Source: Halomonas meridiana (GTDB lineage: Bacteria > Pseudomonadota > Gammaproteobacteria > Pseudomonadales > Halomonadaceae). From it: a stretch of 64,000 nucleotides of DNA. Shown here in pieces: positions 1-64,000 of the stretch (positions within the stretch are counted from its first letter, which is position 1; every line of letters begins with the position of its first letter). The position numbers and the translations under genes are program-made. The notes beneath the pieces are model-generated. The model had not been told where the DNA came from. It did no database searches and saw only the letters and a program-made list of their open reading frames with translations. Location: positions 2,356,001 through 2,420,000 of the forward strand of contig NZ_CP024621.1 in NCBI RefSeq assembly GCF_009846525.1. Reading direction: 5' to 3'.

Positions 1-82
1 TCCAATAAAACGCTGGTATGACGAAAGCGGGTGACCTGATCAGCGTCAGCAGAAGGCATGTTACTCTCACACAAAATTTGGG

Positions 83-103
83 AAGGCGCGCTGGGCGCGC
101 CTT
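83..103 (-). terminator. Probable terminator of rnpB
   Basis: A perfect 9-bp inverted repeat with a 3-base loop (AAGGCGCGC, TGG, GCGCGCCTT) lies just beyond the 3' end of the RNase P RNA. On the minus strand it is followed by TTCCCAAATTTT, a weak T-rich tail. Position and stem strength favour a terminator; the imperfect tail lowers confidence. Bases 1-82 hold no gene I can support. Confidence 0.6.
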
Positions 104-111
104 TCATGGAA

Positions 112-471
<360 letters not shown>

Positions 472-478
472 GGCGGCA

Positions 479-507
479 AGCATACCAGCGCCCTGCGTTC
501 GCCTCAA
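479..507 (-). promoter_or_regulatory. Candidate sigma-70 promoter of rnpB
   Basis: On the minus strand TTGAGG (502-507) and TATGCT (479-484) are separated by exactly 17 bases, and TG sits one base before the -10 hexamer (extended -10). The predicted start is 7-8 bases downstream, matching the 5' end of helix P1 of RNase P RNA. The -35 element overlaps the rsmI stop codon. Confidence 0.6.
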
Positions 508-1361
508 TGCTGACCTTTCATTGCCTGCAACCGGGCGTACCACTCCTGCTTGCGCCCGCCCAACATTCGCGCCGCAACCGAGGCCCCCTGCTTGACGCCA
601 ACACCCTCGGCCAGCAAAGCAGCCAGCAACTCCTCAGCGGCGATGGACTGCTCGTCCTCTCGTACCGCCGGGGGCGCCCCAGAAATCATGACAACGAACT
701 CCCCGCGACTCTGGTTGGGGTCCTCCGCGAGCTGATCCCGCAGCGCGGCCGGAGCGCCCTGCAAAAACGTTTCGAAGGTTTTGGTCAGCTCCCGTGCCAG
801 CACCACCGTTCGCTCGGGCATCTGTTCGCAAAGCGCTTCCAGCGTATGGACAATACGATGGGGCGATTCGTAAAACACCAGCGTTTCTTCACGACTCTGC
901 CACTTCTCCAGCGCTTGTCGGCGGGCACTAGGCTTGGAAGGCAAGAAGCCGCCGAACGTAAAGCGGTCAGTGGGCAGGCCCGCGCCGGACAACGCGGTGA
1001 CTAGCGCACAGGGGCCGGGTAGCGGCACGATATGCCGCCCTCTGGCGCGCAACTCCCGCACCAAGACAAACCCCGGATCGCATATCAGCGGCGTACCCGC
1101 ATCGCTGATCAGCGCGATGCTCTCGCCCGCCAGCAAGTAGCGATCCAGCGTATCGACCCGCTGGGCTTCGTTGTGTTCATGTAGCGACATCATGGGCGTG
1201 TTGACGCCTAAATGAGCGAGTAGGCGCGCGCTGTGACGGGTATCTTCCGCCGCAATGCGCGACACATCGGCTAAAACCCGAGCGGCACGCGGCGTTAAGT
1301 CGTCCAAATTCCCAATTGGCGTAGCAACCACGTACAATGTGCCCGGATGTTGGTGTGTCAT
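504..1361 (-). CDS. rsmI: 16S rRNA (cytidine-1402-2'-O)-methyltransferase RsmI
   Basis: RsmI adds a 2'-O-methyl group to C1402 in the decoding centre of 16S rRNA, using S-adenosylmethionine. The 285-residue protein has the tetrapyrrole-methylase fold signature: VVATPIGNLDDL at residues 11-22, AAEDTRHSARLL, then SDAGTPLICDPG, all typical of RsmI. The start was placed at the ATG giving MTHQHPGTLYVVATP, because the reading frame upstream has no family similarity and this start gives the usual length of about 285. It is divergent from lpoA, as in E. coli and Pseudomonas, and its 3' end abuts rnpB. Confidence 0.95.
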   Translation of the reverse strand: MTHQHPGTLYVVATPIGNLDDLTPRAARVLADVSRIAAEDTRHSARLLAHLGVNTPMMSLHEHNEAQRVDTLDRYLLAGESIALISDAGTPLICDPGFVLVRELRARGRHIVPLPGPCALVTALSGAGLPTDRFTFGGFLPSKPSARRQALEKWQSREETLVFYESPHRIVHTLEALCEQMPERTVVLARELTKTFETFLQGAPAALRDQLAEDPNQSRGEFVVMISGAPPAVREDEQSIAAEELLAALLAEGVGVKQGASVAARMLGGRKQEWYARLQAMKGQH

Positions 1362-1473
1362 CGTGACTCCCGATTTGTTAATGGCTTGCCCTGACGGTGC
1401 GCTATGCTTGTGGAAAGCCACGCTTACCAGCTGATAGACCGCGACAGCGCAAATGGAAACTAAGGAAGGATAC

Positions 1474-2982
1474 ATGAAACAGTCACTTCGTGGCCTGTTG
1501 GCCACTGCCTTCATGGCACTGCTCATCACCGGGTGCGCCATGCAGCCTCCCAGCGTGGTTGATCGCGTGCCTGACCAGGACGCAGGGCGCTTGCTCGATC
1601 AAGCCGAACAGCAAGCCCCGGAGCAAGCGGCGCGCACGCGCTTGGAAGCGGCCAACATTTTGGCCCGCCAAGGTCAGCGTGAAAACGCCTTCGATGCCGC
1701 CAACAGCATCGACGAGGCGCAGCTCAACGACACCGACCGCGTTCGCTGGGCCATGCTGTTTTCCGAACTTGCCCGTGGCTTGAACGACCCACGCGCGGTA
1801 CTCCGCGCCACCCAGGTCTTGGACGACGAACTGCCCATGCAAGCCAATCAGCAGCAGACCTTAGCCGAACGGCGTCAGTGGGCTCAGCAGGCCATGAATC
1901 AGCAGCCGGATCAGGTGCAGGTCACGCTTCCCGAGCTGGATGGCACCGACGTGCGCCGCATCGTCGTTGCACTGCCGGAGTCTGGCCCGCTGAGCAGCGT
2001 GGCCAACACCATTGCCAGCGCCATGCGCCGTCATAACGACATCAGCGATGACGGCGTTCAGTTAAGCTTCATCGACGCCGCACAGTACTCGCTAGACGAA
2101 CTCTATAGCCGCGCGCAGCAGATGAACGCGCAGCTCATGATTGGGCCGCTGGACAAAGATCAAGTGACCCAGCTCGAACAGCGCGATAGCGTTCCGCTGC
2201 CTACGCTAGCCCTCAACTACGGCAGCAGCGCCAACAATCAAGCACAGCGCCTGCTGCAGTATGGCCTGTCTGCGGAAGACGAAGCCCGCCAAGCCGCGCG
2301 ACGTGCTTATCAAGACGGTCAGCGCCAAATGTCGTTGATGGTGCCCGATAACGATTGGGGCCGCCGAGTTGGTGAAGCCTTCTGGAACGAGTTTCAGCGC
2401 CTGGGTGGCGAGGTGACGAATGCCGTGCGCTACAACCCGAGCAGCCCGGTATCGAATGCGGTGCAAACGGCGCTCAACGTCAGCGGCGAACGGGCGCGTC
2501 TTGGCAACATCGATGCCCTCTTCCTGCTGGCACTCCCGGATTACGCACGCCAAGTGCCGCCTACGCTGGATTACTACTACGCGCCGGATCTGCCCATTTA
2601 CGCCACGTCTCACCTGCACGAAGGGCGCCTACAAACGCGCTTGGATCAGGATCTCAATGACGTGATGTTCATGGACATCCCCTGGCAAATCCCGGACGCC
2701 GCAGTAGGCGGCGAAGAAGTGCTGCCCTTCTACCCCACGTATCAAGCGCTGCGCGATGAAGCGGATGCCTCCATGTTCCGTCTAATGGCCATGGGCGTGG
2801 ACGCCTACGAACTCGCTAAACGCATGTCGGACCTTTCTGGACTGAATGGCCTGAGCGGCAGTACCGGCACCCTATCGCTCTCCAACGACGGGCGCATTCA
2901 TCGCGAACTGCCTTGGGCCAAATTCCAGAACGGCACGCCGTCGCCCATCTTGATTCCTGGCTTACTGGATGACGAGCAGTAG
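1474..2982 (+). CDS. lpoA: Penicillin-binding protein activator LpoA (LppC/YraM family lipoprotein)
   Basis: LpoA is an outer-membrane lipoprotein that reaches through the periplasm to stimulate the peptidoglycan synthase PBP1A. The 502-residue product begins with a lipoprotein signal: a hydrophobic stretch ending LLITGC, with the lipidated Cys at residue 21. A helical TPR-like N-terminal region (about 30-150) is followed by a periplasmic-binding-protein-like domain (about 160-490), as in the LppC family. The ATG is preceded by AAGGAAGGA, a strong ribosome site. It is shorter than E. coli LpoA (678) mainly in linker, as is normal for Pseudomonas-type homologues. The 3' end overlaps yraN by 14 bases, suggesting translational coupling. 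Confidence 0.9.
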   Translation: MKQSLRGLLATAFMALLITGCAMQPPSVVDRVPDQDAGRLLDQAEQQAPEQAARTRLEAANILARQGQRENAFDAANSIDEAQLNDTDRVRWAMLFSELARGLNDPRAVLRATQVLDDELPMQANQQQTLAERRQWAQQAMNQQPDQVQVTLPELDGTDVRRIVVALPESGPLSSVANTIASAMRRHNDISDDGVQLSFIDAAQYSLDELYSRAQQMNAQLMIGPLDKDQVTQLEQRDSVPLPTLALNYGSSANNQAQRLLQYGLSAEDEARQAARRAYQDGQRQMSLMVPDNDWGRRVGEAFWNEFQRLGGEVTNAVRYNPSSPVSNAVQTALNVSGERARLGNIDALFLLALPDYARQVPPTLDYYYAPDLPIYATSHLHEGRLQTRLDQDLNDVMFMDIPWQIPDAAVGGEEVLPFYPTYQALRDEADASMFRLMAMGVDAYELAKRMSDLSGLNGLSGSTGTLSLSNDGRIHRELPWAKFQNGTPSPILIPGLLDDEQ

Positions 2983-3343
2983 ACCACAAACAGCTCGCTC
3001 ACGAGGCGCAGCCATTGAGCAATTAGCCGCTCAATGGCTGCAGCAGCGTGGTCTTCGGTGGGTGGCCAGCAACCACCATGTCAAAGGCGGCGAACTGGAT
3101 CTCATCATGTACGACCGGGATACGCTGGTCTTCGTCGAGGTCAAACACCGCGCCACGACGCGCCACGGGCACCCACTCGAAATGGTCAACGCACAAAAGC
3201 GTCGCCGCTTGATTCGCGCAGCGTCGCTCTATCTTGCGCGACATGACCTCTCATGCCCCTGTCGCTTTGATATCCTAGCCATTACAGGCAGACCGCCCGC
3301 TCTCGAGTTCCATTGGGAGCAAGCGGCTTTCGACGCGTATTAA
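2969..3343 (+). CDS. yraN: YraN family (UPF0102) nuclease-fold protein
   Basis: This is a small protein of 124 residues belonging to UPF0102. The conserved core reads GGELDLIMYDRDTLVFVEVK near residues 31-52, which is the E/D...EVK arrangement of the PD-(D/E)XK nuclease fold. The biological role of the family is not settled; links to DNA processing are only suggestions. It starts inside the end of lpoA and lies 22 bases before diaA, so the three are likely cotranscribed. This matches the yraM-yraN-diaA-yraP order of E. coli. Confidence 0.9.
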   Translation: MTSSRPQTARSRGAAIEQLAAQWLQQRGLRWVASNHHVKGGELDLIMYDRDTLVFVEVKHRATTRHGHPLEMVNAQKRRRLIRAASLYLARHDLSCPCRFDILAITGRPPALEFHWEQAAFDAY

Positions 3344-3356
3344 TACTCTTAACTAG

Positions 3357-3959
<603 letters not shown>

Positions 3960-4003
3960 TAACGCGCGTTTTGTGAATCCCTACTGATCAAGGAGTCATC
4001 CCC

Positions 4004-4576
4004 ATGGCCCTGCGTTTCTCCTCCAAAACTCTACTGGTTGCAACGCTTTGTGGCGCGATCGCCCTCAGCGGCTGCGCCAACAATAGCGCCTCGAATCCGT
4101 CCAACTACGGCCAGCGCAGCAACGACGTAGAAGCGGTCGATGCCACCATCGAGCGCGAAGTAGAGCGCGCCCTGGCCCGCGCAGACGCCCGCCTTGGCGA
4201 TGCCCGCATCCGCGCCCACAGCTACAATGGTGCCCTGCTACTCGTCGGACAAGTGCCTAGCGAAGAGCTAAAGAACATGGCTGGTAGCGTGGCTTCCAAC
4301 CTGCGTGGCGTGGAAAAAGTCCATAACGAACTGACCGTGGCGGCCAATCTACCCGCGACTCAGCGACTGACGGATACGTGGCTCACTACCAATGTGATCA
4401 GCCACTTGGCCACCAATGACCGCATCGACTCCTCCAAGCTGAAGGTCACCACGGAAAATGCCAGCGTCTACCTGATGGGCATGGTGACGCGTGAAGAGGC
4501 TGACCGCATCGTCAACGCCGCTTCATCGGTAGGAGGCGTTCAGCGAATCGTGAAGGTGTTCGATTACCTCGACTAG
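4004..4576 (+). CDS. dolP: BON-domain outer-membrane lipoprotein DolP (YraP)
   Basis: DolP is a dual-BON lipoprotein that supports outer-membrane integrity and localises to division sites in E. coli. This 190-residue protein has a lipoprotein signal peptide ending ALSGC, with Cys24 as the lipidated residue. Two BON domains follow, one at about 46-115 (DATIEREVERALARAD to VHNELTVAA) and one at about 120-190. The start ATG has AAGGAG nine bases upstream. It is the last gene of the lpoA-yraN-diaA-dolP run and is followed by a strong terminator. Confidence 0.9.
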   Translation: MALRFSSKTLLVATLCGAIALSGCANNSASNPSNYGQRSNDVEAVDATIEREVERALARADARLGDARIRAHSYNGALLLVGQVPSEELKNMAGSVASNLRGVEKVHNELTVAANLPATQRLTDTWLTTNVISHLATNDRIDSSKLKVTTENASVYLMGMVTREEADRIVNAASSVGGVQRIVKVFDYLD

Positions 4577-4588
4577 CCTCCATGAACG

Positions 4589-4622
4589 ACAAAACCTCGC
4601 CAGATATCTGGCGAGGTTTTGT
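4589..4622. terminator. Bidirectional terminator between dolP and sspB
   Basis: A perfect 34-base palindrome centred at 4605/4606 (arms read ACAAAACCTCGCCAGAT and its complement) lies between the convergent dolP and sspB stop codons. It gives a GC-rich stem with an A-run on one side and a T-run on the other, so it can end transcription from both directions. Confidence 0.9.
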
Positions 4623-4645
4623 ATACAGGCGAGCCACTCAGCGAA

Positions 4646-5146
4646 TTACTTCACGACACGCAACGTAGGCTTCTTCTTGGGCTTGTCATCGCTGACACCG
4701 GCTTCGGAAGAACCGTTGGACGCCGTGTCCGACGTTGGCTCCGTCAAAGTCAACTCCGGCTTCGAAGCCTCCGACGCCGCATCTTCCACGTCATCCGACG
4801 TCTCATCATGCTCGTCGAAGCCTGCCGCATCCAGCTCAGGCTCATGACCAAACACCATACCCGCCCCATTCTCACGGGCATAAATGGCAATTAGCGCGGG
4901 CGTTGGAATCATCACTTGCATGGGCTGACCGCCAAAACGAGCGTTAAAGCCGATCGCCTGATTCTCCATAAACAGGTCGCGCACGGCCGTCGGCGCCACG
5001 TTGAGCACGATCTGTCCGTTCTGCACGAATTGCCGTGGCACTTCGACCCCAGGCTGGGTCGCATCCACCACCAAATAGGGGGTCAGCTCGTTGTCTAACA
5101 GCCACTCATAAAGGGCTCGGGCGAGATAGGGACGGCTCGATTTCAT
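4646..5146 (-). CDS. sspB: ClpXP adaptor / stringent starvation protein SspB
   Basis: SspB tethers ssrA-tagged proteins to ClpXP for degradation. The 166-residue protein has the SspB substrate-binding domain at residues 1-110 (SRPYLARALYEWLLDN at the start, GQIVLNVAP and FNARFGG inside). A long acidic linker follows, and the extreme C-terminus ends PTLRVVK, the ClpX-binding (XB) motif. The ATG was chosen because GGAGGAGGGAGCC stands just upstream, an excellent ribosome site, and because the protein then begins like known SspB. It lies 60 bases after sspA in the same direction, the usual sspA-sspB operon. Confidence 0.95.
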   Translation of the reverse strand: MKSSRPYLARALYEWLLDNELTPYLVVDATQPGVEVPRQFVQNGQIVLNVAPTAVRDLFMENQAIGFNARFGGQPMQVMIPTPALIAIYARENGAGMVFGHEPELDAAGFDEHDETSDDVEDAASEASKPELTLTEPTSDTASNGSSEAGVSDDKPKKKPTLRVVK

Positions 5147-5206
5147 AAGGCTCCCTCCTCCTAACGTGTATGGCCCCTTGCTCAAGCGCTAAGAGGCCGA
5201 ATGAAT

Positions 5207-5833
5207 TCAAGCGCGCATCTCTTTTTCACGCTCGTTCAAAGATGCTTTAAACGCTTCACGCTCAAATACCCGCGCCATGTAACCGAGCAGCGGCTTGACC
5301 TGCTTTTCGGGCAACTCGATGTTCAGCTCGGGTAAACGCCAAAGGATGGGGGCGAGACAGCAGTCCACCAGCGTAAACTCTTCGCTCATGAAATAAGGCA
5401 TATCTTCGAAGATGGGCGAGATACCAATCAGGCTTTCGCGTAGCTCCTTACGCGCCTTATCGGCCTCTTTCTTACCGCCTGTACGAATCTGCTCGAGCAT
5501 CGGGCACCATTCGCGCTCGATACGGTGCATCCAGAGACGGCTTTGCGCACGCGCTACAGGATAAACCGGCAGCAACGGTGGATGAGGAAAACGCTCGTCC
5601 AAGTACTCCATCATGACCTTGGACTCGTAAAGCACCAAGTCACGATCCAGCAGCGTCGGAACGCTGTTGTACGGGTTGAGGTCTGCTAGCTCTTCAGGCG
5701 GCTGCTCCTCGGCGACATCGACGATGTCGACCGCCACTCCTTTTTCAGCCAGAACAATGCGCACTCGATGACTGAAATGATCATCACTACCTGAGTAAAA
5801 GATCATTGACGACCGCTTGGCCACAACACCCAT
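5207..5833 (-). CDS. sspA: Stringent starvation protein A (GST-fold RNA polymerase-associated)
   Basis: SspA binds RNA polymerase and changes transcription in stationary phase and acid stress. The protein of 208 residues has the glutathione-S-transferase fold without GST activity. [13 protein letters not shown] near residue 21, [19 protein letters not shown] and the SspA-specific [22 protein letters not shown] are all present, the last being the conserved PHP surface that contacts polymerase. Length equals E. coli SspA within a few residues. It sits downstream of petCBA and upstream of sspB, as in Pseudomonas; a terminator-like hairpin separates it from petC. Confidence 0.95.
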
Positions 5834-5932
5834 GAAAGCATCCTCGCATCAAAACAATTTTCGATAATAACATGCCAGCACCCTCTTATGGGAAGGTAGC
5901 CAGCGATACATAGCAACATGCAGACAAGCAAA

Positions 5933-5958
5933 AGGCGCACGACTTTCGCCGTGCGCCT
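5933..5958 (-). terminator. Terminator after petC
   Basis: A 9-bp perfect stem (AGGCGCACG paired with CGTGCGCCT, 8-base loop) lies 25 bases after the petC stop. On the minus strand it is followed by TTTTGCTTG, an acceptable tail. It would separate the petABC operon from sspAB. Confidence 0.75.
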
Positions 5959-5982
5959 GTACGTCCCATCAAATCTGACTGC

Positions 5983-6750
5983 TTAGTGGACGTCTCGCCA
6001 GTACTCACGCTTGAGCAGGTAGGCAATCACACCAAAGATAAAGATGAAGATCAGCACTTTGGGTGCAAGAGCTTGCGCCTGCAGCTTGGAAGGCTCACCG
6101 ACATAGGCCAGGAAGTTGGTCAAATCGTACACCGCTTCCTCGAACTCGGCAGGCTCCATGGCCCCCGGCTGAGTGACTTGCAGCACGTCACACGACTGAT
6201 ACTTGCCCGATAAAGGATCCGGTTCGTGACCTGCCACCGGCTGATCGGTTTCGGCACAGACCATTTCCTGAACGCCCTGGAGAGGCTCCAGCACGTTAGG
6301 CATCGCCACCAGCTCGTAAACCGTGTTGTTCACACCGGTGGGTCGGCTCGGGTCTTTGTAAAAGCCCAGCAGGTAAGAGTAAACCCAGTCAGTACCACGC
6401 AGACGCGCTTCCAGCGTCAGATCGGGCGGCGCAGCGCCGAACCAAGACTCAGCATCACCACTGTCCATGGCGATGTGCATCTGGTCGTTGAACGCCAGGT
6501 CGGAGGAGAAGATCAGGTTCTCTTCCACCAAGTCCTGCGGAATCCCCAGGTCGTCAGCAGCACGCGCAAAACGCTGGTGCTCCAGCGAGTGACAGCCCAT
6601 GCAGTAGTTGACGTAGAGCTTCATGCCGTTTTGCAGCGACGCTTGGTCGTGCAGATCAGGCTCCATACTGTGGGGCACGCTCGCGCCACCAGCGGCCATC
6701 GCGGTGACCGGCACGATTGCGAAGAGCAGTGCTAATAGTTGCTTTTTCAT
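5983..6750 (-). CDS. petC: Cytochrome c1, ubiquinol-cytochrome c reductase
   Basis: Cytochrome c1 carries electrons from the Rieske protein to soluble cytochrome c in the bc1 complex of the inner membrane. The 255-residue precursor has a signal peptide (cut near residue 20, after VTAMAA) and a single c-type haem site C50-M-G-C53-H54. A C-terminal membrane anchor reads VLIFIFIFGVIAYLL, followed by KREYWRDVH. Length matches free-standing c1 rather than the fused bc1 polypeptide of some alphaproteobacteria. Its start codon overlaps the petB stop, so the subunits are translated together. Confidence 0.96.
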   Translation of the reverse strand: MKKQLLALLFAIVPVTAMAAGGASVPHSMEPDLHDQASLQNGMKLYVNYCMGCHSLEHQRFARAADDLGIPQDLVEENLIFSSDLAFNDQMHIAMDSGDAESWFGAAPPDLTLEARLRGTDWVYSYLLGFYKDPSRPTGVNNTVYELVAMPNVLEPLQGVQEMVCAETDQPVAGHEPDPLSGKYQSCDVLQVTQPGAMEPAEFEEAVYDLTNFLAYVGEPSKLQAQALAPKVLIFIFIFGVIAYLLKREYWRDVH

Positions 6751-8009
6751 TAGCCAGTCACCCTTTCCGGAACGGGTTTAGTCTTCTCCAGCTTGGTGTA
6801 AATCGGCATCAGCAGGAAGAAGGCGAAGTAAATGGCTGTACACACCTGCGCAAGGATGGTGCGACCTTCCGTAGACGGCAGCACGCCCAATACGCCCAGA
6901 ATGATGAAGCTAATCGAGAACAGCAGCAGCATGACCTTCGACATCCAGCCTTTGTAGCGCATGGAGCGCACGGGGCTGCGGTCAAGCCACGGCAGCACGA
7001 ACAGCACAGCGATGGCGGCTCCCATACACACCACGCCGAGGAACTTCGCATCCAGCCCGAACAGCGAGAAAGTAATCGCGCGCAGGATGGCGTAGAACGG
7101 CGTGAAGTACCAAACAGGTGCGATATGGTCAGGCGTTTTCAGCGGGTTGGCCGGCTCAAAGTTCGGCTTCTCGATGAAGTACCCACCCCCTTCCGGGAAG
7201 TAGAACACCACCACGCAGAACACGAACAGGAAGACCGCGATACCCACCAGATCCTTCACGGTGTAGTACGGATGGAACGCAATGCCATCGAGGGGCTTAC
7301 CGGTCTCATCTTTCTTCTGCTTGATGTCGATACCGTCAGGGTTGTTAGACCCTACTTCGTGCAGCGCGATGATGTGCAGCACGACCAGCGCCAAAATCAC
7401 GATCGGCAGTGCGACGACGTGGAGCGCGAAGAAGCGGTTCAACGTAATACCCGAGATCAGGAAGTCACCACGCACCCACTGAGCCAGGTCAGGGCCGATG
7501 CCCGGAATGGCAGAGAAGAGCGAGATGATGACCTGAGCACCCCAGTAAGACATCTGCCCCCATGGCAGCAGATAGCCCATGAAGGCCTCCGCCATCAGCG
7601 CGAGGTAGATCGTCATACCAAAGATCCACACCAGCTCACGGGGCGCTTTGTAAGAGCCGTACATCAAGCCGCGGAACATGTGCATGTAGATCACCACGAA
7701 GAAGGCTGACGCCCCCGTGGTATGCATGTAACGGATCAGCCAACCCCACTCCACATCACGCATGATGTATTCAACTGAGGCAAACGCACCTTCAGCTGAC
7801 GGGTTGAAGCTCATGGTCAACCATACGCCGGTCAAGATTTGGTTGACTAGCACTAGCAGTGCCAATACACCAAAAATATAGAAGAAGTTGAAGTTCTTCG
7901 GCGCGTAGTACTTGGTCAGGTGGTCTTGCATCATTTGCGTGGCGGGGAAACGGTCGTCCACCCAACGCATGATGCCGCTTTCGGCCTTTGCCTTATTTGG
8001 ATTAGCCAT
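6750..8009 (-). CDS. petB: Cytochrome b, ubiquinol-cytochrome c reductase
   Basis: Cytochrome b is the membrane core of complex III; it holds two b haems and the quinol-oxidising (Qo) and quinone-reducing (Qi) sites. The 419-residue protein has the expected eight-helix pattern, haem-ligand histidines in helices B and D (MHTTGAS...MHMF; HVVALPIVILALVVLHIIALH), and the Qo loop motif in the form APVWYFTPFYAILRA. PVWY in place of PEWY is a known variant, which I recall from beta- and gammaproteobacteria. One-base overlaps on both sides with petA and petC show an operon of three coupled genes. Confidence 0.97.
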   Translation of the reverse strand: MANPNKAKAESGIMRWVDDRFPATQMMQDHLTKYYAPKNFNFFYIFGVLALLVLVNQILTGVWLTMSFNPSAEGAFASVEYIMRDVEWGWLIRYMHTTGASAFFVVIYMHMFRGLMYGSYKAPRELVWIFGMTIYLALMAEAFMGYLLPWGQMSYWGAQVIISLFSAIPGIGPDLAQWVRGDFLISGITLNRFFALHVVALPIVILALVVLHIIALHEVGSNNPDGIDIKQKKDETGKPLDGIAFHPYYTVKDLVGIAVFLFVFCVVVFYFPEGGGYFIEKPNFEPANPLKTPDHIAPVWYFTPFYAILRAITFSLFGLDAKFLGVVCMGAAIAVLFVLPWLDRSPVRSMRYKGWMSKVMLLLFSISFIILGVLGVLPSTEGRTILAQVCTAIYFAFFLLMPIYTKLEKTKPVPERVTG

Positions 8010-8608
8010 TAGGCACTCTCCTCATCTTCGCCGACCACGATGATGTCATCGTTTTCAAAGCGGTAGGGCGGCACTTCAAGGTTAGTCGGCGCAGGAACGT
8101 TGCTAAAAACGCGACCGGCTAAGTCAAAGCGAGAGCCGTGGCATGGGCAGAAGAAACCACCCGGCCAGTTATCGACGCCCACCCCTTCCGCATCCGGCTC
8201 AGGCCGAAACAGAGGAGAACAGCCCAGGTGAGTACAGATACCGATCAGCACACCGATTTCAGGCCTGATCGAGCGCAGTTCACCCTGGATGTAGGCAGGC
8301 TGCTGTGGCACTTCGGAATCCGGATCCGCCAGGCTATCCGCGCCAAGCGCTTCCGTACGCTCGATCATCTCGGGCGTACGGTTAATGATCCAAATCGGGC
8401 GACCACGCCATTCGACGGTCATGCGCTGACCCGGCTCAAGCTTGGAAATATCCGCTTGTACCGGGGCGCCTGCCGCCCTTGCCTTGGCACTAGGCTGCCA
8501 AGATGCCACAAAGGGGACCGCAACCCCGACAGCGCCCACCGCCCCCACAACGGAGGTGGCGCCTACGAGGAAACGGCGCCGGCCTTTGTTTACGCCGTTA
8601 TCTGCCAT
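8009..8608 (-). CDS. petA: Rieske iron-sulfur protein, ubiquinol-cytochrome c reductase
   Basis: The Rieske subunit carries a [2Fe-2S] cluster that takes the first electron from ubiquinol. In this 199-residue protein the ligands are C125/H127 in CTHLGC and C154/H157 in CPCHGS, with C130 and C156 forming the usual disulfide. The N-terminus has a twin-arginine-like signal (KGRRRFLVGA) and an uncleaved hydrophobic anchor at about 15-35. It is the first gene of petABC; GGGAG lies about nine bases before the start. The promoter must lie in the 208-base gap towards rpsI. Confidence 0.97.
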   Translation of the reverse strand: MADNGVNKGRRRFLVGATSVVGAVGAVGVAVPFVASWQPSAKARAAGAPVQADISKLEPGQRMTVEWRGRPIWIINRTPEMIERTEALGADSLADPDSEVPQQPAYIQGELRSIRPEIGVLIGICTHLGCSPLFRPEPDAEGVGVDNWPGGFFCPCHGSRFDLAGRVFSNVPAPTNLEVPPYRFENDDIIVVGEDEESA

Positions 8609-8767
8609 TTCTGGTTTCTCCCATCAGCTTACCCGTTCCGTCGCAAAGGCGTCTTGCGACGACGAATATCAAATACAGTCTATGTTAAAAAAACAAAGCG
8701 CTCTGCACAAGAACAACCGCCCCGGACGATGGTGGTACGAGCGTTATAATTTTTTGATATTCCAATA

Positions 8768-8800
8768 AAAAACGCCCAGGTCTTTGACCTGGGCGTTTTT
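8768..8800 (-). terminator. Strong terminator after rpsI
   Basis: A 15-bp perfect inverted repeat (arms AAAAACGCCCAGGTC and complement, loop TTT) lies 17 bases after the rpsI stop. The GC stem with a five-T tail on the minus strand ends the rplM-rpsI transcript. It sits in the 208-base gap before petA; otherwise that gap shows only AT-rich promoter-like sequence. Confidence 0.92.
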
Positions 8801-8816
8801 GCCGCATAGCGTAGAA

Positions 8817-9206
8817 TTAACGCTTGGAGAACTGCGGACGACGACGTGCTTTACGCAGACCGACTTTCTTACGCTCAACTTGACGAGCATCACGGGTAAC
8901 GTAACCCGCAGCGCGCAGCGTAGGACGCAGATCTTCGTTGTAGTTCATCAGGGCACGCGTAATGCCGTGACGAATGGCACCAGCCTGTGAAGAGCCGCCG
9001 CCGCCTTCAACGGTCACGTACACGTCGAACTGGTTCAGTGTCTCGGTCAGCTCTAGTGGCTGACGAACAACCATGCGACCGGTAACACGACCGAAGTACT
9101 GGTCAAGTTCACGGTTGTTGACGGTAATTTTGCCGGAACCCGGCTTCAGGAACACACGAGCGGTGGAAGTCTTGCGGCGCCCGGTACCGTAATACTGCTG
9201 TGTCAT
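8817..9206 (-). CDS. rpsI: 30S ribosomal protein S9
   Basis: S9 is a small-subunit protein whose C-terminal tail reaches the P-site tRNA. The 129-residue sequence begins [21 protein letters not shown] and ends with the basic [12 protein letters not shown] tail typical of S9, whose last Lys-Arg contacts tRNA. It follows rplM by 13 bases, the near-universal L13-S9 operon, and is followed by a strong terminator. Confidence 0.98.
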
Positions 9207-9219
9207 GGCGAAGATTTCC

Positions 9220-9648
9220 TCAGATGTTCAGTTCAAGCGGCTGCTGGGCAGCATGCGGATGCTCGGCACCGGCGTACACTTTCAACTTGGTATACATGGC
9301 GCGACCCAACGGACCTTTCGGCAGCATGCCTTTGACGGCAGACTCGATGATACGCTCAGGAGCGTGATCGATCATTTTGTCGAATGTCATGGAGCGCAGA
9401 CCGCCCGGGTAACCTGTGTGGCGATAATAGGTCTTTGCCTTCGCCTTGTTACCGGTTACTTGGACTTTCTCGGCGTTGATGACGACGATGTAGTCACCGG
9501 TATCAACGTGAGGGGTAAATTCGGGCTTATGCTTGCCACGCAGGCGGCGAGCAATCTCGGTTGCCAGACGACCGAGCGTTTTGTCCGTAGCGTCGACAAT
9601 GTACCAGTCGCGCTGGACGGACTGCGGCTTAGCACTGAACGTCTTCAT
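9220..9648 (-). CDS. rplM: 50S ribosomal protein L13
   Basis: L13 is an early-assembling large-subunit protein. The 142-residue product starts [20 protein letters not shown], contains [21 protein letters not shown] and equals E. coli L13 in length. I chose the second in-frame Met because it fits the family; a start four codons earlier gives an unlikely extension. It is the first gene of the rplM-rpsI operon. In E. coli L13 represses its own operon by binding the mRNA leader; a hairpin in the leader here (9686-9700) could play that part. Confidence 0.97.
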
Positions 9649-9685
9649 GGATGAAATCACCAGATTAAGTGTGTTGGGTGTCTCA

Positions 9686-9700
9686 CACCGCTAGGCGGTG
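9686..9700 (-). promoter_or_regulatory. Leader hairpin upstream of rplM (possible L13 operator)
   Basis: CACCGC and GCGGTG form a perfect 6-bp stem with a 3-base loop, about 40 bases upstream of the rplM start on the minus strand. Autogenous control of rplM-rpsI by L13 through the leader is known in E. coli; that this hairpin is the target is an inference from position only. Confidence 0.35.
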
Positions 9701-9821
9701 AAGCACCATCCCTATTTTTTTTGGTTGCGGGCAAATGCCAGCAACGTGTAGCGAGGCGGCATTCTACAGTAAGCATCCGCTCAAGTTAAGGGCTCTATGA
9801 CTTTTTTTGCGTGCCACCACC

Positions 9822-11003
9822 CTAAGGCTTGTGCGCCAGCGCCAGATACTCGCGAGACTGCATCTCTTGCAATCGCGACAAGGTCCGCTGAAACTCGAAC
9901 GTCAGCTTACCGTCGCTGTAAAGCGACTCCACCGGCACTTCCGCCGACATCAGCAGCTTTACGCCGCGATCATAGAATTCATCCACCATGTTGATGAAAC
10001 GCCGCGCTTGATCGTCCATCTTGCCATCCATCCGCGGCACATTGGCCACCAGAACGGTATGAAATTCGCGGGCCAGCTCGATGTAGTCGTTTTGGCTGCG
10101 CGGGCCGTCACACAGTTCGGCAAACTCGAACCACACCACATCTTCATGCAGGCGACGCGTTTTGAGCACCCGGTGATTAACTTCCAGCGGTGCACCCTCC
10201 TCCCCAGGCTGACCGGCAATTTCTCGGAAGCTGCGCGCTAGCTCTTTCTCGGCCGCAGCGTCGAGAGGCGCATGGAAAATTTCAGCACGCTCCAGTGCCC
10301 GCAGACGATAGTCGATACCCGAATCGACGTTGACCACCTCGCAATGTCGATTTACCAATTCAATGGCAGGCACGAACCGCGCACGCTGCAGCCCATCCTT
10401 GTAAAGATCGTCCGGGACGATGTTCGACGTCGCCACCAATACCACGCCGCGCTGGAAGAGCGCTTCCAGTAAGTTAGCGAGAATCATGGCGTCGGTAATA
10501 TCTTTGACGAAAAACTCATCGAAGCAGATAACGCGTGCCTCGGCGGCAAATTTACCCGCGATGAGAGTGAGCGGGTTTTTCTCGCCTTTATAATGAGTTA
10601 GCTCATTATGAACCCGCTGCATGAACCGGTGAAAATGGGTGCGCATTTTTTCGGGAAACGGCAGCGCCTCATAAAAGGTATCGACCAAGTAGGTCTTACC
10701 ACGCCCCACGCCTCCCCAGAAGTAGAGCCCTTTTACTTGGGGCAACGGCGGTTTGGCAGGCGCATGCTTCTTACCCAGCAAACCTGCCATTTTGGCTTTG
10801 ATTCCTTTGCTGGCCACCACGGCCTTGGGCACCGTCGTTGGCGTCGCCAACAGCTCATCATAGAGCCGCTGGAGATGCTTGACCGCCTGCTCTTGGGCCG
10901 GGTCATACTGAAAATCGCTGCGCTTGATATCGGCTTGATAGCGCTCAAGCGGCGTGGGGCGACGAGTGGAATCGGACGCCTGACGCTCAGACACTGATGG
11001 CAT
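9822..11003 (-). CDS. zapE: Cell division protein ZapE (AFG1-like ATPase)
   Basis: ZapE is an ATPase that acts at the constricting Z-ring and is related to mitochondrial AFG1/LACE1. The 393-residue protein has a Walker A motif GGVGRGKT (near residue 98), a DEFFVKDITDAM segment with the Walker B acid (VICFDEFF), and a sensor region VATSN. The ATG is preceded by GGGAG. It lies upstream of rplM-rpsI in the same direction, the conserved zapE-rplM neighbourhood of gammaproteobacteria, and is divergent from the yhcB-like gene. Confidence 0.93.
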   Translation of the reverse strand: MPSVSERQASDSTRRPTPLERYQADIKRSDFQYDPAQEQAVKHLQRLYDELLATPTTVPKAVVASKGIKAKMAGLLGKKHAPAKPPLPQVKGLYFWGGVGRGKTYLVDTFYEALPFPEKMRTHFHRFMQRVHNELTHYKGEKNPLTLIAGKFAAEARVICFDEFFVKDITDAMILANLLEALFQRGVVLVATSNIVPDDLYKDGLQRARFVPAIELVNRHCEVVNVDSGIDYRLRALERAEIFHAPLDAAAEKELARSFREIAGQPGEEGAPLEVNHRVLKTRRLHEDVVWFEFAELCDGPRSQNDYIELAREFHTVLVANVPRMDGKMDDQARRFINMVDEFYDRGVKLLMSAEVPVESLYSDGKLTFEFQRTLSRLQEMQSREYLALAHKP

Positions 11004-11220
11004 GAAGATGGTGCTCCCGCAACACTTGAGCCTGAGTGCGTGCCCGCCGCCTTAAAGCGCCAGACAACACGAGCTCAACAAAAATGAGGGCAATTATACG
11101 CCGCTTGAACACTAAGCGCATGAGCGGATTGACCCAACCGACTGAGACGCGCCTATAATGGGTCGGTTTTTAAAGTCACGCCCTGTACACAGCGGCGCGC
11201 ATTACTTAGGGAGAAGGACT

Positions 11221-11658
11221 GTGGAAGCAAGCTCGCCATTCACTTTTGCAATCATTGGCTTGGCCGTGGGATTCATCATTGGCCTTGGGTGCTATCGGCT
11301 TTTCAGCAAAGGTGCGCGAGACGTCGCTTCGCTCAAGCAGACGCTGCTTGAGCGTGAACACCAAATTGCCGATTTAAAGAAAGGGATGAGCCATCACCTC
11401 ACCGGCATTCAGCAGCGCCTGGAGAATATTCGCCATGAGGCGGACCAGCTAGAGCAGCAAGTAGAGAGCGAAGCCGCCCAATGGAAACTCACGAGCGTCA
11501 AACCGTCCTCTCAGCCGACCGCCACGCCTGACGGCGACCAAAGCGTTGCCATGCCTCGGGACTACGCCGCTGGCAAAAACGGGACGCTATCGGAAGACTT
11601 TGGCCTCAAAGAGAACAGAGCCACAGATAACACCGCTGCCCAGCCGCCACGCTACTAA
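11221..11658 (+). CDS. yhcB: YhcB/ZapG family (DUF1043) inner-membrane protein
   Basis: YhcB (also called ZapG or LapD) is a membrane-anchored coiled-coil protein linked to cell envelope growth and division in E. coli. The 145-residue product starts with one N-terminal membrane helix (FAIIGLAVGFIIGLGCYRLF). A coiled coil follows (about 40-100, LKQTLLEREHQIADLKK and QQRLENIRHEADQLEQQ), then a Pro/Gly-rich tail. I chose the GTG start because AGGGAGAAGG lies just upstream; an ATG 63 bases earlier would add residues unlike the family. Its divergence from zapE matches E. coli yhcM-yhcB. Confidence 0.85.
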   Translation: MEASSPFTFAIIGLAVGFIIGLGCYRLFSKGARDVASLKQTLLEREHQIADLKKGMSHHLTGIQQRLENIRHEADQLEQQVESEAAQWKLTSVKPSSQPTATPDGDQSVAMPRDYAAGKNGTLSEDFGLKENRATDNTAAQPPRY

Positions 11659-11681
11659 ACGCGTGACGCTATCACCGCGTG

Positions 11682-11708
11682 CCAGGGCCCACCCTGTTGT
11701 GGCCCTGG
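11682..11708. terminator. Weak hairpin between yhcB and the Nif3-like gene
   Basis: CCAGGGCC and GGCCCTGG form an 8-bp stem with an 11-base loop between two convergent stop codons. There is no T-run on either strand, so it may be a termination or RNA 3'-end stabilising structure; confidence is low. Confidence 0.35.
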
Positions 11709-11733
11709 TCAGCAACCTGCTCCCCACCCTCGG

Positions 11734-12495
11734 CTAGGCCGGATTATCGATATCGACGAAACGGTGTTCAACGCCAAACTCGCTGGCCAGCCATTCGCCC
11801 ATGGCCTGAACACCGTAACGCTCGGTCGCGTGGTGTCCCGCTGCTAGATAGTGAATGCCCATTTCACGGGCCAAGTGGGTCGTTCGCTCAGAGATCTCGC
11901 CCGATATAAACACCTGGGCACCGGCCTCGTAGGCCGCCGTAATCATGTCTTGTGCCCCACCGGTGCACCAGGCAATCCGCTCGATGGGCTCACGGCTTGG
12001 CGCCTCGACGACGAGAGGCTCGCGTTCGAGGATAGCGCCAACTTGCTGCGCCAACGCTGACACACTCTGTGGCGTCACCAGCCGTCCCGACCAGAGCAGC
12101 CCTTCACCCAACTCTCCGTCTAGACATCCCTCGACTTTCCAACCCAAGCGCTTGGCCAACTGCGCGTTATTCCCCATCTCCGCATGGGCATCTAGCGGCA
12201 AATGGTAGGCCAACAGGCTGATATCATTGGCCAACAACGTTTTGATTCGACGCTGCTTCATGCCCGTGATGGGGACGGGCTCGTTCTTCCAGAAATAGCC
12301 ATGGTGCACGAGCACCATGTCGGCCTGCCATGCCACGGCTTCTTCCAGTAACGCTTGGCAAGCCGTCACCCCTGTCATGACCCGACGCACCTGCTCACGC
12401 CCCTCGACCTGAAGGCCGTTGACCGTGAAATCTTTGAATTGAGTGGCGCGTAACTGGTGGTCGCAGGCAGTGACTAACTGATCACGGTGATTCAC
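11734..12495 (-). CDS. Nif3/YbgI-like dinuclear metal centre protein (DUF34)
   Basis: This 253-residue protein belongs to the NIF3 family, a conserved hydrolase-like fold with two metal ions. FTVNGLQVEG, MVLVHHGYFWKN (metal-binding HHG), LLAYHLPLDAH (second His cluster) and the C-terminal GHHATERYGVQAM are the family motifs. The substrate is unknown; a role in GTP cyclohydrolase I-type metal chemistry has been suggested for homologues. The GTG start is preceded by AAGAAGGAGAGAG, stronger than a TTG six codons upstream. It is divergent from the DegS-like gene, sharing a gap of 140 bases. Confidence 0.88.
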   Translation of the reverse strand: MNHRDQLVTACDHQLRATQFKDFTVNGLQVEGREQVRRVMTGVTACQALLEEAVAWQADMVLVHHGYFWKNEPVPITGMKQRRIKTLLANDISLLAYHLPLDAHAEMGNNAQLAKRLGWKVEGCLDGELGEGLLWSGRLVTPQSVSALAQQVGAILEREPLVVEAPSREPIERIAWCTGGAQDMITAAYEAGAQVFISGEISERTTHLAREMGIHYLAAGHHATERYGVQAMGEWLASEFGVEHRFVDIDNPA

Positions 12496-12635
12496 GCTCT
12501 CTCCTTCTTGCAATTAAACCAGCCCCCGTGAGGCACAGCGGCATTCGGTGTTACCATAGCGCCATTGTAAGACTCGCTTTACGTTATCGCGAACCTCGCG
12601 ACCGTTTAGACTGCCACACGCTGAGGAACTTTCGC

Positions 12636-13901
12636 ATGCACCGCTTCGTGCTGCCTTATTTATGGCCCATTTTGACCGGGCTTCTGCTTGCGGCCGTGGT
12701 GCTGCTCGCCTTTCCCGAGCAGCTGCCCAACCCGTTCCGTCAAACGCCCCCGGTAACGGAGGAGGCTCCCACCGCCTTCGAATCCCCCCCTGCACTGGTC
12801 CCAACGACCAGCAGCGAACCCAGTGCAAGTCGTCCGGCGCCGGATATCAAACAAGCAGCCCCGCTTTCCCGGCAGCAAGGCCCTGCTAGCTACTCCAACG
12901 CCGTCAATCAAGCCGCACCTGCGGTGGTGAACATCTACTCATCTCGAATCGTCGAGCGCGACCAGCACCCGCTGATGTCCGATCCCTTCTTCAACCAATT
13001 TTTCAGCGGTGACGATGCCACGACCCACCAGCGCATGCTGTCGAGCCTGGGGTCTGGCGTCATCGTCAGCAACGACGGCTACGTATTGACCAACCATCAT
13101 GTGATTAACGGCGCCGACCAAATACAGGTCGCGCTTCGCGACGGGCGTGAAACCCTCGCGGAAGTCATCGGCACCGATCCAGAAAGCGATCTGGCAGTGC
13201 TCCGGATTGACCTAGACGACTTACCGGTCATTGAGCTTGCCGACTCAGAAGAGGTCGCGGTGGGCGATGTGGCGCTGGCCATTGGCAACCCCTTTGGCGT
13301 TGGCCAAACCGTTACCATGGGTATTATCAGCGCCACCGGGCGCAGCCACCTGGGATTGAATGCTTACGAAGACTTCATTCAGACCGACGCCGCCATTAAC
13401 CCCGGTAACTCAGGCGGCGCGCTGGTCAACCCAGACGGCGCATTGGTGGGAATCAATACGGCGATCTTCTCTCGCTCCGGCGGCTCCCAGGGGATTGGTT
13501 TCGCGATTCCTGCCAATCTCGCGCACAGCATTTTGGACGAGCTGGTCACCCGCGGACGGGTCATTCGAGGGTGGCTGGGCATCGAAGCCCAGGCTCTTTC
13601 AAGGGAGCTGGCCGCATCGTTTGGATTACGGACGCCGCAGGGAGTCATCGTCGCAGGCGTCGTGAGCGGCGGCCCTGCCGCCCAGGCAGGCTTGCAGCCA
13701 GGTGACGTACTGCTCTCCATCGACGGACAAGTCATCTTGGATGCCCGAGCGACCATGAGCGATATCGCCTCGATCCCGCCCGGTACGTCGCTACCGCTGA
13801 CGATTGTCCGCGGCGGCGAACGCATGGAAATGACGCTGGAGGTAGGCGAGCGCCCCGTACCGACCAACGCTACGTCAGCCGATCGGCAGAGCGGCTCTTA
13901 A
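12636..13901 (+). CDS. degS: DegS/AlgW-type periplasmic serine protease (sigma-E pathway)
   Basis: Proteases of this type are anchored in the inner membrane and start the cleavage of the anti-sigma factor RseA/MucA when outer-membrane proteins misfold. The protein of 421 residues has an N-terminal membrane helix (11-26) and a Pro/Ser-rich linker (35-80). The trypsin-like domain carries H155 (LTNHHV), D185 (ESDLAVL) and S259 (NPGNSGGAL), and one PDZ domain lies at about 318-400. A single PDZ and the membrane anchor favour DegS/AlgW over DegP. TGAGGAAC precedes the ATG. In Pseudomonas algW lies next to the hisD-hisC cluster; here it faces hisD and hisC is absent. Confidence 0.9.
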   Translation: MHRFVLPYLWPILTGLLLAAVVLLAFPEQLPNPFRQTPPVTEEAPTAFESPPALVPTTSSEPSASRPAPDIKQAAPLSRQQGPASYSNAVNQAAPAVVNIYSSRIVERDQHPLMSDPFFNQFFSGDDATTHQRMLSSLGSGVIVSNDGYVLTNHHVINGADQIQVALRDGRETLAEVIGTDPESDLAVLRIDLDDLPVIELADSEEVAVGDVALAIGNPFGVGQTVTMGIISATGRSHLGLNAYEDFIQTDAAINPGNSGGALVNPDGALVGINTAIFSRSGGSQGIGFAIPANLAHSILDELVTRGRVIRGWLGIEAQALSRELAASFGLRTPQGVIVAGVVSGGPAAQAGLQPGDVLLSIDGQVILDARATMSDIASIPPGTSLPLTIVRGGERMEMTLEVGERPVPTNATSADRQSGS

Positions 13902-13931
13902 GCCGCCCTGCCGGGGCGTTCTTACTGCCTA

Positions 13932-15248
13932 TCAGTCGCGGATACGATACTCCGCCGAACGCGCATGGGCAGTAAGATACTCCCCGCGCGCCAGTACGGA
14001 AGCCACTTTACCCAGCTCGGAGGCGCCCTCTGGAGAGCAATGGATGATGGAAGAGCGTTTTTGAAAATCGTACACACCTAGCGGCGAGGAGAAGCGCGCC
14101 GTGCCGGACGTCGGCAGGACATGGTTCGGGCCTGCACAGTAATCCCCCAGCGCTTCCGACGTATGGCGCCCCATGAAGATCGCGCCCGCATGGCGGATAT
14201 CGTCTAGCCATGCCTCAGGCTCTGCGACCGATAATTCAAGATGCTCTGGCGCAATGCGATTGATCATCTTGATCGCTTCAGCCTGATCGTGACACAGAAT
14301 CAGCGCGCCGCGGCGTTTCAGCGAGGCGCGGGCAATCTCTTCGCGCTCTAGCGTTGGCAGCAACCGCTCGATGGAAGCCGCCACAGCGTCCAAATGCGCG
14401 GCGTCCCAGCTCACTAAAATCGCTTGCGCGTCTTCGTCATGCTCGGCTTGGGAGAAGAGGTCCATAGCGATCCAATCCGGATCGGTTTGCCCATCCGACA
14501 CCACCATGATTTCGGAAGGCCCGGCAATCATATCGATACCCACCTGACCGAACACGGCTCGCTTGGCCGTGGCGACGTAGATATTGCCTGGGCCCACGAT
14601 TTTATCGACGCGAGGAACACTTTGCGTGCCGTAGGCCAGCGCAGCGACGGCTTGAGCGCCACCAATGGTGAACACATAGTCCACGCCCGCCAGATGCGCT
14701 GCCGCCAGCACCAGGTCATTCAGCACACCATCCGGCGTGGGCACCACCATGACGATTTCACGCACGCCCGCTACGTGGGCAGGAATCGCATTCATCAACA
14801 CCGAGGACGGATAGGCCGCTTTGCCACCCGGCACATAAATACCGGCCCGATCGAGCGGGGTGACTTTCTGGCCGAGCACCGTCCCGTCAGCCTCTTCGTA
14901 CTGCCAAGAGGTCGGTTTCTGCCGCTCATGGTAGCGCTTGATGCGCTCGGCGGCCGTGGCCAACGCCTCTCGCTGGGCCTCTGGCAAACCGTCGTACGCT
15001 TTTTTCAACTGCTCGGGGGAGAGACACAGTTGATCCATGGACGCGACCGACAGACGGTCAAAGCGGTTCGTGGCGTCGATGACGGCCTGATCACCGCGCT
15101 GCTTGACGTCTGCCAAGATCTCTTCAACACGAGCCTGGACCGCTTTATCAGACACGCCCTCCCAATCCAGCAGCGCATCGAGGCGCTGGTGGAAGGCCGC
15201 GTCACGGGTCGAGAGGCGGGCAATGGTGGCTGTGGTTGTATCGCTCAT
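13932..15248 (-). CDS. hisD: Histidinol dehydrogenase
   Basis: HisD makes L-histidine from L-histidinol in two NAD-dependent oxidations, the last steps of the pathway. The 438-residue protein is of normal length. It shows the glycine-rich [13 protein letters not shown] segment, [10 protein letters not shown], and the C-terminal [19 protein letters not shown], which contains zinc and substrate ligands. ACGAGG precedes the ATG. It follows hisG by 13 bases and ends the mlaF-to-hisD run on the minus strand. Confidence 0.97.
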
Positions 15249-15261
15249 GATGAACCTCGTG

Positions 15262-15915
15262 TCATTCGATAGGCTGCGTCTGACGCTTTTTCACGGCACT
15301 TTCCAGGCGCGCTAGCAGCGGCTTGATGCGGTCGTGCTTCATGGTCATGGCCGCTTTATTGACCACCAAACGCGTGCTGATATGAGCGATGAGCTCGCGG
15401 GGCTCCATGCCGTTAGCGCGAAGCGTATTGCCAGTGTCGACGATATCGACGATCTCATCGGCCAAGTTCATGAGCGGAGCCAGCTCCATCGCTCCGTAGA
15501 GCTTGATGACCTCTGCCTGAATCCCCTGCTCGGCGTAGTAGCGACGCGCGACGTTGACGAACTTGGTGGCCACACGGCGGCGCGCTTTGGCAGGCGGCTG
15601 CCCGGTCACGCCTGCCGTCATCAGCTTGCATCGAGCAATGTCCAGATCGAGCGGCTCGTAAAGACCTTCCGCGCCGTGCTCCAACAGCACGTCTTTACCG
15701 GCGATACCCACATCTGCCGCGCCTAACTGTACGTAGGTGGGCACGTCGGTGGCGCGAATGATCACCAGCTTGACATCGGGCAAGTTGGTATCGAACAGCA
15801 ACTTGCGGCTTTTGCTCAAGTCTTCGGCGGGCGTAATGCCCGCATCTGCCAGCAAGGGCAGCGTTTCATCCAAAATACGCCCTTTGGAGAGGGCCAAAAT
15901 CAGTTGCTTACTCAT
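15262..15915 (-). CDS. hisG: ATP phosphoribosyltransferase, short-form catalytic subunit
   Basis: HisG joins ATP and PRPP in the first step of histidine synthesis. The 217-residue length identifies the short form, which lacks the C-terminal feedback domain and needs HisZ as regulatory partner. [16 protein letters not shown] at the N-terminus, [16 protein letters not shown] and the PRPP loop [13 protein letters not shown] (DIVDTGNTL) are clear. The matching hisZ is in this same window at 57963-59156. It lies between murA and hisD, the Pseudomonas order. Confidence 0.96.
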
Positions 15916-15943
15916 GGTCTAAGGCCAGTGTTGTCCGCGTGGC

Positions 15944-17468
<1,525 letters not shown>

Positions 17469-17607
17469 GAGACAGGAAACTCCTTTGGGGTCGTTGAAAT
17501 GGTAAGCAATAGGGAGACATGATAAAGAAAAGCAGCTCACTTGGCGATGCTGAGCCACGCTGCCAATGAAGAGAGCAGCCCGTAGGCTGCTCTTGGGGTT
17601 GCGCATA

Positions 17608-17937
17608 TCAGGCAGAGACGTCTCGAGCGGTCAGTGCGTCCAGCTCTGCCAGAGACGCCAACCGCTGCAGTGGCGGCGACAATACGATGGACCGCACCGT
17701 GATCTGAAGCGCTTGGCAAGCACGCAGCCACTCGAACAGAACGCTAAGCGCCACGCTGCTTGCTTTGCTGATTTGCGCAAAATCCAAACGCACTGATGAA
17801 CGCTCGAATTCACGCAGCCACTGAACGCCCCGAGCGGCCACGTCGGCGGCGGCACTCATGACCAAATCGCCCGCGACCAGCAGCGTATCGTCCTGCACGG
17901 ACAGCGTCACCTCTGAGCGAGAGAGGAGCGATGTCAC
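17608..17937 (-). CDS. mlaB: STAS-domain protein MlaB of the phospholipid ABC transporter
   Basis: MlaB is the small cytoplasmic STAS subunit that binds the ATPase MlaF and is needed for transporter activity. The 109-residue protein has an STAS pattern: VTLSVQDDTLLVAGDL, then the central SSVRLDFAQISKASSVALSV, where the DFxxxxxxSSxAL region carries the conserved serine. The start overlaps the mlaC stop by four bases, so the two are coupled. A 139-base gap with no gene separates it from ibaG. Confidence 0.87.
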   Translation of the reverse strand: MTSLLSRSEVTLSVQDDTLLVAGDLVMSAAADVAARGVQWLREFERSSVRLDFAQISKASSVALSVLFEWLRACQALQITVRSIVLSPPLQRLASLAELDALTARDVSA

Positions 17938-18590
17938 GCGTCGCCTCCCTGCTCCAGCTCATCGACGCCGATTTCGGGTGCCCAACCGCGGATGACCGCA
18001 TCGTAGTCACGGTTATTGTCACGCATGGCCTGATCGAACTGGTTGCGGAAGGTCAGCCCCAGATTGATGCCGTTGACGATCACGTTCACCACGCGCCACT
18101 GGCCATCAGACAGACGCAGGCTGTAGCTCACCGGATACACTTGACCATTGCTCGCCACGATTTCCATATCCACACTGGCTTGATCGTCATAGCGTTGTCC
18201 GCGCTGCTCGCTCAATACGCGCAGCTCATCATAATCAAACGTCACCAAACCACGGGTGTACGTGTCGATGAGCGTTTGACGAAACACGGTGGCAAACTGA
18301 CTCCGCTGTTCCGGCGTTGCGTTGCGGAAATAGCTCCCCATCACACTGGCACCGATATAGCGAAAATCTGCTACGTCATCGAGACTCTCGTTCACCAGCG
18401 CCTTCAGTTCATCCAGGTTGTTGGCGTAATACTCCTTCTTGCCATCGATTTGACTCATGAAGGATTCGATGTTGTCACGAATCATCTCTTCGGGAGATTG
18501 GGTTTGCGCCTGAGCCAGCAGCGGTGCCAGCATGAGCAGAGCGGCCAACGCAACGCGCTGAACGAAAGCAGAATAAACGTTGAACATCAT
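17934..18590 (-). CDS. mlaC: Periplasmic phospholipid-binding protein MlaC
   Basis: MlaC ferries phospholipids across the periplasm between the outer-membrane MlaA-porin complex and the inner-membrane MlaFEDB complex. The 218-residue protein has a cleavable signal peptide (about residues 1-28, ending LLAQAQ). The MlaC domain carries FRYIGASVMGSYFRNATPEQRSQF and YTRGLVTFDYDEL, plus WRVVNVIVNGINLGLTFRNQF near the C-terminus. It lies between mlaD and mlaB, in E. coli order. Confidence 0.95.
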   Translation of the reverse strand: MMFNVYSAFVQRVALAALLMLAPLLAQAQTQSPEEMIRDNIESFMSQIDGKKEYYANNLDELKALVNESLDDVADFRYIGASVMGSYFRNATPEQRSQFATVFRQTLIDTYTRGLVTFDYDELRVLSEQRGQRYDDQASVDMEIVASNGQVYPVSYSLRLSDGQWRVVNVIVNGINLGLTFRNQFDQAMRDNNRDYDAVIRGWAPEIGVDELEQGGDA

Positions 18591-18623
18591 CTCGACCTCT
18601 TGAATGAAGATAACGGATGGCAG

Positions 18624-19088
18624 CTAGTTGCTGACCATATTGGATACGAATTGCTGAATAAGTTCTTCCAACACCAGTGCGGACTGGGTATCGCGGATGA
18701 CGTCACCTTCCTCCAGCACCTCTGGCGCACCGCCAACGCTGAGCCCTATGTACTGCTCTCCCAGCAGGCCGGCCGTCAAAATGGCGGCGGTGGTATCTTG
18801 GGAAAGCTGACCCTCCAGCTCACTATCCAGGCTGAGGATGACGCGCGCGTCGTACCACTCCGTATCCAGCTCGATGGCCTCTACCCGGCCTACCGTAACG
18901 CCTGCCATGGTGACCCGTGCGCGCGGCTTCAAACCGCCGATGTTGGCAAAGTTGGCCTCCAGGCGAAACGTGTCGGAGGGCGCCGATAGCGTCAAACCGC
19001 TGACACGCAGGCCAAGAAACACTAGCCCAACGATGCCGGCCAACATAAAGAGACCAACGCCAAACTCTACGGTTTTGCTGCGTTTCAT
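18624..19088 (-). CDS. mlaD: MCE-domain lipid-transport protein MlaD
   Basis: MlaD forms a hexameric ring in the periplasm that carries lipids between MlaC and the MlaE permease. The 154-residue product has one N-terminal membrane helix (VGLFMLAGIVGLVFLGLRVSG) and one MCE domain from about residue 38. The domain includes TFRLEANFANIGGLKPRARVTMAGVTVGRV and the pore-lining segment TAAILTAGLLGEQYIGLS. GGAG precedes the ATG. It is shorter than E. coli MlaD (183), mostly at the C-terminus. Confidence 0.95.
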   Translation of the reverse strand: MKRSKTVEFGVGLFMLAGIVGLVFLGLRVSGLTLSAPSDTFRLEANFANIGGLKPRARVTMAGVTVGRVEAIELDTEWYDARVILSLDSELEGQLSQDTTAAILTAGLLGEQYIGLSVGGAPEVLEEGDVIRDTQSALVLEELIQQFVSNMVSN

Positions 19089-19103
19089 GAGACTACTCCA
19101 CCC

Positions 19104-19904
19104 TTAAAGGCCGCCGAACATGACGGCGGTTAAAACGAAATCCAGCCCGAGCACGGCCAGCGAGGAGTACACCACCGTGCGTGTAGTGGCGCGGGAAATC
19201 CCCTCCGAGGTCGGCACTAGGTCATATCCTTGAAACACGGCAATCCAGGTCACGACGAGGGCAAAGACCACGCTTTTGATCATGCCGTTACCGATGTCAT
19301 CGAAAAACGACACGCTGGCTTGCATGTTGCTCCAGTACGAGCCTTCGAAAACGCCCAGCCACTCGACGCCCACCAAGTAGCCGCCCCAAATACCCACAAC
19401 GCTAAAACCGACGGTCAGAATGGGCAGCGCGACGAAGCCCGCCCAAAGCCTGGGAGCCACAACACGCCGCAGCGGGTCGACACCAATCATTTCCATACTG
19501 GTGAGCTGCTCGGTGGCTTTCATCAAGCCAATTTCGGCGGTCAAGGCAGACCCTGCCCGCCCAGCAAAGAGCAGCGCCGCAACCACTGGAGCAAGTTCAC
19601 GCAGCAGTGAGAGGGCGACCATTTGGCCCAATGCCTCCTCGGCACCGAAATCCACCAAAATGGTATACCCCTGCAGCGCCAGCACCATGCCAATGAAAAG
19701 CCCCGACACCAACACGATGGCCAGCGACAAGACGCCCACGAAGTGCATTTGGCGTAGCCAAAGCGACCATCCCTCCCGCGACGGCACCCCTACGGCCGAC
19801 TGCACTAGAAACACCGTGGCGCGTCCTAGCGCTTCGACCACGTCGCACCCTTTGCGCCCCAGGCGGGTCACTCGCGCCGCGTAGTGAGAAAATTTGGACT
19901 GCAT
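19104..19904 (-). CDS. mlaE: Phospholipid ABC transporter permease MlaE
   Basis: MlaE is the integral membrane permease of the Mla complex. The 266-residue protein has five to six hydrophobic segments, including [27 protein letters not shown] and [27 protein letters not shown]. The latter holds the conserved ELAPV...GRxGSA region of MlaE permeases. [16 protein letters not shown] and AVFQGYDL are further family marks. It begins directly after mlaF with no gap, and mlaD follows 15 bases after. Confidence 0.96.
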
Positions 19905-20726
19905 CTACCCTGCCTTTATTGCTAAATCGTGGCCGAGGATATCCCGATAGAGCGTCTCTGCGGGATAGTGAAACGGTACCGGGCCATCTGGTTCGCCGTG
20001 CATGAACTGGCTGACCCGAGGGTCCTGATTCGTCTCCAGCGTGCTTGGGGAGCCGTGAGCCACCACCTGCCCATCGGCGATCAAGTAGAGGTAATCCGCG
20101 ATACTCAACGTCTCTTTGATATCGTGAGAGACCACTACCGATGTCAGCGACAGCGCCTGATTGAGCCGCTTGATCAACTGCACCAGCACGCCCATGGAAA
20201 TGGGGTCCTGGCCGACGAACGGCTCGTCGTAAAGAATCAGTTCGGGGTCCAGCGCTACGGCACGCGCTAGCGCTACCCGACGCGCCATCCCTCCAGACAG
20301 TTCGGCAGGCGTTAAGTGCCTCGCGCCCCGCAGTCCTACCGCTTGGAGTTTTAGTAGCACCAGGTCGCGAATCATCGCGTCTGGCAAATCCGTATGAACA
20401 CGTAGCGGAAAGGCCACGTTTTCGAAAACGTCCAGATCCGAAAACAGGGCCCCGCTTTGAAACAGCATGCCCATGCGCTTGCGCAGTGCGAACAGCGCTT
20501 TACGTGACAGCCGGTGTACATCCTGCCCATCGATCAAGATCCGACCACGATCGGGCGTCAGCTGGCCACCGATGAGCTTCAAGAGTGTCGTTTTACCCGT
20601 ACCGCTTGGCCCCATGATGGCCGTTACTTGACCGCGAGGGATGGTCATACTCACACCGCGAAAGATCTCGCTTTCACCGCGAGAAAAGTAGACGTCTTCG
20701 ACCTGTATGAAGGGAACATCCGTCAT
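19905..20726 (-). CDS. mlaF: Phospholipid ABC transporter ATPase MlaF
   Basis: MlaF powers the Mla transporter that keeps the outer leaflet of the outer membrane free of phospholipid. The protein of about 273 residues has Walker A GPSGTGKTT, the Q-loop at MLFQSGALFSDL, signature LSGGMARRVALARA, Walker B LILYDEPFVGQDP and the switch histidine in VVSHD. I chose the start giving MTDVPFIQVEDVYF because AAGG lies upstream; an ATG six codons earlier (20744) is possible. It heads the mlaFEDCB operon, divergent from kdsD. Confidence 0.95.
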   Translation of the reverse strand: MTDVPFIQVEDVYFSRGESEIFRGVSMTIPRGQVTAIMGPSGTGKTTLLKLIGGQLTPDRGRILIDGQDVHRLSRKALFALRKRMGMLFQSGALFSDLDVFENVAFPLRVHTDLPDAMIRDLVLLKLQAVGLRGARHLTPAELSGGMARRVALARAVALDPELILYDEPFVGQDPISMGVLVQLIKRLNQALSLTSVVVSHDIKETLSIADYLYLIADGQVVAHGSPSTLETNQDPRVSQFMHGEPDGPVPFHYPAETLYRDILGHDLAIKAG

Positions 20727-20998
20727 GTGCTGATTGACCTTCATCGTTGATGCCAGAACGCGTCAGTATAAACCGACAAGTCACGGGGCAGTTTAAAAAA
20801 CAGTGTTTTCGAAATATTATCGAACATCGTATCTTAACGCTACTCTCAGTAACAGCGGCGCAAATGATTACTACGCCAACCTTTTTACGGCGTATGCATC
20901 GCCACGAGGCTGGTGAGTTTGCCACGCTTTAGCTAAATAGCGCCGCAAGATGTTATTCTTACTTGCTACCTATTCACTCTATGAAAACGAGACATGCC

Positions 20999-21985
20999 AT
21001 GGGCCAGCCACTCTCTACACCCAGCCAACTGCGTGAAAGTGCGCTGCGAACGCTGCAAATTGAGCAAGCGGCCATCGGCGGCCTTCAGGCCAAACTGGAC
21101 GAACAGTTCGATCACGCCTGCCAGCTCATCCTCGCCTGTCAAGGCCGGGTAGTCGTCACCGGCATGGGCAAGTCAGGACACATCGCGGGCAAACTTGCAG
21201 CGACGCTGGCGAGTACCGGCACGCCCGCCTTTTTCGTACACCCAGGTGAAGCCAGCCACGGCGACTTGGGCATGATTACCCGTACCGATGTAGTACTCGC
21301 GCTCTCCAACTCCGGCGAAACCGCCGAAGTGACGGCGCTCCTACCACTTCTTAAAAGGCTTGGCACCCCGCTGGTCAGCATGACCGGGCGTCCAGGCTCT
21401 ACCCTTGCCCGCCACGCCGATGCCCATTTAGACAGCGGCGTGGAACGCGAGGCGTGCCCACTGGACCTCGCGCCTACTAGCTCAACCACGGCGGCACTGG
21501 CTCTTGGCGACGCTCTGGCCGTTGCCCTACTCGAAGCACGCGGCTTTACCGCAGAGGATTTTGCGCTGTCCCATCCGGGTGGCAGTCTGGGTAAGCGCCT
21601 GCTGTTGCGGGTGCGTGACCTAATGCACGATGGCTCAAGGCTTCCCCAGGTCGCTTTGGGAAGCCCGCTGCGCGATGCACTATTGGAGATCACGCGCCAA
21701 GGGCTGGGGTTCACTTGCGTCATCGACAGCGAAGGCCGTTTGGCGGGCGTCTATACCGATGGCGACCTTCGGCGCACATTAGATCAATTTCATGACCTGC
21801 GCGACGTGCGCGTCGACGATGTCATGACGCGCCCAGGCAAACGTATCGGCCCTGACGTACTGGCTGCCGAGGCCGTTCGTATTATGGAAGATAGCCGGAT
21901 AACCGCGCTCGCTGTCGTCGACGAGCAGCAGCGCCCCATCGGCGCGCTACATATGCACGATCTGCTAGCCAGCGGTGTGATTTAA
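20999..21985 (+). CDS. kdsD: D-arabinose-5-phosphate isomerase KdsD
   Basis: KdsD converts ribulose-5-phosphate to arabinose-5-phosphate, the first step in making Kdo for the LPS core. The protein has an SIS domain at about 35-175 (VVTGMGKSGHIAGKLAATLAS; LSNSGETAEV) and two CBS domains at about 200-328 (VRDLMHDG...GVYTDGDLRR; VMTRPGKRIGP). From the ATG used here it is 328 residues, the same as E. coli KdsD; ATGs at 20963 and 20981 are in frame. It opens the Kdo/LPS-export operon and is divergent from mlaF. The 270-base gap between them is AT-rich and shows no other gene. Confidence 0.94.
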   Translation: MGQPLSTPSQLRESALRTLQIEQAAIGGLQAKLDEQFDHACQLILACQGRVVVTGMGKSGHIAGKLAATLASTGTPAFFVHPGEASHGDLGMITRTDVVLALSNSGETAEVTALLPLLKRLGTPLVSMTGRPGSTLARHADAHLDSGVEREACPLDLAPTSSTTAALALGDALAVALLEARGFTAEDFALSHPGGSLGKRLLLRVRDLMHDGSRLPQVALGSPLRDALLEITRQGLGFTCVIDSEGRLAGVYTDGDLRRTLDQFHDLRDVRVDDVMTRPGKRIGPDVLAAEAVRIMEDSRITALAVVDEQQRPIGALHMHDLLASGVI

Positions 21986-22027
21986 CTGCGTGATAACGCT
22001 TTTCGCCATGGATGTTAAGGAGGCTAT

Positions 22028-22570
22028 ATGGCCCTACCCGATGCACTACTCGACCGACTTCGCCGTGTAAAACTCCTCGCGCTAGACGTAGATGGCGTCT
22101 TGACGGATGGCCGCCTCTACTTTCAGGCGGACGGCATCGAAATCAAAGCGTTTCACACCCAAGACGGGCATGGTTTGAAACTGCTCAAGCGGGTCGGCAT
22201 TCACGTGGCACTGATTACCGGACGCGATTCGCCCATGGTCAGCCAGCGCGCGGCGGCGCTCGGCATTAGCCACGTTCACCAAGGCTGCGAAGATAAGCTC
22301 ACGACGCTTCGCGCGCTTTGCCAACGACTGGATATCACCCTCGAGCAGGTGGCCTACTGCGGTGATGACCTGCCTGACCTCGCTCCCATCAAGCGCTGCG
22401 GCGTCGGCATCACGGTCCCCAATGCGCCTGATTACATGCACACCCATGCCGATTGGATCACGGAACGGCTAGGCGGCCACGGCGCGGTACGTGAAATTTG
22501 CGATACGCTGCTCACTTCGCAAGGGCACTGGGATGCCGTGCTCGACACGTATCTTCACAGGCACTCGTGA
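22028..22570 (+). CDS. kdsC: Kdo-8-phosphate phosphatase KdsC
   Basis: KdsC removes phosphate from Kdo-8-phosphate to give free Kdo. The 180-residue protein is a type C0 HAD phosphatase: motif I LALDVDGVLTDG with D20 and D22 as nucleophile and acid/base, motif II ALITGR, and motif IV CGDDLPDL. There is no cap domain, as expected for the family, which works as a tetramer. The ATG has an excellent ribosome site, TTAAGGAGG. Its stop overlaps the lptC start. Confidence 0.95.
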   Translation: MALPDALLDRLRRVKLLALDVDGVLTDGRLYFQADGIEIKAFHTQDGHGLKLLKRVGIHVALITGRDSPMVSQRAAALGISHVHQGCEDKLTTLRALCQRLDITLEQVAYCGDDLPDLAPIKRCGVGITVPNAPDYMHTHADWITERLGGHGAVREICDTLLTSQGHWDAVLDTYLHRHS

Positions 22571-23154
22571 TGGGTCTCAGAGTCAGAAAACGGGTGTGGA
22601 TCACGGCGATGGTCGTGGCCCTGGGCGGACTGCTGGTCTGGCTGGACCCGCGCGGCCCGCAAGAGGGTGAGATCGATCAGGAGGCCCGTGCCCAGGAGCC
22701 TGGGCATGTGTTGGAGAACGCCGAAATTACCCTGTTTGGCGAGACAGGCGCTATCCAGCAGTCGCTGGTCACGCCTCGACTGGTCCATACGCCTCAAACG
22801 GCCATGACCGATGTCATGTCGCCGCGCGCGACGCTGTTCGACAGCGAACAGCGGGAGTGGCTGGCCACGGCAGACACCGGCACCTTGAATACCGATTCCC
22901 AGGCCCTGACGCTAAGAGGGTCTGCCCGGCTACTGGCTCCCGAAGAGGGCTGGCAGCTCGACACGCAGCAATTAAACTACGATGGCGTGACGCGCCATGC
23001 CTGGAGCGATACGCCCGTGCTGTTGCAGCAGCCGCCGCAGCGCATGGAAGCCTCCCGCATGGACGTTTGGCTCGATGACAGCCAAGTCCGCCTGACCAAT
23101 AACGTGCGCGGCGTCCACCCGCCTGCCACTCGTAACCCTGAGGAGTCGCGATGA
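22570..23154 (+). CDS. lptC: LPS export protein LptC
   Basis: LptC is a bitopic inner-membrane protein that receives LPS from LptB2FG and passes it to LptA. The 194-residue product has an N-terminal membrane helix (VWITAMVVALGGLLVWL) and a periplasmic beta-jellyroll (about 35-190) with the alternating pattern typical of the OstA-like fold. The start codon overlaps the kdsC stop (TGATG). Sequence is poorly conserved in this family, so the call rests partly on position between kdsC and lptA. Confidence 0.9.
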   Translation: MGLRVRKRVWITAMVVALGGLLVWLDPRGPQEGEIDQEARAQEPGHVLENAEITLFGETGAIQQSLVTPRLVHTPQTAMTDVMSPRATLFDSEQREWLATADTGTLNTDSQALTLRGSARLLAPEEGWQLDTQQLNYDGVTRHAWSDTPVLLQQPPQRMEASRMDVWLDDSQVRLTNNVRGVHPPATRNPEESR

Positions 23155-23645
23155 ACGCCTCTCTCCGCACTGCACTCTTTGCGTTAACCCTACCCCTCGC
23201 CACGGCGGCCATGGCACAAAGCCAAGCCCCCATCGAGGTCGAAGCCGACCGCCTGGACCTCGACCAGCGCGCTGGCACCGCTGTTTACTCAGGCAACGTG
23301 GACATTCGCCAGGGCGAGATGCAACTGCGCGGCGAACGCGTCGAAATTCAGCGCAACGACGCAGGCGAGCTGTCACGTGCTATTGCCACGGGTGAGCGCG
23401 CCTACCTGCGCAATCAGCTCGAAGATCAAGAAACCCCCATGGAGGGCTGGGCGCGTCGTATCGTTTACCATGTCGCCGAACGCCGTGTCGAGCTGATCGA
23501 CCAAGCCGAACTGACCCAGCAAGGCGACCGTTTCCAAGGGGGGCGTTTGGAGTACTTCATCGACCAGGAAGTGGTGCAAGCACGCTCCGACGTGAGCGGT
23601 AGCGACAACCAGCGCATTCGCATGACTCTTCAGCCCGAACAATAG
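23151..23645 (+). CDS. lptA: Periplasmic LPS-bridge protein LptA
   Basis: LptA forms the periplasmic bridge along which LPS slides to the outer membrane. The 164-residue precursor has a signal peptide cut near residue 22 (ATAAMA), followed by the OstA domain: [25 protein letters not shown] and [15 protein letters not shown] are characteristic. The start overlaps the lptC stop by four bases. It is slightly shorter than E. coli LptA (185), within family range. Confidence 0.95.
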
Positions 23646-23656
23646 GGAGCGGCCAC

Positions 23657-24415
23657 GTGGCAGCATCAACCTCTGCAGATTCCGCACCTGTCAAAACGCT
23701 CTACGCCCATCACCTAGCGAAGAGCTACAAACGCCGTCGGGTCGTGAAAGATATCAACCTGGAAATCGCTCAGGGTAGCGTCGTCGGCCTGCTGGGGCCC
23801 AACGGGGCGGGTAAAACCACGTCGTTTTACATGATCGTTGGACTGGTCAAATCCGATGCCGGTAGCGTCGGTATCGACGACGTCGACCTGACTCATGCGC
23901 CCATGCATGAGCGCGCCATGGCCGGGATTGGCTACCTTCCCCAGGAAGCCTCCATTTTCCGCAAGCTCTCGGTGGCCGATAACATCATGGCGATTCTCGA
24001 GACGCGCAAAGCGCTGGACCGCAGCGCTCGGGAAGCACGCCTCGAGTCACTGCTCGAAGATTTCCATATTACCCACATTCGCGACAACCTGGGCATGAGC
24101 CTCTCAGGGGGCGAGCGCCGCCGAGTGGAGATCGCTCGCTCACTCGCTACCGAGCCCGCATTCATTCTGCTCGACGAGCCGTTTGCCGGGGTCGACCCTA
24201 TTTCAGTGGGTGAAATCAAAACCATCATCCGCGCACTGAAAAAACGCCACATCGGCGTCTTGATCACTGACCATAACGTGCGCGAAACCCTGGATATTTG
24301 TGACATTGCCTACATCGTTGGCGACGGCCATATCATCGCCAGTGGAAACGCCCAGGAGATTCTCAATAACCAGAAGGTTCGTGATGTCTATCTAGGCGCA
24401 GACTTCCGCCTCTAA
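23657..24415 (+). CDS. lptB: LPS export ABC transporter ATPase LptB
   Basis: LptB is the ATPase dimer that drives LPS extraction from the inner membrane. The 252-residue sequence carries Walker [10 protein letters not shown] (residues 47-55), signature [16 protein letters not shown], Walker [14 protein letters not shown] and switch [10 protein letters not shown]. It starts with GTG, with AGGGAGCGG upstream. The sequence is highly conserved and the assignment is firm. It ends the kdsD-kdsC-lptCAB run; rpoN follows after 111 bases. Confidence 0.97.
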
Positions 24416-24444
24416 ACACTGGACTGACCAAACTTTTCTTTTAG

Positions 24445-24460
24445 TGGCATGCTTATTGCA
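24445..24460 (+). promoter_or_regulatory. Candidate sigma-54 (-24/-12) promoter of rpoN
   Basis: TGGCATGCTTATTGCA matches the sigma-54 consensus TGGCACG-N4-TTGCW with one mismatch, and the invariant GG and GC are separated by exactly 10 bases. The predicted transcription start is near 24471, about 55 bases before the rpoN start codon. It lies in the lptB-rpoN gap, where an rpoN promoter would be expected. Confidence 0.5.
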
Positions 24461-24526
24461 CTTGCACAGAGCCATAACTCGCTCTAGGGTGGAGCTTTCT
24501 GATTAACGAGTGGTTCTCAGATGGTC

Positions 24527-25936
24527 ATGAAAGCTTCTCTCCAATTGCGTATCGGCACACAGCTGACCATGACACCTCAGCTGCAGCAGGCCATTGCCCT
24601 GCTACAGCTCTCCACGCTGGACCTCCGTCAAGAAATTCAGCAAGCGCTGGACGCTAACCCCATGCTCGAACAAGAGGATGAGTTTGGCGAACAGGCTGTT
24701 AGCGAGCCTCAAGAGGCCGAGTGGTCGGACAGCATTCCCAACGAACTCTCCGTAGACAGCGACTGGTCGGACACCTACCAAGACATGGGTAGCTTGGGCG
24801 GTAGCAGCGAAGGACCCGACTTCGAGCGCCAAGCCGCAGGCCAAAGCCTTCATGGCCATCTGTTATGGCAATTGGCCATGACCGACTTCTCTCCCCGCGA
24901 CTATGCCATTGCCGAAAGCCTGATCGATGCACTGGATGCCAACGGCTATCTCACTCAACCGCTCAACGACATCCGCGAAGGCCTCAAGGCGCAAGGCCAC
25001 GACAGCCTGAGCCAGCGTGAAGTAGAAAACACCCTGTTGCGCTTACAACAGTTCGAGCCCACCGGCGTGTTTGCCCGTGACCTGCGCGAGTGCCTAATGC
25101 TTCAGCTGGCCGCGCTGCCTGAAGACACCCCGCTACTGATGCCCGCAAAACGCTTGGTGCGTCAGTTTCTCGAAGCCTTGGGCAAAGACGATTTACGGCT
25201 ACTCAAGCGCCGCCTGAGCCTGGATGACGAGCAGTTGGACGACGTCATCCGTTTAATTCGCAGCCTTGACCCACGCCCAGGCAGCGCCTACGGCGTGACC
25301 GACGACAGCTATATCACGCCCGATTTGGTCGTGCGCCATGACAACGAGGGCTGGCACTTAGAGCTCAACCCGGAGGCGCTGCCGCGCCTGCGTATCCAGC
25401 CCGATTACGCCAGTTTGATCAAACGTGCCGACAAGAGCCAAGACAACCAGTTCTTGAAAGAGCACCTCCAAGAAGCTCGCTGGCTGATCAAAAGCCTTTC
25501 CAGCCGTAATGACACGCTTCTGCGAGTAGGTCGTGAAATCATCGCCCGCCAGATCGGCTTTCTAGAGCACGGCGAAGAGGCCATGAAACCGCTGATCCTG
25601 GCCGACATCGCCGAGGCCGTGGAGATGCACGAGTCCACGATCTCCCGCGTGACGACGCAGAAATTCATACATACGCCACGAGGCGTGTTCGAGTTGAAGT
25701 ACTTCTTCTCGAGCCAAGTCAGCGGCCACGATGGCGGCGATAGCCACTCCAGCACCGCCATCCGTGCACGGATCAAAAAACTGATACAAGAGGAGCCGTC
25801 GGGTAAACCGCTCTCCGATAGTCGCCTGGTGACCCTCCTTGAGGAGGGAGGCATCAGCGTTGCCCGGCGTACGGTGGCGAAATATCGCGAGTCGATGGGT
25901 ATTCCCTCGTCCAGTGAGCGCCGCCGTTTACGCTAG
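24527..25936 (+). CDS. rpoN: RNA polymerase sigma-54 factor RpoN
   Basis: RpoN directs polymerase to -24/-12 promoters that need an AAA+ activator. The 469-residue protein has the Gln-rich activator region (LQLRIGTQLTMTPQLQQAI at the N-terminus), an acidic region II (about 50-110), the core-binding domain and the HTH. The C-terminal RpoN box reads ARRTVAKYRE. I chose the second of two ATGs six bases apart because the protein then begins like E. coli RpoN. It is followed by hpf, ptsN, rapZ and npr, the standard rpoN cluster. Confidence 0.97.
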   Translation: MKASLQLRIGTQLTMTPQLQQAIALLQLSTLDLRQEIQQALDANPMLEQEDEFGEQAVSEPQEAEWSDSIPNELSVDSDWSDTYQDMGSLGGSSEGPDFERQAAGQSLHGHLLWQLAMTDFSPRDYAIAESLIDALDANGYLTQPLNDIREGLKAQGHDSLSQREVENTLLRLQQFEPTGVFARDLRECLMLQLAALPEDTPLLMPAKRLVRQFLEALGKDDLRLLKRRLSLDDEQLDDVIRLIRSLDPRPGSAYGVTDDSYITPDLVVRHDNEGWHLELNPEALPRLRIQPDYASLIKRADKSQDNQFLKEHLQEARWLIKSLSSRNDTLLRVGREIIARQIGFLEHGEEAMKPLILADIAEAVEMHESTISRVTTQKFIHTPRGVFELKYFFSSQVSGHDGGDSHSSTAIRARIKKLIQEEPSGKPLSDSRLVTLLEEGGISVARRTVAKYRESMGIPSSSERRRLR

Positions 25937-25972
25937 TTAAACGGTAGAGCGTGACAAACTCGACGCAGGGGC

Positions 25973-26000
25973 TTTGCAATAGCGCAAAAAGGGTTACAAT
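25973..26000 (+). promoter_or_regulatory. Candidate sigma-70 promoter of hpf
   Basis: TTTGCA (25973-25978) and TACAAT (25995-26000) are separated by 16 bases, 34 bases before the hpf start codon. The -10 is strong and the -35 modest. It would allow hpf-ptsN-rapZ-npr to be expressed apart from rpoN. Confidence 0.45.
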
Positions 26001-26033
26001 CGAAGTACAGCCCGATGGATAAGGAGCACGTCA

Positions 26034-26342
26034 ATGCAAGTAAACATCACTGGTCATCACGTTGAACTGACTGACGCCTTGCGTGACTACGTTAACGAAA
26101 AGCTGGAACGCGTCGAACGCCACTACGACAACATCACCACGGTGCAAGTGACCTTATCTGTCGAGAAGGAACGCCAGCAGGCAGCCTGTACGCTGCATGC
26201 CGCCGGTGCCGACCTTCATGCCGAAGCCCTCGATAACGACATGTATGCCGCTATCGATGCGCTCGCAGACAAAATCGATCGTCAACTCGTTAAACACAAG
26301 GAAAAAGCACAAGCTCGCGCCCAGGGCGCAGGCGTGCGTTAA
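26034..26342 (+). CDS. hpf: Ribosome hibernation-promoting factor, short form
   Basis: HPF binds the decoding region of the 30S subunit and helps form inactive 100S ribosomes in stationary phase. The 102-residue protein is the short form: QVNITGHHVELTDALRDYV at the N-terminus, LERVERHYDNITTVQVTLSVEKERQ, then DMYAAIDALADKIDRQLVKHKEK near the end. There is no C-terminal dimerisation domain of the long HPF. GGATAAGGAGCACG precedes the ATG. It sits between rpoN and ptsN, as in E. coli. Confidence 0.96.
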   Translation: MQVNITGHHVELTDALRDYVNEKLERVERHYDNITTVQVTLSVEKERQQAACTLHAAGADLHAEALDNDMYAAIDALADKIDRQLVKHKEKAQARAQGAGVR

Positions 26343-26346
26343 CTCA

Positions 26347-26813
26347 ATGACGTTGGAAACCATCCTCCCCCGGAGCGCGTACTCTACGACGTGCCCGGGG
26401 GCAGCAAAAAACGGGTGCTGGAGTTTTTCAGCACCTTCATCGCCCAAAACACACCCAGCCTCGATAGCCAAGAAGTGTTTAGCCGCCTGATTGGACGCGA
26501 GCGTCTCGGCAGCACGGGAATTGGCAACGGCGTTGCCATCCCCCACGCACGTAGCCCGCACTGTAGCTCGCCCATCGCTGGCTTTTTGAAACTTGCCGAG
26601 CCGGTCGATTTCGATGCCATCGATGGCGACCCAGTCGATCTAGTGTTCGTGTTGCTCGTACCCGAAGAGGCGGACGACACGCATCTCGCTCTGCTTGGGC
26701 AAGTCGCGACGATCATGAACGATGCGAATACCCGTCAACAGTTACGCAAAGCCAGCAGTCAAAAAGAGTTATTGACCCTGATGACGGCCAAGATACGCGA
26801 ACAGGCCGCGTAA
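26347..26813 (+). CDS. ptsN: Nitrogen PTS EIIA protein PtsN, with an apparent 5' frameshift
   Basis: PtsN receives phosphate from NPr in the nitrogen-related PTS and regulates potassium transport and other functions. The conserved body, from VPGGSKKRVLEFF on, contains the phospho-accepting His in GNGVAIPHARS. The natural start is the ATG at 26347, giving MTLETILP, but this frame leaves the PtsN frame at a run of five Cs at 26367-26371; one extra C restores PPERVLYDVPGGSKK and a 155-residue protein. In the PtsN frame there is no start codon between the hpf stop and a GTG at 26391, which would give only 140 residues. I suspect sequence error more than a broken gene. Confidence 0.88.
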
Positions 26814-26870
26814 GATACTCACACGTCCATCACTGTTTATTTCCTACGCTCATACGCCAAGAGAGACGCT

Positions 26871-27791
26871 ATGCAACTGGTGATCATTAGCGGCCGTTCG
26901 GGGTCCGGTAAATCTATCGCCTTACAAGCGCTGGAGGATCTTGGCTATTATGCGATCGATAACTTACCTGCCATGCTGCTGGGCTCGCTGATCGATGAGC
27001 TACGCGCTCAAGGCGAACGCACCCGTATTGCCGTTAGCATCGATGCGCGCAACCTCCCCATCGCGCTGGAGCGTCTGCCAGCGCTGTTGGAAGAGCTACG
27101 CCAGCGAGACATTCGTTTTCAGGTGATCTATCTAACCACGGACGCACGCATTCTGCTGGAGCGCTACTCCGCCACTCGTCGTCGCCACCCCCTCACTCGC
27201 GACAGCGAAATGACGCTGGAAGAGGCGATCAACAAAGAGGAGGAGACGCTACATGAAATACGCGATCTCGCCGATTTATTGATCGATACGTCTCGGCTCT
27301 CCGTCCACGATTTGCGCCGCCGCATTACCGATCAAGTGGCCCACCAGCGCCAGCATCAGCTCACGCTCACCTTTGAGTCCTTCGGCTATAAACGCGGCGT
27401 TCCGCTGGATGCGGATTTGGTCTTCGACGTACGCTGTCTGCCCAACCCATACTGGGACCCTACCCTTCGGCAATATACTGGCCGCGATGCCAATATCGTC
27501 GCTTTCTTGAGCGGTTACCCGGTAGTGGAAGCCATGGCCAGCGATATTCAGGCTTGGCTGGAGAAGTGGTTACCGGCCTACCAAAACAGCCAACGTAGCT
27601 ACATGACCGTAGCTATCGGCTGCACGGGCGGCCAGCACCGCTCCGTCTACATGGTGGAGCAGCTCGCCCAGCGGCTCGTTAAGCAGACCGGAGAAGTGCA
27701 GTTGAGACATCGCGAACTGGGGCTGCAGTACACGCTGAGCGAAGAGCCCGTGGCGCCAAGCCCCACCACCGCGACCACCCGTACGCCCTAA
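26871..27791 (+). CDS. rapZ: RNase adaptor / nucleotide-binding protein RapZ
   Basis: In E. coli RapZ binds the small RNA GlmZ and guides RNase E to cut it, tuning glucosamine-6-phosphate synthase. The 306-residue protein has an N-terminal P-loop (IISGRSGSGKS, residues 5-15), ALEDLGYYAIDNLPAML, a Walker B-like region VDLL, and the C-terminal IGCTGGQHRSVYMVE, which is part of the RNA-binding domain. I see no GlmY/GlmZ gene in this window. It lies between ptsN and npr, the conserved place. Confidence 0.96.
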   Translation: MQLVIISGRSGSGKSIALQALEDLGYYAIDNLPAMLLGSLIDELRAQGERTRIAVSIDARNLPIALERLPALLEELRQRDIRFQVIYLTTDARILLERYSATRRRHPLTRDSEMTLEEAINKEEETLHEIRDLADLLIDTSRLSVHDLRRRITDQVAHQRQHQLTLTFESFGYKRGVPLDADLVFDVRCLPNPYWDPTLRQYTGRDANIVAFLSGYPVVEAMASDIQAWLEKWLPAYQNSQRSYMTVAIGCTGGQHRSVYMVEQLAQRLVKQTGEVQLRHRELGLQYTLSEEPVAPSPTTATTRTP

Positions 27792-27832
27792 GCCTTTTTA
27801 TTCAAAGACCCACTCGGCAAAAAGGAACCAGA

Positions 27833-28102
27833 GTGCCCGAAAGAACGTTAACCCTTACCAACCAGCGCGGCCTCCATGCCCGCGCGGCCACCAAATTGGT
27901 TCAGTGTGGCCAGCAGTTTTCTGCCAGCATCCACGTATACAAGCAGCAGCAAAAAGCCGATGCCGCTAATATCATGTCGCTGCTGATGCTCGCGGCGCCC
28001 TGCGGCACCGAGCTCACTGTAGCTGCGGAAGGGGAAGACGCCGAACAAGCGCTCGATGCCATCGAAGCGCTGTTCGACGCGCGGTTTGACGAAGACCAGT
28101 AA
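27833..28102 (+). CDS. ptsO: Phosphocarrier protein NPr (HPr-like)
   Basis: NPr carries phosphate from EI-Ntr to PtsN. The 89-residue protein is HPr-like, with the active-site His15 in RGLHARAATKLV and the second conserved region ADAANIMSLLMLAA. The start is GTG, preceded by AAAGGAACC. It is the last gene of the rpoN-hpf-ptsN-rapZ-npr group and is convergent with pmbA, with only 18 bases between stop codons. Confidence 0.95.
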   Translation: MPERTLTLTNQRGLHARAATKLVQCGQQFSASIHVYKQQQKADAANIMSLLMLAAPCGTELTVAAEGEDAEQALDAIEALFDARFDEDQ

Positions 28103-28120
28103 CCGACTCCGCGTCAACGA

Positions 28121-29461
28121 TTAGCTGCCAGCGACGGTCATCGCATCCACAAGCCAACTGCCCGTGTGAATGCTGCCACGGGTATCCGTGTCATCGCCCA
28201 CAGCGCTTAGTCCTGCAAACATCTTGTTCAGGTTACCGGCGATCGTGAACTCCTCGATTGGGTACTGAACCTCACCGTTTTCGATCCAAAAACCCGCCGC
28301 GCCTCGCGAGTAATCACCGGTCACCCCATTCACCCCCTGGCCCATGAGTTCGGTGACCCAGATACCGCGCCCCATCTGTTTCAAGAGCTCGGCACGCGGT
28401 GTCAAAGGAGCCAGCAAGCGTAGGTTACGTGCGCCGCCTGCATTGCCTGTCGAGTGCATGCCTAAACGCCGTGCGCTGTAGGCAGAGAGCATGTAGCTGG
28501 CGACCTGCCCCTGATCGATGAAACGATTATTGCGGGTTTGCACCCCCTCGGCATCGAATGGCGAACTCGCCGTCGCCCCCACTTCCATGGGTCGCTCTTC
28601 CAATCCAAACCACTCGGGAAAAAGCGGTGTCCCCAGGCGGTCGCATAGAAAGGAGGCTTCGCGGTAAAGCGCTCCGCCTGCCAAAGCACCCATAAGATGA
28701 CCGATCAGGCCGCTGGCCAGCGTCGGGTCGAACAGCACCGGAAAGGTACCGGTCGGCGGTCGACGCGCGCCCAGTCGCCGTAGCGTACGCGCTGCGGCCT
28801 CTTGCCCCACGTCTTCGGGCTGGCGTAAATGGAGCGGATTCCGTGCCGCCGTATAGTCATAATCACGCTGCATGCCTTGGTCATCCTGAGCGATCAGCAT
28901 GCAGGAGAGCGAGTGATTGCTGCCTTTCTGAGTCCCCAGAAAGCCGTGGCTATTGGCATAAACGCGCACGCCCTCGCCACTTGAAAGCGATGCCCCTTCC
29001 GACTGATGGATCCCCTCGACGCGGCGACCTGCCTGCTCACAGCGCAGCGCCAAATCGATGGCCTCCTCCGTCGAGAGCGCCCAAGGGTGATGCACTTTTA
29101 GATCGGGGAGATCGGTGGCCATTAACGCTGCCTCTGCCAGACCGGCGGCGGGGTCTTCGCCCGTATAGCGGGCAATCGCCAGCGCCTTTTCTACCGTGGC
29201 ACGAATCGAGGCGCTGCTGGCATCGGTAGAAGACGCACTTCCCTTCCGTTTGCCCACGTAAAGCGTCACCGCAATGCCTTGATCCCGAGATAGTTCAACG
29301 GTTTCCACCTCGCCCAAACGAACGCTGACACCCATGCCCTGGTCAACGCTGGCGCCCACTTCAGCGGCATCTGCTCCTAGCTGCTTTGCGAGGGCAAGCG
29401 CTTCCTCAGCGCGCTGTGTCAGCAGTGCCTGCTGCGCCGATGCATCAAATGCCTGTGCCAT
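28121..29461 (-). CDS. pmbA: Metalloprotease subunit TldE/PmbA
   Basis: PmbA (TldE) pairs with TldD to form a heterodimeric protease that trims unfolded peptides, including microcin B17 and the CcdA antitoxin in E. coli. The 446-residue protein has the family pattern: LGADAAEVGASVDQGMGVSVRLGEVETVE near the N-terminus and GVTGDYSRGAAGFWIENGE near the C-terminus. TldE lacks the HExxxH zinc motif, as here. AAAGGAGGCC precedes the chosen ATG. Its partner tldD lies 0.6 kb away in the same direction. Confidence 0.95.
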   Translation of the reverse strand: MAQAFDASAQQALLTQRAEEALALAKQLGADAAEVGASVDQGMGVSVRLGEVETVELSRDQGIAVTLYVGKRKGSASSTDASSASIRATVEKALAIARYTGEDPAAGLAEAALMATDLPDLKVHHPWALSTEEAIDLALRCEQAGRRVEGIHQSEGASLSSGEGVRVYANSHGFLGTQKGSNHSLSCMLIAQDDQGMQRDYDYTAARNPLHLRQPEDVGQEAAARTLRRLGARRPPTGTFPVLFDPTLASGLIGHLMGALAGGALYREASFLCDRLGTPLFPEWFGLEERPMEVGATASSPFDAEGVQTRNNRFIDQGQVASYMLSAYSARRLGMHSTGNAGGARNLRLLAPLTPRAELLKQMGRGIWVTELMGQGVNGVTGDYSRGAAGFWIENGEVQYPIEEFTIAGNLNKMFAGLSAVGDDTDTRGSIHTGSWLVDAMTVAGS

Positions 29462-29556
29462 TTGGCCTCCTTTTCGCCTGAATCGCGTTGGCGAATCAAT
29501 GTTGTGGTCGCAGCCTGATATAATGCTGCAAACGAATCTAATCAGTGAGTTCTTAT

Positions 29557-30078
29557 ATGCCCAAGCAACGCCCCGAGCCAATCGACATCGACGAACAGGA
29601 AGAGCGTCCCAGTAAATCGCAGCTAAAGCGTGAGATGCATGCTTTGCAGGCGCTAGGCGAAACGCTGATTGCCATGAACCCTGCCGAACGCGCCCGCTTC
29701 CCCCTGTCGGACGACATGCTGCGTGCCATCGATGAAACCGCCCGCATCCGCTCGCATGAGGGCCGCCGCCGTCATATGCAGTACGTTGGCAAGCTCATCC
29801 GCAAAGAGGATCTAACGGCCATCCAGGGCGTGTTCGATGCCATCGAGCAGGAAAAAGAGCAGCGCGACCATGCGTTTCATCGCCTCGAGAAGTGGCGGGA
29901 TCGAATGGTCGACGAGGGCGATGACGCCGTCGATCTGTTCATGGCCGATTACCCCAATGCGGACCGACAAGCGCTGCGCCAACTCGTGCGCAACGCCCGC
30001 AAAGAGCGCGAGCAGGGCAAGCCACCCACCAGCTCGCGCAAGCTGTTCAAGCACCTGCGCGAGACACTAGCGCTTTAA
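29557..30078 (+). CDS. darP: Ribosome-associated protein DarP (YjgA, DUF615)
   Basis: DarP is a late 50S assembly factor. The 173-residue protein shows DUF615 features: KSQLKREMHALQALGETL near residues 20-40, RRRHMQYVGKLIRKED near 70-85, and a highly charged all-helical sequence. I chose the ATG giving MPKQRPEP; a GTG four codons earlier is in frame. It lies between the two protease genes pmbA and tldD, as in Pseudomonas and E. coli relatives, and is convergent with tldD. Confidence 0.92.
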   Translation: MPKQRPEPIDIDEQEERPSKSQLKREMHALQALGETLIAMNPAERARFPLSDDMLRAIDETARIRSHEGRRRHMQYVGKLIRKEDLTAIQGVFDAIEQEKEQRDHAFHRLEKWRDRMVDEGDDAVDLFMADYPNADRQALRQLVRNARKEREQGKPPTSSRKLFKHLRETLAL

Positions 30079-30086
30079 CAGGCCGC

Positions 30087-31541
30087 TCAAGAAGACTGCG
30101 TGCCGCCGACAGTCAGTTCATCCAGTTTCAGGGTGGGCTGACCCACACCGACCGGCACGCCCTGCCCCTCTTTACCGCACACGCCAATCCCGGTGTCCAT
30201 CGCCATGTCATGGCCGATCATCGACACCCGCCCCATGGCCTCAGGCCCGTTGCCGATCAGCGTCGCGCCCTTCACCGGTGCGGTGATCTTGCCATCTTCG
30301 ATCATGTAAGCTTCGCTGGCCGAAAAGACGAACTTGCCCGACGTGATATCCACCTGGCCGCCACCGAAGCTCACCGCGTAGATGCCCCGCTTGACGCTTT
30401 TGATGATATCGGCGGGGTCATCCTGTCCGGCCAGCATCACCGTGTTGGTCATACGCGGCATCGGCAGGTGTGCAAACGACTCGCGACGAGCGTTGCCGGT
30501 CGGCGCCATCTTCATCAGGCGTGCGTTCAGCTTATCCTGCATGTAACCCGTCAAAATACCGTCTTCGATCAACGGCGTGTACTGACCGGGCGTGCCCTCG
30601 TCGTCCACACTGAGCGCACCTCGGCTATCCGGTACCGTCGCATCGTCGACCACCGTGACGCCCTTGGCGGCGACCTGTTGCCCCATCCGGCCAGCAAAGG
30701 CCGAGCTGCCTTTGCGGTTGAAATCGCCTTCCAAGCCATGGCCAACGGCTTCGTGTAGCAGAATGCCCGGCCAGCCTGCGCCTAATACGACCGGCATCTG
30801 CCCGGCCGGTGCATCGATGGCTTCGAGGTTGACCAGCGCTTGACGCACGGCCTCTTTGGCGTAGCGCTCGGCCACGCCTTCGTCGCGCAGGCGCGCCATG
30901 GAGTAGCGACCACCGCCCCCCGCGCCACCGCGCTCGCGGCGGCCGTTCTTGGCCGCGATCACACTGACGTTAAAGCGCACCAGGGGACGAATGTCCGCGG
31001 CGAGAGTGCCGTCGCTGGCACGCACCAGCACGACTTCGTAAGTCCCCGACAGGGATGCGCTCACCTGACTGATACTCGGGTCGGCGGCTCGGGCTACTCG
31101 GTCGGCCTCTTTCAACATCGCGACCTTCTCTTCGGCCGACAGCCCGGCAAGTGGGTCGATGCCCGCATAGCGCGCGGCGGCACTGACCGGCGTTACTTTC
31201 TGGCCGGGCAACTGCTTACCACTGCGAACGATGCCCGCCGCCGTGCGTCCGGTATCCATCAATGCATCGGCAGTGATTTGGTTGGAGTAGGCAAACCCCG
31301 TTTTTTCGCCCGCCAGTGAACGTACGCCCACACCGCCGTCGATGTTATAGCTGGCCTCTTTGACTTCACCATCTTCCAGAACCCAACCCTCTTGCCAGGT
31401 TCGCTGAAAATAGAGATCGGCATAATCGATACCTGCTCCCATGGCATAGCCCAGGCCCGTATCCAGAGCGTTCAGATCGAGGCCACCTGGGGTAAGCAAA
31501 ATGGAAACAGCAGACTCTATATCGCTTTTGTGTGCGGTCAT
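30087..31541 (-). CDS. tldD: Metalloprotease TldD
   Basis: TldD is the catalytic half of the TldD-TldE protease. The 484-residue protein has the zinc-binding motif [11 protein letters not shown], matching HExxxH with a nearby Glu, and the C-terminal [18 protein letters not shown]. Its start overlaps the yhdP stop by four bases, making it the last gene of the mreB-to-tldD run. pmbA is nearby, so both subunits are encoded within 3.5 kb. I see no RiPP precursor gene next to them. Confidence 0.97.
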
Positions 31542-34500
31542 TGGGGGCCTTCTAAAGTCACTTGCGGCGAGGTCCAGGGACCTTGCACGCGGTAATAGAT
31601 AGTGGTTGCTTGATCCAGCGCATCACCGAACAGCTGATCGGCAATAAAGAGCGCGCCGCCGACGATGGGCGCACCGACCGCAATGGCGGCAATGGGTAAA
31701 CTTTGGCTGACGGGCAGTGTGACGCCGAGACGCTGGTCAAGTTCACGCTGTAAGAGGTTAACACTTCCCGTCAGTGACAGCGTGGTGGCGGGTGCATCAA
31801 TTTGTAGGGGGCCACGCAACAGTAACTGCCCTTGGGCAACGTCGGCGGTGCCGTGAACACGATCAAAGGCCGTGCCTTGGCCGGTCAAATCAGAGAAGTC
31901 GAACCGCAGGCGGCGCAAAATATTATCAAAATTGAGCAGGCCCACTAAGCGCGCTGGCGTCGATTCGAGCGTCACGAAGCGGCCGTCGCGAATATCTGCG
32001 CTCATCTCGCCACCAGCGCGGCTCAAATCTACTTGCCAGGGTGCACCGGGCCAAGTGAGGTTGGCAGACAAATCCGTCGTTCGGCTGCGCATAGCCACCG
32101 GCTGTTCCAGGCGCTCCAGCGCCGTGCCCACGTCCCCGCCTTGAATAGAGATATCGGCGCGTGTTCGGCTATTCACCGCATTGCCTTCCCATACCAACTC
32201 CCCCCGGGCAGAGAGCTGCCCAAGGGTCACCCCCACCGGCGATAGCGAAAAACGGCGATCATCGGTTTGCCAGAAGGCCGTGAGCGGCCCAAAGCGACGA
32301 TTGCCCACGCTGAGCTCCGCTAGCCGCAACCTGCCGTTGGGTAGGTCCGCCAGCCCGTCGGGAATGGCCACCGGATCGACGTGCTGGGTGTCGACCGCCT
32401 CGACCCAAGAGTCAGGCGCGGCTGCACTGGCATCGTGCGGCTTGGAGGGTAACTCGAAAAGCGGATCCAGCACTAGGGAGGAAATGGCGATATCCAGCGG
32501 GCGCGCACTGGCTGGCTGATAATCAATTCGGCCTGTCAACATATCACCGCTGATCGTCAGCGCCGTTCGCTCTGCACTGAGCGTGCCGGAGGCATCGATC
32601 GTACCCAGGCAGGTGTCTCGAAACATCAGACAGTCGGTGTGCAACCGCACGTCGAACGGTAAGTGATCGCCCTGGGCGGATGCGCTGTCGGCCGACATCA
32701 GCGGTGCAAGTGCCGCCTGCCATGCCATGGGATCCAGCACGTCAAAACCCGCATCAAAACGCCAGCCGGGGTCTTGGGGCCAGCCGGGGCGCTGAACCGC
32801 GCTACCCAGGGTCACATCAGCCGCCAGCTCTCCACTTGCCAGTGTTTGCGCCCTGACCGCGGCCTTATCAGCTAGCTGCATGGCGACTTGCCCAGACGCC
32901 AGCTCCGCGCGCAGTCGCAGCGGCCAAGGCTCCTCACTGCGTTTGGCAAAAGGCGCCGGCAGCGCGCTGGTCATACCGATCAAACGGCTCTGCAACGTCA
33001 CTACGGGGCTGGGCGACAGCGCAATCTCTGCTTGCCACTGGGCGCTACCATCGACGACTTGACGAGCCTGTTCGGCGGGCACCCCGGCCAGCGCCCACAG
33101 CGCCGAGGAAGCCACGCGCCCGTCTAGCGTTACACGCTCATCGGCCGTGAACGTCGCTTGCAGATCCCCCCCCTGCCACCGACTGCTCAGCGCGCCGGTC
33201 AACGCGTGCTCGGGCCCCACTTGCTGCCAGTGAAGCTCACCATCGATATCCCGCAGTGTGATGGGTAGGGAGACGACATCTATCACCGCGAGTGCCGGCC
33301 GCACATTGAGCTCTAACTGAAGTGTCTCAGGAGCTTCTAGTGGAAGTACCAGCGCGATGTCGCCATCGAGCTGCCCCTCTGCCACCAAATCGCCCAGCGG
33401 TAGCGGGCCCGTATCGGGCATGGCTTGGAGGAATCTCAACAAGGCATCGCCGTCACTGTTCAGATCTGCCGACAGCGCAAGCGGCTGCTTCTCTTCCATA
33501 CGTACCAAGCCGTTCGTGACGTCGACTCCCTGACTCTGGGCACGCGCCACGTCAGCTTGTAGCACCCCGCCTTGCCAGAGCAGGCGCCCTTCGATCTCTT
33601 CTAGCGCGGGCCAACCGGGGGCCATTGGCAAACGCCCCTGTTCGACCGCTAGCGCCAGCGTCGCCGAAAGCTGCTCGGATGACGCATTGGGCCCCAGAGG
33701 CTGGCTCAGCTTCAGCGAGCCTTGCGGCACGCGACCACCGATATCGTTTGCTAACCAATCACGCAGGGCAGGGTCGAACGCTTTCATCGGCAGCCATTGC
33801 GAGAGCGGACGAGTGCGCGCATCCACGTCGGCAAAGGCGATATCGAGGCCAAACTGACCGTTCTGCTGCCCGGTAATCAGGCCAAATCCACCGCTGACCT
33901 TGGCACCATCCCAGTCAACGTTCAGGTCACGGCCGCTGATCATGGTATTAGGACCGTCGTACACCCACTCGACGATGCCCTCCGCATGGCGAAGCTGCAT
34001 CGGCACGTCAAACAGTTTGGGGAAGTAGAGCGTACTGTCGCCTGCGCTGTTGAATGTCACGCGACCACGAAGGTCGCGGGCTTGCACCCAGGCATCCAAC
34101 GGCCCTCCGCCCGGCGCCTGTTGCCAGGGCAGCACGGCAACGTTGGTGAGCGCCGCATCGACGCCCCAGCGCCCGTCTCGCTGTCCCAGACGCAACCCCT
34201 GCACCTGCCCCCGGGGTGAGAGCGTTTGCAGCACCCGCGTCAGGGATTCTGGCAGCAGTGCATACTCACGCCACGCCGCCAGAGAGGAGAGTTCGAACGC
34301 ACTGGTTCGCAACTCCCACTGCCCTGGCTGGTGGGATACATACCAGTGGCGCGGCAGCGCTGGGCCATCGCTGATGCCCTCGGGTTGTGCCCACTCGACG
34401 GTCTCGGCATTGCCGCTAAGCCATGCCTCGCCACCGTCACCATCCCGCAGCCACTGCCCCGTCGCCTGGATGTTACGCAGCACGGCGTATTCGACGTCTT

Positions 34501-35386
34501 TGCGCAACGTCAGCTCGGGAATATCCAGCGCCAGCCGCGCATCCGCCAGCGAGCCTTCTTGCCAGTGCCCCCACAGCTGCACTTGGCCGCCTACCTGTTC
34601 GAGAAAAGGCATGCGATCTGGTCGGAACAGCGCCGCTAGCACCACCAGATGGTCGAGCTGCATATCGAGCTGCAGCGTCGCCGAAAAATCACGCAACCCC
34701 CGCTGCCCCGGCTGCATCTCTGCGCGCATGGTCATGGCCGGAAGTTCGGCGTCCCTGGCATCGGGGGCATCGACGATCGTCAGCGCCCCTTCTAGCCGAG
34801 TGCGGTGTCGGTCGCCGTTGAGCAAAAGCGAAGGGGCGTGAAGCATCACGGTCTGCTCCTGACCGTGCAGAGTGACGCGACTATTGTCGACCCAAACGCG
34901 TTGCCGTAAAAGAAGCTCCGCCCAGGCATCCAAGGAGGCAAGATCGACGTCGGGCTCGGGGGTAACGCCGAGAGGCAACTTGGCTGGGGAGGGCCAGCTC
35001 CACTCACGATCCGGCTGCTGGTAAAGATGAAAGCCAAGCCCAAACATACGCGCATCGCTGAAAATGGGCGCGAACCGACGCAGACTTTCCCACACATCAA
35101 GGCGCAGCGAGAGGCGGTCAACTTCCACCAAGGCTTCGTCTGCGGGCGTTTGCGACCGAAGCCCCTCGAGTTCTACATGCAGGTCGTTGCGCTCTAACGA
35201 GAGCGCAAGCCGATCGATATGCACCGGCACCCCAATACGCGCTTCGAGCAGGGCTTCGAGGCGTGGGGTCAAGGCATCCGCCTGGCTAGCCAAAATACGC
35301 AGCGCCAGCAGCAGTACGGCCAGCGTCGCCAATACAGCCGCAACGCTGACCAGACCGACGCGAACGAGCGAGCGAGATGACATCAT
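31538..35386 (-). CDS. yhdP: YhdP family AsmA-like lipid-transfer protein
   Basis: YhdP is a giant inner-membrane-anchored AsmA-like protein; in E. coli it works with TamB and YdbH in carrying phospholipids to the outer membrane. The 1282-residue protein has one N-terminal membrane helix ([22 protein letters not shown]), then a very long repeating beta region (DUF3971/AsmA_2) and the conserved end [22 protein letters not shown] with [18 protein letters not shown]. The size agrees with E. coli YhdP (1266). It starts with ATG inside the rng stop (TAATG). Confidence 0.94.
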
Positions 35387-36849
35387 TACATCAGTACGAT
35401 GTCGTACTGCTCTTGAGAGTAGTGCTGCTCTACCTGGAAGCGAATCGTTTTATTGATGAAGGTCTCCAGGTCCGCAACGGCCGCAGACTCTTCATCCAGC
35501 AGACGATCCACCACCGGCTGAGACGCCAGCACCATATAGGTCTCTGCGCTGTAAGCTCGCTCCTCGCGAAGAATCTCCCGAAAGATTTCATAACAGATGG
35601 TTTCTGGGGTTTTGAGCGTACCGCGACCGCTACAGGTAGGACACGCTTCGCAGAGCGTCTGCTCTAGACTTTCCCGGGTACGCTTGCGCGTCAACTGCAC
35701 CAAGCCAAGCTCGGTGACGCCGGTACATTTGGTCTTCGCATGATCACGCTCCAGCGCCTTTTCCAATACCCGCAGCACCTGGCGCTGGTGCTCTACGTCC
35801 ACCATATCGATGAAGTCGATAATGATGATACCGCCCAAATTACGCAGCCGAAGCTGGCGCGCAATGGCAGTGGCCGCTTCCAAATTCGTCTTGAAGATGG
35901 TCTCTTCGAGGTTGCGATGCCCCACATAGCCACCGGTGTTCACATCGATGGTGGTCATGGCCTCGGTGGGGTCGATGACCAAGTACCCTCCCGATTTCAG
36001 CTGCACCTTGCGACCTAGCGCTTTCTGGATCTCGTCTTCGACACTATACAGATCGAAAATCGGCCGCTCGCCCGGGTAATACTCGATACGATCCACCGCA
36101 TCGGGCATGAACTCTTCGGCAAACTCGACCAGCTTGACGAAGTTTTCCCGGGAGTCGATGCGGACTTTCTCAATGTCATCGCGCATCACGTCTCGCAGGG
36201 TGCGCATGAACAGCGGCAAGTCATCGTAGATGACACTGGGCGGCGCGGCGGTGATCTTGCGCTCGCTGACCTTGCGCCAGATGCGCAGCAAGAAGTACAT
36301 GTCGCTGGCCAACTCTTCATCGCCCACGCCCTCTGCGGCCGTGCGCACGATGAAACCGCCCGTCACCTCGAGGGTTTGTTCGTCGATGCTCTTATCCAAC
36401 AGCGTCTTTAAACGCTCGCGCTCGCGTTCATCCTCGATGCGCTGCGACACCCCGTGATGAGGCGAGTCGGGCATGTAGACGAGGTAGCGTGAAGGGATCG
36501 ATAGGTGCGTGGTCAACCGCGCCCCTTTGGTGCCGATGGGGTCTTTGGTGACCTGTACGACCAGCGCCTGGCCTTCATGGAGCAGTTGCCCGATGGTTTG
36601 CTGTTCGTCGTTGGGCGTGCCCGGCGGCATGACCTCGTGGGCATGGATAAAGGCTGCGCGCTCCAAGCCAATATCAACAAAGGCAGCCTGCATGCCAGGC
36701 AGTACGCGCACCACTTTGCCTTTGTAGATATTGCCTACGATACCGCGCCTGCGAGAGCGCTCGATCAGCGCCTCTTGCAATACGCCGTTTTCTACCAGCG
36801 CAACGCGGGTCTCCATGGGCGTTAAATTGATGAGGACTTCACCGCTCAT
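35386..36849 (-). CDS. rng: Ribonuclease G
   Basis: RNase G is an endonuclease related to RNase E; it matures the 5' end of 16S rRNA and decays some mRNAs. The 487-residue protein has an S1 domain (KGKVVRVLPGMQAAFVDIG), the catalytic DNase I-like domain with TTIDVNTGGYVG and IIIIDFIDM that hold the metal-binding aspartates, and the zinc-link cysteines in CEACPTCSGRG. It lacks the long C-terminal scaffold of RNase E. AAGGAA precedes the ATG. It stands between maf and yhdP. Confidence 0.97.
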   Translation of the reverse strand: MSGEVLINLTPMETRVALVENGVLQEALIERSRRRGIVGNIYKGKVVRVLPGMQAAFVDIGLERAAFIHAHEVMPPGTPNDEQQTIGQLLHEGQALVVQVTKDPIGTKGARLTTHLSIPSRYLVYMPDSPHHGVSQRIEDERERERLKTLLDKSIDEQTLEVTGGFIVRTAAEGVGDEELASDMYFLLRIWRKVSERKITAAPPSVIYDDLPLFMRTLRDVMRDDIEKVRIDSRENFVKLVEFAEEFMPDAVDRIEYYPGERPIFDLYSVEDEIQKALGRKVQLKSGGYLVIDPTEAMTTIDVNTGGYVGHRNLEETIFKTNLEAATAIARQLRLRNLGGIIIIDFIDMVDVEHQRQVLRVLEKALERDHAKTKCTGVTELGLVQLTRKRTRESLEQTLCEACPTCSGRGTLKTPETICYEIFREILREERAYSAETYMVLASQPVVDRLLDEESAAVADLETFINKTIRFQVEQHYSQEQYDIVLM

Positions 36850-36908
36850 GCAAAATTCCTTATTGGATGTCCTATTCCTTGCCAGCGCAGCGGGCGATGA
36901 GTCGGTGG

Positions 36909-37511
36909 TTACGAGGGATAACGGCCCGCCCAAACAGGAACCCCTTGCTGGCGAAGCAAGCGCGTGGTTTCAAAGAGTGGCAGCCCCACGACGGCGGAAT
37001 GACTGCCCTGTATGCGTTCGATAAAGATAGCCGCCAGCCCCTGAATGGCATACCCGCCGGCTTTGTCGGCCGGCTCCCCGGTCTGCCAGTAGCACGCGAT
37101 CTCCTCTGCCGTTAACGCGCGCATGGTGACCTCGGTGGTCACATAGCAGGAGAGTATACCCCGAGGCCCGCTGACCGCTACTGCCGTCAGCACGTGATGG
37201 GTGCGACCTGACAGTTGGGACAGCATGTTGGCTGCGTGCTGCTGATCGACCGGCTTGCCTAAAATTGCCCCGTCGACGACGACGGCTGTATCCGACCCTA
37301 GCACGGGTAGTGTGGTTTTCCCCATTGCAGACTGGGCTTTGGCCACCGCCAACCGCTCTACGTAAGCTGCCGGCGTCTCCCCTTCCCAGGGCGTTTCGTC
37401 GATATTACTGGGCATGACGCTGACAGATACGCCAATCGATGCCAACAGCGATTGGCGCCGCGGAGAGGCAGAGGCCAAACAGAGGACGGGAGGCGAGGCT
37501 ACGTCACGCAT
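36909..37511 (-). CDS. maf: Maf-like nucleotide pyrophosphatase (YhdE type)
   Basis: Maf proteins hydrolyse non-canonical or modified nucleoside triphosphates; the YhdE type prefers dTTP and UTP. The 200-residue sequence has [16 protein letters not shown] near the N-terminus, [18 protein letters not shown] with the catalytic Asp, and the [28 protein letters not shown] block. The start lies eight bases inside the end of mreD, so translation is coupled. The mreD-maf-rng order is the same as in E. coli. Confidence 0.95.
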
Positions 37512-37992
37512 TGGCGATTCGCCGTTCGATGGCTTTGAACATCGTAGAGAGCCACGGCCAGAGCAGCGCACTCACCAATGACGGGATCAAGAACGAGAGA
37601 TGAATCGAAAAGTCGCCGGTCAATGTACGCAGCCACTGCTCGATGAGCTGCACCAACCCTAACAGCACCAGCACCAACACCGACTGCTGAACGAGCGAGT
37701 ACGCACGAAATCGGGGATAGACCAGTGCTGCCAAAAAGGCCAGCAACGACAAAATGAGCGCGTGTTGGCCAAGCGCGGTGCCTTCGATGAGATCCATCAA
37801 CAGCCCCAACACGAAGCCATGAAAGACCCCGACTCTATCCGGGGCACGCATGCACCAGTAGATGAGCATCAGCCCAATCCACTCGGGACGGAACACCTGC
37901 CATCCATCGGCTAGCGGCATGACCTGCAAACACAAGGCCAACACCAAACTCATCCATACCACCACCAGCGGTACTATCGGCGCACGCGCCAT
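37504..37992 (-). CDS. mreD: Rod shape-determining protein MreD
   Basis: MreD is an integral membrane part of the elongasome. The 162-residue protein is very hydrophobic with five or six membrane segments, and shows [20 protein letters not shown] followed by [17 protein letters not shown], the conserved MreD region. Start and stop overlap mreC and maf, so the genes are tightly coupled. It is the least conserved of the three mre genes; position settles the call. Confidence 0.94.
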
Positions 37993-38933
37993 CAGCGCTC
38001 CTCCTCTACCAGTAGGGTCGCTGGCTGGCCAAGTCGCTGAGCGGCATGGAGGGCGTCGGCTGAAATATCCATGGACTCATTCCAAATAGACGCATCCAGT
38101 TCTTCACGGGGGGGCGGAAAAAGCAGCAAAAAGTGGCGTGACCGCTGGAGCTGGGCCGAAGGTTCGGCCACCACGCGGGCAAACGGCTGACCGGGGTCGT
38201 GGTACACCTCGGTCACACGCGCCACCGGATAGCCCGGCGGAAAACGCCCCGCCAGGCCAGATGTCGTCAGCAGGTCGCCGACGCGGATATCGGCCGTATC
38301 CGGCACGTGAAGGACGTTCACACTGCCGTAGCGCCCGGTCCCTTGTACGATGAAACGCAGCCCATTGCGATTGACCTGAACCGGTAAGGCATGGCTGGCA
38401 TCGGCAAGCAGCAGGATACGGCTGGAGTATGCCGACACGGCCGTCACTTGCCCCACGAGGCCCGACGCATCGATCACGGGCTGCCCCACATAGACACCGT
38501 TGCGGTGTCCACGATCGACCACCATTTGGTGGCTAAAGGGATCATTGTCCAGCGACAAGAGCTCCGCCGTGATATAGGGGATGTCGCGACGCTCGGCAGC
38601 GCCAAGTAACTGGCGCAGCTCCGTATTTTCGGCGGTCAAGTTCGCCAAGCGCTGACCACGATGAGAGAGCGTCAATAGTTGCTCGCGCAAGCGACGGTTT
38701 TCATCCACCAGCGCCTGCTGATCAGAGAGGGCTAGCGCCCCCCAGTTCAGCAGGTCGCTGGGCACGCTAACCACCCACTGAATGGGCGCAACGATCGTGG
38801 TCATTTGGGCGCGCACATCTTCCATACGTGTAAAGCGGTGGTCGACAAACATCAACGCGCTTGCCGCCAGCACACAGAAGAATAGCCGGTAACCGGGTAG
38901 CGGCCCGTGTGAAAACAGCGGTTTAATAGGCAA
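37992..38933 (-). CDS. mreC: Rod shape-determining protein MreC
   Basis: MreC spans the inner membrane and activates the PBP2-RodA synthase. The 313-residue protein has an N-terminal membrane helix (LFFCVLAASALMFVDHRF), a coiled coil (about 75-110, with ENRRLREQLLTLSHRGQRLANL) and the paired beta-barrel domains from about 115 (DRGHRNGVYVGQPVID, GLVGQVTAVSAYSSRILLL). It lies 23 bases after mreB. Confidence 0.96.
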   Translation of the reverse strand: MPIKPLFSHGPLPGYRLFFCVLAASALMFVDHRFTRMEDVRAQMTTIVAPIQWVVSVPSDLLNWGALALSDQQALVDENRRLREQLLTLSHRGQRLANLTAENTELRQLLGAAERRDIPYITAELLSLDNDPFSHQMVVDRGHRNGVYVGQPVIDASGLVGQVTAVSAYSSRILLLADASHALPVQVNRNGLRFIVQGTGRYGSVNVLHVPDTADIRVGDLLTTSGLAGRFPPGYPVARVTEVYHDPGQPFARVVAEPSAQLQRSRHFLLLFPPPREELDASIWNESMDISADALHAAQRLGQPATLLVEEER

Positions 38934-38956
38934 TCCCCCGCGATAAACCGCTGCGA

Positions 38957-40006
<1,050 letters not shown>

Positions 40007-40202
40007 CTAGTGCAGACCGGGAACCCTGTGCGGATGCAAACGGTATCACCGCAACCCCTTGGCAGCAAGCACGAGTCGTGCCGAACACTGCCCGTCAGGG
40101 CCATTATGTGGTACCTTTTGCGGCTATTTTCCACGTCTGCTCCGTCAGACGAATTTAAGATGACCGTATGTATACCGCTTAAAGCGAAATATGTTCCATC
40201 AC

Positions 40203-40223
40203 GATTGCGAGGAAACCTCGATC
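40203..40223 (+). promoter_or_regulatory. Hairpin enclosing the gatC ribosome-binding site
   Basis: CGAGG-AAA-CCTCG (40208-40220) forms a perfect 5-bp stem, extended by GAT/ATC pairing around a two-base bulge. The Shine-Dalgarno GAGGAA lies in its stem and loop, and the gatC ATG follows directly at 40224. The structure could limit ribosome access; no function is proven. Confidence 0.4.
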
Positions 40224-40511
40224 ATGGCGCTTGAAGAATCTCATGTGCGCCGGGCCGCACACTTGGCCCGACTCGCCGTTAGCGATGACCAAGCCAGTGG
40301 CTTTGTCGACGATCTCAGCCGCATTCTGGACATGGTCGACCAGCTCCAGAGCCTGGACACCGAGGGCGTCGCGCCGCTGTCTCACCCCTTGGATGCGACG
40401 CAGCGCCTGCGCGCCGACGAAGTCACGGAAACCAACCAGCGCGACACGTTCCAGCGCTGCGCCCCGGCAGTGGAAAACGGCCTCTATTTGGTCCCGCGTG
40501 TGGTCGAGTAA
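40224..40511 (+). CDS. gatC: Asp-tRNA(Asn)/Glu-tRNA(Gln) amidotransferase subunit C
   Basis: GatC is the small linker subunit of the GatCAB transamidosome, which turns Glu-tRNA(Gln) or Asp-tRNA(Asn) into the correct amide form. The 95-residue protein begins [19 protein letters not shown] and has [27 protein letters not shown], both characteristic. An ATG 11 codons upstream is possible but gives an unlike extension. It opens gatCAB; gatA follows after 59 bases. Confidence 0.96.
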
Positions 40512-40570
40512 CCCACCCACGTCGCTCGTTTCCGCTTATTCTATTCGCCCCTGAACGGAGCTTCCGGGTC

Positions 40571-42031
40571 ATGCATGACAAAACCGTAACGCAGCTTGCC
40601 GCCGCCCTCGCCAGCGGCGAACTCTCCAGCCGCGAGCTGACTTCGCACTTTTTACAGCGTATTGAGCGAGCCGACGGCCAGCTCAATAGCTTCATCACCG
40701 TCACTGCCGAGCAGGCACTCCGCCACGCCGACGCCGCCGACAAAGCGCGCGCTAGTGGCACAGCGGGCAAACTGACCGGCATCCCACTGGCACTCAAGGA
40801 CATTTTCTGCACCCAAGGCGTGAAAACCAGCTGTGGCTCCAAGATGCTCGATAATTTCATCGCGCCTTACGATGCCACCGTGGTAGAGAAACTGAGCGCT
40901 GCGGGCATCATCAGCCTGGGCAAAACCAATATGGATGAGTTCGCCATGGGCTCTTCCAATGAAAACAGCCACTACGGTGCGGTCAAAAACCCCTGGGACC
41001 TGTCTGCAGTGCCTGGCGGCAGCTCCGGCGGCAGCGCAGCAGCCGTGGCCGCGGGCCTTGCACCGGCAGCCATGGGCACCGACACCGGTGGCTCCATCCG
41101 CCAACCGGCGGCGTTCTGCGGCATTACCGGCCTGAAGCCCACCTACGGGCGCGTGTCCCGTTACGGCATGATCGCCTATGCCTCCAGTCTCGACCAAGCA
41201 GGCCCCATGGCGCGCACCGCTGAAGACTGCGCGCACCTGATGAACGTGATTGCCGGTCACGATGTCCGTGACTCCACCAGCGTCGCCCGTGGCGTGCCGG
41301 ACTACACCGAGTCTCTGAACGCGCCGCTGTCTGGCCTTAAAATCGGCCTGCCGACAGAGTACTTTGGCGACGGTTTGGACCCCGAGGTCGAGAAAGCCGT
41401 TCGTGACGCGGTGAAAGTGTATGAGTCGCTGGGTGCCACGGTGCGCGAAGTCAGCCTGCCGCATACGCACTACGCGATTCCGGCTTACTACGTCATCGCC
41501 CCTGCCGAAGCGTCCTCGAACCTGTCGCGCTTCGACGGCGTACGTTTTGGTCATCGTTGCGATGCGCCTGCGGACCTGGTCGATCTCTACACCCGTTCGC
41601 GGGCAGAAGGGTTTGGTGAAGAGGTGAAACGCCGCATTCTGATCGGCACCCACACGCTATCGGAAGGCTTCTTCGACGCCTACTACACCAAAGCGCAGAA
41701 GGTTCGCCGCTTGATTCGTCAAGATTTTCTCGATGCTTTCGAGGATGTCGATGTGCTGATGGGCCCGGCTTCCCCGACGCCTGCCTTCGACCTGGGTGCC
41801 AAGAAAGACCCGGTCTCCATGTATTTGCAAGACATCTACACCATCGCCGTCAACCTGGCAGGCATCCCTGGCATCAGCGTTCCCGCTGGCTTTGCCGGTG
41901 GCCGCCCGGTAGGCCTGCAGATTCTGGGCACCCACTTTGCCGAAGCGCAGCTGCTCAACGTGGCCCACCAGTTCCAACAAGCGACCGACTGGCACCTTCA
42001 ACTGCCCGCCTTTGCCGAGGAGAACGCCTAA
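40571..42031 (+). CDS. gatA: Asp-tRNA(Asn)/Glu-tRNA(Gln) amidotransferase subunit A
   Basis: GatA hydrolyses glutamine to supply ammonia for tRNA amidation. The 486-residue protein is an amidase-signature enzyme with the full Ser-cisSer-Lys triad: K76 in PLALKDIF, S151 in VPGGSSGGS and S175 in [10 protein letters not shown]. These align with K79, S154 and S178 of the S. aureus enzyme. The stop overlaps the gatB start (TAATG), giving coupled translation. Confidence 0.98.
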
Positions 42032-43485
42032 TGCAATGGGAAACCGTGATCGGGCTGGAAGTCCACGTTCAGCTCGCAACGCGCTCTAAGATTTTTTCCG
42101 GCGCCTCCACCGCATTTGGCGCCGAGCCGAACACCCAGGCCTGCGCCGTCGACTTGGGCCTGCCGGGGGTTTTGCCGGTGCTCAATGAGCAGGCCGTGGC
42201 CATGGCCGTACAGTTTGGTCTCGCCGTGCACGCCGAGATCCCCGAGGTCTCGGTATTCGATCGCAAAAACTACTTCTACCCGGATTTACCCAAGGGCTAT
42301 CAAACTAGCCAGATGTACCACCCCATCGTCGGCGCGGGTGAAGTAGAGATCACTCTGGATGACGACACCACCAAGCGGATTCGCATCCACCACGCCCACC
42401 TGGAAGAGGACGCCGGCAAGTCGCTGCACGAAGACTTCCACGGCATGACGGGCATCGACCTGAACCGGGCCGGCACGCCGCTGCTGGAGATCGTCTCCGA
42501 GCCGGACATGCGCAGCGCCAAAGAAGCCGCTGCCTACCTCAAAGCGATCCACTCCATCGTGACCTACCTGGGCATTTCCGACGGGAACATGGCCGAAGGC
42601 TCGATGCGCTGTGACGTCAACGTGTCGGTGCGCCCCAAAGGGCAAGAGGCGTTCGGGACTCGTGCAGAAATTAAAAACGTTAACTCGTTCCGTTTTGTGG
42701 AGCGCGCCATTGCGTTCGAAGTCGAACGTCAGATCGAGCTGATCGAAGATGGCGGCCACGTAGTGCAAGAGACTCGTCTGTTCGACCCCGAGCGCGACGA
42801 AACCCGCAGCATGCGCACCAAGGAAGAAGCCAACGACTACCGCTACTTCCCCTGCCCCGACCTGCTGCCGGTGGTGTTGGATCAAGCCTACCTGGATCAC
42901 CTGCGTAGCCAACTGCCGGAACTGCCCGCCGATAAACGCGCCCGCTTCCAGAACGAACTGGGCCTATCGGCGTACGACGCCAACGTACTCTCGGCCAGCC
43001 GCGAAATGGCGGAATTTTTCGAAGAAGTACATCGCGTCTGCGGCGATGCCAAGCAGGCGGCCAACTGGGTTCAGGGCGAACTTTCCGGCGCGCTGAACCG
43101 GGAAAATCTGAGCATTCAAAACAGTCCGGTATCCGCCCAGCAGCTGGGTGAGCTGATTGGCCGTGTGCTGGACGACACCATCAACGGCAAAGCCGCCAAG
43201 CAGGTCTTCCAAGCGCTGTGGAACGGCCAGGGCGAGAGCGCAGATGCCGTCATCGAGGCCAAAGGCCTAAAACAGGTGACCGACACCGGCGCGATTGAAG
43301 CGATGATCGATCAGGTCATTGCCGAAAGCCCGGCACAGGTCGCGCAGTACCGTGACTCCGAGCCGGAGAAACGCGGCAAGATGATTGGCTACTTCGTGGG
43401 CCAAGTGATGAAAGCCTCACGCGGCACCGCCAACCCCCAGCAGGTCAACGGCTTGCTGAAAGAGAAATTGGATGCGCTGCTCTAA
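42031..43485 (+). CDS. gatB: Asp-tRNA(Asn)/Glu-tRNA(Gln) amidotransferase subunit B
   Basis: GatB binds the mischarged tRNA, phosphorylates its side chain and performs the amide transfer. The 484-residue sequence begins [20 protein letters not shown] and shows [17 protein letters not shown] and LEEDAGKS in the catalytic cradle domain. [14 protein letters not shown] follows, with the helical and YqeY-like tail domains at about 300-484. It ends gatCAB and is followed by a strong terminator. Confidence 0.98.
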
Positions 43486-43506
43486 ATGACACGGCCATCG
43501 TCCAAC

Positions 43507-43535
43507 AGCGGCTGCTTCGGCAGCCGCTTTTTTTT
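43507..43535 (+). terminator. Terminator after gatB
   Basis: AGCGGCTGC-TTCG-GCAGCCGCT is a perfect 9-bp stem with a stable TTCG tetraloop, followed by a run of eight Ts. It lies 21 bases after the gatB stop, a textbook intrinsic terminator. Confidence 0.95.
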
Positions 43536-43543
43536 GGCTCACA

Positions 43544-44050
43544 CTAGGTGAGCTGACTGGGCTGCGTAAAACGCTTGAGCTGAGCGCAACCTGCCGCCCA
43601 AACGTCCGCCTCCAACTCGGCGATGGCTGCGGTGGGAAAACCGACGCCTTGGCTCGGCGCTCCTTCGACCAATAGGCCAGCCAAGTCGCCTACCAACGGC
43701 ATGTGGCTGACCAGCATGATCGGCGTGTCGAAAGGATGGTTGAGCAGCCACTCGCTCACATCGCCGGGCGGGTCTTCCGGAGTAATGAAGGGCAGCGTAT
43801 TGAGCGGCGCCCCCAGAGCATCGCTGATGCGCTGGGCGGTTTGTTGTGCTCGCACATAGGGGCTGGCGTAGAGTGTCGGCCGCGCCAGCTCGCCCTGCTC
43901 GATACGCGATGCCAGCCAGCGTGCCATCGTCTCCGCCTCGCGTTCGCCGCGCGGCGTGAGTGGACGGGCGTGATCAGGGAAGCCGGGGGCGGCTTCACCA
44001 TGCCGCATGATCAGTACGCTATTGAAAGAATCCTGCATGCCGCTATTCAT
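43544..44050 (-). CDS. sixA: Phosphohistidine phosphatase SixA-like
   Basis: SixA is a small histidine-phosphatase fold enzyme; in E. coli it dephosphorylates NPr of the nitrogen PTS. The 168-residue protein has the RHG motif in [11 protein letters not shown] (His17), [29 protein letters not shown], and the second active-site His in [22 protein letters not shown] precedes the ATG. It overlaps the end of gpsA by eight bases. The presence of npr and ptsN in this window fits the E. coli target, which is inference. Confidence 0.88.
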
Positions 44051-45134
44051 GGCGACCTCCGCTGTCTTGCTGATCCTGATGAGCCTGCTCACGATGCGCC
44101 TGCTGAACCGCTTCTCGGGGCAGGATAAACTCCACGTCGCTGCTCTGCTCTCCCAGCATGAGCGTACCCGCCATCTCCTGCGCAGGCACGCCATCGAAAA
44201 GCACGCGATTTAAACCTTCCGCCAACGGCATATAAACACCCAGTTCCCGGGCTTTGGCGCAGACCAGCTTGACGGTATTGACCCCCTCGGCCACCTGCCC
44301 TAACGCGGCTACCGCCTGCTCTAGCGCAAGCCCCGTGCCCAGCGCATGGCCGACGCGGTAGTTGCGCGATAGGTTAGACGAACAGGTCACGATCAGATCG
44401 CCAACGCCCGCCAACCCCAAAAAGGTCATGGGATTGGCCCCCTGGGCAACGGCGAAGCGGCTCATCTCGGCCAGGGCACGGGTCATCAGCATACTACGGG
44501 TGTTTTCTCCCATCCCCAACGCCGCCGCCATGCCTGCCGCAATGGCATAAATATTCTTTAGCGCACCGCCCAGCTCGACCCCATGGCGATCATTGCTGGC
44601 GTAGACCCGGAAGTAGCGGCAACCCAACGCTTGCTGCACCCGCGTGCGCGTCAGCGCATCGGCACTGGCAATCACCGTGGCGGTCAGCTGCTTGTCGGCG
44701 ATCTCTGAGGCCAGATTAGGGCCAGCGATGACGCCGATGTGAGGAAAGCCGGTCTCTTGCTCCAACACCTGGCTCATCAGTAAAAAGCTATTCTGCTCGA
44801 TCCCTTTGGTGGTACTGACCAGAATTTGCTCGGGCGTCAGCCAGGGTTTGGCCGCTTGCACCACGGCGCGAAACGCTTTCGACGGGATGGCAATCAGCAC
44901 TAGTTCAGCGCCCGTCAGCACCGTTTTCAAATCGGTCGATGCCGTTACGGCTGGATTGATCGCATAGTCGGGCAGGTAGCGCCCGTTGCGATGCTCCTGA
45001 TTGATCTGCGCGACCAGCGCGTCATCGCGCATCCATTGACGCACGTTAGCGCCGTTGTCGGCAGCGATACTGGCCAGCGCGGTGCCAAAACTCCCGCCCC
45101 CCAACACCGCGACATTACTTTGCTGCTCTGCCAT
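44043..45134 (-). CDS. gpsA: Glycerol-3-phosphate dehydrogenase [NAD(P)+] GpsA
   Basis: GpsA reduces dihydroxyacetone phosphate to sn-glycerol-3-phosphate for phospholipid synthesis. The 363-residue protein has the Rossmann motif [15 protein letters not shown], the catalytic Lys region STTKGIEQ, the substrate-binding [18 protein letters not shown] and [22 protein letters not shown]. The C-terminus carries a His/Gln-rich tail ([17 protein letters not shown]) beyond the usual end, near 340. AGGAC supports the start used; another ATG lies two codons upstream. Confidence 0.95.
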
Positions 45135-45213
45135 AGCCATGTCCTGAAGTTCTTCTACGTAATGGTGGGCCTGCTCCCCACCCATTTTGATAAGCACGAC
45201 CTTAACAAAACAA

Positions 45214-45243
45214 GCGGCCCGCTTGGTAAACCAAGCGGGCCGC
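45214..45243 (-). terminator. Terminator after htpG
   Basis: A 13-bp perfect inverted repeat (GCGGCCCGCTTGG, loop TAAA, complement) lies 20 bases after the htpG stop. On the minus strand the tail is TTGTTTTGTT. It separates htpG from gpsA. Confidence 0.88.
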
Positions 45244-45262
45244 CATTGACGAGCTTAAGGCA

Positions 45263-47167
45263 TTAGGCCGTCAACACGCTATTGAGGCGCTTCACGTAGG
45301 CCGCCGGGTCGTCCAGATGGCCGCCCTCGGCGATGATCGCCTGATCCAGCAAAATATGGGCTAGCTGGCCGAACAGGTCGCCTTGCGCATTTTCCAAACG
45401 CGCCACCAGGGCATGGTTAGGGTTGAGCTCAAGAATGGGCTTCACGTCCGGCAATTTCTGACCGGCCGCTTCCATGATACGACGCATCTGATAGCCCATT
45501 TCGTGCTCGGGCAGCACCACGCAAGCAGGGGAATCGGTGAGACGATGAGTGATTTTCACCTCTTGAACACCGTCGCTTAGCGCTTCTTTGACGCGCTTCA
45601 CGAGATCTTCCTTCGCCTTGGCCGTCTCTTCCTGCGCTTTTTTCTCGGCTTCGTCTTCGACATCTCCGAGATCCAGCTCACCTTTCGCCACATCGGCAAA
45701 CGACTTACCGTCAAATTCCGTCAAATGGCTCATCAGCCACTCGTCGATGCGGTCAGAAAGCAGCAGCACCTCAATGCCTTTTTTGCGGAAGATCTCCAGA
45801 TGCGGGCTGTTCTTCGCAGCGTTGAAGCTATCCGCCACCACGTAGTAGATCTTCTTCTGTCCCTCTTTCATACGCTCGACGTAATCGGCCAGCGAGTGCT
45901 CTTGCGTGGCGGTATCGGTATGGGTAGAGGCAAAACGCAGAAGGCCAGCGACTTTCTCGCGGTTAGCAAAGTCTTCACCCGGCCCCTCTTTCAGCACGCT
46001 GCCAAAGGTGTTCCAGAACGTTTGATACTGCTCGCTATCCTTGGACAGCTTCTTGAGCATGTCCAGCGCGCGCTTGGTGAGCGCCCCTTTGATCTTGTCG
46101 ACCTTGGGATCTTGCTGCAGCAGCTCCCGGGAGACGTTCAACGACAAATCACGCGTATCCAGCACCCCTTTGATGAAGCGCAGGTAGAGCGGCAGGAACT
46201 GCTCGGCATCGTCCATGATGAAGACGCGCTGCACGTAGAGCTTGACGCCACGAGAGCCGTCACGGTCGAACATATCGAACGGCGCACGGCCCGGCACGTA
46301 AAGCAGGCTGGTGTACTCGAGCTTGCCCTCGACCTTATTGTGACTCCAGGTGAGCGGGTCGCTGAAGTCGTGGGCAACGTGCTTGTAGAACGCCTTGTAT
46401 TCGTCGTCGGTGACCTCGCTCTTGGGGCGAGCCCACAGCGCGGTGGCCTCGTTGACGGTTTCCCACGTCGTCACTTCGCTACCTTCGATCTCGTTACCGT
46501 CGTCATCCTTGGCGGTTTCGACCTTGGGCATGCGCACCGGCACTTCGATGTGGTCAGAGTACTTGCGAACCAAGCTTTGCAGGCGGTAGTCGTCGGCGAA
46601 CTCTTTTGCATCGTCTTTCAAATGCAGGGTGATTTCCGTGCCATGAACGTCACGCTCGATATCGGCAACGGTAAACTCGCCTTCGCCTTTGGAGCGCCAC
46701 TCGACGCCTTCCGATGCGGCCGTGCCCGCTTTACGGGTACGTACGGCCACTTCGTCGGCCACGATGAAACCGGAATAGAAACCAACCCCGAACTGACCGA
46801 TTAGCTTGGCGTCTTTTTGCTGCTCGCCAGAGAGCTGCTTCAGGAATTCTGCCGTGCCTGAACGCGCAATGGTGCCCAAGTTGGCAATGACGTCTTCGCG
46901 GTTCATGCCAATGCCATTATCACGCAGCGTAATGGTGTTGGCGTCGCGGTCGTGCTCGATCTCGATACGCAGCTCGCTGTCGCCCTCGTAGAGCGCGTCG
47001 TTGTCGAGCGCGGCGTAGCGTAGCTTGTCGCAGGCGTCTGCGGCGTTGGAAATCAACTCACGCAGGAAAATCTCCCGGTTGGAGTACAGGGAGTGGATCA
47101 TCAGGTTTAGGAGCTGCTTAACTTCCGTTTGAAAGCCAAGAGTTTCTTCGTGGGTCGCCGTGGTCAT
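45263..47167 (-). CDS. htpG: Molecular chaperone HtpG (bacterial Hsp90)
   Basis: HtpG is the ATP-driven Hsp90 homologue of bacteria. The 634-residue protein has the GHKL ATP-binding domain at 1-215 ([46 protein letters not shown]), the middle domain with its catalytic Arg, and the C-terminal dimerisation domain. I chose the ATG giving [16 protein letters not shown]; five codons upstream is another ATG. A near-perfect sigma-32 promoter lies upstream, fitting heat-shock induction. Confidence 0.98.
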
Positions 47168-47244
47168 GCGCTTAGCCCTCATTGATCACATGTTGCTTAA
47201 CGCCCCTGCCTATCGGCAGGAGCAGAGAAGATGGTGAGATCAAT

Positions 47245-47270
47245 ATGGGGATAAGCGAAGGGATTTCAAG
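47245..47270 (-). promoter_or_regulatory. Sigma-32 heat-shock promoter of htpG
   Basis: On the minus strand CTTGAAA (47264-47270), 13 bases, then CCCCAT (47245-47250) followed by AT matches the E. coli sigma-32 consensus CTTGAAA-N13/14-CCCCAT. The htpG start codon lies about 78 bases downstream. The -35 overlaps the stop codon of the DUF1232 gene. A short inverted repeat CTGCC/GGCAG lies in the leader (near 47209-47222). Confidence 0.85.
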
Positions 47271-47613
47271 AAGGTGTATGCGAAGAAGCGCCGGCGGCTG
47301 CGGTTTCAGACTTCCAGGCGCGGTAGTCGGCCAAGTGCATATCGACGCGGTTCAGTAACCAGCCCACGATCAAGACATCGTCGACCACGCCCAGCAGCAC
47401 CAAGAAGTCGGGAATCAAATCGAACGGCATGACCAAATACGCCAGCGCCAATGCCATGGTGCCAAACGCAGACCAAGGAATCGGCCTGAAGTCGCCCTTC
47501 AGCACATCGCGAGTCATCGGCAAAAAGAGTGTTAGCGCGCGGGCAATACGCTTCACCGCCCAAACACGCGTTTTTAGTCGACGAAACAGTCCCCAAGCGG
47601 ATAATCGTGCCAT
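47266..47613 (-). CDS. DUF1232 (YkvA family) small membrane protein
   Basis: This is a 115-residue protein of the DUF1232 family, function unknown. The family core is clear: IPWSAFGTMALALAYLVMPFDLIPDFLVLLGVVDDVLIVGWLLNRV, in which the DLIPDF...GVVDDV block is diagnostic. One or two hydrophobic helices suggest membrane association. The start chosen gives MARLSAWGLFRRLKTRVW; a start eight codons upstream is possible. It lies upstream of htpG on the same strand and is divergent from slt, sharing a 116-base gap with a tandem repeat. Confidence 0.85.
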   Translation of the reverse strand: MARLSAWGLFRRLKTRVWAVKRIARALTLFLPMTRDVLKGDFRPIPWSAFGTMALALAYLVMPFDLIPDFLVLLGVVDDVLIVGWLLNRVDMHLADYRAWKSETAAAGASSHTPS

Positions 47614-47639
47614 CGTATCGAATCCTCCAAGTGTCACGA

Positions 47640-47667
47640 TTGTCAGAACACCATCTGTCCGTATAGT
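47640..47667 (+). promoter_or_regulatory. Candidate sigma-70 promoter of slt
   Basis: TTGTCA (47640-47645) and TATAGT (47662-47667) are separated by 16 bases, both hexamers matching consensus at five of six positions. It lies 63 bases before the slt start codon. The -10 is inside the first copy of a tandem repeat, so a factor binding there could control it. Confidence 0.5.
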
Positions 47668-47688
47668 TCACTTGTCCGTATAGTTCAC
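47656..47688. repeat. Tandem 17-bp direct repeat between DUF1232 gene and slt
   Basis: TGTCCGTATAGTTCAC occurs twice in tandem (47656-47671 and 47673-47688) with one base between, a 17-base period. It occupies the gap between two divergent genes and overlaps the putative slt promoter. It could be a regulator-binding site or a small local duplication. Confidence 0.8.
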
Positions 47689-47729
47689 AATTGCGCCTTT
47701 TACCCCAACAGCGAGCAAGAGGGAGTGCC

Positions 47730-49679
47730 ATGCCGGCTACGCCATTTCGTTCTACCCTTCGCACTCTGTGCGCAGCGGTCATCATCGGCTTGCCCACCGG
47801 TGCCTGGGCGGCGTCCGATGAGGCCATGCGCGATGCGCTGAACGCCGCTCGCCAGCAGCAGTGGCAACACATCGATGAGCGCGCCATCGAAGGGCACGTT
47901 CTCAGCGGCTACGTGGCGTATCACCGGTTACGTAACCAGTTGCCCAACGTGGCCGCCAGCCAAGTACTGCAATTCATCGATCAGTATGCGGACTCCCCCC
48001 TATCGGAGTGGATGCGCGGCCAGGCAATTGCCAATTATGGTCATGCGGGACGCTACGGCGATCTACTCACCGTCGCCAATGGCGAGCCCGCCGGAACGGC
48101 GCGCCAGTGTTACTACTACACCGCGCTACTCGACCGCGAGCCAGAGCGCTCACGCCAGGCGGGCTTGGCCCTGTGGCGGGTGGGCAGTTCGCAACCGGAC
48201 GCCTGTGATCCACTGTTCGACCGTTTACGGGCCGATGGCACGATCGATGCGACGGCCATCTGGGAGCGTAAGATGCTGGCCTGGCAAGCGGGCGAAACAC
48301 GGCTGAGCAACTATTTGGGTGGACTGCTTAGCAACCAGTGGCAAACGGCCCTCGACACGGTGGAGACGGTGAGCAACACTCCCAGCGCCATCACGAGCGC
48401 CCCCACCTGCCTAGGCCCAGAGTGCAGAGCCACGGCGGCGTTTTACCAGGCCGCCATGCAGCGCCTGACCCGGGACGACACGCCTGCTGCTTTCGCCGCC
48501 TGGCAACAGCTCTCGCCTCGCTTGAACCTGACGCCGTCAGAACGCCAAGTCATCGATGAAGAGCTCGCGTTTTACGCCCTCGTGCGCGAGGTACCTGGCA
48601 CGCTGGCGTGGGTGGATAGCGTCTTGCCCTCGCTCGACAGCGAGCGTGTGTTGGAGCTACGGGTGCGGCGCGCCCTGGCGGACCGTCAGTGGACCGACGT
48701 CATGCACTGGATTGCTGAAATGCCCGAGAGCCAGCAAACGAGCAGCCGCTGGCAGTATTGGCTGGGCCGTGCCAACGAGCAGCTCGGCAATCGCGACGCA
48801 GCCGCGGCGCGTTATCAGCAAGCGGCCACTGATCGCAGTTTCTATGGCTTCGCCGCCGCCGATAAAGTCGGTCAACCGTATCGGCTCAACCACGAGCGCC
48901 ATCACTTCGATGACACTACCCGGGAGCAGACGGCACGGCTACCGGTCGTGCAGCGGACCGAGGCATTGCTGCGAATCGGTGAAGAGGGACTGGCCAATAG
49001 CGAGTGGCTCTATGCCGTTCAACAGGGCACGCCCCAGCAAGCCCGCGCCCTGGCCGACTACGCCGCCCATCAGCAGTGGTACGCCCGCTTGGTGCAAACC
49101 ACCATTGCAGGCGAGATGTGGGACACACTGGAGTGGCGCTTCCCCCCCGCCTATCGGGAGAGCTTCATGCAGTGGGGCCAGCAGACCGGCGTGGACCCCT
49201 ACCTACTCATGGCCATTACGCGTCGTGAAAGCGCTTATAACCCGGTGGCGCTATCGCCTGCCGGAGCACGTGGCTTGATGCAATTGATGCCTGGCACGGC
49301 CACACAGGTGAGCCGCCAATTAGGGCTGAACGACCCTGGCCCATACGGCGTGCTGGAACCAGAACTCAACATTCGCCTAGGAAGCACCTATTTGCGCGAC
49401 AAGCTCAACCGATACCGAGGCAACCGTCTCGCCGCCACGGCCGCTTATAACGCAGGCCCTGGCCGAGTCGACCAGTGGCTGGGCACCCACAGCATGGAGT
49501 CGTTCGACCTTTTCGTGGAGAGCATTCCGTTTCGCGAAACACGCGATTACGTCCAGGCGGTGCTGAGCTATCGCGTCATTTTTGAGAGCTTAGCCAATGG
49601 CGGCAGCAGCGAAGGAGTGTCGCTACTCAACGAAAGCGAGCAGGCCGTGCGCTACGACCGGGCCCTCGTACAGCGCTAA
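47730..49679 (+). CDS. slt: Soluble lytic murein transglycosylase Slt
   Basis: Slt cuts the glycan strands of peptidoglycan to anhydromuropeptides in the periplasm. The protein of 649 residues has a signal peptide (cut near residue 27, after GAWA) and a long alpha-superhelical U and L region (about 30-480). The C-terminal SLT domain contains catalytic Glu500 in TRRESAYNP, then GLMQLMPGTA and AYNAGPGRVDQW. AAGAGGGAG precedes the ATG. It is about the size of E. coli Slt70. A strong convergent hairpin follows. Confidence 0.94.
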   Translation: MPATPFRSTLRTLCAAVIIGLPTGAWAASDEAMRDALNAARQQQWQHIDERAIEGHVLSGYVAYHRLRNQLPNVAASQVLQFIDQYADSPLSEWMRGQAIANYGHAGRYGDLLTVANGEPAGTARQCYYYTALLDREPERSRQAGLALWRVGSSQPDACDPLFDRLRADGTIDATAIWERKMLAWQAGETRLSNYLGGLLSNQWQTALDTVETVSNTPSAITSAPTCLGPECRATAAFYQAAMQRLTRDDTPAAFAAWQQLSPRLNLTPSERQVIDEELAFYALVREVPGTLAWVDSVLPSLDSERVLELRVRRALADRQWTDVMHWIAEMPESQQTSSRWQYWLGRANEQLGNRDAAAARYQQAATDRSFYGFAAADKVGQPYRLNHERHHFDDTTREQTARLPVVQRTEALLRIGEEGLANSEWLYAVQQGTPQQARALADYAAHQQWYARLVQTTIAGEMWDTLEWRFPPAYRESFMQWGQQTGVDPYLLMAITRRESAYNPVALSPAGARGLMQLMPGTATQVSRQLGLNDPGPYGVLEPELNIRLGSTYLRDKLNRYRGNRLAATAAYNAGPGRVDQWLGTHSMESFDLFVESIPFRETRDYVQAVLSYRVIFESLANGGSSEGVSLLNESEQAVRYDRALVQR

Positions 49680-49709
49680 CCCTTACCTACCCGTTTTGCC
49701 ACCGCCCCC

Positions 49710-49736
49710 ACAACGCCCGGTTATACCGGGCGTTGT
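49710..49736. terminator. Terminator hairpin between slt and the LysE-type gene
   Basis: ACAACGCCCGGT and ACCGGGCGTTGT form a perfect 12-bp stem with a 3-base loop between two convergent genes; the right arm overlaps the last codons of the transporter gene. The plus-strand tail is TTCTA, only weakly T-rich. Confidence 0.7.
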
Positions 49737-50374
49737 TCTAGGGCGAGTCGCACGCCAAAAACCACCAACACCGCGCCGGTGGCCGCATTCAAGGTTTGCG
49801 CAAAGCGTGCGCTGGCCAGCCATTTACTCGCCCCACCGACCATGAGCACGACGCTGATTTGCCAAATATTGGCAATCACGAAGTGCACGCCTGCCAACCA
49901 AAGCGACTTGATCAGCGCAGGGTCACTAGGCGCGATGAACTGTGGCAAAAAAGCCATGTAGAACACCACGGTTTTGGGGTTCAGCACATTCGACAGTAGC
50001 CCCTCTTTGATCGGTTGCCAGAGCGGTACCGACACCGCCTCATTCATTACGCCCTTCACCGGTAGCGGCGTTCCTCGGCGGGCTGCCAATAGGCTCGTGA
50101 CCCCCAGCCAAATCAAATACGCCGCCCCTGCCAACTTCAGCATGTTGAACGCCCAGGCCGACTGCAACAAAATGAAGGAAATACCCAATGCCGAGACGGT
50201 GGCATGAACGAACAAACCACAGCAAATGGCCACGCTCGTCGCAATACCGTCGCGAATGCCGCCCCGTGCGGTATTACGAATCACTAAAAGCGTATCGACG
50301 CCGGGACTTATCGAGAGCAGCGTGATCGCCACCACGAAGGAAATGAACTGCGCGTCGATCAGGTTGAGTTCCAT
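49721..50374 (-). CDS. LysE/RhtB family amino-acid exporter
   Basis: The 217-residue protein is of the LysE/RhtB family, which exports amino acids such as lysine, threonine or homoserine lactones. Six hydrophobic segments can be traced: FISFVVAITLLSISPGVDTLLVIRN at the N-terminus carries the family motif. Later segments include VAICCGLFVHATVSALGISF, LAGAAYLIWLGVTSLLA, NPKTVVFYMAFLPQFI and the last near AATGAVLVVFGVRLAL. The actual substrate cannot be told from sequence. Two adjacent ATGs are possible starts. It faces slt and is divergent from the cold-shock gene. Confidence 0.88.
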   Translation of the reverse strand: MELNLIDAQFISFVVAITLLSISPGVDTLLVIRNTARGGIRDGIATSVAICCGLFVHATVSALGISFILLQSAWAFNMLKLAGAAYLIWLGVTSLLAARRGTPLPVKGVMNEAVSVPLWQPIKEGLLSNVLNPKTVVFYMAFLPQFIAPSDPALIKSLWLAGVHFVIANIWQISVVLMVGGASKWLASARFAQTLNAATGAVLVVFGVRLALEQRPV

Positions 50375-50510
50375 CATGAACTTGGCTCGCTGAGTGATAA
50401 AGAATCTTAACCACGTCACTGGACGTGCTGATTATTTGCTTCTAAAGTGGATTTGGCAGGTCGGCACTGAGCCGCCTGCTCAATCATTAAGCACGTTAAG
50501 GATATGAACG

Positions 50511-50714
50511 ATGGCAACTGGCACTGTCAAGTGGTTCAACGACACCAAAGGTTACGGCTTCATCTCTCCCGATGACGGCGGTGACGATCTCTTTGCCCAC
50601 TTCTCCGAAATTCAAGCTGAAGGTTTTAAGACCCTGCAAGATGGTCAGAAAGTCAGCTTCGAGGTGACTCAGGGTAAAAAAGGCCTTCAGGCTTCCAACA
50701 TTCGCGTTGCGTAA
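50511..50714 (+). CDS. Cold-shock domain protein (CspA family)
   Basis: CspA-type proteins bind single-stranded RNA and melt secondary structure. The 67-residue protein is a single cold-shock domain: [19 protein letters not shown] with RNP1 (KGYGFI, residues 13-18) and RNP2 (DLFAHF, 26-31). AAGGATATGAACG precedes the ATG. A clear terminator follows, so it is a single-gene transcript. Which Csp paralogue it is, and whether it is cold-induced, cannot be told here. Confidence 0.95.
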
Positions 50715-50731
50715 CTCGCACCGAATGGATA

Positions 50732-50757
50732 AAGGCCCGCCGATGCGGGCCTTTTTT
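50732..50757 (+). terminator. Terminator after the cold-shock gene
   Basis: AAGGCCCGC-CGAT-GCGGGCCTT is a perfect 9-bp stem with a 4-base loop, followed by six Ts. It lies 17 bases after the stop codon. Confidence 0.93.
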
Positions 50758-50776
50758 ATTGTTGAGATGTTAGTTC

Positions 50777-51583
50777 TTAGGACGATGTATCTCTCGTGCC
50801 GTCCGTAGGACTTTCGGCCTCTTGTTCGTCGCTATCGCCCTCGTCAGAACGCTCTTCCAGGCGCTGATCGTCGCCGAGATCGCGATGTTGTCGCTCGTCC
50901 GTTTCCAGCGTCGCGCCATTCAGGGGTTCCTCGTTCTCCAGTGCCTGGAACTGCTCCTCTAAACGCTGCTGGGCTTCTTCGAACTGACGCTCGGTATCTT
51001 CGATGAGCGCATCCACATCCCGAGCTTCCAATTCACCTTCTAGTGGGGAGCTCTCGGGCAGGTTACTATCGCGCTCCCAGCTTGGCTCGATTGGATCGCT
51101 CTCCATGGGGGTCAGCTCAGGAGACTGCTGTTCGATTTCTTGGAACTGCTGCTCCAACTGGCGCTGCGCCTCTTCGAAACGACGCTCGGTTTCAGCGATC
51201 ACGTCGTCTACGTCTGAACGGGTCGTTTCACCGGGCATCGCGCTGGCTTCGTCCAGAGCTTCATCAGGATCGGCGGCGAGGGTCTCTTCGTCTGCCTGTA
51301 AAGCCTCCGATGTCGATGCATTGGCGTCGGACGGCGCGTCGTCTCCGTCATCGGCTTGTTCTGGTGCGTCAGACGCTGGTTGCGCTTCGCTTTCGTCGTC
51401 CGCCTGCGTGGGGGAAGGCGTTACGCTATCGCCACTCTCATCAGGCTCGCTGGCCGATGGCTCGCTGGTCTGCTCGGCAGCGTTCTCCTCAGGCAGGACG
51501 TTAGCCTCCTCTTGGCTATCGCCACAGGCGCTCAATAAAAGCGCCAAACTGGCCAATAGCGGCATCCATACACGGTACGTCAT
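50777..51583 (-). CDS. Acidic repeat-containing lipoprotein of unknown function
   Basis: I do not recognise this gene. The 268-residue product has a lipoprotein signal peptide (hydrophobic 7-17, lipobox LSAC, Cys20). A long disordered stretch rich in Asp, Glu, Ser and Ala (21-120) follows. Two copies of a 29-residue helical module at 124-152 and 189-217 share about 18 identical positions; both contain TER, FEEAQ and QFQ. A charged tail ends the protein. Asp after Cys20 is not present (Gly21), so outer-membrane sorting is likely by the +2 rule. It is predicted to be periplasmic and strongly acidic, as often in halophiles. It lies 30 bases downstream of the frameshifted kinase gene. Confidence 0.75.
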   Translation of the reverse strand: MTYRVWMPLLASLALLLSACGDSQEEANVLPEENAAEQTSEPSASEPDESGDSVTPSPTQADDESEAQPASDAPEQADDGDDAPSDANASTSEALQADEETLAADPDEALDEASAMPGETTRSDVDDVIAETERRFEEAQRQLEQQFQEIEQQSPELTPMESDPIEPSWERDSNLPESSPLEGELEARDVDALIEDTERQFEEAQQRLEEQFQALENEEPLNGATLETDERQHRDLGDDQRLEERSDEGDSDEQEAESPTDGTRDTSS

Positions 51584-51613
51584 CGAGTGATGCTCCTTAA
51601 CGAGTCAAATTCA

Positions 51614-52571
51614 TTAGTGGCGGTCGTGGGCGGAGAGCAGCGTGCAGTCTTCTGGCAGCAGCACTTTCAACGCCAGGGGAACGACTTCCGCGCTAAATCG
51701 CTCGTAGCGCTTGGCTTCACCATCCAGCGTCAGCGGCCAGGGTTCATCATCGGGCTGAGTCGTGACGGTCAGTTGGCTAGCGGTAAAGTAGCGCACATAG
51801 CGCCCTTCTGCCGGAAACTGCTGAAGCTCGCCGAGCAGCGCTGGTAGCTCCGTCACCGAGTGAAAATCCTTCACCAGCAGCACGTCCAACCGGCCATCAT
51901 CGAGCTTGGCACGGGGGCCAGGACCTGCCCCCCCCAGACTGCCGCCCGTTGCCCAGCGCCAGCAGCAGCAGCGACGCTGCCTGCTCATGGTCGCTCCAGT
52001 GCAGCGTGCCGCGATAACTGCGATGTCGCCACGCCTTGAGCGCGCCCATCAACGAGTAGGCTCCGCCTCCCAACATGCGTTTCAACGTCTTGGGCGTGGA
52101 CGACGTGATTTCCGCGCCGAAACCGCCGGTGGTCATGTTGACGTAATAGCACACCGACTGTTCACCACCAGCCTCTGCCGTCATGCGGATGACATCGATT
52201 GGCGCCGGTGATAACTCCAGGGCAGCCGTTAGCGCTTGATCCGGCTCCAAAGGCAGGCCCACCGATGTGGCAAAGTCATTAGCGCTGCCCAGCGGCACGA
52301 CACCCAGGGCAGGACGATGGTCGTGGGGCAGGCGCATGAGGCCGTTGACCACTTCGTTGACTGTACCATCGCCACCGCAGGCGATGACGCGCGTTGCCCC
52401 CAAATCCGGGGCTTGCGCCGCAAACTCGGCGGCATCACCGCCCTCCCACGTCGCCCGCACGATAATGGGCGTCCCTGCCTTGCGCTGCGCCTCGACGGCG
52501 TCGCGTAGCGCCGGATTTCCGGCAGACTTACCGTTGATAATCAGTAAATAACACTGCTGTGAATCTGTCAC
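51614..52571 (-). pseudogene. Diacylglycerol/lipid kinase (YegS-like), frameshifted
   Basis: The reading frame from 52571 encodes a DAGK-catalytic-domain protein: LLIINGKSAGNP near the N-terminus, IACGGDGTVNEVVNGL, and LGVVPLGSANDFATSVGL, the nucleotide-binding core of YegS/YtlR-type lipid kinases. The frame fails at a run of eight Gs on the minus strand (51928-51935) and stops soon after. The C-terminal part continues in another frame (PRAKLDDGRLDVLLVKDF to the stop at 51614). Removing one G rejoins GNGRQSGGAG with GPGPRAKLDDGR and gives 318 residues, close to E. coli YegS (299). Either sequence error or a real one-base insertion. Confidence 0.85.
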
Positions 52572-52611
52572 CGGCGACGTCCCTCTCCATGGTTAATTCA
52601 CTGGCTACACC

Positions 52612-55241
52612 TTATGCCAGCGCTTTTTCGACGACCTCGAACACATTGGACGATAGCGGCTCTCGTTTGATCCGTTCGAGTTCGGCCCGCATGAGCTGCT
52701 GGCGTGTTTCATCGAACCGTTGCCAACGGGTCAAGGGGTAATCAACCGCGCCGCAATTTCAGGGTTGAGTCGGTTGAGTTCGATCACCGCATTCGCCAGT
52801 AGCGCATACCCTTTGCCATCCAGACGGTGGAAGTTGACCCGGTTTTGCGCAAAGGCGCCAATCAAAGCACGCACCTTGTTGGGGTTCTTCATAGAGAACG
52901 CGGGGTGTTGCATCAAGTACTCCACGCGCTCCAATACGTCGGGCTGCGGGCGCGATACCTGAATCGTGAACCACTGATCCATCACCAGCGGATCGTGGGC
53001 CCAGGTTTCCCCGAAGGCTTTCAAAGCAGGCGTCGACACGTCGTCACGATCACTGTGAACGAGCAGCGTCAGCGCGTGGCGCACATCGGTCATGTTGTGG
53101 TCAGCGGCAAACTGCGCTTCACACAGCGCTACGCTCTCTTCGTCTTCGATGGACATCAGATACGAGAGCGCCACGTTTTTGAGACTGCGCTGCGCAATTT
53201 GTTCAGGCGTCGGGGCGTAGGGGGCTTGACTACCGTTCGCTTTATAGACGGCAAGAAACTCATCGCGCAGCGCCAGCGCCAGGGATTGGCGCACGAACTC
53301 GCGGGCAGCGTGAATGGCATCTACGTCTACGATTGGCTGCTGTTCGGCGATATAGGCTTCCGAAGGCAGTGTCAGCATTTCGGCCAGTACCGCTTTATCG
53401 TCCATGGAAGAGGTCAAAAGCGTACGGAACGCGTCGACTACCCGGCCATCCATCACTTTTTCGACGCCGTTACGATGGGCCGCAATCAGATCATCCAATG
53501 CCAGCATCGCTAATCGCTGACCCGCATCCCAACGGTTAAAACCATCGCTATCGTGGGTCAACAGAAATGCCAAGTCTTCACGGGAGTACGGGTAGTGCAG
53601 CTTCACCGGTGCGGAAAAATCGCGCAGTAGCGACGGCACGGGCGCCTCGGCCACTTCCGTGAAGATGAAGGTCTGCTCATCGTCGGTCAGGTGAATGACC
53701 GCGTCTTTCCCGATCTTATTGCCGTCGAGCGTGAGCGTTAAGTCCTGACCGGATTTGGTGCCCACCAAGCCCATGCGTACCGGAATGTGCAGCGGCTGTT
53801 TGTCCGGCTGTCCGGGCGTGGCTGGCGTGCGCTGACGTAGCGTCAAATGGTACTCGGCATTGGCATAGTCGTACTCACCGTGGGCATCGATTTCCGGCGT
53901 GCCTGCCTGGGAGTACCAGCGCATGAACTGGCTTAAATCGATGTCCGATACCTCGGCCATGCAGCCCACGAAGTCTTCGATCGTCACGGCCTGCCCGTCA
54001 AAGCGCTCGAAATAGAGATCCGAGCCACGGCGGAAGGCCTCCCACCCCAGCAGGTTGCGGAGCATGCGCACCACTTCTGCCCCTTTTTCATAGATGGTCA
54101 GGGTGTAGAAGTTGGTGATTTCGATGTAGTGATCCGGACGAATCGGATGTGCCGTAGGCCCTGCGTCTTCGGCAAACTGGGCGGTGCGGAAAAACGACAC
54201 GTCTTGGATACGTTTGACGGGCGCTGAATTGGTATCTGCAGAGAAACACTGATCGCGGAACACCGTGAAGCCCTCTTTTAGCGAGAGCTGGAACCAGTCG
54301 CGGCAGGTAACGCGATTCCCCGACCAGTTGTGGAAATACTCGTGGGCAACGATCCCCTCGACGTTTTGAAACGCCGCATCGGTGGCAGTCTTGGGATGCG
54401 TTAGCACAGCGGCAGAGTTGAAGATATTTAACCCTTTGTTCTCCATCGCGCCCATGTTGAAATCATTTACCGCCACGATCATGAACAGGTCCAGATCGTA
54501 CTCACGGCCATACGTCTCTTCATCCCAGCGCATGGCTCGCTTGAGTGAGGCCATGGCATGGTCGGTTTTGTCGAGATTCTCTTCTTCTACCCAGAGCTGC
54601 AGCGTGACGTCGCGGCCACTCATGGTCGTGAAGTGGTCTTCGACTTTCTTCAAATCGCCTGCCACCAGCGCAAACAGGTAGCAGGGTTTGGGATGCGGAT
54701 CTTCCCAGGTCACGAAGTGCCGACCGCCCTCTAGCTGGCCCTGCGCGATGGGGTTGCCGTTGGCAAGCAGTACCGGCTCTTTGTGTGCATCACCGATGAC
54801 CGTGACCTTGAACGTGGCCATGACATCGGGGCGATCCGGGTAATAGGTGATGCGGCGAAAACCCTCCGCTTCACACTGGGTGCAGTACATGCCGTTCGAC
54901 TGGTAAAGCCCTTCCAGGGCCGTATTGCTGCTGGGCGATATCGCAACGTCGCTTTCTAGCGTAAAGGTCGCCGGTACGTGGGCAATCGTTAGCGTTTCAT
55001 CGGTGAGCTGGTAATCGGTGTCGCTCAATGCCTGCCCATCGATGGCAAGCGCGCACAGCGATAGGTGCTCGCCATTGAGCACCAGCGGTGCAGAGGCGTC
55101 GGCGCTTGGGTGGCGCTGCATGGTCAGGCGTGCTTTCACACGGGTCTCGGTGGGGTCAAGATCAAACGTCAGCTCGGTATGGGTCACGTGGTAGGCGGGC
55201 GGCTGATAGTCGCTTAAATAAACCGGCTGCGGATCAGACAT
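52612..55241 (-). CDS. pepN: Aminopeptidase N, with an apparent frameshift near the C-terminus
   Basis: PepN is the main M1 zinc aminopeptidase of the cytoplasm. The frame from 55241 carries GAMEN (264-268), the zinc site H300-E-Y-F-H304 and E323 in LKEGF, with the normal domain order. It meets a TGA at 52731-52733 after 836 residues, in ARLITP. The family's missing end is in the next frame: adding one C to the four-C run at 52735-52738 continues as LTRWQRFDETRQQLMRAEL and ends VFEVVEKALA with a TAA at 52612. That gives 876 residues, near E. coli PepN (870). The catalytic part is intact either way. Confidence 0.93.
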
Positions 55242-55319
55242 AGTGCGAAACTCCTGTAAGCTTTTCAGTAATCGAGTAGCGCAAACGCTGCGCTACTCAG
55301 TGAACATTTCTTATGATCG

Positions 55320-55805
55320 TCAATCGCGGAAGTTGTCGAACTGCAGCGGCAAGTCGGGCCCCTCTTCACCGCGCAGCAGCGCCATGACGCTCTGCAGGTC
55401 ATCGCGCTTTTTGCCCGTTACGCGCACTTTCTCACCCTGAATCTGAGCCTGCACCTTCAACTTGCTGGCTTTGATGCGCTTGACCACGTCTTTGGCTTCA
55501 GCTTGGTCGAGCCCCTGCTTTAACACCACCTCTTGACGCGCCTTGACGCCCGACAGCACAGCCTCTTTGACATCCATGCAACGCGCATCGATACCGCGAG
55601 CAATCAGGCGGTTACGCAATACGTCCAGCATTTGCTTGAGCTGAAAATCCACCTCGGCCTCGAGCTGTACTTTATCTCCTTCCAACGTGAAGCTGGCATC
55701 GACGCCTTTGAAGTCGAAGCGTGACTGCACTTCACGATTGGCTTGGTCCACCGCATTGGCGGCTTCGTGCTGGTCGAACTCTGACACAATATCAAATGAG
55801 GGCAT
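55320..55805 (-). CDS. yajQ: YajQ family (UPF0234) nucleotide-binding protein
   Basis: YajQ is a small two-domain protein that binds nucleotides; in Xanthomonas and Pseudomonas homologues bind cyclic di-GMP and affect virulence regulation. The 161-residue sequence begins [25 protein letters not shown] and contains [39 protein letters not shown], all typical. It sits alone between pepN and the corrinoid adenosyltransferase. The 210-base gap upstream has no gene. Confidence 0.95.
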
Positions 55806-56015
55806 GACAATGTTCCTGACAAGACATGACCCACCATTCTAGAGCAGCAAGCACCCAACCGGCCAATTCTCTTGGCAAAAGCTGCACATAAACTCTGCAA
55901 GGCCGCTGCAGAGCGCCTAAAAAGTTATACAAATACGTTTTAGGGCGATGTTAAATTGTGCATCTCTGGCGTAACCTGCTGACTTACCCCTGACGCCTTT
56001 CAACGAGGAGAGACA

Positions 56016-56615
56016 ATGAGTGATCGCGATGCCCGCCATAAAGCGTCCATGGAAAAGCTCAAAGCAAGAGTGGACGAAAAAGTCGCCAACGCCACCGAAC
56101 AGCGCGGTCTGCTGCTGATCAACACGGGGAACGGCAAAGGCAAAACCACCGCCGCGTGGGGCACTGTCACCCGCGCGCTGGGCTATGGATACAAAGTGGG
56201 CGTGGTGCAGTTCATCAAAGGGCTGTGGGAGTGTGGTGAGCGCAATCGGCTAGAAGACGATCCCCATTTGAGCGTCGCCATCATGGCAACCGGCTTTACC
56301 TGGGATACCCAAAACCGCGAAGCCGATACCGCAGCCTGCCAGGAGGTTTGGCAAGAGGCGCAACGAATGTTGGCAGATCCAGAAACCTATTTGGTGGTGC
56401 TAGACGAGATTACCTACATGCTGAAATTTGGCTATCTCGACATCGCCACCGTCAAACAGGCGTTGCTGGATCGACCTCGGGAACAAACAGTCATCATCAC
56501 TGGACGCAATGCCCACCGCGAACTGGTCGCCATGGCAGACACGGTGACCGACATGCAGGAGGTCCGCCACGCCTTCAACAACGGGCTTCAAGCTCGACGC
56601 GGCATCGATTTCTAG
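56016..56615 (+). CDS. cobO: Corrinoid adenosyltransferase CobO/BtuR type
   Basis: This enzyme adds the 5'-deoxyadenosyl group to cobalt in corrinoids, using ATP, to make coenzyme B12 forms. The 199-residue protein has the N-terminal P-loop INTGNGKGKTTAAWG (35-49), GVVQFIKGLWECGERN, TWDTQNREADT and VVLDEITYMLKFGY. ACGAGGAGAG precedes the ATG. No other cobalamin gene is near, so it more likely serves salvage of imported corrinoid here. I looked for a cobalamin riboswitch upstream and saw no B12 box. Confidence 0.95.
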   Translation: MSDRDARHKASMEKLKARVDEKVANATEQRGLLLINTGNGKGKTTAAWGTVTRALGYGYKVGVVQFIKGLWECGERNRLEDDPHLSVAIMATGFTWDTQNREADTAACQEVWQEAQRMLADPETYLVVLDEITYMLKFGYLDIATVKQALLDRPREQTVIITGRNAHRELVAMADTVTDMQEVRHAFNNGLQARRGIDF

Positions 56616-56622
56616 CCACGAA

Positions 56623-56645
56623 AAAGGGCGGCCAAGCCGCCCTTT
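56623..56645 (-). terminator. Terminator after purA
   Basis: AAAGGGCGGC-CAA-GCCGCCCTTT is a perfect 10-bp stem between the convergent purA and cobO stop codons. On the minus strand it runs into five Ts. It may also act on the cobO transcript, though the plus-strand tail is poor. Confidence 0.85.
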
Positions 56646-56667
56646 GGGTATCGCATGAAGGGATGAC

Positions 56668-59156
<2,489 letters not shown>

Positions 59157-59251
59157 GTGAACAATCCTGCGAGACGATGAAGGCCCTTTCTAACGACACC
59201 ACCCACCGCCTTACCGGGCGCTGTGTGGAACGTTCACGAAACGAGGGCCAC

Positions 59252-59274
59252 AAAAAAACCGGGCGACGCCCGGT
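59252..59274 (-). terminator. Terminator after hflC
   Basis: ACCGGGCG and CGCCCGGT form a stem of eight bases closing on a tiny loop (in practice about seven paired), followed on the minus strand by seven Ts. It ends the hflX-hflK-hflC transcript, so hisZ-purA needs its own promoter in the short gap at 59157-59251. Confidence 0.85.
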
Positions 59275-59306
59275 AGATAAAGTCTATCACGTTTATGCGC
59301 GAGGTG

Positions 59307-59337
59307 AACCCCGCCAAGCGCAGTGCTTGACGGGGTT
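59307..59337 (-). terminator. Long hairpin just after the hflC stop
   Basis: On the minus strand a 13-bp stem (one G-U pair) with a 5-base loop, arms AACCCCGUCAAGC and GCUUGGCGGGGUU, starts six bases after the hflC stop. It has no T-run. It may protect the 3' end of the mRNA or assist the terminator that follows. Confidence 0.55.
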
Positions 59338-59343
59338 GGCGCA

Positions 59344-60228
59344 TTACTCGGCGCTGTCGGGAACGGCGCTGCGTAGATAGCGGAAGAAGTCGCTATCCGG
59401 CTCGAGCACCAGCAGGTTACCGTCGCCAGCGAAGCTTTCGCGGTAGGCGTTCAGGCTGCGCCAGAAGGCGAAGAACTCCTGATCCTGGCTATAAGCTTCC
59501 GAGAAGATCGCAGCCGCTTCGGCATCGCCTTCACCGCGCAGGGTTTCGGCACGCTCGTTCGCTTGGGCCAGCAGTACCTGACGGCGGCGATCGGCATTCG
59601 CCCGAATCCGCTCGGCCTCTTCCTGACCCTGAGCACGCCACTCACGGGCTTCACGCTCACGCTCTGAGCGCATACGCTCGAAGACTGCTGCCGATACGTC
59701 TTCGGGCAGGTCGATACGCTTGATACGAATATCGCGAATCGCCACGCCCAGCTCTTCACGCATCAGCTGGTCCAGCTCTTCGGTGGGTCCGGTCATCAGG
59801 TCATCACGGCGCTCGGCGATGATTTCCTGAAGGTTCAGACGACCGAATTCGTTACGCAGACTCTCATCCACTCGCGGCTGAATCAGGCGAATCGCCATCA
59901 TTTCATCGCCAGCGGTGGCCTCGTAGTAGCGAGTCGGGTTGACGACCTGCCACTTGACGTAAGAGTCGACGATGACCGCCTTTTGCTCAAGGGTCAAATA
60001 ACGGCTGGTATCCGTATCCAGCGTCAGAAGGCGAACGTCGAATTTGCGAATGGTCTGCGCAATCGGAATTTTCGCATGCAGGCCGGGCTGAATATTCTCT
60101 TCGATGACCTCACCAAAGCGCAGTTTCACCGCGCGCTCGGTTTCATCCACGACATACAGACTGTTACTCGCCAGCCACGCCACGGCGGCCAAACCACCTA
60201 CGATAAGCAGGGATCGATTATTAATCAT
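59344..60228 (-). CDS. hflC: FtsH modulator HflC
   Basis: HflC forms with HflK the large SPFH-domain cage around FtsH in the inner membrane and restrains its proteolysis. The 294-residue protein has one N-terminal membrane helix (LLIVGGLAAVAWLASNSLYVV), the SPFH/Band-7 domain (ETERAVKLRFGEVIEENIQPGLHAKIP and onwards) and the coiled-coil region REREAREWRAQGQEEAERIRA. Its start codon immediately follows the hflK stop. Confidence 0.97.
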   Translation of the reverse strand: MINNRSLLIVGGLAAVAWLASNSLYVVDETERAVKLRFGEVIEENIQPGLHAKIPIAQTIRKFDVRLLTLDTDTSRYLTLEQKAVIVDSYVKWQVVNPTRYYEATAGDEMMAIRLIQPRVDESLRNEFGRLNLQEIIAERRDDLMTGPTEELDQLMREELGVAIRDIRIKRIDLPEDVSAAVFERMRSEREREAREWRAQGQEEAERIRANADRRRQVLLAQANERAETLRGEGDAEAAAIFSEAYSQDQEFFAFWRSLNAYRESFAGDGNLLVLEPDSDFFRYLRSAVPDSAE

Positions 60229-61503
60229 TTAGCGGCCCTCCCTGCGAATGGGGTTATTGCTCGATGACGACGATGAGGAAGCGTTGCTTTGGCTACCGCG
60301 CAGCGACTCCAGCACGCGCGGGTCGATCGCATCGCTGTTGCTGTCGCTACCGTCATCGCTCGTTGAGCGGCTGTCATTACCACTGTTACCGCGCATCTGA
60401 TCGAGCGGCAAATACATCAACGGCGCATTTTCACTCACGTCCAAAAGGACTTTTGGCGTTCCACCGAAGACTTCTTCGATGGCATCCAGGTACATACGCT
60501 CACGCATGATCTCAGGCGCGTTGCGATACTCGGTCAGCAGCGCGTTGAAGCGGTTGGCTTGACCCTGCGCTTCTGCCACGACCGACTCACGATACCCCTG
60601 CCCCTGCTCGACGATACGCTGCGCCTGACCCTGTGCGGCCGGGATGATCGCGTTGGCATACGCCATACCTTCGTTGATCGTCCGCTGACGATCTTCGCGG
60701 GCACGAATAACGTCATCGAAAGCATCGATGACGGGCGCAGGCGCCGACGTGGATTCGATGTTGATGGTTTGTAGACGAATACCGGCGCCGTAGGCATCCA
60801 GATACGTTTGCAGACGGCTCGCGACGGAGCTACCGAGTATCTCACGACCAGAGGTCAAGATATCGATCATGTCCGTACCACCAACCACGTGACGCAGCGC
60901 CGAGTCCAGGGCGTTCTCGATGGAGAGCGCTGGATCACGAACGTTCAGCACGAAATCACGCGGATTGGCGACCTGGTACTGGGCAGAAATTTCCACTTCG
61001 ACGATGTTTTCGTCACGCGTCAGCATGGACTGAGTCTGAGAAACAGAGCGTACGCGCGTCACGTTGACCATGCGCACGTCATCGATGAGCGGCGGATTCC
61101 ACTGAAGGCCCGGCTCGACGATGCCCTGGTACTCGCCAAAACGCAGCACGACGCCACGCTCCGACTGGTCCACGAGGTAGAAGCCCGAGGCTCCCCAGAT
61201 GGCCAGCGCCACGATGAGCAGAAGACCGGGCAGTGCAAAAGAGTTACGCGGCTTGCCGCCGCCACTCTTGCCGCTGCCACCGCCGCCGCTCTTCTTGCCG
61301 CTGCCACCCAGCATGCCGTTGAGCTTGTCTTGGAACTTTTTCAGCGCCTCATCCAAGTCAGGTGGCCCCTGGTTGTTGCCACCATTATTGCCGCCGTTGT
61401 TTCCACCACCATTGTTCCCACCGCGATCACCGCCGTTACCACGTCGGCCGCCACCGCTCCAGGGGTCGTGCTGGTTGCCACCACCGGGCTCATTCCAGGC
61501 CAT
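60229..61503 (-). CDS. hflK: FtsH modulator HflK
   Basis: HflK is the larger SPFH partner of HflC. The 424-residue protein has a long Gly/Asn-rich cytoplasmic N-terminus (residues 7-45, including GGNNGGGNNGGNNGGNNQG) and a DUF2125-like linker. A membrane helix follows (FALPGLLLIVALAIWGASGFYLV, about 88-110), then the Band-7 domain (SERGVVLRFGEYQGIVEPGLQWNPP) and a Ser-rich tail. GGAGACGAAG precedes the ATG. The Gly-rich head is typical of HflK, though the NNGG repetition is strong here. A gap of 136 bases separates it from hflX. Confidence 0.96.
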   Translation of the reverse strand: MAWNEPGGGNQHDPWSGGGRRGNGGDRGGNNGGGNNGGNNGGNNQGPPDLDEALKKFQDKLNGMLGGSGKKSGGGGSGKSGGGKPRNSFALPGLLLIVALAIWGASGFYLVDQSERGVVLRFGEYQGIVEPGLQWNPPLIDDVRMVNVTRVRSVSQTQSMLTRDENIVEVEISAQYQVANPRDFVLNVRDPALSIENALDSALRHVVGGTDMIDILTSGREILGSSVASRLQTYLDAYGAGIRLQTINIESTSAPAPVIDAFDDVIRAREDRQRTINEGMAYANAIIPAAQGQAQRIVEQGQGYRESVVAEAQGQANRFNALLTEYRNAPEIMRERMYLDAIEEVFGGTPKVLLDVSENAPLMYLPLDQMRGNSGNDSRSTSDDGSDSNSDAIDPRVLESLRGSQSNASSSSSSSNNPIRREGR

Positions 61504-61639
61504 ACTTCGTCTCCACTAAGGTGTTCACCTGCACTTTGCCTTGATACTGAATGCAAGGCCGGGTGCTTTTGATATTGTTGCTATATCAATCTTGTACCAT
61601 ACCTTTACAGCCAATGACTACGGGCAGGTACTCGATGGG

Positions 61640-62950
61640 CTACCATTCGTCAGATTCGCGTAATGCTTCTGGTAAATAGGTATTGGCACGCATGCCCAGC
61701 TGAGCCATCAGCTGATTGAAGTCGCGCCTTGGCAAGCGCACATCCAATACAGAGCGCCCCTGCTCGTCGAAGCTCTCTTCGCGCACGGCATTGAGCTCGT
61801 GCAGACCGGCACGCAGCTTTCCCTGCTCTGGGGAAAGAGTAAGCGAAAAACCAATCACGTCGTTGGCGAGTCGCTCGGTGAGGGCTTCATGGAGCAGTTC
61901 TAGCCCCTGGCCCTGCTGAGCAGACAGCCAAACCACGTCGGGAACACCGTGGCCGTCGCGCTCGATACGCGGTGCGCTGTCCAGCTTGTCGATCTTGTTC
62001 ATTACTTTGAGCACCGGCACGTTATCCGCCCCGATCTCTTTCAGCACGTTATCGACCTGCTCGACGTTGAGTTCGCGATCAGGGTCGGCAGCGTCGATCA
62101 CATGCACGAGCAGCGTGGCTTCTGCCGCCTCTTGCAGCGTTGCCTGGAAAGCCTCGACCAGCTTGTGCGGCAAGTGACGAATGAAGCCGACGGTATCGGC
62201 CATGACGACCGGCCCTACGTCTTCGATTTCCAAACGTCGCAGCGTCGGGTCCAGGGTAGCAAAGAGCTGGTCCGCTGCATAAACTTCGGCACTGGTCAGC
62301 GCATTGAACAGGGTCGACTTGCCCGCGTTGGTATAGCCCACCAGCGATACGCTGTGGATTTCTGCACGGGCGCGGGCGCGCCGGTTCTGCTCCCGCTGGC
62401 TGCGCACTTTATCCAAGCGCTTATGAATCGACTTGATACGACCGCGTAATAAACGACGGTCGGTTTCTAGCTGTGTTTCACCGGGACCGCGTAAGCCGAT
62501 CCCGCCTTTTTGTCGCTCAAGGTGTGTCCAACCGCGAATGAGGCGCGTAGACATGTACTCGAGCTGGGCAAGCTCTACCTGCAGCTTACCTTCGTGCGTT
62601 CGTGCCCGCTGCGCAAAAATATCGAGTATCAGACCCGTACGGTCCAATACGCGGCACTTGAGTTCTTGCTCAAGGTTGCGCTGCTGGGAGGGACTCAAAC
62701 TGTGGTTGAAGATGACCAGTTCAGCGTGATGAGCTGCGAGCATTGCCCGCAGCTCCTCCAGCTTTCCTGACCCGATGAAGGTGCGGGAATCAGGGCGCTG
62801 TCGGCTGGCTGTGAGCAATGTCGCGGGCTCTGCGCCAGCAGAGCGCACGAGCTCCAAGAACTCACCCGGGTCTTCACGTGCCTGCTCATCATAGAAATCT
62901 ACGTGAACAAGTACTGCCGTTTCACCGGCGTCTGGGCGTTCAAAAAACAA
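61640..62950 (-). CDS. hflX: Ribosome-associated GTPase HflX
   Basis: HflX is a GTPase that splits stalled or heat-damaged 70S ribosomes. The 436-residue protein has the HflX domain at the N-terminus (DAGETAVLVHVDFYDEQ), the glycine-rich GGIGLRGPGETQLETDRRLL, and the G domain (G1 GYTNAGKST, G3 DTVGF with switch, G4 MNKIDK). The start codon is TTG, with GAGG six bases upstream; the resulting N-terminus matches the family well. It lies downstream of hfq, the conserved miaA-hfq-hflX order. Confidence 0.96.
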   Translation of the reverse strand: MFFERPDAGETAVLVHVDFYDEQAREDPGEFLELVRSAGAEPATLLTASRQRPDSRTFIGSGKLEELRAMLAAHHAELVIFNHSLSPSQQRNLEQELKCRVLDRTGLILDIFAQRARTHEGKLQVELAQLEYMSTRLIRGWTHLERQKGGIGLRGPGETQLETDRRLLRGRIKSIHKRLDKVRSQREQNRRARARAEIHSVSLVGYTNAGKSTLFNALTSAEVYAADQLFATLDPTLRRLEIEDVGPVVMADTVGFIRHLPHKLVEAFQATLQEAAEATLLVHVIDAADPDRELNVEQVDNVLKEIGADNVPVLKVMNKIDKLDSAPRIERDGHGVPDVVWLSAQQGQGLELLHEALTERLANDVIGFSLTLSPEQGKLRAGLHELNAVREESFDEQGRSVLDVRLPRRDFNQLMAQLGMRANTYLPEALRESDEW

Positions 62951-62986
62951 TCAATACCTCATGGACTCTCTTGCTATCCAGCGGTG

Positions 62987-63235
62987 TTAGATTTCAGCAT
63001 CGGGTGCTGAAGGGTCTTGTGCCGGCAAACGCACGTTGCGCGAAGGCACCACCGTGGAAATAGCGTGTTTATAAACCATCTGACTGACGGTATTGCGCAA
63101 CAAGATGACAAACTGGTCAAACGATTCAATCTGGCCCTGCAGCTTAATGCCGTTTACCAGGAAAATAGAGACCGGAATGCGCTCCTTGCGCAAAATGTTC
63201 AGGTACGGGTCTTGAAGGGACTGCCCTTTGGACAT
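62987..63235 (-). CDS. hfq: RNA chaperone Hfq
   Basis: Hfq is the hexameric Sm-like protein that pairs small RNAs with mRNAs. The 82-residue protein has [22 protein letters not shown], Gln8 in the proximal RNA-binding face, Phe42 in SFDQFVILL, and the Sm2 motif YKHA at 55-58. The C-terminal tail is short, so distal-tail functions seen in E. coli Hfq (102 residues) may be reduced. GGGAG precedes the ATG. It sits between miaA and hflX. Confidence 0.98.
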
Positions 63236-63386
63236 GTTGCTCTCCCTAAAACTGTCGTTGGGGTTGGTTATCAAATGGCGTGCCCTACTGGTGCTACGCC
63301 GCAATCTTGTTGCCCGAAAGGCCTAGTGTGTCAAACGCGCTAGCCGGCCACTCGAAAACACTTGCTTACGAAATCACTATCTTACG

Positions 63387-64000
63387 CTAAGCACCGCTTT
63401 CACGCACGAATTTCAGAAGCTTATCCAGTGCGTCAGGCTGCTGCGAGTCGATCCATGTCAACGACGGCCAACTTCTCAGCCAGGTCAGCTGACGCTTGGC
63501 AAGCTGACGGGTGGCAATGACACCTCGCGACACGAGTTCATCTCGATCATAAGCGCCGTTCAGATACTCCCATACTTGACGGTAGCCAACGCTCTTCATG
63601 GATGGCAAGTCAATATGTAGATCATCACGCTTTTTGAGGGCGGCGACCTCATCTATCAAGCCCTCTGCCAGCATGGATTCAAAACGCAGGGCAATGCGCT
63701 GGTGCAGCACCTTGCGATCCTGCGGTGCTAGCGCTACTGACAGCACCCGCCATGGAAAGGTTTCCGGCCGCTGCTCCGCCCACAGCTCACTCATGGGGCG
63801 ACCGCTGGCGTAGAACACTTCCAGCGCACGCATCAGCCGCTGAGGGTCATTCGGATGGATACGCGCCGCAGAGGGCGGATCGACCTCTGCAAGGGTGCGA
63901 TGCAGCCCAATCAAGCCCTCCTGCTGCCGCTGGTTCTCCAGATGCTCACGGATGGCGGCGTCCGCTGCAGGCAAATTGGCCACTCCTTCCACCAAGCGCT
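63387..64000 (-). CDS. miaA: tRNA dimethylallyltransferase MiaA (partial, 5' end outside window)
   Basis: MiaA adds a dimethylallyl group to A37 of tRNAs reading codons starting with U. Only the C-terminal part of about 204 residues is in the window; the start lies beyond base 64000. RIHPNDPQRLMRALEVFYASGRPMSELW and VALAPQDRKVLHQRIALRFESMLAEGLIDEV, followed by MKSVGYRQVWEYLNG and ATRQLAKRQLTWLRSW, are MiaA motifs with substrate contacts. It leads the miaA-hfq-hflX group. Confidence 0.96.
   Translation of the reverse strand, partial: RLVEGVANLPAADAAIREHLENQRQQEGLIGLHRTLAEVDPPSAARIHPNDPQRLMRALEVFYASGRPMSELWAEQRPETFPWRVLSVALAPQDRKVLHQRIALRFESMLAEGLIDEVAALKKRDDLHIDLPSMKSVGYRQVWEYLNGAYDRDELVSRGVIATRQLAKRQLTWLRSWPSLTWIDSQQPDALDKLLKFVRESGA

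Follow-up and report, generated by a model that had tools for sequence, protein, structure and literature searches.

A conserved sigma-54-type element overlapping a predicted sigma-70-type promoter upstream of Halomonas rpoN suggests that sigma-54 may limit its own production

Comparison of the DNA upstream of rpoN, the gene for sigma-54, in Halomonas and its relatives suggests that sigma-54 probably limits its own production. The gap before rpoN carries a -24/-12 element that, judged by its conservation, is a true sigma-54 site kept by selection and not a chance match, and this element lies against a predicted sigma-70-type promoter, whose occlusion by sigma-54 holoenzyme would provide negative autoregulation. 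Autoregulation of some kind at Halomonas rpoN is likely.

The stretch of DNA analyzed (64 kb in all, here called the window) lies within a 3.86-Mb chromosome assembled as a single contig, and its closest named relatives in our search were Vreelandella (Halomonas) species. The + strand carries kdsD, kdsC, lptC, lptA, lptB, rpoN, hpf, ptsN, rapZ and npr, in that order; lptB, rpoN, hpf and ptsN were checked with NCBIfam profiles, and the other cluster genes were identified by eye and from their matching order in E. coli. Between lptB (23657-24415, its stop codon ending at 24415; TIGR04406, 395 bits) and rpoN (24521-25936; NF004595, 634.5 bits, and TIGR02395, 483.1 bits) the open reading frames and the sequence define an intergenic gap of 105 bases (24416-24520, + strand), which holds the control elements. 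Downstream, in the same cluster and on the same strand, are hpf (26034-26342; TIGR00741) and ptsN (26391-26813, start codon uncertain; TIGR01419, 133.8 bits, slightly below the cut-off of 138.7). rpoN is single-copy, with one match in the window's own genome, the one within the lptB cluster. Its start is either ATG 24521 or ATG 24527, two in-frame codons that stand two codons apart (ATGGTCATG); the second corresponds to the start motif of most other families, and the ATG-N3-ATG pair is kept in the named Halomonadaceae loci.

The initial annotation had pointed to 24445-24460 as a -24/-12 match with one mismatch and GG-N10-GC spacing, in the gap before rpoN, and the sequence reads so: TGGCATGCTTATTGCA, in the lptB-rpoN gap and on the correct (+) strand, has GG at 24446-24447 and GC at 24458-24459, with one mismatch to TGGCAC-N5-TTGCW and none to TGGCAY-N5-TTGCW. 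It also has C at -12, a feature of the sigma-54-repressed class I/II promoters. On geometry, a sigma-54 transcript would start at about 24471 (+ strand), some 12 bases past the -12 C. No other mismatch-free match to TGGCAY-N5-TTGCW occurs within the 64 kb. This lone match carries little weight by itself, because 8 matches with up to one mismatch were observed in the window against 5.3 expected, and because the perfect core TGGCAY-N5-TTGC occurs 32 times in the window's own genome against 17 for the reversed pattern. When 30 of these 32 sites were read, 24 were within long open reading frames and six, among them the rpoN site, were outside.

The case for the element is made by its conservation. 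The family set (the window and loci L002-L137, 137 rows) gave 118 distinct Halomonadaceae upstream regions of 200 bp, of which 108 match the element perfectly and 113 with one mismatch or none. Dinucleotide shuffles of the same regions gave means of 0.10 and 0.83 (maximum 5), respectively, the reversed pattern gave none of either kind, and the minus strand gave no perfect match and one with a mismatch. We discounted two regions (L094 and L110), in which the matched TTGC is the -35 hexamer itself, leaving 111/118, and checked three further loci separately from this set: L138 and L139 have perfect elements and L140 has none. In relatives, loss of the GG and GC would have spoken against the site according to the initial annotation; we found them kept, and the family as a whole has the element in 113 of its 121 regions, spread over 22 of 24 genera (g5 and g24 are the exceptions). 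GG and GC, four of the nine core positions, were demanded by the scan, with one mismatch in all allowed at the other five, so that the constancy of GC in these figures proves nothing about the C at -12 in relatives. In the most diverged group of regions (23, defined by the 24-26 spacing described below), conservation is limited to the core of the element, with a mean of 1.97 bits over its nine positions against 0.85 for the N5 and 0.33 and 0.35 for the flanks; the other two spacing groups have cores of 2.00 and 1.99 bits and flanks of 0.68-0.90 and 0.75-1.29. The element is thus conserved where its flanks are not, and far above the shuffles, which excludes chance.

Immediately downstream of the element is a pair of hexamers, the -35-like TTGCAC (24462-24467) and the -10-like TAGGGT (24485-24490), both on the + strand, that follows the family-wide pattern TTGCA[ACT]-N17-TAnnGT and from which a transcript would start, again on geometry, at about 24497 (+ strand; some 7 bases past the -10). 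In a first pass the spacer was 17 in 90 of the 96 Halomonadaceae regions with the pattern. Compared with the E. coli consensus the predicted promoter is weak (three of six positions agree in each hexamer, by hand count) and a generic promoter scan did not report TTGCAC-N17-TAGGGT, so the sigma-70 label rests on conservation and spacing. The -35 hexamer begins two bases past the end of the sigma-54 element in the window, and the sequence of the element therefore overlaps the footprint that the predicted promoter would have. The initial annotation had read the element as rpoN's own promoter. Against that reading, a conserved sigma-70-like promoter is predicted within the same footprint, and the pair (TTGC-N17/18-TAnnGT) is retained in six of the seven regions without a separate sigma-54 element, which indicates that a region can have its promoter without the element.

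The distance between the two sites varies within the family. Measured start to start with a lenient pattern, the distances from the -12 TTGC to the -35 TTGC fall into three classes, 6-7 bases (55 regions), 12-16 bases (33 regions) and 24-26 bases (23 regions), and in this last group the element overlaps the -35 only marginally. At least 12 changes of spacing class or losses are needed on the RpoN tree, which was built by a quick method, has many weak forks and excludes L071 (incomplete sequence). Distances of 8-11 and 17-23 are absent, as helical phasing might produce, a pattern that is suggestive only, because of the spread within 12-16 and the 12 tree changes. Four divergent genomes of a single genus (L116, L119, L124 and L127), which group together as one clade on the tree, have no sigma-54 element and keep the sigma-70-type pair, and represent a natural knockout of the element.

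In 49 of the 118 regions there is a second copy of the element, exactly 18 bp upstream of the first; all 49 pairs, at up to two mismatches, have this distance. The two copies differ in the base that follows TTGC: of 111 proximal copies, 109 have A or T there, and of 49 upstream copies, 48 have G or C. Melting begins at this position, -11, and the identity of the base suggests that the upstream copy may bind without initiating. The tandem arrangement needs 10 changes on the RpoN tree and is absent from the window's close relatives. Among the upstream copies the base after TTGC needs only five changes, and inheritance therefore explains part of the difference between proximal and upstream copies.

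Counterparts were also found beyond the Halomonadaceae. Other Pseudomonadales have the element in 23 of 59 regions (script set 22/56 with up to one mismatch, shuffle mean 0.27; by hand 1/3), although L164, L170 and L176 among these matches lie 50 bases or less from the ATG and may be spurious, and other gammaproteobacterial families have it in 14 of 78 (script set 13/62, shuffle mean 0.13; by hand 1/16). The class set holds one genome per family and the order set several genomes for some families. Starts were assigned by script for 56 of 60 order-set loci and by hand for three, with L195 too short to judge, and by script for 62 of 79 class-set loci and by hand for 16, with L307 too short; the shuffle controls span the 118, 56 and 62 script-set regions only, and in the same regions the minus strand gave one, two and five matches for family, order and class, respectively. 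The four loci of family f21, which are probably Pseudomonadaceae, all have AGGCATATAATTTGCT upstream of rpoN. E. coli K-12 has no element in the 47-base gap before its rpoN, which makes a 'constitutive' rpoN an enteric picture.

These more distant matches also stand close to -10-like hexamers, in other arrangements. At the class level, TAnnnT begins 17 bases after the start of the element in 8 of 13 matches, which 0 of 1000 shuffles reach. At the order level the distance is 34 bases in 6 of 22 matches, which 1 of 1000 shuffles reaches. In the 34-base layout the -12 TTGC doubles as the -35 hexamer, for example in TTGCAT-N17-TACACT. What recurs across families is the overlap and not one geometry. 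As individual cases, L145, L165, L167 and L194 have a -12 TTGC that is the -35 of a TTGC-N17-TACACT promoter upstream of rpoN. Within 200 bp upstream of rpoN in L231-L309, many gammaproteobacterial families show TTGCG-n-TAnnnT, a -12-like TTGC directly before a -10-like hexamer, and in some regions the junction is kept where a good GG at -24 is missing.

How could such an arrangement control rpoN? In the mechanism that we favour, rpoN would be transcribed from the sigma-70-type promoter (TTGCAC-N17-TAGGGT, 24462-24490) and the -24/-12 element would be bound by the sigma-54 holoenzyme, which, when no activator acts on it, would sit as an inactive closed complex over the -35 region. This complex would exclude the sigma-70 polymerase, such that a rise in free sigma-54 would lower rpoN transcription, and rpoN would be released when other sigma-54 promoters draw the holoenzyme off. 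We favour repression over self-activation because a predicted, conserved promoter overlaps the element in several layouts, because this promoter outlives the element, and because no activator site was seen. Counting against repression, the proximal element is close to consensus, including the A or T after TTGC, as it would be in a working promoter. In H. bluephagenesis, rpoN and glnA rise together upon deletion of ilvA, as described in the part of PMC13101641 that concerns it, a result that fits activation as well as release. Of the sigma-54 autoregulation that the initial annotation proposed, autoregulation as such is likely, whereas its self-activating form gives way to repression as the better reading.

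The initial annotation had also suggested looking for an activator site upstream of the element, and none that is conserved was found by synonymous conservation or an NtrC-like scan, both of them weak tests. Only 29 bases separate lptB from the element, and any activator site would therefore lie inside lptB. Fourfold sites of lptB in 47 regions held 0.31-0.71 bits in the bins concerned, with a mean of 0.49, and formed no block that stood out clearly, synonymous conservation near its 3' end was not raised, and the scan for sites resembling an NtrC consensus did no better than mononucleotide shuffles, which scored slightly higher. This result is weak evidence against an activator, because such sites can be distant or poorly conserved. 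Other kinds of control element were also considered in the region and rejected: 24300-24700 gave no Rfam match up to E = 1, and a terminator-like hairpin at 24481-24495 (GCTCTAGGG in the window) is not conserved, since most of the relatives compared have GCACTAGGG, which breaks the stem.

Under positive autoregulation, the element would act as a functional sigma-54 promoter for rpoN that an enhancer-binding protein turns on, for example in nitrogen limitation, so that sigma-54 is raised when needed. The near-perfect proximal element with its A or T after TTGC (109/111), the co-induction of rpoN and glnA in the H. bluephagenesis ilvA deletion (part of PMC13101641) and the passages of PMC12316311 that take such sites as autoregulated promoters all agree with it. 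We nevertheless consider it unlikely, given the 29 bases that leave room for an activator only inside lptB, where no raised fourfold-site block is clear, the NtrC-like scan that shuffles matched, and the other promoter kept where the element is lost; it also leaves the recurring sigma-70-type overlap unexplained. A dual promoter would reconcile the two signs: the sigma-70-type promoter would give a basal supply, idle holoenzyme would repress it, and under stress an activator would convert the bound holoenzyme into a start, making the sign depend on conditions. Both promoter types are indeed conserved side by side, and a closed complex, once bound, inherently blocks the DNA that it covers and could also start transcription there, but neither the synonymous conservation nor the NtrC-like scan detected an activator and the model is harder to falsify than either simple reading, and we give it less chance still than pure activation.

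The two remaining explanations do without sigma-54 control. The repeated box could be an operator for some other DNA-binding protein, its likeness to the sigma-54 consensus being a coincidence. This would suit the upstream copy, which departs from the sigma-54 consensus in its variable first base and its final G or C, and in some regions resembles an inverted repeat (for example TGGCATATTTATTGCCA in L060). Yet conservation falls on just the positions that define -24/-12 elements and leaves the N5 free to vary, strand and spacing are fixed, and RpoN binds the counterpart locus of P. aeruginosa (PMC8855297, in the passage that reports it, although the peak could not be placed relative to the element), making such an operator highly improbable. 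A chance resemblance without function could draw on the one-mismatch matches expected in 64 kb (5.3) and on the 24 of 30 perfect-core sites of the genome that fall within long open reading frames, and is in effect refuted by conservation: 108 of 118 regions are perfect against a shuffle mean of 0.10 and none for the reversed pattern, and the flanks do not share this conservation. We give it practically no credence.

Negative autoregulation by promoter occlusion thus remains our preferred reading for Halomonas, and it could be part of something wider. More tentatively, it is possible that many non-enteric Gammaproteobacteria restrain rpoN through a sigma-54 site fused with the sigma-70 promoter of the gene in any overlapping geometry (within the spacer, with one TTGC acting as both -12 and -35, or at 6, about 15 or about 25 bases ahead of the -35). 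The Halomonadaceae would then have a two-site version of this device, in which the upstream copy, exactly 18 bp away and with G or C following its TTGC, only binds, the proximal copy is competent to initiate, and idle holoenzyme stored at the rpoN promoter meters its own supply.

A 1994 study of P. putida rpoN reportedly found the sign of its autoregulation to be negative. That study is cited for self-regulation of rpoN in a passage of PMC8855297, which also describes RpoN binding upstream of rpoN in P. aeruginosa by ChIP-seq. Pseudomonas resembles what is proposed for Halomonas in having RpoN bound ahead of its own gene, with self-regulation claimed for it, and the four f21 loci, probably Pseudomonadaceae, have AGGCATATAATTTGCT there. 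The element in those loci is single, its surroundings are different, and none of the four has the 18-bp tandem copy. According to sections of PMC12316311, the genes that have a predicted sigma-54 promoter are enriched for rpoN in several classes, gammaproteobacteria included, 'implying autoregulation'; unlike our analysis, these passages give no promoter anatomy, tandem copies, sigma-70-type overlap or sign. The view of the initial annotation that self-control of rpoN is unusual in gammaproteobacteria does not agree with these passages of PMC8855297 and PMC12316311, which report it there, and because the Pseudomonas binding and this enrichment have been reported in them, a sigma-54 site at a gammaproteobacterial rpoN is not new.

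Occlusion of this kind has precedents. Sections of PMC4551910 describe repression of overlapping sigma-70 promoters by the sigma-54 holoenzyme in vitro at four E. coli promoters, and the class I/II promoters defined there share the C at -12 with the window's element; they have a -24/-12 site within the footprint of a sigma-70 promoter, an arrangement that at Halomonas rpoN is predicted. rpoN is not among the promoters named in the section, and E. coli rpoN lacks the element; in Halomonas the repressed gene would encode the sigma factor itself. E. coli RNA-seq is described as consistent with competition at intergenic sites (passages of PMC4591121), and repression and acceleration of the search are given as possible roles of extra sigma-54 sites (excerpts of PMC3844500). 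Sigma-54 control of rpoN genes is also found in R. etli, whose rpoN1 is described as negatively autoregulated (in a passage of PMC3916325), and R. solanacearum, for whose rpoN2 TGGCACAGCCTTTGCA is listed at 63 bases (PMC4371752). These two species have two rpoN copies, in contrast to the single copy, in the lptB cluster, of the window's genome.

In a literature search with subscription papers mostly outside its scope, we did not find tandem sigma-54 sites at rpoN, the overlap geometries or rpoN autoregulation in Halomonas, and the passages of PMC7657599, PMC8657755, PMC8743547, PMC3162934, PMC10621929, PMC9049629 and PMC3616915 gave nothing on rpoN autoregulation. The layout seen in the relatives of Halomonas, often with two sites 18 bases apart, therefore appears to be new. 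Cellular levels of sigma-54 are commonly taken to be constant, and all control is assigned to the activators. If the conserved site at rpoN does bind sigma-54, feedback would govern the amount of sigma-54 in many relatives and in Halomonas itself, which is used industrially to produce polyesters, and this feedback would affect nitrogen control, motility and engineered sigma-54 circuits. The recurrence of the overlap in different geometries leads to one general prediction, that the rpoN transcript goes up without sigma-54, and the tandem copies, always 18 bp apart and unlike each other at -11, offer a natural test of the role of that base. Finally, among the gammaproteobacterial genomes, G454 carries two full-length rpoN-like genes on separate contigs (C1:40021-41457 and C37:109392-110792).
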